From contig NGZR01000001.1 of the NCBI GenBank assembly GCA_002197995.1, positions 12,729,501 to 12,793,500 on the forward strand: a stretch of 64,000 nucleotides of DNA, read 5' to 3'. The stretch comes from Gaeumannomyces sp. JS-464 (taxonomy: Eukaryota > Ascomycota > Sordariomycetes > Magnaporthales > Magnaporthaceae). Positions 1 to 64,000 of the stretch are shown here, piece after piece. The position numbers and the translations under genes were made by a program. The notes below the pieces were generated by a model, which did not search any database, was not told the origin of the DNA, and was given only the letters and a program-made list of their open reading frames with translations. How positions within the stretch are numbered: position 1 is the stretch's first letter; each line of letters opens with the position of its first letter.

Positions 1-1645
1 CCTCCTCCTCTTTTTCGGGCAGGCGACGAGGCTTCTTGGTCGCGCGACGGGGGACGTGGTCGCGACGGGTGAGGTGTGCAATTGGACCTGGATCAGATGC
101 GCACTCAGCAATTGGTTAGCCAGCAGCTCGAATGCGCAACATAGACAGATCCAGGTGGCGGCAATCAGAGCAGACGACAGACTAACAACACATACGCTGC
201 TGCGATAAAGGCGCGACGGGCGTGATGGCGAGGAGTGGCTGGTTGGTGGTTGTGGTGTTCGGGGGATTTCATGCGGCTTGTCGCTCAAGCTTCTAGTGCA
301 GGCCCAGACGACAGAGAAAGAGGCGACGGGCGCGCGGCGCCGTCAACGGCCCTCACAGGGACGCTCTGCGAAACGGGACGCGGGAAGCACACCTCTCCCA
401 TATCAGGGCGCGGTGCGAGAGAGGGCGATGCATGCGGCTATCCAGCGGCGCGCTGTCGGGGGTGTTCGAATGCGCGTGGCAGGCGATGTGGTGGTCTCAG
501 TCGTGCCCAAGCGAGGCGATCCGTCTCACCGCGACAAGGCCAAGGGTTGGTGGTAGGTCGCAGCCGGCCGTCGTCCTTTTGGGGGGTGGAGTCGTGCTGC
601 GGTTTGCTGGCTGCCCGGCTGCTGGAAGCTGACCCTCGCAAGCGCAAGCAAGAACCTAACCAAGCGTCCAATGAACCTTGCCGTAGCTGCCCAGGCGCTG
701 GAGGGGCCACCCCAGAACCGTTCATCACAGGCTCATGGGTCTCTGCCGCGATTAGGTAAGCAGGCCTGGGGACTGGGCTGGGGTTGTGGAGGCTCAAGTG
801 CCCTCCCTGGTAGCACACTCCATTGTCTCTCCAGCTTTTGAACCACCTGGCTGGGCACCTCTAAACATCAAGTGAGATGGGTACTTGGGTACGTGCATTT
901 GCTTTGTTCAACAATGCCCGGGCATGACGCACCCTATCCAGCGCTGTGGAACTTAAAAGGGACAACCAATTCCAGGAACAACAAAAACACCAGCAGTCAA
1001 ACACAAAGAGGAAGAAATGTATCATCTTCGAGAAAAAATGGAGAAAAATAAACCAAAATCGAAAAAGCTCACGGGACTAAATTTATGTTTTTAGGTAACC
1101 CAACCACGACAACGGGCATGGAAGCCGATTTCTCCAATATCATTCCAAATGCAGGAAATTTGCACCTTCATGGATGGTAGGTATGTACCTGATGTGAGCG
1201 GCGCTTCCGTCTCTAGAGAAAAAAAAGCATATTCTTTCTCTCGCGATCCTTACCCAGCATCAATCGTTTGTGGCCAAGGGTAGGTATCTACTCGCTATCT
1301 GCTATGAAATATGTGCACTTTCTATTCTTGGGCGTGGGCACAAACAGTTAGACCCAGTAAGAAGAGAAATGGGATAACATGAAAACGGAGCCCAAAAAAT
1401 AAGAGCAGAAACAAAACGCTTAATGCCGTCCATACCCGGAAAGGCCCCTTTGCTATTTCTCCCAAATGCATCCCGTTTCCGATACATTGTCCATCCCCAT
1501 CCATGTGTAAATTTCACCAAGCCCATTCGTCGAGCAGACGCAGATATCTAGCCCAGTCCCCAAATCCAGCTCTGCCGACCAGAGATGGCCAGATATACAC
1601 ACCTGGAAAAGACGAGCACGATCGCCGGGTGGGTTTGATAGTAAC
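1..1645. other. Left-edge gene-free region
   Basis: No convincing gene is visible. The overlapping ORFs at 235-818 on both strands have a random-looking, Arg/Ala/Ser-rich composition and no recognisable domain. The first 60 bases read on the minus strand give basic, low-complexity codons that might belong to a gene off the left edge, but no start or splice site supports this. Positions about 1000-1550 are AT-richer and probably hold the 3' flank of the coiled-coil gene that ends at 1646. Confidence 0.5.
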
Positions 1646-3681
1646 TCAGTTGCTGTGACCATTCGACACGGGCTGCATCGCCGTGTTTGCCGCTACCCTT
1701 GGGCGCTTGTGCCTGGGCTCTTCGAAAATGCTCTTGACATGCTCCTCCATCCGATCTTGTCTCTTTGCAACCTGCCGGATTTCGTTGTATATTTGCTCGT
1801 TGATGGGCTGCACGCTGTGGTAATGCTGGGCGATTTGCTCGACCATGGGCTTGGTACTGATGTTTTGGTACTGGGAATCGAGTTGGTTGAGCATCACCGT
1901 TAGGTTGTTTGTACCTTCGTTCGAGTTCCGACCTCAGGCTCGTGTGGGTCTGCTCAAGCTTCTGGGTGAGCTCCTCTTTGAGCTCGTCCATGGGTTGTCC
2001 CAGCAATGCGTTCTCCAAGACTGCGATCCGGTTATTTGCATCAGCCAGTGTGTTACCATCTTGTCCACCTGATCCCTCACGCTCTGGACAAGACCACCGC
2101 ATGTGCTAATGAGCTTCTCGAAATGAGGGTTTAGCTTTTTCTGGAGAGCCGCTGCCGAGACCGATTCCAAGATTGATGCCGTCAATTGCCCTCGAAGCTC
2201 ATTGAACTTGGGCTCGAGCTGTTCGGCTGCCTTAGCGCTGTCGCACACATGAGTCGCGCCCGGCAATGTGCTCAGCAAGCCGTGACGTTGCGTTCTGACT
2301 TCATCGAGGTCGTTCTTGACCACGGGTAGTTGGTTCTCGACAAAATCCCACCACTCTCCAAAGAGATCATTGTCGAGTACCTCAGTCGTTGCCTTGAGTG
2401 TGTTGATGTCTCCTATAGTCGTCTCCTGCGTCTTTGACAGCTGTGCGACTTGATCTCTCAGCTTATCCACCTCGCTTTGCAAGCCCTTGAGCCCATCCAT
2501 CTCTTTCTTCAGGGCTGATTTGAGTTCGTGCCTCTCTTTCTCCCAGGCCGATTCGAGTTCGTGTCTCTCTTTCTCCCAGGTCGATTTGAGTTCGTGTCTC
2601 TCTTTCTCGAATATCGACAATTCGTCATTACGGGCCTGCAGCTCTCGCCCGCTGTTTTTGAGAGCCGCGAGCTCCTCCTGCTGAGACTTTTGCTGTGCCA
2701 AGTGACTGTCGAGCTTCCTCGCGTAGCCCTCACGCTCACTCGCGGCACATGATTTGACATGTTCGAGCTCTGTCTTCACGGCCTCAAGCTCTTGACTGCG
2801 AGCTTCAAACTTGCGATCGAACTCTTGTCTGCAAGCTTCCAACTTGCGGTCGAAATCTTGTCTGCAAGCTTCCAATCTGCCAACGAACTCCGTGTGTATC
2901 TCGTCCTCCACAGCCACCAGCTTCGTTTCATAATCAAGATCAGGACCTCGGACGGCCGCTGTTTCCGGCAGGGCTTTGTATATGGTCTTCGCCAGCGAGT
3001 CAGCGAACTCGAGGGTCCTCTTCTTGTGTGCATCGTACTCCTTCGCGGCCATGGTGAGGTCGGCTTCAGCCCGGTCCCGGCATTGCTCGTGCTGCTGGCC
3101 TATGGAAGGATAATCTGGCTGCTGTGACTTGAATCTCTTGTAAGACTCCTCTCTCCGCTCGAAGTGTCTGTTATGCTCGTCTCTTCGCAACTGTGCTGCC
3201 GACTGCCTAGACATGGATGTAACCAGGTCGCGGACGAGCTTGATCAGCTGCTCGGGGGGTGGGCCGGCATCTTTATGGGCCTCCAAGGGGCCGGAGGTGG
3301 ACGTCATGCCTAGACATCATTTTAGTACTCATGATATCTAGCCGCGTTGTTGATGGGCGAGAAAGAGTTACACAAACATACCACTGTTTGAGACCTGAGC
3401 CGGTGTAGGGCGTGTAGAGGCTGTTCTATTCTTGGGTCCGGTCGGGGCGCCTGCGACGGGGCGGGGGGCGTCGGGGGAGCCATGGCCGTGATTGTCGCGA
3501 GTATTTTCTCGGCGAGAATGGTCGTGGTTCTCGGGGGTTCATCTCGACGGAGGCGGCTGCGAGAGTTCAAGTCCCGAGCGCCGCGATATCCACGCTCTGG
3601 GTGATCGTCCCGCCCGCGTGCAGACGGAGACCGGTCGTAGGTAGACGAGTAGGGGTAGCGGTCTGATGAGTGTCGCGACAT
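1646..3681 (-). CDS. Coiled-coil protein of unknown function
   Basis: I do not recognise the family. The best model starts at the ATG at 3681 (MSRHSSDRY), has an Arg/Ser/Asp-rich exon 1 (3382-3681), an intron at 3310-3381 (GTATGT donor, CTAAAA branch, CTAG acceptor) and a long exon 2 to the stop at 1646. Exon 2 is almost wholly predicted coiled coil. It includes tandem repeats of an 11-residue unit like KLEACRQEFDR (DNA about 2790-2890) and of WEKERHELKS (about 2520-2620). The C-terminus has a basic HKRPRV patch that could be a nuclear signal. The frame is broken three times by single bases: a G5 run at 3533-3537 (one base short), near 2067, and near 1922. The last two compensate each other, and the sequence between them still reads as perfect coiled coil in the shifted frame. 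A structural or nuclear scaffold role is only a guess. Confidence 0.6.
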
Positions 3682-4984
3682 GTCGGCGGACCGCGAGGGA
3701 TGGTCGCGGGAGACAGATGGGGAAGCGGATTCTAGGTGTGAGGTCTGCAGACAGGGCAAGAAATATTCAGGACGAATGAATCGCTAAACGCGGTCGCCAT
3801 CAAAGTCGCAGCAAACGCGCCAGTCTGAAATCGGAAGTGGTTCTGCCAAAGCCTTGTTGTGACACCCGAGTCCGGCTTGTGCCTCGGTTTGCGATGGCTT
3901 CCTCCGGGTGCGAATACTTGGATGCCATCCAACTGGAAATAGAAACAAGCTCGCCGCAAAGCGTCGCTGGAGAAGCGGGCACCCTGCAGTCAAGGCGGCG
4001 ATGGAGAGGAGCCGACTGTCCGACCATATGTGCGCAATGACGACGAAGGGAGAGGTACGCAGCTGGAGAATACGGCGGCCGACACGCTGCCTACAAAAAC
4101 AGGGGGGAAATTATTTCAGCCCGTCCCGGGCTTGAAATGGACGTCATGAAGCTAAGGTACCCGCGAGCACGCGTTTGTCGATGGGTGGAGGAAGGGTTGT
4201 TGCGGCCCCACTCCTCCCACGTTGGCTCTCACGGCATGTGTGCATCAAGGGAAGGTACAGCGTGCACTGGGTACCTACACAAGACGGCACGACGGACAGG
4301 CAGGCAGGAGCATTGGGGCTTGATTGCCATTCGCGCAGATCGCTATGTGCCCGGTCATCTGAACGAGTTGGAGTTGTGAATTCAAATGGCTGGTCCCTGC
4401 AGCCGGTTTTCGTCGATGCAGCCACAGCCCGCGCTCAAGCATTTGCAGGGCGTCTGGGTGCATGCCGATCGATGCTTGCTCTGCTGGTGCCCACTGCCCA
4501 ATGCCTCCAGCTCCAAAGGTAACACACGGGGGTGCATGGTAGGGGCGCCGCGACCGGCTTCCCCCACAGGGGAGCCTGATTTGGCACCCAGGTACCGTGC
4601 AGCCGGCACAACGGCCGGCTGGGCGGCTCCAGGCCCATCCAAACCATGGCTGCGCCAGACCGCCAGAATTTTGCCAAATTTTTGAGCTGTCCATTCTGCC
4701 TGTCGCGTCGCTGGATTGGGGTTGGATTCCAGGCGCGACAACCAACCGATCGTCCAATCCATATAATTGAAGCCTTTTGTTAACCCACAGCCCTCACCAT
4801 CATTGATAACTTAACCCCATTCCTCACCCGCAAGTGCCCAAGCCTGTGAACCGACTTTATTGACCATCTCGATCCGACACCTGATTGACTGCCCTCTGTC
4901 GGGCGCGCTCTGCCCCTCCAGAACCGCGTCGGCTTGGATAAGCAAAACCTCTACCCGACGAGCTCCCCCAGGGTATAATACCAA
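3682..4984. other. Intergenic region between divergent genes
   Basis: About 1.3 kb separates the coiled-coil gene (minus strand) from the RVB2 gene (plus strand), so it should hold both promoters. Overlapping ORFs on both strands show no domain. The AT-rich stretch TATAATTGAA near 4760 lies about 220 bases before the RVB2 start and could be a core-promoter element; this is inference. Confidence 0.45.
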
Positions 4985-6474
<1,490 letters not shown>

Positions 6475-6918
6475 TCTTTTCTTCTCCTGCGTCTTGTTCT
6501 GGAACAAACCGGGTTAATAACAGCTGGGTGGGTGCACATGTCTATTCAATAATTTCCAAATGGGGGATAAGGTTTCTTTTTCTTCACTGCCTCTTTCTTC
6601 TCTCCCATCTTGGCCTTTCTTTTTACACCAGGTAGACGCAAAACAGTTTTGTATGATCGGCCGGGCGTTACGGACAGCCAAAAGGGTTACCCACGGCATA
6701 TAGCCAATGGTTCTGGGATTTACGTTACTTAAAAGGTGGCCGCCGAAAAGACTACTGCCCACGACGCATCCACGTTCGACGCCGGGCTCGGGGAGTTGCG
6801 CCTTGATGCAGACGCAAGCTGTATAGAGAGTGTCATCAGGATCCCGCTGCAGGGTCAACACAGATGTTTGGCTTACGTCGGTTTGCATGGACCAATCCAC
6901 CGATCGAGCTACCCCTGC
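6475..6918. other. Convergent 3' flanks of RVB2 and LIN1
   Basis: About 440 bases lie between two genes that end toward each other. The region holds their 3' untranslated parts. The pyrimidine-rich stretch near 6570-6625 is the only notable composition. No gene is seen. Confidence 0.6.
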
Positions 6919-8377
6919 CTATTGGGCGAAGGGTGCTGTCCGGGTCCACGCTTCGTTATCGCCAGCCCTCCGGAATTCGACGCCCTCGCCGAAGTACCCA
7001 GCAGCATGCCATGCCTTCATCATGGCAGTGTCGAAGGGGCCCTGTTTGGCGGCGCCATCCCTGCCATCAATCCAGCGATATTCCCACTGCTCCCCGCCAG
7101 GCTCTTCGCCTGGTTCTGGTCCCTCAGCGGTCGCCCCTGCCGCCGATGTCTCCGTGGGACTGCCCGGTCGCGCAGGCTCGATCCACTCCTCGCCTGTCTC
7201 TTTCTTATATTCCCTGATGAGCATCTCCCTCTCCGTTGTCGTAGATCTCCGGGAACTCCCTTCCCAGCAGGCGGTCCGCGGCCTCGGTGACCTGGTTTAT
7301 CGCCGTCTTGACTCTCTGGTGCGCGGGGTCTTCTGGCGCCGCGTCCTTGTCGACGTCCTTGTGTCGTCGGCGGCATTCTGCTTCTTCAGTTCCACTTTGG
7401 TACCTTTTTCGCCTTAGGTTTGAACTTGGCCTGGCTCTTGCCCAGCCTGGCAAGCGCCTCCAGCGGCGTCTCTCCCTTTTCCAGGTTGAGGATAAGCGAA
7501 CTTATGAGATCTGACGTGATAATGCTGTCCTCCTCCTTGCGTTGGCGGCGCAGCTCCGCCTCACGCTTTTCGTGCGCCTCGGCGGCCTTTTTCATGTCCT
7601 TCTTCTTGATACCCTCGAGCCATCGGTCGTGCACGGCGTCGGCGTCGGCGGCCTTGCGCACAAAGTTGCCGGCTTCGTCAAACGCTCCCTCCTCCTGCTC
7701 CGACCTCATGTTGAAGGCGTCAACCTTGGGGGCATGCCGCTTGAGGCCGCCGGCGCCGACCTCCTCGTCCACATCCTCCTCCTGGATCGCGAGCTCCTCG
7801 TCCTCGTCGTCGCTGCTCTCCGTCGTCCAGCCGGACCTGGCCGCCGCTCTTACTCGTGTGCTCCTCACCCTCTATATCGCGGGCATCCAAGAAGCGGACC
7901 TCCTTGTTCTTGCGCCCACTTGTGTTGGTCCTGTCTTGGGCTGGAGGCTTGTCATCGGAATTTCCACCACCGAACATGTCGTCGTCATCATCGTCATCGG
8001 GCGCGGGCGCTGCGCCCCTCAGCTTCGAATCGTAGTTGTCCAGCTGGTCTATTATGTTGACCGGTTTGCCCCGCCCTGGCCGATTTGGCCTGGCGCGGGC
8101 GTGAAAGGTTTCGTTGTCCGAGTCGCTGTCGTAGCCGTCAATGTTTACGGCGCCTCGCTTGGTGGCGGTGCCGGCCCCCTTGCCGATAACGTCGGCGTCG
8201 AGTATGTCGTCTTCCTCACGCTCGTCCGCAACCAGCGCGGACGGGTTTCGCACATCGAACTTGACTTTTTTGGACGAGCCCTCCTCCCCGTCCGAGCCCG
8301 CCCTTTCGCCATGATGCGACCGGGCGAAAGCTTCGCCAGCACGCTTGGGACGCGCTGCAGAGAAATCTTGAAGACAT
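6919..8377 (-). CDS. LIN1: U5 snRNP GYF-domain protein (LIN1/CD2BP2-like)
   Basis: Homologue of human CD2BP2 and yeast Lin1/Snu40, a U5 snRNP assembly factor that binds Prp6 and is shed on tri-snRNP formation. The N-terminal part has RPKRAGEAFARSHHGE, then KKVKFDVRNPSALVADERE, several acidic stretches and the typical EEGAFDEAGNFVRK motif near 7690. A helical middle segment follows, and the C-terminal GYF domain (DNA about 6930-7090) has WEYRWIDG, QGPFDTAMM and GYFGEGVEFRR. The gene is broken by about five isolated one-base shifts: near 8365 just after the likely start ATG (8375-8377), near 7815, near 7397, near 7365, and near 7227. Every segment between breaks still matches the family, so sequencing indels are more likely than a pseudogene. 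It shares a 560-base divergent promoter with UFD1. Confidence 0.85.
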
Positions 8378-8941
8378 TGAATGTGCGGCTGGTGGGTGTA
8401 TCTTGCGCAAATCAGAATTATCCAGAGGGGCCTGGGCTGGCAGGATGAAGTCTGACGGTCGCAACTTCGATTGCGAATCTCCCGACCAAGCTGGAGCTTT
8501 GCGAAATCTTAAGGGGAAAAGCTGCCTACGCAATGGAGATCCAACTGCTCGAGTGGATATCTATCGTGTTAGCTCAGCTCCACCTGCAAGCTTCTGTGGG
8601 TCGGCTGCGGGGTACAGCACAGGTGCCGCACGCACGTCCAGCCCAGCCCACCTAGTTAGGCGCCAGCTTGGCGCGGTTTCGTCATTCTAAGCTGCTGCCC
8701 CGAACAGCGGCGAAACCCAAACCTTGGTGAAGAAAACAACTACGGGACGTCGGCCAGAAGAAAGCAAAGGCAGAATCGACCATTTTTAACGACCACATCC
8801 TCCCAGCCGGCCGTTCCCCAGACACGCCATTTTCAGCCAGCCTGGGAGACCGCCACCACCTCCGCTCGTGCCACCCACCCCCCACCCCCAGCGGCGAGTA
8901 ACACGCACCTTGGCGGGTGAGACTCGCCAGCGACAACGACC
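8378..8941. promoter_or_regulatory. Divergent promoter region LIN1/UFD1
   Basis: This 564-base spacer separates the start of the minus-strand LIN1 gene from the plus-strand UFD1 start, so both promoters must lie here. I see no gene and no specific operator that I can defend. Confidence 0.5.
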
Positions 8942-10135
8942 ATGTACGGCCAGATGGCGCGCGGGGGCCGGCGGCCCATCGCCCAGCGCTTCGACGAATA
9001 CTACCGGTGCTACCCCATGGTCATGGCACCCGGATCCGAGAGGCCGGAGCTCAACCACGGATCCAAGATCTTCCTCCCGGCATCCGCTCTCGACAAGGTC
9101 TCGAAGCTGCACGTCCAGTGGCCGCTGCTTATGGAGCTCATAAACGGCGAGAACGATCGGCACACGCACTCAGGTGTTCTAGAGTTCGTTGCCGAGGAAG
9201 GCAGGGCATATCTGCCCCAGTGGGTGAGTCGTTCTCCCCAGAAACCCCTCTGGCTCAAGTCAATTTGCTGACAAGACCACCTCTTCATCATGCAGATGAT
9301 GCAAACTCTCCTTCTCGAAGTCGGCGACATGATCCAGATCAAGTCCACATCGCTGGACCTCGCACGTCTAGTGAAGCTGCAGCCGCAGTCCACAAAATTC
9401 CTCGACATCAGCGACCCGCGCGCGGTGCTGGAGAAGGCCTTCCGTAACTTCGCCACTCTTACCAAGGGCGACGTCTTCAGCTTCGAGTACAACGACGATG
9501 TCTACGAGATGGCTGTCCTCGACGTCAAGCCCGAGTCGGCCAAGATGGGCGTCAGCATGATCGAGACGGACGTGTCGGTGGACTTTGCGCCTCCTGTGGG
9601 CTACGTAGAGCCCGAGCGGCAGAAGGGCAGTGGCACAAGTACTCCTAGGAGTGCCCGCGGTGGCGGCCTCCCGGCGGGCGGTCTGCTACACAGCCAGGGC
9701 GGAATGGCGCAGGCTATCAATTACGAGGCCATCGCCCCCAACAGCGCCGCGTCGGCCGCCACAAACTTCCTGGGCGAGGGTCAGCGCATCGGTGGCAAGA
9801 AGGGCAGCAGTAAGGCACCGACCCCCAAGCCGTCCACTCCGGTTGCGGGCACGTCAACCAACGCCCCCGACGCGGCGGCGCAACCCCGTAGGCGGACCAA
9901 CGGCCCAATGCCGCTGCGCCTGCCACCAAACAAGCTGTTCTTCGGCTATGAGGTCAAGCCGGTCAAGACTGATGCCGGCAAGGAGCAGGACAAGGAGAAT
10001 GCGCAGCGACCCCACTTTGCTGGCCAGGGACAAACCCTCAGGGGAGTTGCCAAGCGCAAGGGTGAGGACGACGAACCGTCACCGACACCAGAGAAGAAGC
10101 CAGGCGAGGGCCGGGCATTAGACAGCAGAAGGTAA
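8942..10135 (+). CDS. UFD1: Ubiquitin fusion degradation protein 1
   Basis: Substrate-recruiting cofactor of the Cdc48/p97-Npl4-Ufd1 segregase, acting in ER-associated and nuclear ubiquitin-dependent degradation. Exon 1 (8942-9223) encodes the conserved QRFDEYYRCYPMVMAPG opening of the double-psi-barrel UT3 domain. An intron at 9224-9295 (GTGAGT donor, CTGAC branch, CAG acceptor) joins in phase 0 to exon 2, which begins MMQTLLLEVGDMIQIKS. GDVFSFEYNDDVYEMAVL and the C-terminal LFFGYEVKPV motif follow. The Ala/Thr/Pro-rich C-terminal half is probably disordered and carries the Cdc48/Npl4 contacts. The product is 373 aa, a usual length, and the frame is intact. Confidence 0.95.
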
Positions 10136-11421
10136 AAATGGTATCTTATTTTCACTGGCGCCTAAGGATGCTTTTTTGCCTCGACCCGGTGGTTCAGTGT
10201 TCAGGTCAGCAAAAAGGGGGAGATCGGGGCCGGCGTGTCGCGCGCATGGGCACTTATACAAGCGCCCGGGCGGAAAGCCTCGTGCTACGAAGTCGGTTGC
10301 ATACATGCACCTGCGGTTATGACGCTCGGTATTTTCTTACGGTCTCGCTTGCGTTAAATCTATCACTTCATACTTAGTATTGGCACGGCAGCTAGACATG
10401 CTATTTCAACTCACGGTTGTAGATCTTGTGCTGAGGCTTTGCTCGGGTATGTACTCGAAACTTGACAATAAGATGGCGAAGTACTGTGCCAATAGTCGCA
10501 CCCCGACTAACTTTTCCCAACGAAGCCAGAAATATCCCCTCAGGATCTATTGCCACATTCAACTACTCGGTTTAATTTTGAGACCGGGTTATTTCCATAC
10601 AGAATCAGCTCTTCGTTCTTGGAAGGTTGGTGGAGGTGGCTTTTTACAATCCTCAAAGCTTTTAAATCTCCGTCGCGGGTTTTTAAACGTTCCCGTTCTC
10701 ATTCTGCCTTACAATCGATCAAAAGGCAAGCATTGGTAGACGTACTTGTAATGAAATAGAGAACATCGAAATGGTATTAAAGGCTGTGATATAGTATATA
10801 AAACGATGCCTAGATATCAGTCCATGCAAGGGTTGTTTTGCGTGGTATTGGTAGAATTATTGCTCAATGTTAAACTTCGAAGGGAGGCAATCGCTTGAAA
10901 GTATTATCATATGAGAAATTACTCTTCAATGATCTCTTCCGTCAAGTTACACTGATTTTTTTTTACTAGAATCTGGTAAAGCATCAAAAGCGGTGCTCGT
11001 GCCAGGCCTACACCGGTCCCCTCGCTTAGAAGAAGCAGGTGTTGTCCTTTCACGCATCAGATCCTAAAAATGGAAATAACGGTGACACTTCTCAGCCGTA
11101 AGTTACCTTATACTCCCGCTCAACTCAACGTGACGGGACTCTGAGGCTAGGGTGAAGACAGAAAATACTCCCGATATGGCTGAGTTGATTTAATTTGCAC
11201 CCGTCGCACAATTTCAACGCTACTCTCATCCACCCACAGCACTTTCTTGGCCTCGACACAGCAACCGACTACACTAACTCGTCTCATACTTCATCGTATC
11301 CATCTACAGACCGTTCGGCGTCGCAAAAGCACATATCTAACATCTTTACTTACCTTACCCTTTCGGTGCCAAAATCACTGACCGAGATATTTTTTACCGC
11401 CGACAGCTTGGTCTTATCACC
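10136..11421. other. Gene-free, AT-richer interval
   Basis: About 1.3 kb between UFD1 and the first Myb-like gene. Composition drops clearly in GC between about 10380 and 11190 compared with the flanking genes. Only short ORFs without domains are present. I see no inverted terminal repeats or transposase. It could be an old repeat remnant decayed by RIP or ordinary spacer. The last 250 bases are pyrimidine- and AC-rich, like a leader of the gene at 11422. Confidence 0.4.
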
Positions 11422-12058
11422 ATGCCTCCCGCCACAGCATGGACTGGGGATGCGGAGAGGGATCTTATTTTGGCCCTCTGGCGTGCGAGCTCGAGCGGGC
11501 CGATCAAACCAGACTGGACCAAAGTCGCTACCATCATGAACACCCGGGGTCACGGCTTCACCTCGGACGCAATGAAGTCAGTCGCCCTAGCTGCAGATGG
11601 CGTGACGTTATTTCCACCGAGAATCCAGCTAACTCGGCCTACCCGGTGCGCACCCCCATACTGACTCATTGAGCTGTCAGGTGCCGATGGTTCCAGAAGA
11701 TCTCCAAAGAGTTCAAGGCCTTGGAGGAGTCGGCCACTGCCACCACGCCCAGTCCTGGCGTCAGAGAAAGCGCGTTGATGACATCGACGCCACCCCCTCA
11801 ACGCCGACAAGGTCTAGCGCTGCCAGTCTTCAGACGCCTGTCAGTAAGAAGGCAAAGGCTTCCAAGTCTGGTACCATCAAGGTAGAGCCTATCGGCGGGC
11901 GGCTCTGATCACGGCCAGGAGGATGAGCTCTTGCCGGAGCCGAGCCCGACTGCTTGCCTCGAAGGTCCAACCCCAGTCGTTCGGCCACAAAGACCGAGTC
12001 GTACAAGGAGTCATCCGGAGAGGACAGCTTCAATGACGACAGCGACGTGGTCGTCTAG
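11422..12058 (+). CDS. Myb/SANT-like DNA-binding protein
   Basis: Small nuclear-type protein with one N-terminal Myb/SANT-like helix-turn-helix domain, probably a transcription or chromatin factor. Exon 1 (11422-11576, 155 nt) encodes WTGDAERDLILALW (helix 1), PDWTKVATIMNTRG (helix 2) and HGFTSDAMK. It ends in a phase-2 GTCAGT donor. The intron at 11577-11680 has a CTGAC branch and CAG acceptor, and exon 2 begins CRWFQKISKEFKALEE, the rest of helix 3. The tail is Ser/Thr/Pro-rich with basic KKAKASK, a possible SUMO site (IKVEP) and an acidic C-terminus ending SFNDDSDVVV. The tail needs about three frame changes (near 11755, 11900 and 11935), probably sequencing indels. Exon length and splice phase match three of the alternative exons at 20.6-22.4 kb. 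Confidence 0.7.
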
Positions 12059-13230
12059 ATCGCTTGGTGCCAGTGCTAGAACTGTCCCGACATCTGGTCA
12101 ACGGCTCCGGCGTCCGGTTTGAGAGCTACCTGTCTGTGAGTGGCGCGCAACCTCCCAGCCTCCGAGCGCACCACCTCGCGCGACCTTCCAAGGAGAAGCA
12201 GGCATGCAAGACACACACATATCCTGACCTGCTTCGTGAAAAAACAGCCGCCCAACGAACAAGATTTCTATATTTCAGGCGTCGTATTCCTGTTTCGCAC
12301 ATGACCGATGTTATCATCCACCATTCGTCTCGTCTCGTCATCAACCATTTCTGGGCCTCATCACCCGGGCTTCGGTTCTCGGAAGGACGCTCACGCTCGA
12401 AAGCCATAGTCGGTCCCGACCGGCACAGCTTCGCTCCGTGTTCACCTGCCTAGATGGGTGGCCACCTAGATGGACCAACAACGAACACGGTCTTCACTTT
12501 GTACTCCTTTTCTCAGCTATCATGGACACAGGACGGTAATATGCGATTGCTTGTATTTTTAGTTCACCTGTGGGCTAAGGCTCTAGCCACCCGCTCTCTG
12601 CAGACATGCCAGATGGACGTGCTTAGTGTTATTCGCGATGTATTCATCACCTGTTTTGTTGGGTGACTATTTTTCTCTGGGAGTGTCGCGGGTCTGGAGG
12701 GGGACGTGACAAACTATGGCCAGATGCTGCTATTAAAAGAATACATTGAGAACTGACAGCTCTATGTTTCACTTATCGAATATCACCGTGATACCAGGAA
12801 GGCAGATGTGGAATGAACACGGAGGAGAGTCTTTAGGTCAAGAGCATGCCCAATCCGTTGATCCTTGGGTCTTCACCTGGCTGGCGCTCATAGGCATGTC
12901 CTTTGTCTTCCAGGTGGTAGTTGTCCACCTATCTAGATACAGAGCTGAAGGATAAAGTTCACTTGGACCTGCTCCAAGTAAGAAATGAGAAAAGGGGGCT
13001 GGCAAAAAAGGACCGTATTGGCTTTGCCTTCCGCGTAGATGCCATCGCTGGAAGCCGACCGCCGACAATGGACCGGCCTCCAAAGAATAGAGAGGACGGG
13101 TTCCTGGTTCCAAACAAGTCGCAAAAAAGGAATGAGTGCTGACTGAATCAGAGATGGGTCATCAAGATATCTTCCCCATCAGGAAAATGTGAACGCATTC
13201 GCAAGCAGGCAGAGAAGAGGCCGCGAGCCG
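12059..13230. other. Intergenic region
   Basis: About 1.2 kb between the 3' ends of two Myb-like genes that point toward each other. Short ORFs at 12064-12453 and 12746-13142 have no recognisable domain and no splice logic. I see no repeat or RNA gene. Confidence 0.5.
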
Positions 13231-13891
13231 CTAGTGTGCGAACTGCGACGCGAACCCGGAATCGTCCACACCATTGAACATGGACGCCGAGAACATTCCG
13301 TCGAGATCCTCCTCATCGTCGTCCTCGTCCTTGATGTGGTCAATGGCGGCCTCGGAGTGGTCCGCGGCAGCGGCCTTGGCCAGCTGGGCCACCTGCTCCG
13401 GGTCTTCGCCGTCGCCGCCAGCCTCGGCGTCGTCGGTGCCGTCGTCGGCGCTGTCGGCAGCAGCCTTGGCCTTGTCGCCACCGGCCTTAGACTTTCGCGG
13501 GGTGGCCGCCGGCTTGCGGACGCGCGAGCGCGGGGTCTTGGAGCCGCTCGCCTGGCTCGAGTCCTTGGCCTTTTTCGGGGTTGGGGCGGCCGCGAAGCCG
13601 AGCTTCTGCTTGATTTGGCGGAAGCGGGCCTTTTATGGGTTGCGGTCAGCAGGTAGCAAAGGGTGATATAGGAACAGAGCGCAACACGGCAGGACTCACA
13701 TTGGCAGTCGGGCCGTTCTTGAAGTTGGCCTCTCGCGCGACCGCATCCCAGTCAACCTCGGGCTTGTTCTTGAGATGCTTGAGGATGTACAAGAAGAAGT
13801 ACGCCTCTTGGGGAGTCGGGTCTATCTTCTTGGAGCCTGGCGTCTCGGGCGCCTCACGCGCTCCTCCCTTCTTGGGCGTCTCGCCGGCCAT
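13231..13891 (-). CDS. Myb/SANT-like DNA-binding protein
   Basis: Exon 1 (13700-13891) encodes an N-terminal Lys/Pro-rich leader followed by DPTPQEAYFFLYILKHLKNK (helix 1) and DWDAVAREANFKNGPTAN (helix 2). The intron at 13630-13699 has a GTGAGT donor, CTGAC branch and AAAAG end, and is phase 0. Exon 2 begins ARFRQIKQKLGF, the third helix. The tail has basic segments (KTPRSRVRKP, TPRKSK), suited to DNA contact, then Ala- and Asp/Glu-rich sequence ending DSGFASQFAH at the TAG at 13231. The domain order resembles other fungal Myb-like genes in this cluster but the subfamily differs (phase-0 intron). The frame is intact over about 200 residues. The function is inferred only from the fold. Confidence 0.75.
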
Positions 13892-15414
13892 CGTGGTGAT
13901 TGAGGCCTAAAGCTGATATGTCAGTTCCGAGTCTTTCTTTCGTCAAAGCTGTGGATGTGGAAGATCTAAATTACCAGTGCGTTGTGGTGATTCTATGGTG
14001 GGTGGGATGGATGGTATCAAGAACCAAGCTGACCCTCGATTTTGAGGCGGTTGTATGCGTGAGGTGGATGGGTTGGCGTATATGTTAATAGACCGGAGTC
14101 CTCTGTGGGTAATTATGGCTACGAGTTTGAGTTGCGCGAAAGTCGTTAGTTGATAAGCTGGTAGGTAGGTAGTCTGTCCAAATTTTGCAGACAACTCGAA
14201 GGCTTGGGTGACAAGTTGGGAGAGACATCGAACATGAGGGAGAGCAGGGTAGGTGGGTACTAAGAAGGGGGAGAGACAATGGAGCCCAGCGTAGAAAGTT
14301 AGGAAGGTGCTTTGGTGACCCTCCGCCACCTAGAATCTACCTAGAATTCCAGAACCGGCATGGCAATCTTGTTTCTGGGGGGTGTACTCTGGTCGGGGTT
14401 AAAGAGACTGGTTGAGGGTCGACAAATTAGGCTACAGGTGAATCTCCCAGAGCGAGCCGAGAAGCAGGCAGCGCAGCCGTGCGCACGGTGCATCTGTTCT
14501 TTGCCAACAGGCCGCAACCTAGGGCACACTAATTAATACCGCGTTCCCCTTTTGTGTACAAGCATACTTCGATATCGAGAAGGAGCTGGGGTATTCCCTG
14601 AATACGGCAAAAAGAAGCAGGAAGATGAATAGGAACAGGAAAAGGAGAACAAAGAGACAAAGGCAAAGGCGCCGATATTACATCAATGTGTCTAATGGTT
14701 AAGCACAGCACGGCGTGGCGGCACGGCGAGGGTAAGGAACGAACCCGAAGCCGATCGGCCACAGAGCGATACTTACTTCTGTTCGGTCGAGGACGGTATT
14801 GACCAGAAAGCACAGCGGCGTTACTTCTTCCAGAGCCAGAGAGAGCAACAAGAAAGTACCAGAGAGAACTCTAGGACGATCTGAGGAGAGGGCCAAAGAG
14901 AGGGCCCGAAAAAACAGAGCCAAATAAAATGAGGGAAAATAGGCCACCTCAGCCCCGCAGGAATGGAAGCCTTGCAGGCGCCAAATCAGCAAAGAGGTCC
15001 TGATTTTATTATATTGCATTTTGGCTTTCACATTGTATATGCTGGCCAACGATTCGTGGTGTTTGATAAATACCCCAAGGTCAAGGTAGCGTATCTCATC
15101 ATTCGACTAGGTACCAACGTAGCGCCCGCATAATCGTACAGATCTATCCAGGAAATGAGGTTTTAATCTAAACCAGAACAAGCCGGGAAAGTATGGAAAT
15201 TCGTGAAACGCAGAAGGGGGATAACGTTGCGGGCGGTTGAAACCGACCCACCGAGAAAACCGAAGACGAAGATGGGAAACATGAGAGGAATAGAAAGGAC
15301 CAACGGCGAGGCAGGAGAGCGACTCGGATAGACACCTTGCGCAGCAAGGCGGATTAGATTAGAGGTCGCCAGAGAAGCCTTTGGGCAGAACGCCCGCCCT
15401 GTGCTTCCTCCGCT
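13892..15414. other. Intergenic region between two minus-strand Myb-like genes
   Basis: About 1.5 kb with no supported gene. It should contain the promoter of the gene starting at 13891 and the 3' flank of the gene ending at 15415. Minus-strand ORFs at 14341-15049 have hydrophobic or low-complexity composition without a domain. The GGTAGGTAGGTAG run near 14160 is an example of a recurrent intergenic motif in this window. Confidence 0.5.
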
Positions 15415-16343
15415 TCAGACAGCATGGTATTGGCTGTCCCAGGTCTCCTGCTTGACGCTGGCATTGTTGTGATCAGGATCCATGACGGCTGAAGGGACGC
15501 ACAGCCCCTGGGACTGCTCGTGGTTGTGATAGGGGCGGTGTTGGTCCTGTGGATTAGGATGCTCAGAGAAGTTCACCGAATAGCTTTCCAACTCGTAGGT
15601 CATCCCAAAGGTGGCGTATGTCGGGCTGTGGTGGTGCCATGCTCCATGGTCGTTGCTATTGCCACAATGTCCCGGCGCCGGGAAGTCGAACGGCTCCGGG
15701 TGCAAGACATCGCTGACTGGGCTGCCGGCATATTGAGGAGCCATGATGACATCGGTGTCGCTGCAAGGGGTCATGAGTCGGTTCTGGAACTGGACGCGGC
15801 TGTCGGGGAATGTGCCCGTTGTTGATGGCGGCGAACAAGCGGTGACTTGGCTCTCCAGCACGAGAGGTCTGATTTCGTGCTTGACCTTGACAGAGGCAGA
15901 GCGGCTGGGGATCGAGTCCGCAAGTCCCTCGTCTTGGGTCTCAGGGGTATCCTCGAGACTGTCTTCCCTCTTGGCCTTGAGCGCCTTGTCAGGCTTTGCG
16001 TCCTTGTCCTTCTTGCTCTTGGTGACACGTGAGCTGTTGCCAGCCGTACGGTTCCGCCGCTGTGGCTCAATACCGAGCATCGAGGAGCGGAAGCGGCTGT
16101 ATCGCATCCTCGCAGCGTGGCCGTTTGTGATTGGCTGAAGAAGTACAGGGTCCGAAGCGACCTTGTTCCAGTCGATCTAGAGCGGTTGGATGTCACGTCA
16201 GAAATGGTCTCACCATGGACTCGCGAAGAGTAGCGGTAGTGGTTGGCAGGAGGGCTGTTCCAATCACTTACATCCTTGAGACACTTCTGTCGTAGGATTG
16301 CGAACAAGAACCTCGCCATGGCGTTGTCGGCGTTGGCGGTCAT
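15415..16343 (-). CDS. Myb/SANT-like DNA-binding protein
   Basis: 277-aa protein with an N-terminal Myb/SANT-like domain. Exon 1 (16272-16343) encodes MTANADNAMARFLFAILRQK, which is helix 1. The intron at 16177-16271 (GTAAGT donor, TAG acceptor, phase 0) leads to IDWNKVASDPVLLQPITNG (helix 2) and AARMRYSRFRSSMLGIEP (helix 3 and exit), a pattern common in fungal Myb-like proteins. Next comes a very basic stretch (SRVTKSKKDKDAKPDKALK). A long Ser/Pro/His-rich region follows, with possible SUMO sites (VKHE, VKQE) and a His/Asn-rich C-terminus. The frame is intact. It is divergently oriented from the related gene at 18313 across a 2-kb spacer. A regulatory nuclear role is inferred; targets are unknown. 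Confidence 0.8.
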
Positions 16344-18312
16344 GGCTGGTATTACTGTGGTCTATGGCCGAGCGGCCTGTATGTTTCGCAGGAAAGTAGC
16401 CCGTGTGGGTCGTTTACGTGCGAAATGGTAGAGATGGTTGTCGCATAGGTAATAGGGGACAAGAACAGGAAACTGAGAGAAGAAGATGGATGGGCTGATC
16501 CAGCCTGAGGCAACGGAGAAGAAGGGTGGCGGCGGGAGGAGAGATTATAAAGAGCGAGAAAGTTACGGAAGGAGGCAGACAGGCAGATAAGACCGGTGCT
16601 ACGGCTGGAAGGATGGGGGGACGCCGGAAAGATATGTACTCTCGGTTCTTGCTTTCCCCTGAGGCACACAGTGCTGAAGAACAGCTGTGACTAGGCCAAG
16701 GACAGGCTCTTGCACTAAGAGACAAGGCAATGGAGGGACAGGAGCGCGGGCCCGGAACCGCCAGATGGGGTAGTATGTATGTCTGCGACGAGGGCAGATC
16801 TGGTCCAGAGGTGGAGTAATGACCAACAGCAGGAGCCCAACCTGCATGCGCTGGGCGCACACTCTAAATAAAGCTGTTTGCCTCGTGCGCGCAGAAGGCC
16901 CGGCGAGATTCCAATTCACAGCCAGGGCAGGCGGGCGAGCATGTGGGCGGATACAGGCAAGAGAGTGAGGGATAGATGGGGGAAAGCAGCCCACTCGAGC
17001 CGTCTTCGAGCGTCATTGTATACTCGAGAGGGGCCAACTTTGGTTGTCCAGGCAGCCTGCCCAAGGTGTGTGGGTGGCGACGGCGTGCGACGCTTGTGCC
17101 TGGCAGCAAACCGCCGTCGCACCCCTTCGAGGGCAGAGGCAGCGAGTGTGGGCAAAAGCGAAAGGACCGATGTGACGGATGTGACGGATGGAGGCGGGGT
17201 GTGGAAGTGGGCGACGCGCAGCTCGCGTAAAGTGGTCCGCGACAACCCCCTGTCGCCACTCACACACACCCCTTTCCCTTTCCGTGTCTAGTCGGTGACA
17301 CCCCTCCAAGTCTGGCCGGTCATCAACAGCCCAACAGCTGAGGGCTGCTATCCCAGACCCCCACACGCATTCCACCTACCTACTTTCTTGGGTGGTCCGG
17401 CGCAAGGGATGCGCAGGGTGTGACAGACATCGGGTGCAGGCAAACAAATGAGCAGCAGGCCGAGACGGGGACGTGAACAGAGCAGAGCGAGAAGAGATTG
17501 AATGCAGGTGAAGGCGAGCAAACGGCGCCAATGGACCCGCCCAGCTGCTCCTCTCCAATGAAAGACAGCCCCTTGGCAAGGCTTGCGAGGGATGATTGCG
17601 CAGAGCCGGTCGCTTGAAACCAGTGACTCATTCGAGTCATCGTCGATGCATCGTGCACAAGGGGGCCTGTCCGAAATGAGGAGGTTGGGCGGCGGTCTGG
17701 CGCGCTTTGGCTGGGGGGAGTGAAAGCAAAGTGAAAAAAAGGGGGTTGGCGGGTCTGGACGCGACACTGTGCGCCGTCAGCTGCGCCGAAAATGCTGGCG
17801 CAACGCGATATTGGCACCAAAGCACATGATCTGGTGCAGGGGTGTTAATGGATGGACATATGGGTGCCTGAAGAGCTGCCTGAATGCCTTGGCTTGCTAC
17901 CCTGGTCGGGACTGACTTTCAATGGATGGACCCCATGGCGCCACCAGATTCGTGTCTCGTGTCACTTGTCCGTTGCGGTGTCTGCCTTGAATTTTGGGCC
18001 ACATCGGTGTGTAGCAGGGCATATTGCCAGACGGCTGGTGATGGGTTGATGGATTCACGCGGCTGCTTTGGTTGGAGCCTGCGCGGAGGTATGTCGACGC
18101 TGCTCAGTCAGCGGTAGCACGTGATGCGCCCTCAGATGCACGGGCCTCGTCGCAGGCCCGCCCGTTGAACCCCTCTCTCGCGGCTGCGGCATCTGGCGCC
18201 GTCCTCAGCTGCTCCATCGATCCTCTACCAAATCCCTTACCAATTCCCAGCACATGGTGGACGACTCAATCGGCCGTCTCCATCGCCGCCCTCGGTCGGA
18301 CCGCACGGCAAG
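16344..18312. promoter_or_regulatory. 2-kb spacer between divergent Myb-like genes
   Basis: Both flanking genes start at its edges, so it holds two promoters and long leaders. ORFs on both strands (for example 16414-16994 and 17348-17825) have Pro/Arg/Ser-rich, random-looking composition. Purine tracts alternate with pyrimidine tracts. I see no specific site that I can name. Confidence 0.45.
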
Positions 18313-19593
18313 ATGAACAAGAACTGGAACGATAGAGCCGACAAGGACCTGTTCTTCACCATTCTGTCGGTCAAGAACATCGGCGTCATCAGCGGCTCCG
18401 AATGGACCACAATTGGAAACCACATGCGCAGTCTGGGCTACGGCTTCACCAACGAGGGATGTCGGTAAGTCCTGTTACCGCGCCTGGTATCTCGCCCTTC
18501 CCTGCTGCAGAGCCCTGGGCCTTTTACCCACCCGCCCGCCGCCTGTCCACGCACGCACCCACGCACTGCTTTGCACAATAGCCTTTCTTCCTCTGCATCC
18601 GCCTCCGCGGTGCGACAGCTGCCTGCCACAGCGAGCACCGCATTGCCGGCCGCGATTCGCCCTTGGTTTCCCTGTTCACCTCTCCTGTTGACTGCCACTC
18701 TTGATGAATCTATCCCGTGTCTGCGCCCCAACTCGATGCAACATGTGATAATTGGATTTGCGGACCGTGAGTGCGGCTTGCAATCGGTGTTTATTTGATA
18801 TGTATTGGCTTTCTGCACAAGCTCCCATCGTCGACCAAGACGGCACTTCTGCAGTGAAACTCACCAAATCCCGTCCGCAAAATGCAGCGACAAAGAAAGA
18901 ACACATAAAAAAAGGAGACAGAAAATCTCACAGCATCGCTCAATTGGCACCATGCTCGGCCCCAACCCTTGTTCCTCAACACTGCTGACGCCACAGCCTA
19001 TCCTGCCACATAGTCAACACTTTCAGGGGCTGCGGCGAGCCCAGAACAAGGCGGATACAAACGGACTAGGTGACAACGGCCCTCGCAGGGCCGACCCAAC
19101 CCTGAACCCCATCACACGCCGTCCAGGCCCGGGCCGAGGGAGACCCCGGAAGCTGCCAGGCCAGCAGTCCGAGGACCCCGAACAGGCTCTCGCAGCCGTT
19201 CAGCCGGAACCGGAAATCCCCCTGGCTCCTGTGGTGGCAGGTCCACCACCCCGGCCCCGCCTCCGGCACCAATGATGGCGCCCTTGCACCATGATGTCCT
19301 GGATTTCGATCCCACAGGCGACCCAACCGACGAGCACGAAGTTAAGAGGCCCCGGCTGGACGATGCCAACGACCATTCGCTGGAGGACGAGGCTGTGGTG
19401 CTCAGCGCATTGGCTGCCGCCAACAACCAATCCACGGTTGATCACTACGCACAAGAGTGAGTCGCCCCTGGCCGCCAGCGCGGTTTGCTTTCCCCCCCCC
19501 CCCCCCCCCCCCCGCTCTCTACCCCCGCTCCAGGCTGGCTAGCTTCCCTAACAAACAGACACTTGCACCAGATTCGGCTATGGAGAGGCTTGA
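18313..19593 (+). CDS. Myb/SANT-like protein with AT-hook
   Basis: Exon 1 (18313-18464) encodes WNDRADKDLFFTILS (helix 1), SEWTTIGNHMRSLGYGFT (helix 2) and NEGCR, ending in a phase-2 GTAAGT donor. The acceptor CACATAG at 19011-19013 restores the frame as RQHFQGLRRAQNK, the second half of helix 3, which defines the family. The intron (18465-19013) is 549 nt, long for this genome. An AT-hook (GRGRPRKLPG) near 19135 follows, then a Pro-rich linker with one apparent single-base frame break near 19235, then LHHDVLDFDPTGDP and an acidic tail. The third exon starts at 19572 after a GTGAGT donor at 19457 and encodes FGYGEA and the stop at 19593. The last intron contains a run of 22 C (19492-19513). 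Likely a nuclear DNA-binding regulator, targets unknown. Confidence 0.78.
19492..19513 (+). repeat. C22 homopolymer inside an intron
   Basis: Twenty-two consecutive C residues lie in the last intron of the gene at 18313-19593, just upstream of its CTCT-rich acceptor region. The tract is likely length-variable and may be miscounted in the assembly. Confidence 0.9.
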
Positions 19594-20593
19594 TGATTAT
19601 GGGATGTCGCTACTAATAGCCGCCAACACCGCCCGATCCGCATATACCTGGGCATCTCAAGCGACGATACCCTGAGATATAGTGTGGCCGTCGGTGGTAT
19701 CGTATGGCACCACCGTAACGTTCAGCGACATGGGGATCGTAGTGACGACCACATTCTAGAGGCTTGAACCCTACTTGCTTCACACCCCATTTTTGGCCCG
19801 GGCTGGGAAGGGTGGACATATTTATACGTCCCAGTTCTTGGTTTCTTCCGCTGGGAGCTTGCGAGGAGTAAAGGTTCACAGGCTTATACACCGCAAGACA
19901 TTGCACCATTGACTGGCTCATGTTGTTTATTAGTGTTACTTGGTCGTTTGGTTAGTTTTAAGACTAGGCATATGCCTACCTCTATTGTTCTGCTGATGTT
20001 ATCACGAACGCGACACCGGAAGCGAACCTCGCAAGTGAAGGGTGCTTCGATTACGCAGCGAATATCTTCATGTCATAATCCTTACCTCCTCTTCCCTAGG
20101 TATAGGGCTGCTAAGGGCGATGTAGGATACCCAGGCCCCTGCAAGAGGAGACATATCGCTTGCGCAATTTGAGCAACGACAAGTTTCTAAGGGTTCCGCC
20201 AAGTGGCTGTTATTGGCTCCTATTTCCGCCTTTTACCAAAATCGGGCAAAAACACTGAAGGAATTGATGGGAAATAGGAGAGAAGCAGGTGAAAAGCGGT
20301 GGAAGGCAGATCGACGGTCAGGGCTGTGTGCTTAATGTATTACCTTGGAACCTGTCTGCTATTTGGTATTTCTGACCTCACTTTCTCTCTGCCTCGCCTC
20401 CAGCCGGACCCTCATCTCGAACCAGCACAACCAAACCTTCCATCCACAATCTACAGCGATCAACTATCAGCTACCACCGCTACCAAGTTCACCACCCTTT
20501 TTGCAGCCACCAATACCATCCTGGTTCTCTTCTCACTTCGAAACCCCAAAGATCTCCCCATTGCCGCCGCGAAAAATCACATTGCTCCTCGAG
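19594..20593. other. Spacer upstream of the alternative-exon locus
   Basis: About 1 kb between the AT-hook Myb gene and the first exon of the array. I looked for another copy of the Myb half-domain on both strands and saw none. The last 250 bases are C/T/A-rich and G-poor, like the leaders that precede each exon of the array. Confidence 0.5.
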
Positions 20594-20748
20594 ATGCCTA
20601 CCAAATGGGACGACAAGGCGCTGGCGTGCCTCTGCACGTCCATCTTCAGCATCCTGAGCACCGATAGCCTGACACAGGAGCACAAAGACAACGTTGTGTC
20701 CCTGATGAAAGAGAACGGCTTTCCAGACATCACCTGGAACGGAATCCG
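20594..20748 (+). CDS. Alternative first exon A, Myb-like half domain
   Basis: 155-nt exon from ATG to a strong GTAAGT donor. It encodes MPTKWDDKALACLCTSIFSI (helix 1), TQEHKDNVVSLMKENGF (helix 2) and ITWNGIR, stopping in phase 2 in the middle of helix 3. The sequence immediately downstream contains no exon for the rest of the helix. The first acceptor that continues the domain is at 22571 (QHLQKLKRK), which would be joined in frame over an 1822-nt intron. It is preceded by a G-poor pyrimidine/AC-rich leader. It is clearly homologous to, but strongly diverged from, exons B to E, with no stop codons. It may be a functional alternative start or a retained partial duplicate. Confidence 0.65.
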
Positions 20749-21030
20749 GTAAGTGCCATTAACGTCGGCGAACTTGGGAAAGGCGCCTTGGCACTTGCTG
20801 TTCAAGGCTCCCTAAGCCCGAATGGAAGCCCTTCTATCTCCTTCCGTCTCGTCTGCTCCCGTTGCATCTCGAACCACTTTCCTCTCAAGTCACTTCCCGC
20901 TCCCACCTCGCGCAACCCAGCATCATTATCCACCATCCTTCTCCATCAGCCTCTCGAGCAACTCGCAACCCATAAATCATATCAAATCACGTCAATATCG
21001 TCAGCAAACGCCTCGCGCAATACCTCAATT

Positions 21031-21167
21031 ATGCCGCGATTCGAAGACATCAAGGGCGACCTCATGGAGGCGTTCTTCCACCTGAACCCGCCTACCAAGG
21101 ACCAGCAGGCCCAGATTGTCGAGTTCCTGAGGAGCAGGGGCCATGACATGACGTGGGATGCCATACG
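21031..21167 (+). CDS. Alternative first exon B, Myb-like half domain
   Basis: 137-nt exon, the shortest of the array, from ATG to a GTAGGC donor in phase 2. It encodes MPRFEDIKGDLMEAFFHL (helix 1), TKDQQAQIVEFLRSRGHD (helix 2) and MTWDAIR. The usual helix-1 Trp is replaced by Phe. The final IR matches exon A exactly. Joining to 22571 would give an in-frame product with a 1403-nt intron. No private second exon is visible before exon C. Upstream sequence contains AT-rich elements such as CATAAATCATATC near 20970 that could serve as a core promoter, which is inference. Confidence 0.62.
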
Positions 21168-21381
21168 GTAGGCGCTCCTGCCTTTTCAGTCTTTTCTTCT
21201 CCCCTTCTTGTCCCCCGTCTATGTGATTCCACATCTTCCTCGTTCCGACGAGAGTCAGAAACCACCAACATCAAAGCAGTGCTTCCCGATCCTCCATCTC
21301 TGCCTTAACGCGCTGTATATCGCATATATTTCAACTGCCCATCTTCTCCATATTTCCCTTCTCTCTTCTATCAACTACAAG

Positions 21382-21545
21382 ATGCCTACGCCCGGAACTT
21401 TCCAACAGGACTGGGGCGCCCCCGGACTTCACGAGGACATGCTACGGGCCCTCATGGCTCGCGGTGTACTCACACCGGACAATGTGAACGCGCTCCTGCA
21501 GGAAATGCACGGATACGGATACAAGTTCACTAAGCGCGCTCTGGA
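21382..21545 (+). CDS. Alternative first exon C, Myb-like half domain
   Basis: 164-nt exon beginning MPTPGTFQQDWGAPGLHEDM, then LRALMARG, NVNALLQEMHGYGYKF and TKRAL. The open frame runs into TAA at 21547-21549, but that TAA overlaps a GTAATT sequence that falls exactly at the aligned phase-2 donor position of the other exons. If used, the splice to 22571 is in frame with a 1025-nt intron. GTAATT is weaker than the donors of A, D and E. TATATCGCATATAT near 21320 is a possible TATA-type element 60 bases upstream of the ATG. Confidence 0.58.
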
Positions 21546-21802
21546 GTAATTACGAAGCCCAATCTCTTTGCCCACACAGCTCTGGCCTCACCTCGAACTC
21601 ACCTGCCTCTTACCTTCGCTTCACCATTCCATTCTCTGCACCTCAGCCCAGCCAACCCCACACCCACAATATTTAAAACTCTGCCCGAGCCTTTGGATGC
21701 TTCCTCCTCTTCCCGTCCCATCACCCATCCGAACACGCCAACACAAACGACCAGCCACCATTCTTGCTGCCTCATATCAAGACACAACTCCGATCCGCCA
21801 CG

Positions 21803-21957
21803 ATGTCAGCCTCCGGCCGTACCACATGGGATGACAAGGCCCATACGGTCTTGCTGCAAGCCATCATAGAGCTTGCTCCTCCAACTGCGGACCAGTGGAG
21901 CCGCATCATGGAGGCGGTCCAAGCCCAGGGCTACAACTACACACAGAGTGCGGCTCT
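21803..21957 (+). CDS. Alternative first exon D, Myb-like half domain
   Basis: 155-nt exon encoding TTWDDKAHTVLLQAIIEL (helix 1), TADQWSRIMEAVQAQGYN (helix 2) and YTQSAAL, with a GTATGC donor in phase 2. It is closest to exon E (DQW in helix 2, G-Y-aromatic turn). Splicing to 22571 would be in frame with a 613-nt intron. TATTTAAA at 21669 lies about 135 bases before the ATG and could be a TATA-type element. No stop codon interrupts the exon. Confidence 0.65.
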
Positions 21958-22272
21958 GTATGCATTCCCATTTCTATATTCGATTCTGTTCTTGTCTGAT
22001 ATCTTTGTTTTCCTATCCCATCCCGCGGCTTTCGGCTCTTTTACTCTGCCTACCTCTGCCTACCTCAGCTTCCATCAGCTCACCCACAAAACCTCACCTC
22101 AAAAAACCCACCCACCACATTCTTTCCCGTTTTCTCCCAACCTTAGACCAACACACCAGAAACTCATTTCTTCTCAGCCATCCCACCAACATAAAACATT
22201 GCCATCCAGGCTCAGTCAGCCGCACTCTCTCCTTACACATAAGTTATCCTATTCCCTTCATCATATCACAAG

Positions 22273-22984
22273 ATGTCCGGCCGTGTCCTTCAGAATTGGA
22301 ACGAGCAGGCCGACCGCGACCTTCTCGTCGCCATATGGGAGACTTGCAGCCCAAGCCGAGACCAGTGGCAGGACGTCATGTCCCGCGTTCAGGCAATGGG
22401 CTACCAATACACTGTCAAGGCCGCAACGTACTGTCGCCCAGCACCATTTTCCCCAACCTCCTCCGTGTTTCCTCCATCACAAACAAGCAGGCCACACATG
22501 AACACACATTACCTCAAAACCGACCTAGCACTTTGATAATATTTGCATGTTGAACTAACAATATATACAGCCAGCATCTGCAGAAGCTCAAGCGCAAGGA
22601 TCCCGGCGGCGGCGCCTCGTCCGGCGGTGATGGCGCCGGCCCCAAGACCCCTGGCAAGCGGGGTGGACGCGGCGGAGGCGCCAGCGGCTCTGCCAAGCGC
22701 AAGGCTAGGGCACCTGCCCCGGTCGAGGATGACGATGATCTCGCCCTCGACGGGAATCTCACTACTCCGTCAAAGAAGGCGAAGAAGGAGCCCAAACGTG
22801 AGAAGAAAGAAACTAAAGCTGAATCTGACGATCTGCTCCAGTTGGGTGTCAAGAACGAGTAAGTCCCAATTTTCTTTTGTCTATTATGTATCACCCTACC
22901 CACTGGAATATATGCGTCTTTGCTAACACATGCTGCCATGTCTTTTATAGGATCGATGACCTCGACGCTGCCGGAGTCATCTAG
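22273..22984 (+). CDS. Myb-like protein: first exon E plus common exons
   Basis: This is the complete gene of the array. Exon E (22273-22427, 155 nt) encodes NWNEQADRDLLVAIWETC (helix 1), RDQWQDVMSRVQAMGYQ (helix 2) and YTVKAAT, with a GTACTG donor in phase 2. The 143-nt intron ends at ATATACAG (22570). Common exon 22571-22858 starts QHLQKLKRKDPGGG, completing helix 3. A Gly/Lys/Arg-rich AT-hook-like segment (GKRGGRGGG) follows, then a basic region ending before KAESDDLLQLGVKNE. A second intron at 22859-22950 (GTAAGT, CTAAC branch, TAG) leads to IDDLDAAGVI and the stop at 22984. The frame is intact throughout. The predicted protein is about 158 aa, probably a nuclear DNA-binding factor. The same common exons are the only visible acceptors for exons A to D. 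Confidence 0.8.
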
Positions 22985-24127
22985 TCCAGCCTCATATCTC
23001 GATCTGTCGCCACCATCTTCTTTTATGGAGCCTAGGGCGAGCTTTCGATTGACCACACATTGAGGTGATGCTGAGGGCGACACTGAGATGGCATCCAGCA
23101 CCAGATAGTATGGCCCGATCTTTTCTCGATCAGACGTCCTTTTTCCTATTTGTTGTTTGGACTTGAGCAGAACGAGCACACAATGGTGGATCTTGGTGTT
23201 TAGTTGAGGAGTAGGAATGGCTGTCCAGGCGCTCTCTCCATCATCTTTATTTTTTTTTTTCGGTCAGCCACCTTTCCAGAAGAGGAAACGGGTCCCCATC
23301 TTTTCTCATCACATCTCGTCCATCCCTGCCACCCCCAGTCACCCTGCCGCTCTAGTGTAGCGGCATGGTGACGAATCCCTCACTCGGGATTCTCTTTTCT
23401 GCAAATGGACAGAAATCACGTCTCTCTTTACACCTCAACGATGAAACACTTTTGGCAGTCCGTGACTTCGAGAGTCTCTGGTAGTAAAAGGCTTGGTAGA
23501 ACAACCAACCCGTCTTTCCTGACAGCTCCACGCCTCTCGTGACCCTCGACAAGCAAAATTCCAGCGCATGCTCTTGTTAACTCTAGGATTGCCAGATATG
23601 AGATGTGCCGACGCAGCTCTCCGTGACCTCAAAAGACATGGCCGTCTGATGCTCCATCAGGAACCAGAGTGATGGCTGATAACCTGGACGGCTCAAAGAG
23701 GCACTATTAGATTTCTTGTACTACCCTGATCATTGCTAATCCATTGATCCGACCTGAGGTTTTTAGTTCCCTACTTATTTTTAGCTGACATGCTCCTCGG
23801 ATCATGCCCGCGAAGGAGTGTGAGTATCTCTCAGCTTACCAGGCTTGATCTGCCTTCAGCATGTTCTTGATGTCGTCACAAAGAAATGCTGAGCGGAAGA
23901 ATGAGCAACTCGTGAGTGATATTTGGAGGGTATCTTGCTGTTATTAAACAGATAGTTTTGGGTGACCTGACTAAAAATACATGAACTCATACGCAAATAG
24001 ATATCAAGAACATTCACCCGCCGATCGGTATACTCTCCTAACCATGGCTCCGGGGCAGAGTTCAGTCTCGTATATGCAGGTTGAGCCCCAAACAGGGTTG
24101 AAAACTTCCGATAGGTTTTCGTTCTCC
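22985..24127. other. Convergent 3' flanks
   Basis: About 1.1 kb between the end of the Myb array (plus strand) and the end of the seryl-tRNA synthetase gene (minus strand). A T-run is present near 23251. Short ORFs show no domain. No RNA gene is seen. Confidence 0.5.
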
Positions 24128-25693
24128 TCACTTCCTCCTGTGTTTGCCACCAATTTTATCTTTGCCATTCATCCAGAGCCGAAGCACCTCGGGGATCTCG
24201 ACTGTCATGGAGGCCTCGTCCCAGCCGTTCTCCAGGATGGCCGCAATGACGCGGGGAACGGCAAGGGCGGTGCCATTGAGTGTCCAGGGGAAGGTCATCT
24301 TGCCGTCGAAGCGGACGCGGGTGGACAGGCGGCGGGTCTGGTAGTCGGTGCAGATGCTGGCCGAGGTCACCTCACCCCACCCGTCGTTCTTCTGCCGCCG
24401 CGAAGGGAAGAAGGCCTCGATGTCGATCTTGCGCGCCGCCGACGCGCCCAGGTCCGCGGTGGGCATCTCGAGGACACGGCAGCGCAGGCCGAGCGAGCCG
24501 AGGATCTCGGTCTGGATGTCGAGCATCTCCTCGAAGACCTCCTCGGCCGCAGCCTCGGACGGGGCGGACCACGCGAACATCTCAACCTTGGTGAACTCGT
24601 GAACGCGGTAGAGGCCCTTGGTGTCGGCTCCCCTGGCGCCAGCCTCGGCGCGGTAGCAGCGCGAGGCCGCGACGCGGCGCGCCGGAAGCTCCGACTCCTC
24701 CAGCTGGGAGTCAGCCTTCATGGCGGCCAGGGGGATCTCGGCGGTGCCGGTGAGTGAGAGCTCGGGCTTGCCGCGGGCGGCATCGGCGGCGGAGCGGGCC
24801 AGAGTGTATACCTGTGTCTCGCCGTTCTGGTCGCGCGGCTGGAAGCCGCAGGCGTCGGCAATGTGCGAGTAGACGACGGATGGCGGGCTGACCTGGGCCC
24901 AGCCATGGCGCGTGGCGACGGCGAGTGCATACTGCACCAGCGCCTGCTCGAGCTCGGCGCCCTCGTTCAACAGGTAATACCAACCCCAACCAGACGAGGA
25001 GGCGGCGCCGGCAAAGTCCAGGAGGCCCAGCTCCGAGCCGATATGGACATGAGAGCGCCACACGCGGTCCGTCTCGGACGGTCTGCTGCTCTCCTGCTCG
25101 GGGTCGTCGTTGATGTAGCTGAGCACCAGCGGTTCCTCGCCGCGCGGAGTGCTGGCGCTGGTCAGGTTGGGTAGGGCCGCGGCGAGGCGGGTCATCTCCT
25201 GGGTGAGGCTCTCTTCGGCGTCCTCGATGGTTGAAAGCTGCTCCTTGAGCTGGCGGGCCTCCTCGATGAGCCTCTCGCGAGGCTCGGCGCTGAAACCCTC
25301 GGCCTCGGCCTCGGCCCGCGTCGACGGCGGGTTGGCCAGCTCACGGCGCAGCAGGTTAGAGCGTTCACGCAGGACACGGCCCTCGCGCTGTTTGGCCTGC
25401 CATTGTTCGTGGAGCAAGTTTATGCGTGCGGGATTGCCACTCTGGGGTTTGTAGTTACGCTCAATGCAGTTTTGCTCATAGAGCGTTGGATTCTGGCGGA
25501 TGTGCTTGATATCGATCACGGTCTTGGGTGCTGAGGTGGGACGGATGGGCGCCCCTGTGTCGGCGTCTGTGCCTGTTTCCGACTGCTGTCTAACTACCGA
25601 GCCAGTATGAAACGGCCGTCGGATAAAAGGGCTGTGCCTCGACGCCCTGCCGAGATGCGGCAGGCGAGGCAGGGTCCCGGGCAATCGCCTCAT
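24128..25693 (-). CDS. Seryl-tRNA synthetase, mitochondrial type
   Basis: 521-aa class II aminoacyl-tRNA synthetase that charges tRNA-Ser with serine. The N-terminus is rich in Arg, Ser and Leu without acidic residues (MRRLPGTLPRLPHLGRASRH), as in a mitochondrial presequence, so the organellar enzyme is likely (yeast DIA4-like). IDIKHIRQNPTLYEQNC opens the tRNA-binding coiled-coil arm, which continues to about residue 185. Motif 2 lies around CYRAEAGARGADTKGLYRVH followed by EFTKVEMF. Motif 3 is NGTALAVPRVIAAILE. TGTAEIPL forms part of the serine pocket. It is a single uninterrupted exon with an intact frame, divergent from DBP6 across about 770 bases. A cytosolic enzyme is less likely because of the presequence and the diverged body. 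Confidence 0.92.
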   Translation of the reverse strand: MRRLPGTLPRLPHLGRASRHSPFIRRPFHTGSVVRQQSETGTDADTGAPIRPTSAPKTVIDIKHIRQNPTLYEQNCIERNYKPQSGNPARINLLHEQWQAKQREGRVLRERSNLLRRELANPPSTRAEAEAEGFSAEPRERLIEEARQLKEQLSTIEDAEESLTQEMTRLAAALPNLTSASTPRGEEPLVLSYINDDPEQESSRPSETDRVWRSHVHIGSELGLLDFAGAASSSGWGWYYLLNEGAELEQALVQYALAVATRHGWAQVSPPSVVYSHIADACGFQPRDQNGETQVYTLARSAADAARGKPELSLTGTAEIPLAAMKADSQLEESELPARRVAASRCYRAEAGARGADTKGLYRVHEFTKVEMFAWSAPSEAAAEEVFEEMLDIQTEILGSLGLRCRVLEMPTADLGASAARKIDIEAFFPSRRQKNDGWGEVTSASICTDYQTRRLSTRVRFDGKMTFPWTLNGTALAVPRVIAAILENGWDEASMTVEIPEVLRLWMNGKDKIGGKHRRK

Positions 25694-26465
25694 CCCGCTA
25701 CGCGATGTGTGTGAAGAGCAGGAAGGTATGTATGGAGATGAGAAGCCAGCTACCTAAGGGTAGCTATGGGTTAATTGGCATGGGATTTGTGCTAAGCATA
25801 CATGGCGGATGTCGACTGAAGCTTGCGCTGCGTCGTCGTGTGGGTGCATCTGCTGATTTGCCGCAGGATTATGATTTTCGAGGGGCGGCACCGGGCGGAT
25901 GCTAATTGGCACCCCCGGTCTCGATTGTTGCACCCCCACAACCTCGGTTTGTTTGGGATACGGCCAACTAGGTAGGTACCTACCTTTAACAGTGGCAGAA
26001 AAGAAAAGCCGATATATAAAAGCAGTATATCGGGAGGGATAGAGAGAAGAGAAAATACTTGCAAAAAGGCAAAAGAAATACAGGAAAGATGAAAGGATAT
26101 AGAAAAGACTTAGGTGGGCAACAGGGGGCCCAACCGTGAACCGTTGGGAGTTCCAATTAGGCACTCCCGACGACAGCCGTCGGCCGTCCGGGACCCACTC
26201 CATCGCTGTATCGGGTGCCGCGATAAGTCAATCCTGGCAGGCGGTGAGTGTGGCAGTATAGAGCTCCCCGCCAAAAAATTAGACGATGCAGCAATTGGCC
26301 CCATGCATTTTATCCCGTCGCGTCGCAAGTCGAGCTGCATTGTCAATTGTCGCGTGCCGGGCGAGGACCCTATATCGGCCATATTCGAGCCAACAATCGA
26401 TTTCCGCCGCGTAGGAAACAAGCACCAAGATCACGCAGGAACCGCCGCAGAGCGTAGCTCGCACG
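25694..26465. promoter_or_regulatory. Divergent promoter region seryl-tRNA synthetase/DBP6
   Basis: A 772-base spacer with the two genes starting at its edges. It contains the palindromic motif CTAGGTAGGTACCTACC at 25968-25984, one of many copies of a recurrent intergenic sequence in this window. No gene is seen. Confidence 0.5.
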
Positions 26466-29139
26466 ATGTATGCACGATATGTGCCTCCCGCCAGGGACAA
26501 AGGTTCCTCGACCGAGGCACCCCAAAGTGCTCCTGCGCCTTCGACGGGGGCGACAGCTCCTCAAGCACAGGCCCCGTATGCCAGATACATTCCGTCGCTT
26601 CCCAAGCCACAGCCTGCGACGACAGCGTCTGTAGCGACGCCTCAGCCCCGGAAAATTGTCTTCAACTACGACGACGATGGGTCTACTGCTACGCCAGCCC
26701 CAAAGTCAAAGCCCACACCCTCCATATCCAATGCTGTTGGTGATGAGGACAACGAGCCGAGGAGAAAAAAGGCAAAAATTCGTGCTGCACCTAACGAGAC
26801 CAGCGACCAGTCACCCAAAGACAGGAAATCGAAAATAAAACCGGCTGCGGATGCGGCAAAGGACGAGGGGGAGGAGACACCAAAGCCCAAAGAGAAGAAG
26901 GAGACAAGGAAAAGTGAAGCCAGGGGCCACGCAACCGAAATAGGAGAGGGTGTAAGACCTTCAAAGTCGGAGAAACGAGAAAGGAAAAAAAAAGGAGAGT
27001 GCGAAATTGGCAGACCCGAGCGATGGGGATGGGGACGTCAAGATGCGAGACCAGGCCCACTTGGAAGAAGACGGGGCTGGCGCAGATTCCATAGGGTCAA
27101 GACACAAGTCGGTACTCAAGAAGAAGGAGCTGGCATTCAGAAGAGCTCTCAAGGCTCCGGTGGAGGCGGATGAGCCTGACGGGCCCCTGGCTCATCTGGA
27201 ACACGATGGATCCGGAGTCCACGGGCTGGAACCGCTGCCACAGCCGGCTCCTGCCGTACTAGACACCTCGGAGCCGACCTACGACACCCTACCGCCTTGG
27301 CTTGGAAATCCCATCCACGTCTCGCAAAGCACGCGCGCGGACTGGACGACGTTAGGACTCAAGCCCGAGCTGGGGATTTCAACTGAAATCGCCAGCTTTC
27401 TTGCCTCCAAAGGCTACGAAGAGGCATTTGCGGTACAGACTGCCGTCATCCCTAGATTGTTGCCGACACCTACCAGACAAGGGGACCTTGTCATCTCAGC
27501 AGCAACTGGCTCAGGGAAAACGTTGGCCTATGTCCTACCTATGATCCGGGATGTGAGTCTAAGCTCAGTAACGAAGCTGCGAGCCCTAATAGTGGTTCCA
27601 ACGCGAGAGCTTGTCCGGCAGGTCCACGAGGTCTGTACCATCTGCGCCGCCGCCTACGCGCGGCAGCCAGGGCGCAAAGCGGCCAAAATCGGGACGGCTG
27701 TGGGTAACCAGGTCTTCAAAAAGGAGCAGGAGAGCCTGGTGGACGAGGAGCTGCGCTATGATCCGCGGGGCTACCAAACCCTTGTCGAGGCTCGCAAATG
27801 GGAGAACCTGAGAAAGCGCGAGCTCGAGGATCTGGAGTTTGACCTGCTGGACTTTGTAGACAAGCCTTTACCGCTGGTAAACCACGTGGTTGGTCTGGTC
27901 TCCAAGGTGGACATCCTCATTTGCACGCCCGGCAGGCTGGTGGAGCACATCGGACGAACGCCCGGCTTTGACCTGAGCTACGTCCGCTGGCTCGTCGTGG
28001 ACGAAGCCGACAAGCTGCTTGAGCAGAGCTACCAGCAGTGGCTCGATGTGGTCATGGAGAAGCTCTCCGTGGAGTCCCCCGGCGCCAGGGATTTCCCGCT
28101 TCAGAATAAATCCGGTGTCCGCAAAGTCATCCTCAGCGCAACCATGACGCGAAATGTCAGCTTGCTAAGCAAGTTGAGGCTGCGGCGGCCCGAGCTGATT
28201 GTCCTTGAGGGAGGCGAGATTAACGGCGCCCCTGCGGAGTCGTCATCCTATGAGCTAGCTCTGCCGGAGCTGCTCCAGGAATCTGCCATCAAGATTCGCG
28301 ACCCGGAGCAGAAGCCCATGTACCTGATCGATCTGCTGACCAGCGAGCACATGCGATCAAGCGCGCGCCAGGGCCGACTTGCGATGCCGCCGCGCGCAAA
28401 GGCCGATGAGGAGATGTCCGACGAAAGCAACGATGAATCCGACGATTCTGACTCGTCTGACACCTCTTCATCAGGCTCTGAGTCGGATGCATCCGATACC
28501 TCATCATCGGGATCTGATTCTGACTCGGGCTTGTCCCCTGTGGACGATACGATGGACACAGTTCTCATCTTCACCAAATCCAACGAGACAGCACTTCGTC
28601 TATCGCGTCTACTCGAGATCATGGCACCCAGTCGTCTCGCGTTGCGCATCGGCACCCTCACGTCGACGACCCGCACGTCAGAGCGCAAGGGGGTACTTCG
28701 GGCCTTCCACGCGGCCAAGCTACGGGTGCTTGTGGCCTCAGACCTCGTGGCGCGCGGGCTAGACCTTCCCAACCTCGACCACGTGGTCAACTACGACATG
28801 CCGCCCAGTGTGAGGGCATACGTGCACCGGGTGGGCCGCACAGCACGCGCGGGCCGGCCCGGGCGGGCGTGGACCTTCTTCACCAAGACCGAGGCCGGCT
28901 GGTTCTTCGCCGAGGTCGCGGGCCAGCAGGCGGGGAAGAGAAGCGGGGACGCGGGCGGCAGCAGCGGACCCTCCATCGCGCGCTCGAAGAAGGTCGAGAC
29001 GATTAAGGTCACGGCCAGGAGGTCGGCCGAGGACATGGAGGGCGGCGTGCGCGGTGACTTCAGCGAGGCGCGCGTTACCGAGTATGAGAAGGCCCTCGAG
29101 GCGCTTGGCAGGGAAGCCAAGGAGCTGCGAGAGAAGTGA
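26466..29139 (+). CDS. DBP6: DEAD-box RNA helicase DBP6
   Basis: ATP-dependent RNA helicase of early 60S ribosome assembly in the nucleolus. The N-terminus MYARYVPPAR and a long Lys/Glu-rich region precede the helicase core. Core motifs are AATGSGKT (motif I), PTRELVRQ (Ia), TPGRLVEH (Ib), VVDEADKLL (DEAD, motif II), LSATMT (III), ARGLDLPNLDHVVNYDMP and HRVGRTARAGRPG (VI). A large acidic Ser/Asp insertion (DNA about 28400-28550) lies before the second RecA-like domain, as is typical for Dbp6. The frame changes once, at the A9 run at 26985-26993, from the N-terminal frame to that of the core. Eight or eleven A residues would make it continuous. No intron is evident. Homopolymer miscounting is the simplest explanation. 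Confidence 0.9.
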
Positions 29140-29809
29140 CCCTCGACCCAGCATTCCTAGTCACCGATTCCTACGACCACACTATGCCGGCGAGGGCGCC
29201 AAGCCCGAGGAGACTCGCCACCCGATCCGCCATCACCTCACTCTCGGCGGCCAATGCCGGCTCCGTAAGGAGGAGCATTTATTCTCCCTAGCATCTAATA
29301 CTAGATTTGCAAGATACCAAACACTTTTTCCCAGTATACCTGCTATGAAGCCCCCAGAGACAATGGGGCCTGAAATGACTTACCGACGCACTTATCTTAG
29401 CCAAGGAAGCCATCCACGATATGAGATGGGCTCGCTTGTAAATACACCTTACTAGGCTAGGCGACGACTCACCCAGCCGATTCCAACAAGCCCCTGGATG
29501 CTTCCTGAAGCTTCCACTGCTATCCCTGTGTTTAGGCACATGCTATGACATAATCCCAGCATGGGAGCCCCTAGCGATGCTCCACTAAAAAGTTCAATCT
29601 TGCCGCAGCGACCTTTACCCCTCCAAAAATTTCCTTGCCCCTCCGATTCCCAATATCGCACCCTCTCAGGGAGTATCATTCATTTTGCGCCGTCGCAAAT
29701 TCTCTTGGTTGTGCAGCCTGCCTAAGCGAGAAAAGGATACCAACAGACGCACAGAGAGACCATCTCTGCTGAAGATTCTTCGCGCAGCCTTCACTCCACA
29801 ACAACAACC
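29140..29809. other. Spacer between DBP6 and ZPR1
   Basis: About 670 bases between two plus-strand genes. It holds the DBP6 3' flank and the ZPR1 promoter and leader. No domain-bearing ORF is seen. Confidence 0.55.
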
Positions 29810-31511
29810 ATGTCTCCCGCAGAGGAGGCCAAGCCCTCGGGCACCGTAACAGCAGCCCCCGACCTCTTCGGATCCATCGGTGCCCAGGTCGACCGGGTCG
29901 CCGGCGCCGGCGAGAACCAGGCGGACGGCGACGACGATGTGCAGCCCGTCGAGCAGATCGAGTCTCTCTGCATGAACTGCGAGCAAAATGTAAGTCCCTC
30001 AGTCTTGGTAGCATAGGTATCTGTCGATTTCGAAAGACAGACTATCCCCTATTTTTGTTTCGGTTGTTGCGCGCAAGACGTTCCTGATTCTAATGGCCAA
30101 CCTGCTTACACCTTACGTATAGGGCACAACACGACTATTGCTCACGCGCATCCCCTATTTTCGCGAGATTATCATCATGTCCTTCCACTGCGACCACTGC
30201 GGCTTCTCCAACAACGAGATTCAAGCAGCCGGCTCGGTGCAGCCGCGCGGCTCCCACATCGAGCTGCGCCTGACGGCCATGGCCGACTTCTCGCGCCAGG
30301 TCGTCAAGGCCGACACGGCCACTGTCAAGTTTATTGAGCTTGACCTGGAGATTCCGCCGGGCCGCGGCCAGATGACCAACGTCGAGGGGCTGCTCTCGGG
30401 TGTCGTCGACGACCTCGAGGCCAGCCAGGAGCAGCGCCGGGCCGCGCAGCCCGAGGTTGCCGAAAAGGTGGCCGAGGTGATCCAGAAGGGCCGTGCCATG
30501 CTCGCGGGCGACTCGTTCCCCTTCCGCTTCTATCTCGACGACCCGGCCGGAAACTCATGGATCCAACCCGACATGCGTGACGGCGTCGGCAAGTGGGAGA
30601 AGCGCGACTTCGTCCGCACCAAGGAGCAGAACGAAGCCCTCGGCCTGACAGATACGGACGCCCAGATGGTGTCTGGACACGATGGTGTCATCCCCGTGGG
30701 CGGTCAGGGCCGGCTCGGTGAGAACGACAACATCATCCCCGACGAGGTCTACAGCTTCCCAGCCAGCTGCCCGGGCTGTCAGCACCCCTGCGTCACGCAC
30801 ATGAAGATGGTGGACATCCCGCACTTCAAGCAGGTCGTGCTCATGAGCACAGTCTGCGATCGCTGCGGCTACCGCTCCAACGACGTCAAGACGGGCGGTG
30901 CCGTGCCCGAGAAGGGCCGCAAGCTGACGCTGCTCGTCAAGGGCGCCGTCGACCTGGCGCGCGACATTCTAAAGTCGGAGAGCTGCGCGCTCGAGTGCCC
31001 GGACCTCAGCCTCTCGGTGAACCCGGGCACGCTGGGCGGCCGCTTCACGACGGTCGAGGGCCTGCTCACGCAGGTGCGCGACGACCTCAAGGCCCAGATC
31101 TTCGAGGCCGACGCGACCCCGAAGCCGGGCAACGCCGACGGCCACGTCTCGATGGAGGGCGGCGACTCGCTCGCACCCGAGGAGCGGGCCAGGTGGCAGG
31201 GCTTCTTCACAGAGCTCGACCGCGCAATCGCCGGCGAGCGCGAGTTCTCAGTCATCCTGACCGACCCGCTCGCCAGCAGCTACGTCCAGAGCCTGGCCGA
31301 CGACCCTGGCCAGCCCGACGAGCAGATGACGGTCGAGGACTACGACCGGACCGAAGAAGAGGAGGAAGAGCTCGGCCTGCGCGACATGAAGACTGAGGGC
31401 TACGAGGAGGACGCCGCCAAGGAGGAGGCGGAGCGGAAAAAGGAGGAGGCCAAGGCCGACGCCGACGCGACAGCACAGGCTGCCAATGCGGGTAGTGTGG
31501 CTGGTAGCTAG
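29810..31511 (+). CDS. ZPR1: Zinc-finger protein ZPR1
   Basis: ZPR1 is an essential eukaryotic zinc protein, found with eEF1A and moving between cytoplasm and nucleus; it acts as a chaperone for eEF1A folding. Exon 1 (29810-29989) ends CMNCEQN, and the intron at 29990-30122 (GTAAGT donor, TATAG acceptor, phase 0) continues GTTRLLLTRIPYFREII. The first ZPR1 module has CMNC and FHCDHCGFSNNE. The second repeats the plan with CPGCQHPC, MKMVDIPHFKQVVLMSTV and CDRCGYRSND. Each finger is followed by a beta-sheet A/B domain with the TxVEGLL motif (NVEGLLSGV and TVEGLLTQV). The C-terminus is highly acidic and then Lys/Glu/Ala-rich. The product is 522 aa and the frame is intact. Confidence 0.96.
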
Positions 31512-32727
31512 AGAAGCGTACTTGATTCCAAAGTAAAATAATGTAAAAAGACGAAAAAAAAGGATACCGAAGGAATATAGAGTCAACAGAGCGATCTGAA
31601 ATGTCCCCAATGCCTTCGACCCTGCGCATACATTGTCGCCCCTCAGTGCCAGGGCTGCGCAACTCAACAGCACCGAACCGCACGGCGCGAGACTTGTGGC
31701 CGTCAACAATCCTCGAATGATAGTCACATTAAATCTCGGATTCAACCACGAATTCTCCTCCGTCAAGTAGCGCCTTAGCCATCGAGGTTCAAAACCAACA
31801 GTAGTAAAACTAGACACAAGGATAAACAGGAATCATGCAGAGCGAAAGACCAAAGTCCTCGTCCATCATGATATGCGTGAACTATCTAACTAGAGGTAGG
31901 TTGGTAGGCAGGTGGCTGGGTAGGTCCCAGACGAAGCAAATCGAGATCGTTCCTCTTGCGGTCCTCCGGTGAGCAAACAACAAGTCCCTCTCCCCTCTCC
32001 ACTCTCCCTCTCTCGCGAACCCAACCCCAATTCCATTGCTGCCGCAATTCTCCCGTGCTAATATACGCCCATATAGTACAGTGCCATACCCATATCTGTC
32101 TTGGGGCTTCCCGCGCGCGATATGCAATCAATCATTATTGTTGCCAACCTGTGCCCCGGCTTCACAACCCCTGATTAAGTACCATACCAAAGATCCAGAC
32201 GGGGATGCAAGGCGACAAGACCATAGGTAGATTGAGTAGGAAGACGCCCAAGATAAAAAATATAAATGAGAGCAAAAAGGACAGCAAACCCCGACAGGAT
32301 ATCATGATCGACGAAGAAGCGCCACGCACGAAGAAACAAGAAAGTAAAACAACGCACAGGACTTGGAGACCGAAAGAAAGTGCTGCTCGGGCCGCTCATA
32401 GTTGTACAATTTTGCTTGTCTCGCGAGCCAAATTTGTTGTTCTCAGTGGGATGGGACACACCAATGCATACCCATGCCCGTGCCTTTGGATAAGTTGCTG
32501 GACACCGGCGGGGCATACCGACAGGAACAGTAATCCTGCGGCGGCTGCTGTGGTGGTAATCGGTGAACAAGAAGGGTATAACTCGGAATAGATACGGAAG
32601 GGGCGTTCAAGACAGATTGATAGACTGACGCGAGAATGAGGCGTGGAGATCGTGGGCGGCGGGCGGCAGACGAAAAATCCCATGGATTAAATACCCGGCC
32701 GACGGATGGCCAGACAGCCAGGACAGG
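31512..32727. other. Convergent 3' flanks
   Basis: About 1.2 kb between the ends of ZPR1 (plus) and the duplicated-module gene (minus). ORFs at 31248-31817 and 32175-32683 lack domains. No RNA gene or repeat stands out. Confidence 0.5.
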
Positions 32728-35700
32728 TTAGAAGAAAGATGGCTTGGTCAGGACACGGTACTCGACGTAGTCCTCGCCGTCAATGGATATAATTGTACCC
32801 TGGCTGACAAGCTTGCCGGCAAAGGGCCCGTTCTGCTTGCGTTCGTACTTGACGCCGCCGTACGTCTTGGCGTCGTCGGCGGCGCCACCAGCCGCGCTCG
32901 AAGAGCCCGACCGCATGCGGTGCGACTCCTGCGACTGCCAGACCCGGTTAAGTGTCTTCATGTTGTCGCTGAAGGCGGCGGCCTTACCCTCGCGCGAGAG
33001 GGAGCCGGCACGGTTGCTGCGCTGGTCGATGCGCGACTGGTGCGCCTCGGCGCGTGCAATGCTCTGCCGCGCAATCGAGTCAACACGCTCCAGGCGGTCG
33101 TTGCTGTCGGCCGGGCCGCTGTTGCTGGGCCGGTGGGCAGCGCGCAGGTCCGACGAGTTGGGCAGCGAGTGTCGCGCCGGCCGCGTCGCCTCCTTTAGCG
33201 CCGAGGCGCCACGCCGCGCCTGCCTAAGATCGTGGCCGTTGAACGACCGGTCGGGGCTGAAGTCGGGCCGCCATCGTCGTCGTAGTTGTCGTCGCTGACC
33301 ACGTCGCGCGCCGCGCGTTCCTGCGCCTCGATCCGCTGCAGCTCCGCGCGACGCTCCTGATCCGCCTCCTCGGTGCGTAGCTTCTCTCTTGCGCCATCAC
33401 CACGGCCTCGGTCACAGCCGCCATGCTGCCCGATCCCGACTGGGGGTTCGGCCCTGCGGCAACCCGGAGCTGCGCGTCGTAGACAGCCTTAGTCTCGTTA
33501 GCGATGCGCTCCTCGGGGGCCTCCTCCTTACCGCCCAGCCTGTCCAGCTGGTGCTGGCGGACACGGCAGTACTCCTTGATCTCGGAGCGGGACAAATCAC
33601 GCAGGTGCGGCTCAAATACCACGTCCTCGTAGGAGATCCAGAGCGCTCCAGGGCCCTGCGGGAAGTTGCCAAAGATGGCGCGGCCGTCACGCGTCTGCCT
33701 AGTCAACTTGACCCTGAACATATCATTGGTCCCAAGTACACCGATTACTGCGTGTTTGTCAAGCGCGTCCTCGGCGCTGGAATTGCTCCAGTATCCGACC
33801 AGAATCCTAGTAGGTCTAGTGCCGGGGAGGTCATCAACGACCGACGCCCGCGGCGCACGGCTCACGATGCGAGGGCCAGGCACCGGTGCCTCGTGTCCCT
33901 CGAGGGGAACGGGAACAATGGTCGGAGGAGAGTGCGCGGAGGCGACAAAGCTGGCGTTGAGCCGGCGCTTCTTCTTCTCATGGAGGCTGTTCTGCTTGAC
34001 CTGCTCCGGAATGGACTCGCCGTAGGCAATAGCTGGCGCGAGACCGGTTTCTGGGGCCGGCTTTGCCGACACGCGGGCGATGGCTTCCTTGACTGCATCC
34101 GCATTGTTGGTCTGCACCTCGTCCTCTGTCTTCTCGGTGCCCCAGGTCTCCACACGGACCTTGACGTACTCCTTGACCTGGTGGTGGTCGAGATAAACGA
34201 GGTGGTCCTCAAACACGATGCGCTCAAAGGTCACCCAGCTGCCGCCGGGCCCAGGAGGGAGCGGGTAGCGGTCGATGACAAGCTTACCGGTGCGCGAGAC
34301 CTGCTGGATGCGCGTGCGGAGGCGGTCACGAACATCGATAAAACCGATGACGGCATGCTTGTCGGCCTTGTCTGGGACATGCGAGTCGCGCCAGTACCCA
34401 AGCGTCACGCCTCTAACTTGATTGGTGCCATGTGTGCGTTTACTGGCGTGCATTATAGGGTCCTCAGACGTGACAGCGGGCGACGCCGTGTCTAGCTCTT
34501 TGGCATCTTCGTTCAGAGAGCTGTACAGCGAGTTCCGCTTGCGCTTGGGATAGTGCGAGGACATAGGCTGTTCGTCAGCATCCTCCATCTCGGCGTCCTC
34601 TGGGTCCGAGAGAATGGGTGCTGGCGACGCCTTGGTGCCGTTGGCCTTGGTGCCTACCACGATCTCGTCCTGCAGGTTGTTGCTGGCAGTCGGGATGGTG
34701 GGCACAGGACTGGGCGAGTCGGGTGGCGGCGTCAGGTTGTCAAGGTCGTCGTTGTCCTCGTGGCTGGAGTCGTCCTTTTCGACAACTGGCTCAACACTTT
34801 GTGGCGCCGAAGTTGAGCTCATGCTAGAAGACCGAGTTAGCAGCTGTTGCTTTCAAGTATATTCCATTCGCTTTAGCAGTCGTTCTGGGCACGCGGGACC
34901 AGGGATGTGAGATAGAATCGATGCAGCTTAGTTTCTCGATAGTTGCCCGCCGGAGCAAAGCCGCAGATGCCCGTCAGGCAATCCAGTCTATAGCCACAAG
35001 ACAGAGGCCGAAACTGCGAGATGGGTCGGCAGGGGCTTGGTTTGGGAAGTGTGCGGCCGAGGCGTCGCTTGACGCGTCAGACCAAGAAAATTGACGCGCC
35101 AGAGAGGACGCGGGATAGTTGGAGTAAGAAAAAAAAAGAAGAAAAAAAGAGAAAAACGTCTAGGTAATAACCTTAGCTCTCGAAGGCAACACTGGTTTAG
35201 TGAACAACACAGCCAAGTTACCCTAGCTGTTTGTTGTAGCTCAGTGCGACTAACCAAGTTGATGCTGTCACACCTACCGAAGGGGTCGGTATACTGAGTG
35301 ACGGATTGAGCCTAGCCCTATTGTCGCTCAAGCGCAGGGTTTTGGGGTTGAGGATAAAACAAACCGGGAAAAAGTAGAGACTCGGTCGCGTCGCGGGCGT
35401 GTGTGCACCGAATCTCACCAAAAAAAATACGGCGAGGATAAAATTCCGACACCGCGGTCTGGCAATTCTTGCAGAGTTGGCGCAACAGGGACAACTGGCA
35501 GAGAGCTTGTGGGTTGTAGGTGCCAGTAGAATGTCGAAGACGACCGGGTCCCAAGCCAATTCTGTTTTAGATGCAGTGCCAGTGCCAGCGCCGCCCGCTT
35601 GGAGACGCTTGTGAGAGTGAGAGTCACTGGAGACAGGAAAACTGCATTGGCTGGGCTTGTGATGTCGTCCAGTCTGCCAACTCTAATTTGCGGGGACCGA

Positions 35701-36323
35701 TCAAGTCCAGGGAAAGCTTCTCTGGGGGCTGGCAGGGCAGTACTCAATCCGCGAATCGAGAGGGGCGAGGGGTAGAGCGGAGAGAAGAAGGGAAGAGGGC
35801 GACAGAAGCACCGAGAGTCCACGGTCCAAACACCACTCGGGCGAGGCCAAGAAGACACAGCGGAGCAGGACCCAAGCTGCGGAGACAAGCGATGCTGGGT
35901 TTGGGATTAACATCCCGAAAGGGGTAATTTGTCGAAGGCTTGAGTGATGGTTTGGGCGTGGTTGGAAGGAAGGGAGGCGCGATTGGGGAGACCAACTTTT
36001 GGCGGTGCCATGGAGTAGGGCTGGTTGCGTGTCAAGGTTCTGTGTGGGCGAGCGCCATGCCATTGAGGCAAAAAAATACAAACGAGCCTGTGGCTGCGAT
36101 GCATTGTGCGACCAATAAAAAAAAAAAAATAGGAGGGGAAGAACAAAAAGGAAAGAGGCGAGGGGGAAAAAAGCATCATCGTGCACCAGAACGAAGACAG
36201 TTGGACTTACTCTTCGACAGACTCTTTGGGAGGCTGATCCTCATCCATCGGCACAAAGACCGCAGTCGAGGGCGCGGCGGCGACTGAAACAGCCGGCGGT
36301 GCATGTTCCAGATCAGCAGACAT
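32728..36323 (-). CDS. Conserved fungal protein with duplicated module
   Basis: Function unknown. Counting from the ATG at 34822, residues about 141-223 and 342-423 are two copies of one module. The shared pattern is GYW, DKHAVIG, GPG-x2-W, then E-x2-VFE-x-HL-x2-L and KEY-x-(K/R)VR. An acidic Ser/Pro-rich N-terminus with YPKRKRNSLY precedes them. The C-terminal part is charged and helical, ending EDYVEYRVLTKPSFF at 32728. Two single-base frame breaks (near 33387 and 33268) interrupt the C-terminal part. A TGCTAAC branch point and TTCTAG acceptor lie directly before the ATG at 34822. They pair in phase with a GTAAGT donor at 36210 ending an exon that starts MSADLEHAPPAVSV (36211-36323), implying a 1387-nt intron. 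The exon pairing is inference; the main exon is solid. Confidence 0.72.
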
Positions 36324-38385
36324 TTTAGCGTGCGAGGTTGATGAGTTGTGTGATGCGAGATGGGAGGCGTGGCGCGATAGCCAATTTTTTCTTCCTTTTT
36401 TTTTTCTTCGTGCCACTTGCTTGTTGTTGTTGCCGGCGACCTTCGAGACTCTTCTTTCCTGTCGCGCGCCGCGTGCGCAAATTCTCCTGTGAGCAAGGAT
36501 AAAATATGGCTAATGCGCAGATGGAAAACGGGCGATTGTCGATGCAATCCGGCAATTGAGTGCGGTCAGGAGGCTTTCCTGGTGCTGGTAATAAAAAGTG
36601 GCAAGGTGGTTAGGAGAAGGCGCGCAGAGCAAATTACAACTGCAGCGGGCGCACGAAAAGCGACAAAAGTTGGTGGTTGGAAAAGTCAGCAACCGAGCGC
36701 AAAAGGGTTCTCAAATGAAACCAGCCAGTCGAGTTTGGACAGCAGGTGGGTGATCATAATTTATAAGTGGCAGCCCCGTCTGTGGAGGTTAGGACGGGGG
36801 CGAGTTGTCCAGTTGGCAAGAAGAGTCTGATGAATTGATGGGGGAGGGTGGAGAGGGAAGAGAAGAAGAGAGAAGAGTGGGAAGAGAGAAAGGAAAGAAG
36901 ACACGGCCACGGGCGGCCACCAAGCTTCATTCTGGGCGTTGGGTCTTCAGGAAATTAATTCCGGCAGCAACTTGCGACATAAAACCCAGAGTTAACCTCC
37001 ATGCCTCACGCCTATAGGGCCGAGCTTGGGGCTGGTTGGTTGGTTGTGTCACCCAGACGAGCAGGGGAGGGAGCGTGGACCGAAGGCTGGCTGGGGGGTT
37101 TTTTTTCTCGAGCAAACGCCTCACACCTTAGGTACGCGTTACCTAACAGCCGTCCTGTCTATTGCATACACCTGCCCGACGAGATCGAACTAATCCTACC
37201 TACATTTTGCAAAACGATCCATGTCCACTCAAGATTCTCATCCGGCCAACTGGCCCGATGCTCCTCCTTTTTTTTCTTTTTTTTTTTCTTTTCTTCTTCC
37301 CTCCCGCATCGGTGGGTAGACAGTATACCTCCTCGTAGACAACAGTTGGGGCTCACCGTTAGTAGATGGGTGATGCAGGTATCCTGATCCCGATAGGCGT
37401 GCGGAGCTATCAAAATCTGAACAGGCTGGTGGCAGTATCCGGGGTGCATTTTCATTGGCAGGGGGCCTTGTTGTCTTCTGCCCCATCATGGCGCGCATCG
37501 GAGTTGCAGGACCATGTGCGCGGTAAATGCGACCTTTGGAGCGACCACGGCGGGTTATCTGCCTGCCAAGACACCCAGGTGAGTAGGTCAGGTAGGTAGA
37601 AACGGCAATTTTGGAATGCGAACGTAGGCTGGGTGCAGTCAACCTGTGGTGCACCGGTTGCGTGATGAGATCGCGTCTGGTGGTCGCATTGGAGCTCGGC
37701 CCGAGCGTCCTCTCTTCCTCAGCTGTTTTGTGAAAGAGGCCCACTCACTCACTGTCCATGGAATGCGTTCTTCTCTGTGAGAGCAACCTACCAATCACTC
37801 CAGCTGATGCCAGATCGCAAATTCGTCTCATCGCAGGCTTTCCCACGGGATATCGGGCAACCTACTTCACCAGCGGCCAAGAGTTGGACAGCGACGAATT
37901 GAACAACACTAATCCAGTATGACCTATGACTCCAGGCTCCACCTCCATCTGCAACCTCGCCAAGTACCGACCTTCACTCCCGTCGTCATCAGCCTAAACC
38001 TTAAGACTCAACTAAATCGCCACCACCTCCATATGCGCGCTGACGGGCTGGTAAGCTGCCTTTACTTTTGCAAATCCGCGGCCAAGCCATTTCATTTCCT
38101 ACTTGTCCCAAATCTTGTGAGGTTATACCGTGCAACTATCTGGTACCCATGACCTGGAGAGAGAGCTCTCGGCAAAAGCGAGTCGTGGTTTCATAGCTGC
38201 ACGGGGCATACACGCGACTTTGGGTGTTACATCAACAGGTTTAATATGTGTCTACCCCGACCCATACCCAAGCAACAAGGCGCCAACCTAGGTACCTACT
38301 AGCATGTGTCTCTAGAGACAAGTCACACATACCCATCGATGTAGAGTCACCCAAGTCGATCGGAAGATGTTGTGTTTCTATCCCT
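36324..38385. other. Gene-free region
   Basis: About 2 kb with low-complexity tracts: purine-rich about 36840-36900 and a T/C tract about 37266-37300. Many short overlapping ORFs are present without domains. The right part is probably the 3' flank of SEN54 and the left part the promoter of the minus-strand gene starting at 36323. The motif CCTAGGTACCTAC occurs at 38287-38299. Confidence 0.5.
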
Positions 38386-39888
38386 TCACGCTCGGTGACG
38401 TCCCCGCCCGCCTCCTCTGCCCCTGCCGCCGCCTCCTCTAGCGCCGCCCCTCCCTCCTCTTGCGCCTAGCTTGCCGCCCCTCGGCGCCCCGGTTGTGTCG
38501 AACCGCGACGAGATGGACTCCTCCCCAAACGCGGCCTCGGCGAACCGCACGTAGTTGACGAGCCCGCGGTCCACGACCGCCATCACGACGCTGCGGTACC
38601 CGTGCTTGAGCCGCGGATACAGGTGCGCCGGCCCGGGCCCGAATCGGCGCGACGGCGGGTCCCAGGGGCTCGACGCCAGCAGCGCCGACACCTCGCTCAG
38701 CGACGGCACCACCGTGTCGCGCGCGTCCGCGACCGCCACATGGAAATCGGGCGGGCCCGGCCGCGTCTTGGAGAAGCCTTCCGAGTTGGACGCCTTCCAG
38801 ACGTGGTAATGGATCCGGAACGGGTCGGCGGGCCCTGGGGGCGGCTCCTGCGTGTGCTCTGCCGGCACGTGTCGGGGAACGACATGCAGCTGCTCAAATA
38901 CCTTCTCGTATGACCGGTATAGACCGGGGCGGACCAGCGGCCCATACGCCGCCGCCGGATTTGCTGCGCATCCCCCACGAGACGGGGAGATGAGCGAGAA
39001 TAGCCACTGCCATATCGTAGTCTGTGCCTTCGTCGGTGGCTGCGGGGTTGTTTGCGACACCAGGGGCGCTCTGAGAACAATGTAACCACACCTCCTCAGG
39101 TTGGCGTAAACCTGATATTTTTCAAGGGTCACCTTTCCGCGCTCACCCTCGCTCCCTATCAGTAGCGAGTAGGCTGCCTGGAGACTGAATGGCACCCCGA
39201 GGTCATACTCATCCACCTCGACCTCCTCAGCAGCCTTCCCCGGGGTGGTTGCGATCACCTCGCTCCCTTCAGGACCTTCGGAAGAAGCACGTTGCGGCTC
39301 TGGCTTGCCCGGGAAGAGCTCCTCCAGGGGACGAGTTGGCCACCAGAGATCTAGCGAGCCACGCTCGACCAGAAATAGCGCCTCCTCCGGCAGAAGCCAG
39401 AGCTTGTTCCAGCCGGGTTGGCTCTTGCTGACGTTCGGAATGTGCCTGCCCGTCGAGATGAGCCAGCGGCCCGAGTCCGCCTCGAGGGCCACGACTCGGT
39501 CTCGAGGGCACACCTCGCGCTTCTGCTCGGTGTCCCTCGTCGCCGTCGCCACCTTGGGGCTGCTGTCGGCGCCGTCCTCCGGGAGGTCGGCCCACGCGTC
39601 GGGAAAGTACCACCCCCTGCACCAGTTGTTCGCCTTGTGGACCCTCGTGTACTCCAGCACCTCCTCCATGGCCTGGCGGCTCTGTTCCAGCGCCGTCTCC
39701 TGCGCCCGCGTCCCGTGCGCCTCAAAGTCCTTCTCGCCCTTGCGGATGGACTGGCTCGAGAAGCCTTTCTTGTTGAACACGGAGAATTGTCGGAAGTCCT
39801 GCACCTCGTCATCGATTTCCTCCGCCGTCGCGGCACCGTTGTCGCCAGGCTGAGCTGCAGCCGGCGCTGTGTCGTCGTCGAAAGCCAT
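38386..39888 (-). CDS. SEN54: tRNA-splicing endonuclease subunit SEN54
   Basis: Structural subunit of the SEN2-SEN34-SEN15-SEN54 endonuclease that removes tRNA introns. The likely start is MAFDDDTAPA at 39888, because the family signature FRQFSVFNKKGFSSQ comes about 35 residues later. IRKGEKDFEAHGT, the SRQAMEEVLEYTRVHK helix and GWYFPDAW follow. The central part has LEADSGRWLISTGRHIP and the EEALFLVERGSLDLWW helix, then FSLQAAYSLLIG and EKYQVYANLRRCGYIVLRAP. The C-terminal domain has RIHYHVWKASNSEGFSK and PDFHVAVADA. After the domain, an Arg/Gly repeat tail (ARGGRGGARGGGGRGRGGG) ends the protein at 38386. It is a single exon with an intact frame, about 500 aa. The RGG tail is an unusual extra for this family as far as I know. 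Confidence 0.92.
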   Translation of the reverse strand: MAFDDDTAPAAAQPGDNGAATAEEIDDEVQDFRQFSVFNKKGFSSQSIRKGEKDFEAHGTRAQETALEQSRQAMEEVLEYTRVHKANNWCRGWYFPDAWADLPEDGADSSPKVATATRDTEQKREVCPRDRVVALEADSGRWLISTGRHIPNVSKSQPGWNKLWLLPEEALFLVERGSLDLWWPTRPLEELFPGKPEPQRASSEGPEGSEVIATTPGKAAEEVEVDEYDLGVPFSLQAAYSLLIGSEGERGKVTLEKYQVYANLRRCGYIVLRAPLVSQTTPQPPTKAQTTIWQWLFSLISPSRGGCAANPAAAYGPLVRPGLYRSYEKVFEQLHVVPRHVPAEHTQEPPPGPADPFRIHYHVWKASNSEGFSKTRPGPPDFHVAVADARDTVVPSLSEVSALLASSPWDPPSRRFGPGPAHLYPRLKHGYRSVVMAVVDRGLVNYVRFAEAAFGEESISSRFDTTGAPRGGKLGARGGRGGARGGGGRGRGGGRGRHRA

Positions 39889-40905
39889 GGCTTCGTATGT
39901 CCCCGGTGCGCCTAGTAGACTACTCCCTCTCAATTATATTTAGGTCAGCTAAGGAACAGAGATTCGATATCAGGTTACTTGGTGGTACTTACATATCCTG
40001 CGGTAATTGTTGGCGTGGAGGAGCTGCTTAGCTTCCTGCCACCCACCGAACCGTGCTCTAGGGCCTAGCCGGGGAGGACGATAATCCCCGGATCACCTAG
40101 CCGGCCGCAAAGAGACTGATCCTTCTGGGAAATGTCTTTCCATTTATCTAGCCTTGGCTGTAGGTAGCCAGGGAGTAGGTACCTAGGTAGGTAGAGAGGG
40201 CGAGAGTCATACAAACAAAAAAAAAAAAAAAATAAGGATTTGCCGATATGAGTCCACCAATATTCCAACCCTAACCCTGCCTACGATATTATATCACTTC
40301 CTCAGTCAAGCCGTCGCGTATGATCGTTGAACACTGATTGTCACAAAGGTTATTGACACAAAGGCGCGTGGCGTTGTATTTGGGATACCATATATTTATT
40401 CCTAGCTGGTAGTACATCGACCACCCAATTCCAGGGGAGAGCCTGCGATGCAGCCGTGGCTCGGATATTTGCAGTGATCCTGTCTCTGGTCTGACATCAC
40501 TGACAAGAGATTGCTTACTTTGATAGGTCACCAGACTGCGAAGACACGAGTGATAGCTTGCCTCGTCCATTTATCCACCTGCTCGATCGCGCACATGTCG
40601 CCTCGATCCCTTCCTGCGTGTTGGGTCACGGTCAGTAGCTCCGAGTGCTAGCACGAACCTTGCGAACGACCCCCAACGTCTCGAGCAGGCGCCTAGCATT
40701 GAGTCTCAAGAGACGCGCTGTGCCAGAGGTGCATCGCATTACAGCAGCGCCTCGCCTGGGTCATAGCTGACATCATTGGATAGCAGCAGGCGTGGGATCG
40801 GTCCCGGCCTGGCCATTTACCATGCTGCGTCATCGAAGCGGGCGTTAGGCGACCAGCTCTTGGTCTTTTTCCCCATCATTTGATTTGTGCCTGAATCCTC
40901 CCCTT
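39889..40905. other. Spacer upstream of SEN54
   Basis: About 1 kb between two minus-strand genes. It contains a perfect copy of the recurrent palindromic motif, GTAGGTACCTAGGTAGGTAG at 40175-40194, and a short A-run near 40220. No gene is seen. Confidence 0.55.
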
Positions 40906-41488
40906 TCAACCGGCCAATGGGTTGGCGTGTAGGGTAACGCGCTCAATGACTATCTTCTCCTTGGGCCTGTTCTTCTTGTCGACCTCGATAGCCTCGATCT
41001 TGGCCAGGGTTCGCAGGCTGTCATCGCCAATGGTCTTGCCGAAGACGGTGTTGAGGCCGTCTAGATGGGGCGCCTTGTCGAAGAGCACGAAGAACTGGCT
41101 GCCGTTGGTGCCGGGGCCCTTGTTGGCCATGGAGACGACGCCGCGCTCGTTGTGCCGCAGGGCCGGTCGAATCTCGTCCTCGAACATGCCGCCCCAGATG
41201 GACGGCCGCCTTTGGGGTTCTCGGGAGGCGACGGCTCGGCAGGCTGGCCGGCCTGGGCCATGAAGCCCGGGATCAGACGGTGAAAGGGCGAGTTGTCATA
41301 GTACTTGGACGCGCACAGGGCGAGGAAGTTCTGCACAAGTAGGTAGGTGGTCAGTTAGGCGCGGGAGGTGATGCACGACAACCAAGGATGAGCGGTGGAG
41401 AGCTATTTACCTCGGCTGTTTTGGGAACGCTCTCGCAAAACACCTCGATCTTCAAGTCCCCAGCGGTGGTGTGAAGCGTCACTGACAT
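40906..41488 (-). CDS. PPIL3-type cyclophilin
   Basis: Peptidyl-prolyl cis-trans isomerase of the PPIL3 family, a small nuclear cyclophilin found in spliceosomes. Exon 1 (41411-41488) encodes MSVTLHTTAGDLKIEVFCES and VPKTAE. The 80-nt intron (41331-41410, GTAAAT donor, CAG acceptor, phase 0) leads to NFLALCASKYYDNSPFHR, IPGFMAQAG, SIWGGMFEDEIRPALRHN, GVVSMANKGPGTNGSQFF and the final VTLHANPLAG. Catalytic Arg is present in FHRLIPGF; FVLFDKAPHLD completes the pocket. A single missing base near 41203-41206 puts the part before SIWGG and the part after it in different frames. This is probably a sequencing indel, because both parts are perfectly conserved. Confidence 0.92.
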
Positions 41489-44299
41489 TATCGTGCGTAG
41501 CGGGTGGGGTTATCAAGTATCAAACAGATAGGTGGATGGCAATGATGCAAGCGCGTGGACTGCTCGAGACAGCGCCTGGATGCGGAGCCGAACACCCCGG
41601 GGCAGTTTTTTTAGTCGAAGCTTGTCTGGAGCTCCGGATAGGCGCGGCTGCGCACGGGCGATCCCAGCCAACCCAAAATCCTGGGGAGAAATGGCATCCC
41701 TTGTCCCCTGGCCCTGGCATCCTGCAGGGCGAGTTTGTCGAGGCGGGGTCCAACCTGAGAATGGATAGGAGGGGCAGCCTGTCCCGGAGGAAAAGCAACG
41801 GATGGACGGCCCTATTCCACGACCTGCAAACACACGGCAACGCAGAGAGGTCTCAATCTCAAAGCAGAGCGACTCCCGCCAGTCCAGCCATCTGCCAGGG
41901 GCAGGCCGCTTCTGGTCAGCTATCAGATTGCGCAAGGACAGCGCAGCTGAGTCAGCCTTGGCCAGCTGTGGAGACCTACGCCAGGTACGATCAAAAGAGA
42001 ACGCACGGGCGGGCGGCGGCACACTCAATCGCTGAAGGACGCGATGGAATTGAGATGGGCAATCTCCACCCGCTCTTCTCACAATTTTCGCCTCATTGCT
42101 CTTGTTTGACCTACCATTTGAACCCATGTTCTCTTTTCGGCCCATGTTTCTTTCTGGTTCAACGGCTCTGCAAGACATGTGCCAAACGCTAGTAGGTTGG
42201 TGCTACCAGGTCCTACAGACAATGGAGCACCAGCCCGCGCAACGGTGGTGCGAGAGCGGTGGCATCCAGGATTGCATGTCAGCTGTGCCCCTCAACTTCG
42301 TTTTGGCTAGGCGCATCCGCAGCATTAGGTAGGCGCGGATGGACTCAGCCCCCCAGATTCAAATTGTCCGCCCACGCGTCCGTCCTCGTACAATGCGCAA
42401 ATCACCCATCACCTTGGGGCGGCGGGCCACCTGTCGCTTGTGTCGCTGCCCGCCTGGCGCTGCTTATTGTCTTGTGGTACATGGTAGTATGCTTAGCTCG
42501 GGATAAACACCGAAGCCCCTCGTCTTCCGGGGGCCGATGCGATCAAGGGTTCAAGAAGGTGCTGTCGCGCAGGCGTGCATTGCTACTCTGCCCCTGAATT
42601 TTCATTGTTCCTAGGTCAGTCGGGTAGCTACAGTAGCTGCCTCGATATCATCAAGGCTGCCCATTCATGCTGATTGCAGCTGCGCATTTCGGGGATGGGG
42701 TGTTGGCGTTGGCTGGCACTGCCAACACAACTGGCTTGGTCTGATCCTCTCACAGGCGGTGCCGCGGCTGGGGTTCACCTGGACGACCTGTAGACATGCA
42801 TTAGTGAGCGAGCCCTGTGCCAGCCGCTCGTCCCGGCGCCAGGACTCAGCCCTGGCCTGACGCTTGACGGGGCTCGGCGTCCGTCTGTCTGTTTGGTTCT
42901 AAGGAGCGACGCGTCACGCGCGCTGAACAATCATTCGTCTCTGCTAAATTTGTCAGTCGGACAGGCCAAGGTTGGCGTTCAGGTTAGGGGCGAACATGTA
43001 AGACATTGGAGGGGAGAGCGGGCAGCCGAAAGCGGGTGAACCGTGAAGCCCTTTGAGGACACACCCGACGAGAAGCAAATCTGCGAGAGGCTGGCTGCGG
43101 GCGCATCTCGGGCACGCAGTGTGCAGCGAAGTGAGGTTTGCTTTTGCTAGTCTAGCATGTAGAGCGTGAGGTACCCAGGTACGCATACCTAGGTTGGGTC
43201 TTGCCCGTCGAGTCGGTGCCCTGTCCAACCAAGCAAAGCTTTCAGCCCCCCGGAACTCCACTCGATGCAGCGTCTGGTGGATTCCTTCCAAGTGCGGGAC
43301 CGAGCCGGCAGCACAGAGGAGACCTCCACCACCACCACCACCACCACCAGCAGTCCACCACACACCGTGCCCGCCCGCCCGCATCTGGCTGCCTGCCCTC
43401 CATGCGAACGACCTAAGCACAGATCCATCCACGGCATACCTTAGGAGGTACTGTATGTCCGCACACACGCAGCCCGGCCCAGCTGTTCGTCTCTCCTCAA
43501 ACCACGCTCGTGCCCTTCTCCCAGTCTTACCGCCGTCATCATTGTCCTTCCCCAGTCCTTGCCGCCGCCGCCCTCCCAAATCGACCTCCCACCCCGGCGA
43601 CGACAGCGAACCCCGCGACGAATTTGCCAGACAAGCGACACCAAAGACAGGCGGCGCATCCTTATTGAGCAGCGGACGGCAGCTGGGAATTGCGACAGAA
43701 CATCTTCTCGAGCTATTGGGCCGTGTTGTCCATGCCCTGTATTTACCTGAGGTAGCCGCCGGATGCCAGGTCCGCGAAACATCCGCCAGAGCCGACGCTA
43801 GGCAGCTCGCCGCATTGTGCGCCTGATTGGCGATACCTGCTGCCTCCACCGCCTCATTCCGCCCACGAAGCCCACCCGACCGGTCGGCGCACGCAACCAA
43901 GCACACCACCGGACGGCTCGAATGCTCATCACGACTGCTTGCACGAGCCTGCCCTGTACCCCACGTTCGGAATCCGGGCCAAATCACCTCAGAGGCAAAC
44001 CTCACTCCCAGCAAACCCCTGCCCCTAGACCTAAACAGGCCCGACCGACCGATCATCCGACCGACCAAGCAACCCACCTGCCAACCTGAGCATTGCTGGC
44101 AATCCACGCCCGCTCCCTTGACCGTCTCGGCATCCAAACCTAGCCCCTGGGCAGACCGACCGGCCAGGCCAGCGTCTCGTTGTGAACGAGGGAGGGCCTT
44201 CCCGTGCCGATCCCGACCCCTCGACCGACCCCTAGAGGACGCCGGGGGGCGCGCACACGCAGACAGCCAGCTCGGGGGTACTCTCGAGCTCTGTTTTCA
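41489..44299. other. Long gene-free region
   Basis: About 2.8 kb between the divergent PPIL3-type and arrestin-like genes. Long ORFs on both strands (41395-42192 plus, 42953-44137 minus, 43194-43826 plus) have Cys/Trp/Arg-rich, random-looking composition and overlap each other. I do not call them. A CCA/ACC microsatellite lies at about 43325-43350. The C-rich last 700 bases look like the leader of the arrestin-like gene. Confidence 0.5.
43325..43350 (+). repeat. CCA trinucleotide microsatellite
   Basis: About eight tandem copies of CCA/ACC in the non-coding interval upstream of the arrestin-like gene. No function is suggested. Confidence 0.85.
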
Positions 44300-45921
44300 A
44301 TGAGCACGGCCACCACCTTCTTCCGCCGCATCTCGAATCACACAGAGAACCACGGTGTTCTCCGTGCTGACCCCCAGCCCGGACAATGGCTGCCTCGGTC
44401 AGGATCTCGGGCCCTCCCAACAGCAGTTTCTTGGTGGCTACCCAGGAATATCTGCAACCCTGGTGAGTCCCTTTGCTTGGGGACGTTGACAGTCTCTATT
44501 CCTTTTCTTCTTTTCTGCTTCGCTACATGCCTCCCTTGTCGCGGGTATAGCCGTCGTGCGGTTTCGCCTCGGAGGCAAAGAATGCATCATGACGTTTCTG
44601 CTCCCTTCTCTCCATTCCTCGCTCGTCTCGCGCCGTGTCGTGACCCATACCCCACATACGCCATTGCATCGGCTAACAGCATTCGACCACCGACGCTCCC
44701 CGTTTAGCCTCGAATAGAAGGCAAGGTTGAAATCAGGCCATCTCAGGGATACTCGATGCCTGTTGGCATCTCGCTGGTCAGGATATGTCTCCAAAGGAGA
44801 GAGTCAATACACCCAGCCGCAGACAACATGGCCAAGAAGCACCTGGGCACGCCAAGGCGCGAGACTGTCGACATTGTAGGCAAGGAGCACCTGTTATTCC
44901 GGTGTCAGGATGGCAAGGAGTCCGAGAGCGTCATCGCCATGGATCTCCCCTTTGTCCTCTTCATTCCGTTTGGTCGCGGCGGCGAAGAGACCAACCGCAG
45001 GATACCGCCTGCGTCACTACAGCTGGCCAGCCGCACCGCCGAGACTTTCTACGAGCTTATTGTCACGGTACAACAGGGCGCCAGCGACCAGTTCAAGTAT
45101 GCTTTTCCCCTACCGTTGCAGAGGTATGACACACTCTCGACTTTTGGCATGTATAACCGGCCCGAGAGCAAGGTCGCAACGGCCGACAACATCATCACGC
45201 TCGCCACTTCACTCCCGCGCTGGAGCTACGGCCCGCTGGACCCCATAACCGTCTACATCAGGCTTGCTCCGAACCCCGACTGGATGAACAAGGCCAGGCG
45301 CGTCACCATAAACAAGATCACGCTGAGCATCGAGGAGGAGATCACGTACAACCCGGAGGGCGACGAGCCGACCAAAAAGGTCAACAGGATCGCCAAACAC
45401 ACCCAGAACGTCGGCACCAAGATGCCTGAGGCCGGCTACACCACAAATCTCGGCCTCGTCTTCCCCTCGCGTGACCTGAGGGACTCAGAGGGCATCATGC
45501 GGAAGGGCGAACCGTCCAGGTTTCCCAACTATGAGGTCACCTCCTTTACCACCACCTCCACTCTTTATAAGATTGAATTTTTTCTCACAGTGAAGGTTCG
45601 TGCCCTACCCCTATGTCCGCCTTGAATTTAATTTGATCGTGGTTTGTTTTTGCTGACATGCCGACTCTGCATGACAAGGCTTCCATGAGCTCTGCACGTG
45701 ACATTGTACTCCGGCAACCCATCGTCATCTGCCCCTTGGACCAACAAGCCTGTAAGGAGGAGATCGAGGCCATTGAAGTGGCAGCGAGAGATGCGTCCAT
45801 GGTCGATCCCAACAACCCCTTCTTGCCTGCCAGGACAATAGTGCTCGCCAGCCAGTCAGACTCACTACGACATCTTGGCCTCTGTCTCGTCGGTGGGAAG
45901 AAAAAGCCATTAATCGAATGA
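44300..45921 (+). CDS. Arrestin-like (alpha-arrestin) protein
   Basis: Predicted cytoplasmic arrestin-fold adaptor, a class that commonly recruits Rsp5-type ubiquitin ligase to membrane transporters. The start is at 44300 (MSTATTFFRRISNHTEN). Exon 1 ends at 44462 before GTGAGT, and an intron (44463-44707, TTTAG) leads to PRIEGKVEIRPSQGYSM, SLVRICLQRRESIHP and FVLFIPFGRGGEETNRR (arrestin N-like beta sheet). YGPLDPITVYIRLAPNP and ITLSIEEEITYNP then mark the C-like sheet. A second intron (45596-45678) leads to IVLRQPIVICP and the stop at 45921. In exon 1 the frame shifts twice, near 44370 and at GGTGGC near 44433 (one G short), probably by sequencing indels. An alternative start is MAASVRISGPPNS at 44386. 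I see no PPxY motif, so ligase binding may be indirect. Confidence 0.8.
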
Positions 45922-46761
45922 TGAGGCTCGAGACCTACACGGCTAATAAATAGTTGAGGGGCCATACTGAGCGCTCCCCCATCCTCTCCCGTTTCGAGAC
46001 TTCGTCTGGCCTGCGGAGACCCGTCAGGGCGCCTCTAGGCGCTCTCCACTTCCGGATGTGAGCTTGTTGATACCGCTCGGGGCATGCCGGACCACGCAGA
46101 ATCGTCTCGCGCTCTGAGCCATTGTAAGCAATAGTCTGGCTAGATCGCCGGCTGTTGTTCTAATATGGTGTCTGGCGTGAGGCTTGCAGGTCCAATAATG
46201 GGACGGAGCTGGGGATAATGTCATTGACCTCGTGGCCCCATGAGGTGCTTCAAGGGAATGAGCAGAAGGGTCGCTCATCGAGCTCTCCTGTGCGCTCGTC
46301 TAACGCACCTGATCTGCCGAGCCGTCAGCGGCAGCAAGAGAGGAAGATGCACAACAGCGCAGCTGGTGGACGATTTGGGTAAGAAGGCATCCGCTTTTGG
46401 AAGGCGATGGCGGCATTACGGCTTGCGGCCACATATGTCTAGGCCTAGATGTCAGCCGTGTTCTCGATGCCCCTAGGTTCGAACTTGCTCACGGTGTAGA
46501 GTTTCTCGGACTCTGGCAGAGAACGCCACGACGGCTTGGGACGCAGATAATGGGCAGATCAGGGCGAGAGTCAGTGCCGACTACCTGTTCTTGCTTCTCG
46601 TTTCCCACTTCTTTATTTTCCCCGCCCTGACACTAATCTCTCTTCTACGCACCATTTACTTTTGTTTCTTGGAGGCCTGGGATGGGTGGCGCGGATATAT
46701 GGCTGGGGGCGTCGGTTGAACTTGTCATGATTTAGTTTGGGAGCGGGAGCGGGCTTTCTTG

Positions 46762-46793
<32 letters not shown>

Positions 46794-48073
46794 TTTTGGA
46801 CAACTGGGCATCTACCTTTGTTTCTTCCTTCCCTCCTTCCATTCCGCCTCCTCCATACCTATCCAAAGAAGACTCGGTTCAGTAGCCGATCGAGGCATCA
46901 GCGGCTTAGGGGAAGAGGGTTGTGCATGCTGGCAAGTCTGAATATATGTTTCTGACGGTGTTTGGACGCGCGGTGGGCTGGCCGCTTACATGGAGACTCT
47001 CGACGCCGGAGCATCTTTTCTCTGGTTCCCTTGAGTGCCCTATGGTTCTTGATATCAGGAGGCCAGGGTATCTCTTCATTTGGAATATCGGTCGATTCCT
47101 GGCGGCGCTCAATATTTTCTTACACGTTTAACGCCGAGTACCAGTATAGGTATCATGGTGTACAATACATACATAGATTCAGCCCAACAAACACTACACC
47201 CCATTCGCAACCTTCTGGCGCGTCTACAAAGCATCGGTGGTACATTTCGAGCGTCACTAGATGCAGGGCTTGGAATGTGTTATCTTTTATCCCTTTTTTC
47301 TTTTTTTCTTTTTTCTTCTTTCGCTTAGCAACCTCCACTCCCTATCTATCTATTCGGCAACATGTTCAGATGTGAGAGTTCGACTGTCGCCGTGGGGGAT
47401 AGCCATGAAACCCCCTTCAATATGCAATGCCTTGTCCCGTCGTTCTTTCGATAGGCAGAGATGGGCGTTCAGCCCAATCCTTACAAACACTCACACCCGC
47501 ACCGGTTCGCCAGATTTTATGTTTCAGACCGCTAGAATCCCAGTGCAGGTCAAAGCAACAACCAGACACAAAGAGTACGTCTGTACTCTACAGAAAATGA
47601 CAAGAGAGGAGAGAAAATGAAGGAGGTCATGAAAATAAAAGATGGACAGAAGATCGATGATCCCTGCCAGTCCCGTCCCGAGTCAGGGAGCTGAAAAATG
47701 AAATCCGTTAGCGACTTAAAGATTGACGCGTTTAAAATAGCCCGGGATATTGGGCGAATGGTCTGCTACCCTGCGGAGATAGGGAGTAATCCCATCCTCC
47801 GAAGTTTCCAAACTCACGAGGCGAAGGGGGTGCTATCTTTACTCTGAAGAGTTGGGGGAACACAAGGGGATTGATTGTGAAAATGGACAGAGAAGAAAAA
47901 GGACGGCGACTTCGATACTCTCATGGTGGAGTGGTGGTCAGTGACCTTGCCGCAGCCGACGGACCAGTCAGGCCACATCATCGCATGTCTTGAGCCTCTA
48001 GCCAGGGGCTACGCCGCGCCATGTGACGCACGCTTGATTTCGGCAGTCGTCTCGAACACAAAGCCGCCAGCTA
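45922..48073. other. Convergent gene-free region
   Basis: About 2.1 kb between the ends of the arrestin-like gene and HSF1. It contains a run of 29 T at 46762-46790 and a second T/C-rich tract near 47290-47330. ORFs here are short and without domains. Confidence 0.5.
46762..46790 (+). repeat. T29 homopolymer
   Basis: A run of 29 T in non-coding DNA. The length is uncertain in view of the homopolymer errors seen elsewhere. Confidence 0.9.
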
Positions 48074-50494
48074 CTAACCGACGCGTCGACGCTTCGGTTC
48101 TGGAGCGGGATTGTCCCCAATGTCGTTCCGGAAGATCTCCTCTGTTGCCGCCGGGCTGGGAGTGCCATTGTGCATGGTCATCCCCGGACCAATGTTGCTA
48201 GGCTGGGCGGCGATTCCGGCTCCGTTGTCGAACGGTGCGTCGAGATTGAAGTTGAACTCATCGCCGTCGGCTGGGTTCACGCCCCCAAAGTCGGTGCCCT
48301 CGAAGCCGCCGAGCTGGTTCGCAAAGGCGCTGGTGTCAAGGAACTGGTCAATGTCGATATTCTCCGGGAAGTAGCCGCCTGCGGTGTTATTTGCCGGGTT
48401 GCCGCCGTCGTCGATGCCCGGGATGTGGCCCGATGGCGAGAGCGGCCCGAGCATGTGCGTCAACTCGTCGATCTTGTGGTCCTGGTCCTCCTGGAGCCGG
48501 TGAAGCGCCTCGAGCTCCGTCTGCGACATTGCCAGCTCGTCCAGCAGCGGTGGTGGCGGTGTCAGCGACGACATGACGGGCGAGAGCGAGTTGCGACCAG
48601 GAGGCGCGCCGGCGGGGGCCCGTGGCTGTGGAGGTGGCGGGGTCCCCTTCGCCTGGCGAGCCGGGATCGGTATGGACGGGGGTTTTGAGGAAGCAGGGGC
48701 CGACGTCAGGCCGGCGGCGGCGGCGGTGCCCGGCACCGAGGGGGTTGTTGTTTTGGGCATCGACGCCTGGCGGGCCATGATGTTGATGACCTGGTTGCGC
48801 TGGTCGCTGTTCATGGTGACAGGGGTCTTGGCCGCTACGTCCGATAGGTCGATGCCAGTCGCGGCGCCGGCGTTGGTATCGTTGATGATCCTCATCATCT
48901 GCTCCTGAGGGCTCCCGACGGCATGCTTGAGGTAGTCTGCCGCAGGTGCGTCGGTGGGTAGGTCCAGCAGCTCCGTGACCTGGCCTATGCGCGGCCCGCC
49001 GCCGTAGGCTGGCGACGCTGCCGAAGATGGGGACGAAGCTGCGATACTGGCTGCCCCCGCGCGGGGAATAGGGGGTAGCAGTCGCTGAGGCCTCTTAGGG
49101 GGGCTTGCCGCACTGGCGTGGTCGCCCGCCTGCCGGTGGACGAAGTCGCCGAGGTCGACGACACTCCCTTGCGGCATGCTGGCGCTGGGGATGATGCTGG
49201 CAAGGAGGTCTGACACACTGTGCGACCCGCCCTGCTCCTCTAGCGACTTGCGGAACACGTTGGCGAGGAAGTTGAGGATGGCGTTTATAGAGTTCTCGTG
49301 GCGCTCATGCATGTTCTGGAACGCTACGGCTTGCTGGTACAGCTGGTTGTGATCCGAGCGCAGCCGCTGGATCATCTCGTGGATGGCCCGCTGCTGGTTA
49401 CGTAAGTGGCCGACCTGGTCCCTGACGAGTTGCAGGTCCTTCTTCTGGAGTGCGCCCGCTGAGGTGTCTGCTGGCGAGCCAGCTGGCCTCGCGGGGCCAG
49501 CCTGTGCTGGGCCGACGAAGCCCTGGGCGTGTGCGTCCTCGGTAGCTACCTCCTCCTCGCTGTCGCCGTCGCCATCGTCCTTCTTCCCCTTCTTCTTACT
49601 GCCACCACTCTTAGGCTTGTTGATCAGCCACAGCAGGTTCGGATGACCCCGCTTGAAGTAGGGGTTGTAGTACTCGCTCGGGCTCTTGTTCTTCCGCTCG
49701 CTGGCCTTCATCGAGTTGTCCGACAGTCCTACCCTCTTATGGAAGCCGTACATATTCAGCTGCCTCACAAAAGAGGCATAGTTGTTGTGCTTGAAGAGCT
49801 CTGGGATCAGCGTTTTGGCGAATTCGTCCTCGTCCAGCACTATGAACGAGTCGCCTTGTTGCGACCACCGGATGAGCTCCGTGTTCTTGGCCTCTTCGAG
49901 GAAGCTGTGAAGATCGGAAGGCAATCCAGTTAGCGGAAGAGTTGCTTTTACAGCCAGGGGATATTTGGAACAGGAGAGGGGGCGGGTGTTTACCTGCTCA
50001 GCTTCTGCACAAAGGGAGGAATTTGTTTCCGATTCGCCTGAGCATCCCTCTTTGCCCTGGCAGCCTTTTCCTCAAGAAGCTGGATGTTGTCATTCTCATC
50101 GACCGGAGCCGCCGAGGCGGGCTGTGGGATCAGGGCGCCGTCGTCCCCAAAGCTAGGCCATGGGTCGGGAAGTCCATCGTACTGGGGCCGGCCGGCAGTC
50201 GGCACGAGGGCGCGTGCGGCTGGGCGGCGGGCGATGACGTTGGAGGAAGTCGGCGCGGGCTGGGGGAAACCCTGGGCAGACTGGAACTGATTCGGGGCTG
50301 ACATGATGAAAGGTGGGATGGTGGAGGTAGTGGGCTTGGACGAGTCGGGGACGACGAAGTCGGCATCCGAGCCTGCGGGGTTCCAGCGGGAGAACTGCTC
50401 CGGGGGAGAGGCGTAGGGCGGCTGGTACGGCTGCACGGGAACAGCGACTGATCCGGAGTCTGGAAGGGCCCTTCCTCGGGTTCGGGGGAGACAT
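48074..50494 (-). CDS. HSF1: Heat-shock transcription factor HSF1
   Basis: Trimeric activator of heat-shock genes. The family's upstream start is best matched by MSPPNPRKG at 50494. One base shift near 50445 leads into VPVQPYQPPYASPPEQF, and the in-frame MSAPNQFQ at 50304 is an alternative start. Exon 1 ends IPPFVQKLS at 49994. The 89-nt intron (49905-49993, GTAAAC donor, CACAG acceptor) splits the DNA-binding domain. This continues SFLEEAKNTELIRW, FAKTLIPELFKHNNY and SFVRQLNMYGFHKRVG, with the winged-helix recognition helix intact. NPYFKRGHPNLLWLINKP closes the domain. The trimerisation coiled coil (LQLVRDQVGHLRNQQRAIHE to NFLANVFRKSLEE) follows. The Ala/Pro/Ser-rich regulatory region and the acidic Asn/Asp/Gly activation tail end at 48074 with PEPKRRRVG, a likely nuclear signal. 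Confidence 0.95.
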
Positions 50495-52795
50495 GGAGAG
50501 GTACATGCGAGCCGGGGGCCTCGGACCGCTGGGAGGCCGGGGGAGCGACTATGGGCGGCTGCGACTGGTCGCTCGCGCGATGGAGTCGCGAAGCAATCGA
50601 GGGGGAAGGGGAGGTCCGGCAACCTACTCGTTGCTCCTGTGTCGTTCCGGATGGTTGTGGGAGGCAGTGGTGGTAGCTTCCGAGGGATCGGTGCAGGTGC
50701 GTGGGTATCTAGGTAGAAGGAGACAGTGTTGTTGTCGCTGGCGGGCAGCGCTGGTTGCAGGCGCCAGGGCGTGGGCAAGGCTGGCGGAATGGTGTCGCGC
50801 CTCGAAGCAGTCGGGCGGGCTGGCAGCTGGTGCGCGCACCCTGGACTAGGCAGGATTCGGCGGGAAGGCGACAACTGCGCGGCGAAACCACTGGCCTTCT
50901 CGGGCAGAGGATGGGAGAGAGCGGGCAGGCACACGCTGTCCAGATGGAAGACGCCCTGGTTCGAGTGATAGCGAGTGATGTGTAAGTGATGTCAAGTCGA
51001 GAACGTGTCCGCCACGGTGGGCCGACGGCCTCTGTCGATTTATATGCTACCGTCGCCGGATTGTCGGGATCGCAGCGGCCCTGGCGCTCCTGGCCGGAAA
51101 CAAAGCTGCACAATGTGAGAGCGCGGTGCTCAATAATGGGGTCTGGCTGGGCCTTTGGAGCCGCAGAGATGGACGAGGCCGCCGCTCACAACCCGCGGAC
51201 GGTGTGCGGCGGGAACGAGACGACCAGCGGATTCTGCCGCCCGCTGCGACCAGAGCCAAGCCAAGCCGCCAGGCGCTGATTGAGGGTTGGGAAGTGGGGT
51301 TGCTAGGAGGTTACCTGGGCCCGTTCGAGCTCAATGGCTAGTGGGCATTAAAAAAATTATTCCAGACACAGGACCGTGATAGGATAGAGCGTCGGTGCAG
51401 CCGCAAAGGGAAGAGGGGATGCGAGAAAATGAAAAGAAAAAGAGAAAACGAAAGAAGAAAAAAAGAGGGTGAAATAAAAGATAAAATCGAAAAGGAGGTA
51501 TTCTTCAATTGTTGTCTAGGTAAATCTTGCTGCTCTTTCTTTTTCCCGTCTTTTCTCGTGCCTGCCTGCCAGCCTCGGGTCTCTCGTCTTGCACCTCAAC
51601 GGCAGCAGCAGCAGCAGGCAGCTTCCGGGTGACGCATCAAGAAATCAATCGCAGGTATCAGAGGGCAATTCCCGTCTTTCTTGGGTCTTGAAACAGCGTC
51701 GGGTATGTGCTTCGTCCTTATAAGCCTTTGCCAACGGGCCTTCTTGTCCGTCCTGTTCTTGCGGAAAGAGATCCACGCTCTTCCAGCCGGCGCGAGGCGC
51801 AGCCTATTGTCTTTATCTGCGCGCAGGAAGAGGAAGCAAGCAGACAAGTCACCCAAAAGTGAGGTGATCCCCGGACCCACGGCCCTCGCCCGCCAGAGCT
51901 GCAGAGCTTCCAATTTGCGGCGCCGGCCAGCATTGCATTGGGCAGTCCGGTGGAGCTCGCCGTCAGTTCAAAGATCGCAGAATGAGAAGGCGATCGGCTT
52001 CTACCGCAGGCCCAGGTGGGGCCCGGCCGCAGACAGTCCCACCAGCATGGCAATGCAGCGTGGTTTAACGACTCGTGCCGCCTGACAGGCTGCTGCAGTT
52101 GTCATCAAACCCGCCGATTGTCGACGTCCGCCATTCCTTTTTTTTGCATCCCCGTTTTGCTCCCGCCTCCCTGCTCGCCCAACCCAGCACTGCCCAGCAC
52201 GCACGTCGCCCCCACAAGACCAGCAGTCCCCAGTCTGGCTCGGAGCAAAGCTCCAGGGCCCCCAGCTTCTCCCGGAGCTACTGTTCCGGGCGCTCCAGCC
52301 ACAGCATGCGGGCGCACGTGGCATTCCCGGGGCTGTACCGCACTTACAACGCGAGGCTACCTAGGTAGGCACGTTCCCCGAATAAAAAGGGGCACTCCGT
52401 ATAAACTGCATAACCGGGAAAGTTAGAACAGCGGAAAGAAAAAGGACAGGAAATAGGACAGGAAATAGGACAGGAAATAGGAAAGGAGACCTCCAGGATA
52501 AGTTTATTTGGGCGCCGTGCTAGGTTAGATAACCCATTAGCGGGCGTTGTGTTACCGTGTTGTCCTGCAGCTCCACCCCCTGAGACGGCAGCCGGTCCAG
52601 ACGCGTCTGCAACCCACCTGCTTGACATCATCCATTAGTACAACATGACCAGCGAGGCACCCAAATAAGGGCCAGGGCAGGGCGGTGCTGAATAGCTAGC
52701 TGGGCGGCCAAGCGCGTGCGGGCGCGGCGCGACTCTTGGCGAGATTAAATGTTGGTTTGGGTTTTGCGTTTTCGACAAATCCGAGTCCTGGGTAT
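50495..52795. promoter_or_regulatory. Long upstream region of HSF1
   Basis: About 2.3 kb between the HSF1 start and the end of CWC27, both on the minus strand. It presumably holds a long HSF1 promoter and leader. A purine-rich tract is at 51420-51500, and a 12-base minisatellite at 52444-52479. ORFs lack domains. The palindromic motif CTACCTAGGTAGGC occurs at 52357-52370. Confidence 0.5.
52444..52479 (+). repeat. 12-bp minisatellite, three perfect copies
   Basis: Three perfect tandem copies of GGACAGGAAATA, followed by a partial copy with a mismatch. It lies in non-coding DNA upstream of HSF1. Confidence 0.92.
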
Positions 52796-54620
52796 CTATA
52801 TCAACAGCCAATGACGACATCTCCAGCATTCACTTGGCCCCTCTCCCGCCGCCGCCGATGCCCTCGACAGCTGCGCGTTGCGGGCTTGATCCCAGGCACG
52901 TCCGCCTGAGTTTTTCGCCCGTGCCTCCCGCTCGTGTTTCCTCCCTTCCTTCAGGTCCCGCGATTTCTCGCGAGGGTCGATGACAACTAGCTCCTCCTCG
53001 GCCTTCTTCCGGTAACTCAGGTCCTTGCCCAGTTTGTCGGCGGCGAAGCTCAGTGCGTGGGACATCCAACCCGCGTCACCGTCGTCGGCGTCGTCCTGCT
53101 TGCCGCTCTCCACCTCGTCCCAGGCCATGCAGCTCTGGCAGTTGAGGATGAAGTGCAGGTCGCAAACTTCTCCCTCCTCATCTGCTGCGGGCCCCTTGTC
53201 CTGTGGCTCTCCGTCGCCGTTTGTGCCAGCGCTACTGGTCTCGTGCTTTTGTGAGCCTTTTACCGCTGGAGCTTCGGCGAGTTTTGACTGGAAGACTTTG
53301 AGCAGGTCCAGCGTCTTCTGCTCTTCGGCCGCGTCCGTGTTGTTCGCTCCTGGCCTCCGCTTCCTCCCCCTCGTGGAAGCCTCTGGTATCATCTGTTCAA
53401 GTGCCGATTTCTTTTCCTCTCGCACCAGCTCGGTGTGCACGGTCCGCCGCATTGAGGCCTTCAATGCGGCAATCTCTTCGTTTGCCTTCTCTAGAGCAGT
53501 CTTCTCTTTGGTCTCCTGTGCCTCAGGTGACTCGCTTTTATACCTTGGTTGCACGCGCGGCGCTGTGGGTGGTCCAACAGGCCGAAAATCTTCGACCTGT
53601 TCTGGCTCCTTCGGAACATCTCGTGAGGCCGTCTTACTACCCGACGAACTCCTTTCTGGGAGCACAACCGTCTCAACCACGGCCTTTGGCTTTTTGGCCT
53701 TCTTTGGCGGCACAGCAGCAGACTCCTCGTGATCCACATCCATGACGATTCTCGTGTCGAACTTTGGCTTCTTCAGTAGTGGAAGCTCCTCGGCATCTCC
53801 TTCCTCGTCGCCGAAACTGAGCAACTGCTTCGCACCCTTTCTCTTCTTAGGCTTTTTAACAGGGGCAGGGGCCGCCTCAGTCCGCCGGGCAATGCGTTCC
53901 CTCTTCTTCATGTCGTCAAAGGGGTTGACAAGTATCTCTGTCTTGAGGAGCTTGATGGCGTAGAGGGGCGCTCACCACCCTCGGCCAGCTCAGCCTCGCC
54001 CATTTTTGCCAGATTGTAAATTGTATCGCCACTGAATTGGAGTTAGCCTTATGCGGTCAAGGTTGAGGGCTGTGAGGAGACGGGGGTTCGAAAAATGGCC
54101 AAGATAAGGAGGGAGGAGGGACATGGGGGCTTATATACTAACACTATCCGTCCAAAAATGGTGTTTTTGCCGTTAAGCTCGTCACACTTGTCGAAAGTAA
54201 AGAAGAATTGGCTGCCGTTGGAGTCAGGGGTGCCGTCGTTGGCCATCCCGAGCAACCCGCGTCTGTTGAATTTCAGCCGGCTGTGAAATTCGTCTTTGAA
54301 ACCGACGCCCATCTCCCCAGCATTTTTCCCCCTCCTCTGGTCCATGGGCCAGGGCTCCAGATCGCCCGAGAAGGCCCGCCGTCATAGATGGACTCGCCGC
54401 CGTTGCCGGTCCCTGTCGGGTCGCCGCCCTGATGATGAAGCCGGGAACGAGGCGATGGAATGTGGTGTTGTCGTAGTAGCCATCGAGGCCAGTGCTGGAG
54501 GAAATTCCTCGATGTTAGAGGAGTCTGCTTTGCGAAGAGCTCGACAGACAGCTCGCCGAGGCTGGTGTGGAGGATGGCCGAGGCCGTCGGCTGCGGCTCC
54601 GTATTGTATATGGCCGACAT
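52796..54620 (-). CDS. CWC27: Spliceosomal cyclophilin CWC27
   Basis: Cyclophilin of the activated spliceosome (partner of CWC22). Exon 1 starts MSAIYNTEPQPTASAILHTS and GELSVELFAKQTPLTSRNFL. It continues with DGYYDNTTFHRLVPGFI, QGGDPTGTGNGGESIYDGG, MGVGFKDEFHSRLKFN, GLLGMANDGTPDSNGSQFFF and KNTIFGRIV. The intron at 54032-54142 has a GCTAAC branch and TTCAG acceptor, phase 2, and exon 2 reads GDTIYNLAKMGEAELAEGGE. The C-terminal half is long and charged, with the CWC27-typical VCDLHFILNCQSCMAWD near 53130. Four single-base frame breaks occur: near 54490, near 54430, near 54380 and near 53970; at least the last two look like C-runs one base short. The stop is at 52796 if the frame holds, or near 52830 in another frame. 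It is divergent from V-ATPase subunit B. Confidence 0.9.
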
Positions 54621-55094
54621 GGTGGCGAGCGGCGATTGAGACGGGGTGCGGGATGCGGAGGAGGTTGCCGAGGTTTGTGGCAGTTGCGTGGAGCAGGCGG
54701 CGCCCGTCTGGCGTTCCTTTTTCCTGGCGCAGAATCAATTTACCCGATTCGCGAAGTCGGCTGCTCGAGATGCATTCACAGTCGCGTCGGGCAAGCTGAG
54801 ACGGGCGGCTGGCCGTTTGCTTGGCCGAATTAGTGGGGCGGCGTAGATGATGTCACGTCATGTGATTGGTCCGTCTTTCGGGACAGCTGAGGAGCTCCAT
54901 CGACGACGACTCAATCGCGGCGGGCCAAGCTCGGGAAGCGGCAGCTCGACGACACCGACCACCAACATCTTCTGCCATCCTCTGTTTCCACATCCCACAT
55001 CCTGCGAAGGCCGTCTGCAGTTTCTCCACGACCCCCTCGACTGGGCTGGACTCCGTCCTTGTTTTCAAAGCCGCGCACGCGCATTTTGGCCACC
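54621..55094. promoter_or_regulatory. Divergent promoter CWC27/V-ATPase B
   Basis: A 474-base spacer with both genes starting at its edges. It includes GATGATGTCACGTCATGTGA near 54848-54867. The TGACGTGACATCA-like core read on the minus strand resembles a CRE/ATF half-site pair, which is inference. Confidence 0.45.
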
Positions 55095-56927
55095 ATGGCG
55101 GACCCGCGAGAGCCGTCGTCTTACTCGGTTTTGCCGAGGATCAAGTACAACACCATTGGTGGTGTCAACGGCCCTCTGGTCATCCTCGACAACGTACGCC
55201 GCAGCGCATTGTCCCGTGTGGAATGTCCCGGCCGTCACTGACAGCGGTCGCAGGTCAAAAACCCCAGCTACAACGAGATTGTCTCGCTCACTCTGCCTGA
55301 TGGCACCGTCAGGTCGGGCCAAGTGCTCGAGGCCCGAGGTGAGGAGCCGTCTGCCCAAGCGGCATTTCCACGCTTTTCGGCATCGAACCCCGTCCCGCTG
55401 ACACGCAATCCCCGTCAGGAACCCGCGCCATTGTGCAGGTCTTCGAGGGCACGCCGGGCATCGATGTCAAAAAGACAAAGGTTGAGTTTTCGGGCGAGAA
55501 CCTGAAGCTTGGCGTTTCTGAGGACATGATGGGTCGCATCTTCGATGGTTCCGGCCGCCCTATCGACAAGGGCCCCAAGGTGCTGGCCGAGGACTACCTG
55601 GATATCAACGGCCAGCCCATCAACCCCTACTCTCGAGTGAGTCGGCCCTGTTCCGACTGCCTCCAGCTCCGCGGAGCCCAGCTCTGACAGCGGATGTGAT
55701 GCTATCCAGGTCTACCCCGAGGAGATGATCTCGACCGGTATCTCCACCATCGACACGATGAACTCTATCGCTCGTGGGCAGAAGATCCCCATCTTCTCGG
55801 CAGCCGGTCTACCGCACAACGAGATCGCCGCCCAGATTTGCCGACAGGCCGGCCTGGTCCAGCGGGAGGGTGTCACCAACAAGGGAGTTCACGACGGCCA
55901 CGAGGAGAACTTCTCCATCGTCTTTGCTGCCATGGGTGTCAACCTAGAAACCGCCCGATTCTTCACGCGCGATTTCGAAGAAAACGGCAGTTTGGAGCGC
56001 ACAACGCTGTTCCTTAACCTCGCCAACGATCCAACGTACGTGAAGGAGAGACATCTAGAACTGCCGCTGATCATGGCCATGATGATATACACGCACACCG
56101 GCTGAGAGTACATTGCTGACTCCTTGCCACTGCAGGATCGAGCGTATTATAACCCCCGACTGGCCCTCACCACGGCCGAATACTACGCCTACCAGCTCGA
56201 GAAGCACGTTCTAGTAATTCTCACCGACCTGTCGGCGTACTGCGATGCGCTGCGTGAGGTTTCGGCGGCGCGTGAAGAGGTGCCAGGTCGTCGTGGTTTC
56301 CCCGGTTACATGTACACGGATCTGTCCACCATTTACGAGCGTGCCGGTCGTGTGGAAGGCCGCAACGGCTCCATCACGCAGATCCCCATTCTTACTATGC
56401 CCAACGACGACATCACGCACCCGATTCCCGACCTAACTGGGTACATTACCGAGGGCCAGATCTTTGTGGACCGAGGCCTGTACAACCGCGGTATCTACCC
56501 GCCGATCAACGTGCTGCCGTCCCTGTCCCGACTGATGAAGTCGGCCATCGGCGAGGGCATGACGCGCAAGGACCACGGCGACGTGTCGAACCAGCTGTAC
56601 GCCAAGTACGCCATCGGACGTGACGCGGCAGCCATGAAGGCCGTCGTAGGTGAGGAGGCGCTGTCGGCCGAAGACAAGCTCTCTCTCGAGTTCCTCGACA
56701 AGTTCGAGCGTACGTTTGTGGCACAGGGCCCGTACGAGTCGCGGACCATCTTCGAATCGCTGGACCTGGCTTGGTCTCTGCTGCGCATCTACCGCAAGGA
56801 CATGCTCAACCGTATCCCCGCCAAGATCATCAACGAGTACTACCAGAGGACGGCGGACCGCAAGGGCAAGAGCAAGGCGCACCCGGAGGACAGGGCGGCT
56901 GAGGAGGAGAACCTGATCGACGCATAA
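55095..56927 (+). CDS. vma-2: V-ATPase subunit B
   Basis: Regulatory nucleotide-site subunit of the V1 sector of the vacuolar proton ATPase. Five exons: 55095-55193, 55254-55338, 55419-55636, 55710-56035 and 56136-56927, with GT-AG introns of 60-100 nt. Joined, they give [90 protein letters not shown] and [20 protein letters not shown], all near invariant in eukaryotes. The last exon starts IERIIT and then loses frame in the C5 run at 56153-56157. With six C it reads [18 protein letters not shown] as expected, for 506 aa. The break is almost certainly a sequence error, because the rest is perfect. The C-terminus is charged ([20 protein letters not shown]). Confidence 0.97.
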
Positions 56928-59900
56928 GCTGTGTCTTTTTCGGTTCTAACTGTCTCCTAATCTTCTGTCTGTGATTTGAGTAAGTTGGTGATAGGCACCT
57001 AGGTAGGCACTTTTGGTATCTTGTGCGCAATGGAATTCTGCTGTTTAACCTGGATATGATTCCCGAGAGGACATGGGAAAAACGAAAGGCATCTTATTTT
57101 GGATGATGTGCCCTCGGCTTGCTGCTGGAATCGATGGTTTCTGTGTGACTGTCATGTCTGCCGTCTCTTGGCTGTGGCTTTGCCCGTGCTCATAGGTAAG
57201 ACCAGCTAGCTATGATAGGTACCTTAGGGGGGGAAAGGGGAGTTCCTAGTCATCGTCACTAGCGAATTCGAGGCCGGACAAACGTGGTCCCCCTGGACAT
57301 GATCGCCTGGACCGTGGCAGGGCTAATATTATGCAAGGCTTCGGTTTTCGTGTGCAACCAGCCATCTTACACCCTGTTCGTTGCTATTACCTCCGTTAGG
57401 TATTCTGTTCGTTACTATTACCTCTGGTAATGACGGTCACCTCCGGTAGTGACTATAACCTATTGTTAGGATTCCCATTTGTGACTGTTTTTTTTGTTTT
57501 TTTTTTTTTTGTTTTTTTTTTTTTTTGTTTTTTTTTAAGCAAACCACTATAACCGTTGGGCAATAATGTTAGCCAAACAGACAATATCAACGGAGGCTAT
57601 AATAACCAGTGAGGACACGACGCTATTGCGATGTTTCGTGGGACACCCTGTCGAGCCGTTTTAACCTTGGTTTAGATCGTGACCAGGAACTCCTCTTTTC
57701 CCCCTATGGTGTAGGTACTTACACCTAGTCGGGTAAGTGGTAAGTGAGCGAGGAGGAGGTAAAAAGGGCAGGTATCGTGGAGCGCCCGCCTTGAATCAAA
57801 AAGCAGGAGTAAACTTTTGAACTCTTGAGGCTCTGGAGCAAGGCGCCGGCAACATCACTCTTAACCACAAATCATAGAACCCGACTGCCATTCACGTCTT
57901 GATGTTTTTGTTCGCGGGGAGAAGATTATTCCCAGCTCCAACGCCGCTACTAGGCACATGCACCCTCAGGGGTGTTTTTCGCAATATGCAAAACGACAGC
58001 GCCAAGTTCATCGACAAAAATGTCCAAAACATTTGCCTAAATTCTGCGAAACATTCCAGCTAGTGCTTTAGGCATCCGAGGTAATCACAGCTTCCGTCGA
58101 GCATAAACCTAGGATTCACATGGTCATTGGCCTGATTCCTGATTTTCCCAGTTTCCATGAGGCGAGGCCAGCCGTAGAGCACGCTGTTGAGAGGCGGCTG
58201 GGCGCGAATCTTGCAGGCGATGGGCTGCAAAAGACGCTATCACCAAGGCGCAATACATAGACGATTGATTTTGATATCCCTGGGAGGTTTATTGGTCCAG
58301 GAATTGTAAAAGAGTCACAAGCGACAACGAGGCAGAGGGGACAGGAACAGTGCATCGATGGTAGGCTCTGAAGGGCGGGTTGCGTCTGTCGCCGCCAGCA
58401 AACACCCCGATTTGAAGGACGAGAACCCGCATTTTGGGCCGGCACGCGGAGATCATTTGCCAGAAAAAGCATTGGTGGTTGGGGGCAGGGGTTGGGGTCG
58501 GCCCCCCGCAGTGGCTCTGCCGCACCAATCATCAGCCATGCACACCGACGGGTCCCTGGGCAGCTGCAGGAGTTCCGGCCGAGATGGATCGAACTTTTTG
58601 CCGACGTCATTCGATCATTCTGTCTTCAATTTTACATGTTTACTTTTCACGCCCCTTCGCAGTGGCACTCTTCCATGACCGCGCACAGGCTTTGCTGCGT
58701 ACCTAGATTTCTTTGTCCATCTTTTTAACCACCCGCTGGGCTAGACTACCTACCTAGCCATACCCTCCTCTCGTGTTTAACCGACAGGTCGGCATAGGCG
58801 GACTTTTGTTCGTCCGCAATCCCCAGGCAGAGAAAACAGTTTGGCCCAACGACTCCTGTTGCAACGCTCGGCTAAGTGGTTCGCGGTGCAACCTCGGCCC
58901 CAAAGGTCGGCCGGTGGATGTGTTTTCTCCTGCTCTCTCCACTCCCTTGCGCTGCCCGTCTGCTCGTTCGAGTCCAGACAGTTTGGCCCGAAAACCGTGG
59001 GTTCACCACCTTGCCTCGTCTCTCCCTGCCTGGCCAACTCATGCATCCAAACGCGCATTCGGCGAGCCCGTGCCGTGCGGGCAGAGCGATGAGTGGATCG
59101 CGTATTCATCTCCAATCCGGCTCGAATACCGATACACGCTTTCTCCAGGAGTTCCTCCGCTTCCCTGCTCCATCACGAGATCTCCCCGGGTTTCCCCAGC
59201 CACCCCAGGAATGACGCTCACCGTGACCGCTACCCTCATCTTCTCCTTCTCCCCACGGGGAGAGAACATTCTGCCAACACCGCACGTCTCAGGTCCGACG
59301 CCTAGGGCATACCCAGACAGACAACACGACCAACTGCCCGTAAGCACGGGCGAGCAGTAGCAGCAATGTCGACGCGTGGCACACATGCTACCGTCTCGAC
59401 GAGCCTGCCCAGAGGCTGGAAATCCATCCTGGGCGACACCAGGCAGTAATAAAGAACTGAATACCGAAGAGGATCAAAAGGGGCTCTCTTACCACACTCC
59501 CTTGACGCTTCTTGTGTCCATCATTCGGTGTACACTCCGAATCTCCTACTGTTACCTGTATTTACTGGATGAATGTCTGCCCCGTGCCAAAACGGCCCGG
59601 GCGGAGTGGAGAACCAAGTGTGTCCTTCCACACCTTCCCAGTGATTGGGGTAAATTCAAAGCTTGCCTGCCTCCTCGTCTACCCCATTTCCACCTCCTCA
59701 CCCCGACCCCGGCCCCTACCAACGGTCCGGCTCAAATCGCTTGGAGGTCGTAAGCGGTCCCCACCCCGTATCTCGCTACCTAGTTACCACGTCGGTATGG
59801 GCTGTGGGAGAGGCGTCCGCCCTGGGCCGGATGAGGAGCAGGATGAGGGGAAGGGGGAGGACAATGAGTCGCAACCAGGGTGAGAGCTGCCGTACCTGCA

Positions 59901-60088
59901 TGCCTGCCTCTGAGTATAAAGATGCCGTCCCAACCTCGGCTCCCTCGGTCTCGTAGAATTGAGTCTTCGCCTTGGTCGTCGTCCGTTCTCTGTCTCCTCT
60001 CCGGGTCCTAGGTCTCCCCAGACAGATACCTCTTCCCAGCTGCCGCCGATATCCGGTGCACTCTTGTCTATCTATCCGCTGAGCAATC
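56928..60088. other. Long gene-free region
   Basis: About 3.1 kb after V-ATPase B. It contains an AT-richer part (57280-58100) with T-runs and two 22-base near-direct repeats (57374-57395 and 57405-57426). A GC-richer part with overlapping, non-conserved ORFs (58116-58728 and 58753-59390) follows. The last part is probably the promoter of the aldose epimerase gene. The motif CACCTAGGTAGGCAC occurs at 56996-57010. Confidence 0.5.
57487..57537 (+). repeat. Interrupted poly-T tract
   Basis: About 50 bases consisting of T-runs separated by single G residues, in non-coding AT-richer DNA. Confidence 0.9.
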
Positions 60089-61305
60089 ATGAGGCATTCT
60101 CTGCTTTCGCTGGGCGCATGCCTGCTGCCCTTCTGCTCGGCGCGGGCCACGGGAGGCGGTGGCAGCGCGACAAAGCCCCTGCCCGATGCCGACGGAAAGT
60201 ACTGGATCTACGGCGAGGGCATCTCGGCCGCCTTTGTGCCTTACGGTGCTTCGGTGGCTAACCTGTTCGTCAACGATCGGTATGGCATCCGCCGGGACAT
60301 CGTGACGGGCTTCGACAACGCCACGCACTTCGCCGAGGACAAGAAGCACGACCACTTTGGCGGTGTGCCGGGCCGGTATGCGAACCGCATAAAGAACAGC
60401 ACCTTTGAGATAGACGGGGAGACGTTCCACATCCTGCCCAACGAGCACAAGACGCCCGAACATCCAAATGGGCTCAACACTCTCCACGGCGGGCCCAACG
60501 GCTGGGACTGGCGCAACTTCACCGTCGTGTCGCACAGCAACGACAGCATCACGTTCTCCATCGTCGACCCCGACGGCGAGCAAGGGTTCCCCGGCGAGGT
60601 CATCTCGTACGTGACGTACACGCTGCGCAACATGACGTGGGACTTCAAGATCGTCGCCATCTCGACCACCAAGAAGACGCCCATCATGCTGACCAGCCAC
60701 GCGTACTGGAACCTGGACGGCTTCTCCAACAACGAGACCAACAAGATCTACAACCACACGTTCCACATCCCCAACGGCGGCCAGCGCGTCGACGTCGACA
60801 ACATTCTCATCCCGACGGGAGACATCCTCGCCAACCAGAAGTATTCGGTCAACGACTTCTGGAGCGCGCCCAAGCAGATCGGCGCCAACTTCTCCAGCCC
60901 GGAGATGCTCGGCAACTGCGGCTTCAACTGCACCGGCTACGACAACTGCTGGCTCGTCAACCGGGCGCAGAACGGGCCGTACGACTGGCGCACCTCGGGC
61001 CCCGTGGCGTCAGTGTGGTCGGACTGGTCCGGCATCAGGCTCGACATCTTCTCGGACCAGGACGCGTTCCAGATGTACTCGTGCGGCGGCCAGGACGGCT
61101 CGATGCCGCTCAAGAAGACGCAGGGCATCAACGACAACCCCAGATTCCCGCGCACCATCGCCAAGGACGGCTGCATCGTGCTCGAGGTCCAGGACTACAT
61201 CGACGCATCAACCAGCCTAGCTGGCAGCGCAGCAAGAAGCAGATCTTTGGCCCCGGCGATGACCCGTATGTCCTCCAGGCCAGCTACAGGTTCAGTCACG
61301 TCTAA
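60089..61305 (+). CDS. Secreted aldose 1-epimerase
   Basis: Galactose mutarotase-family enzyme that interconverts alpha and beta anomers of hexoses. MRHSLLSLGACLLPFCSARA is a typical signal peptide and the body has many N-glycosylation sequons (for example NKTY-type NFT, NDS and NMT), so it is probably secreted. Family motifs: FVPYGASVANLFV, GVPGRYANRIKNSTF, GLNTLHGGPNGWDWR, SHAYWNLDGF with the catalytic His, IPTGDI, and EVQDYID with the catalytic Glu. The natural end is reached only after one base is restored near 61204 (GACGCATC, a G short). The frame then gives QPSWQRSKKQIFGPGDDP, YVLQASYRFSHV and the stop at 61305. Without it the frame runs on to 61396 in unrelated sequence. No intron is needed. 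Confidence 0.93.
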
Positions 61306-61889
61306 ATCGCGGGGCCCGTGGGTTCTCATGAACTGGTTTGGGGCACGAAGTGACGTGGAAGGACGAGAAAAAAGAGGGGTGTGGAAATGGAAATGAAAAC
61401 GATAAAAAACAAGACAAAACAAACAAACAAACAAACAGGCCATGTATCAATCGACCGTGAAGGACATGGCGTCGATGCATCGCCGCTGTATTTGTTTGTA
61501 CATATCCCATAATGGGTAATTAATTATTGAAAAAAATTCACTCAAAACTCTAACGGGAGCCCCTTTTGCTTGTCGTTTTGGCATTGGGTGCCGGCGTTGC
61601 TGTGTTGTCTCAGTCTATTTGGCACCATTCTTGATCCATTCGATGATTTTTCAAGCTTCAATCTCTGTCCCGCATTTCTCGTTCTCCTCAACTGATAGCG
61701 ATTCCTATGCGCTAATGTCAAATTGTAAACTCCTCCAAGAAAAAGACCACAACCTAACAACTTAGGTACCTTACTTCACTGGTACATCTCTTTCGCCCCG
61801 GTGAGCGGTCAGCAACCTTCATCTTCCCCACCGTTGTTGTCCCCTCCAGGCAGCACGGCGGCCAGCAGATCAGATCACCCCAACCGCAA
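61306..61889. other. Spacer between epimerase and Ctf8
   Basis: About 580 bases with CAAA repeats near 61420-61437 and otherwise AT-richer DNA. No gene is seen. Confidence 0.6.
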
Positions 61890-62386
61890 ATGCCAGCGTC
61901 AACCGCAACGCTCCACCCGCCGCAGCGCCAACCCTCCTCGCCCGGCGCGGCAGCCCTCCAGAACCCGCTGCCGCCGCTCCTGCACACCCCGTCGGGGCTC
62001 GCGCTGCTCGAGCTGCAGGGCGTCATCAACACGGGCGAGGAGGACGAGGGCGGCGGCGGCGGCTCGGCCTCGCCCCCGGCGCCGACCCGGGTCGGCCGCC
62101 TCGACTTCCCCGAGTACGTGCCGGGCCGGTCCGAGGACGGCGGCGCCTGGATGAAGCGCGTGTACCTCTACGTCGGCCTCAACCAGCGCCTCACGGGCGA
62201 GATCAAGAAGCTGCCCAGGCCCGTCGCCGTGATCCGCCGCAAGAGGGTGGCGTCGCGGGAGGAGGGGAGGGAGAAGAGGGCGGCGACGAGGCGGGAGGGG
62301 ACGGCACGCTCGAGGTGGTCGAGATTGTCCGCTACAAGCTCCTATTCTCGCAGCGGCCCGAGCCGATTGGGGTCCCGGCTGTGTGA
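61890..62386 (+). CDS. CTF8: Chromosome transmission fidelity protein 8
   Basis: Small subunit of the Ctf18-Dcc1-Ctf8 replication factor C complex, which acts in sister-chromatid cohesion and PCNA loading. The Pro/Gln-rich start MPASTATLHPPQRQPSS is followed by LQNPLPPLLHTPSGLALLEL, QGVINTG, VGRLDFPEY, WMKRVYLYVGLNQRLTGEIK and LPRPVAVIRRK, the Ctf8 core. After a Glu/Gly/Arg linker the frame changes once (about 62250-62275, in a G-rich stretch). It then reads DGTLEVVEIVRYKLLFSQRP and EPIGVPAV to the stop at 62386. The unshifted frame gives an unrelated basic tail ending at 62396. The product is about 165 aa, normal for the family. It is convergent with DPH1. Confidence 0.88.
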
Positions 62387-62695
62387 GATTTCTTAGCCTT
62401 TTTTCTTCTTCTTTGGTTCTTTATTCTTCCTGTATTTTGCTTTGGCTGGATATTTGAAGGAGGGCAGTTCGAGCATGAGCGAAAGGCACAAAGCGGGCCT
62501 TCACAGGTGCGTGGATTCCGGTGGAGGAAAATCTCACTTGGGGTAATGGCGATTCCATTCTCCCCCCGCTTGACAGGGAACTGAGAGGCAGAGGAAGCAG
62601 GGCACTTCACGCAACATAGAAGATATGGTGTCCAGAGTTTCTCTTCGTTTTTACTTGCTCTTTTTTATACCAGATGATATGATAGATACAACACA
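62387..62695. other. Convergent 3' flanks of Ctf8 and DPH1
   Basis: About 310 bases holding the 3' ends of both genes. Nothing else is seen. Confidence 0.6.
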
Positions 62696-64000
62696 TCATG
62701 CCGCCCCAATAGCGACGAGCGGCTTCGTCCTCCCCAATCCTTCCTTGCCGTAGTAGTCCATGGGATACGGCCCCGACCCCCAGTCCTCACGCTCGCCCAG
62801 GGCGACGAGAGCTTCGTACGCCGTCAGGAGTGGGCGCGGGAACGCATAGCCCCAGTCGATGCTCAGGCGCGGGCACGCCACCTGGACCCAGCACTCGACG
62901 TCAGCCATGGCGGCCAGCTTTCCCGGGAAGATCTCGCTGAGGCACAGGTTGACGCAGGGGACGCCTAGGGCGGCTAGGCGGCGCTCGATGAGGGCGAGGG
63001 CGTGCGGGTTCCCCTGGCGGCCCAGCGAGCCCAGGATCAGCCCCCACTTGCGCGCCTTTCTGGCGGCCGAGATGGCGGCGCGCCGCAGGTCCTGCATCTC
63101 GGCGTGGCCGTACTCCTCGCGCGTCAGGCGGCGCGAGTAGGGGTCGTAGCGGTAGGCCGGCACGTCCGGGTTGTGGATCATGATGCTCTCGAGGTGGAAG
63201 CGGCCGTCGCCGAGGTACAGGATCAGGTCGACCTTTTTGTCGGCGGCGGCGCGGGACAGGTCAGGAGAGGTGCAGCCTAGGATCTCGCCGCGCGATAGCG
63301 GCGCGATCTGGGGCACGAGCACGCTGAAGCCGGCCTTCTCGAGCGTAGACCTGACGCCGTGGATGGTGGCGTTAAACTGGATGGTGCCGACGAGGGCGAT
63401 GGTGCTCCCCACAGAAAAGTTGCGCTCAAGGGTGGCCAGCAGGTGCGAGGTGTCGATGCTGATGTCGACAAAGACGTATAGGGTCTTGATCTTGGTCACG
63501 TCGACGGGGATGAGGCAGCTGTGGGCGTAGTGCACCAGCAGGTCGCAGCCCAGGGCGCGAGCCGTGTAGTCGTCGATGCAGCAGGCGCCGTAGGTCACGT
63601 CTCCCATGATGAGGGTCTCGACTCCAGGACAGAACTGGGTCAGGATGTCCGAGATGGTGGTGGCGAACAGGAGCAGGCCCTCGGGCATCTGCAGAGCCAC
63701 GCGCTTGGCCCCCAGCGTCCGGATCCTGTGGATGGTCTTGTGGATCTCGAACGAGTAGTTGGCCGGCAGCAGCGCGATGGCCGCCTTGAGTTCGACATCT
63801 GCCAGTAGCTCGGGCGGCACTTGGTTGAGCAGCCGCGGTGCCCTCTTTGGCTGCGCGACTGTTGGAGGGAGGCCGTGTTAGACAGTGACTCTGCTGCCCA
63901 GCCAGGGATCCGCCAGCTTGCAGCTTGCTTGCTTGCCTTGAATCCGCCCACTCTGTGCGCTCCCTGCATCGCCAGAATCTGAAGCGGCATTTGACGTTTG
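62696..64000 (-). CDS. DPH1: Diphthamide synthesis protein DPH1 (5' partial)
   Basis: Catalyses, with DPH2, the first step of diphthamide formation on elongation factor 2 by transferring a 3-amino-3-carboxypropyl group from S-adenosylmethionine through a non-canonical radical-SAM Fe-S cluster. Exon 2 (62696-63858) carries [55 protein letters not shown] with the first cluster Cys pair region, [35 protein letters not shown] and [20 protein letters not shown] with the last cluster Cys. The upstream intron at 63859-63936 has an unusual GC donor (AAG|GCAAGC) and an AACAG acceptor. Exon 1 (63937 to the window edge) is open in the matching phase and has no start codon, so the start lies beyond 64000. 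Confidence 0.93.

Follow-up and report, generated by a model that had tools for sequence, protein, structure and literature searches.

How are five tandem coding exons to be read when each begins with ATG and appears to break off inside the same helix, and a single downstream exon would supply the remainder? The question is raised by positions 20594 to 22984 of a 64,000-nt stretch of DNA from Gaeumannomyces sp. JS-464 (contig NGZR01000001.1, positions 12,729,501 to 12,793,500), called here the window. The contig is 15.65 Mb long, and the genome comprises 53 Mb in 34 contigs. Its ribosomal spacer looks like one from the ascomycete class Sordariomycetes. The initial annotation had proposed an array of alternative first exons, comparable to the UGT1A and protocadherin loci, that exchange half of a Myb-like DNA-binding domain.

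Structure and coding signal of the array

Five coding first exons of homologous type, A to E, lie in tandem on the plus strand within 1.8 kb. Exon A (20594-20748, 155 nt, donor GTAAGT) is followed by exon B (21031-21167, 137 nt, donor GTAGGC), which is without the N-terminal Trp stretch, exon C (21382-21545, 164 nt, donor GTAATT), exon D (21803-21957, 155 nt, weak donor GTATGC) and exon E (22273-22427, 155 nt, weak donor GTACTG). All five donors are in phase 2. The coordinates, ATG starts, open frames and phase-2 GT donors given initially are exact, as is the statement that three of the exons have exactly 155 nt. Unspliced, A, B and C meet TAA or TAG inside their own donors, because any phase-2 GTAA or GTAG donor contains such a stop.

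Downstream of E, a branch-point-like ACTAAC (22554-22559) and the acceptor CAG form a pair (22554-22570, plus strand) that is the only one of its kind between 20749 and 22570. It precedes a candidate common exon (22571-22858, plus strand) encoding the rest of the putative helix 3 (QHLQKLKRK) and a basic tail. An intron of 92 nt separates this exon from the last one (22951-22984, plus strand), which ends in a stop codon. Both downstream exons join in frame and coincide with coding islands. When each of A to E was joined by script to 22571-22858 and 22951-22984, five proteins with an identical tail were obtained, in agreement with the claim that all five donors reach 22571 without a frame change. 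The further claim of a common aligned end codon is correct for four of the five exons (A, B, D and E), since C, if spliced, adds one residue at the junction (GA/C, Asp) ahead of QHLQ.

The training set for codon use consisted of 31 long open frames, 16,291 codons in all, from the surrounding 154 kb, with 11-23 kb excluded. The in-frame codon scores of A to E are 0.42, 0.63, 0.27, 0.31 and 0.39, and the training mean is 0.39. For the stretches outside the exons, namely the leader of A, the E intron and each of the four gaps, the best-frame score is -0.20 or lower. The G content of these stretches is 9-16%, as against 25-30% in the exons. We also scanned the locus for the best-scoring segments of codon preference, the exon coordinates not being supplied. 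The scan returned islands at 20582-20749, 21031-21162, 21406-21546, 21797-21958 and 22270-22428, all terminating 1-5 nt from the donors of A to E, as well as an island at 22569-22859 on the tail exon and one on the last exon (score 7.7). The end of the signal is informative at the donors of D and E, as their frames stay open past the donor. As a positive control, the identical scan picked up the second-exon islands of two paralogous genes at 18.3 and 11.4 kb, described below. The five exons are thus more than chance open frames: each carries coding signal, and the gaps carry none.

Additional plus-strand islands were three overlapping ones in three frames at 20255-20328 (scores 7.8-14.3), one at 20762-20809 (7.4), one out of frame within B at 21129-21140 (7.2), and two out of frame within the tail exon (24.8 and 7.1); shuffled gap sequence gives 0.085 islands per 1505 nt. 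Islands on the minus strand (scores up to 37.8) were unusable, the background being the G-poor plus strand, and several of them cross stop codons.

The leaders were said to be G-poor, and some to contain TATA-like elements. The low G content is seen in the gaps and the leader of A; TATA-like words are few in the leaders, and there is none before A. Each leader contains one upstream ATG, five in total against about 10.6 expected. A separate promoter may precede each exon, as the G-poor leaders with a single upstream ATG suggest. No similarity between leaders exceeded z 2.5 in any of 21 pairs, and neither a common element nor duplicated promoters were seen among them. A scan of the locus for bacterial promoters and terminators gave nothing useful.

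Kinship, domain assignment and retention

Two plus-strand paralogues lie upstream of the array. One has its first exon at 18313-18464 and its own second exon from about 19014, the other a first exon at 11422-11576 and its own second exon from 11681. In both, the place and phase of the intron are the same as in the array, so the split of helix 3 predates the array.

Leave-one-out profiles of the seven exons (A to E and the two paralogues, three of the rows carrying second-exon letters) were compared with the 4301 open frames of the 154 kb. Exons E, D, B and A and both paralogue exons rank directly behind the six training members, with E-values of 4.7e-13, 6.8e-13, 9.2e-7 and 0.013 for the array exons and 1e-6 (11.4 kb) and 4.7e-6 (18.3 kb) for the paralogues. 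Homology by profile is thus supported for A, B, D and E. Exon C was not recovered by this procedure (rank 20 of 4301, E-value 12); its membership is based on position, phase, ATG, length, pattern, and the G and T common to all seven exons.

Among the 21 pairs of these exons, DNA identity is 39-53% and protein identity 17-45%. Nei-Gojobori dS is at least 1.1 (two pairs are saturated) and dN is 0.57-1.17, the saturation barring a verdict from dN/dS. The distance of A and C to E is no smaller than that of the separate paralogues, which implies either great age of the array or fast evolution of A and C. Genome-wide searches with single isoforms, in which only the best candidates were scored, returned this cluster and fragments of exon D only. 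Relatives were not matched in plasmid sequences or found in viral contigs.

The assignment of A to E to the Myb/SANT-like domains is putative, and we make it with modest confidence. None of the array exons reaches the Pfam cut-offs of PF13837 and PF22980, the best E-values being 0.088-0.16 (PF13837). Two minus-strand genes of the neighbourhood (13231-13891 and 15415-16343) do match Myb_DNA-bind_8 (PF22980), and profile comparison with them gives an E-value of 0.0056 at a probability of only 6.6. The array exons resemble these neighbours in domain size and in the W..V pattern, but differ from them in staying below the family cut-off and in the presence of five alternative versions. Models of single exons contain two helices in E (mean pLDDT 76.9) and in C (66.1). 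A fold search with the exon E model gave three matches, none at an E-value of 0.001 in PDB, and a sequence search of solved structures gave unrelated proteins at best (E-value 0.23). The description as Myb-like is supported by the profile likeness to the neighbouring genes, at a level below every Pfam cut-off.

Exons A to E are near synonymous saturation, yet all retain their ATG, frame and donor. In a neutral simulation without selection or indels, where a copy had to keep its ATG, an open frame and GT, retention was 1.6-3.0% at 0.5 changes per site and 0.15-0.5% at 1.0. As neutral copies seldom keep these features at such divergence, long functionless retention of A to D is unlikely. The earlier argument that exons so diverged and still free of stops point to selection agrees with these figures.

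Splice sites and rival explanations

The sequence CTRAY is the fungal branch consensus, and its use led to 18 inferred introns, whereas two control motifs led to 9 and 4. In the 1822 nt from the donor of A to the tail exon, there is only one NCTRAY motif followed by AG within about 45 nt, and it stands before 22571. Between 20749 and 22553, CTRAY occurs once versus 6.77 times in 1000 dinucleotide shuffles (P 0.007), the deficit being weaker in the gaps alone (1 versus 4.26, P 0.063). The stricter CTRAC is absent from the same interval (0 versus 3.70, P 0.025; gaps alone 0 versus 2.28, P 0.091). When overlapping windows of equal size were taken across the 154 kb, 5.4% of the 3044 contained at most one CTRAY; among low-G windows away from the array, likewise overlapping, the figure was 0 of 40.

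Seventy-one AGs at 20779-22570 have an open entry, and 22571 alone yields the helix-3 sequence, as had been asserted when a single exon was held to supply the missing half. A private helix-3 exon above chance was not found: the top score among the other 70 AGs is 8, and 2.5 such are expected by chance. By sequence, the first exons have no private acceptor or continuation, poor in-phase AGs being present before B and C.

The lengths of the introns count against the array model. Joining to 22571 implies introns of 143 nt for E, 613 nt for D, 1025 nt for C, 1403 nt for B and 1822 nt for A, and those of A to D are long beside the inferred introns of this region (55-125 nt, searched only up to 140). 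It also counts against the model that splicing by intron definition would favour the nearest donor, that of E. The donor scores, from a matrix of the 18 inferred introns, are 2.96 for A, 0.29 for B, 0.72 for C, -2.06 for D and -0.70 for E; the donor of A is the top scorer among the 61 GTs of the interval, and those of D and E are at the 6th and 11th percentile of the inferred introns. A gradient in which the more distant exons have the stronger donors is suggestive only, given the small matrix.

Exons A, B and C might be short stand-alone genes translated without splicing, their products of 52, 46 and 55 aa being truncated domains and perhaps inhibitors of the full protein. The DNA compels no splicing of these three, stops are present inside their donors, and the coding signal ends there. 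However, the 18.3-kb paralogue also reads CGG-TAA at its donor and yet has its own second exon, the GTAAGT of A outranks every other GT of the interval, and D lacks such a stop and would still need to be spliced; we consider stand-alone genes unlikely. If splicing took place at E only, the E gene would have a long leader in which A to D are upstream reading frames that act on translation. The E donor would suit this: it is nearest to the acceptor, and its intron of 143 nt has the size usual in fungi, the other donors being far away. Nevertheless, a domain pattern, phase-2 donors and codon preference, all kept in A to D, are needless for such regulation, and the unspliced D frame overruns the ATG of E, so that we rate upstream frames below stand-alone genes.

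Decay is harder still to accept. The high divergence of C and A, and the failure of the profile to detect C, are what would be expected if A to D were remnants of tandem gene copies of which E alone is in use, but the low neutral retention simulated above and the codon preference kept in A to D make this very improbable. Least probable of all, and hardly credible to us, are a private second exon for each first exon or a chaining of the exons into a multi-repeat protein. In-phase open AGs do exist before B (three) and C (one), and the AG before 21005 opens a basic stretch, KRLAQYLNY, that is helix-like and by eye the best continuation for A. However, this stretch scores 2, which 16% of the 14,970 control AGs also attain, and it has poor codon use and is without a branch-like motif. 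The candidate chained entries were rejected: all stand at AAG or GAG, none occurs before D or E, none has a branch-like motif, and the gaps that they would open are non-coding. The chance-level scores of the 70 other AGs also speak against private exons.

Judged by the DNA, alternative first exons are a better fit than the rivals tested, and we think it probable that the locus is one gene with five of them. In such a gene, each of A to E would have its own start region and would encode a small Myb/SANT-like domain from the N-terminus through the first two helices into the early part of helix 3. A transcript begun at one first exon would splice its own donor to 22571, the first exons downstream of it leaving within the intron. 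Having a donor but no good acceptor, a first exon would be skipped when it lies downstream of another and used when it is itself the place where transcription begins. With five exons of this type ahead of a single acceptor, five mutually exclusive proteins would result, which have the closing half of helix 3 and the basic tail in common, and with five start regions the choice of promoter would set the contact half of the domain. Distant donors would have to beat nearer ones, in keeping with a donor that is strong in A and weak in D and E.

A UGT1A/protocadherin-type locus is the most likely reading. Of the initial proposal to that effect, the in-frame donors, the coding signal, the single branch-point and acceptor pair, the absence of private second exons and the retention of the exons agree with the sequence; the four long junctions and DNA binding are predictions. 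In its complete form, the model comprises first exons that are old and under selection, five in number and each with a promoter, which exchange the first two helices and half of the third of a Myb-like domain on one common half-helix and tail, with exclusion achieved only by absent acceptors and by the clearing of branch-point motifs from a giant first intron. We lean towards this full version with somewhat more than even confidence.

Known systems and the genomic neighbourhood

In the vertebrate UGT1A locus, tandem first exons with their own start regions precede one common set of exons, and exclusion is due to the lack of acceptors at the first exons. The array shares with it the tandem first exons before common exons. 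It differs in being fungal, in the placing of the junction inside one helix of a small domain, and in that its promoters and junctions are predictions. In the clustered protocadherins, homologous variable first exons are spliced onto common 3' exons. Each variable exon accounts for entire extracellular domains in that case, whereas an exon of the array would encode half of a putative DNA-binding domain. We know of no choice mechanism of the CTCF type for the array.

Alternative first exons are frequent in fungi as a class of events (PMC6176087, PMC5034255). In the human fungal pathogens of one survey, intron retention ranks first and alternative first and last exons come next, and less than 0.2% of events are mutually exclusive exons (PMC6176087). 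For Schizophyllum commune, 171 genes with mutually exclusive exons were called, and these exons lie for the most part in untranslated regions (PMC5034255). In the accessible parts of these two surveys, homologous coding first exons are nowhere described as an array, and the available portion of the open-licence literature yielded no fungal case of coding first exons arrayed in tandem. In Trichoderma virens, a microexon switch in Xlr2 gives regulator isoforms that concern the DNA-binding domain (PMC11121469). As far as the available text of that paper goes, one microexon is included or left out, and tandem first exons, unlike in the array, are absent.

If the proposed model is true, clusters of first exons arose in fungi too, the exons of this one reaching their common exon across as much as 1.8 kb, and a combinatorial regulator locus of the UGT1A and protocadherin kind exists outside animals. 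The split of helix 3 would let a single scaffold present five contact halves, and the locus would offer a compact system for studying how the spliceosome passes nearer, weaker donors. Gene finders may well miss exons like A to D, and similar loci could thus hide elsewhere.

The paralogues and the two minus-strand Myb_DNA-bind_8 genes belong to a cluster of small genes of Myb-like type at 11422-19600. The tails of the paralogues (11681-12060 and 19014-19457) contain coding islands in more than one frame, which may point to decay, errors in the sequence or additional introns; at about 19491-19513 there is a run of C. The cluster also includes further PF22980 matches some 56 kb ahead of the first position of the window (G000 C1:12672345-12673796). 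On the other side, the array is adjoined by a minus-strand open frame of 541 codons (24128-25753), by eye a seryl-tRNA synthetase, that can serve as a synteny anchor.

The fragments of exon D are situated on another contig (L037:4682-4873; G000 C12:8746682-8746873, minus strand), where the rest of the gene is absent. Two adjoining fragments, of 99 bp at 98% identity and 93 bp at 86% identity, suggest a recent and partly doubled insertion of exon DNA. A 445-bp stretch with 77% identity is common to L037:8561-9000 and L029 at about 7784-8227, and a frame within it resembles, by eye, a helix-turn-helix transposase.
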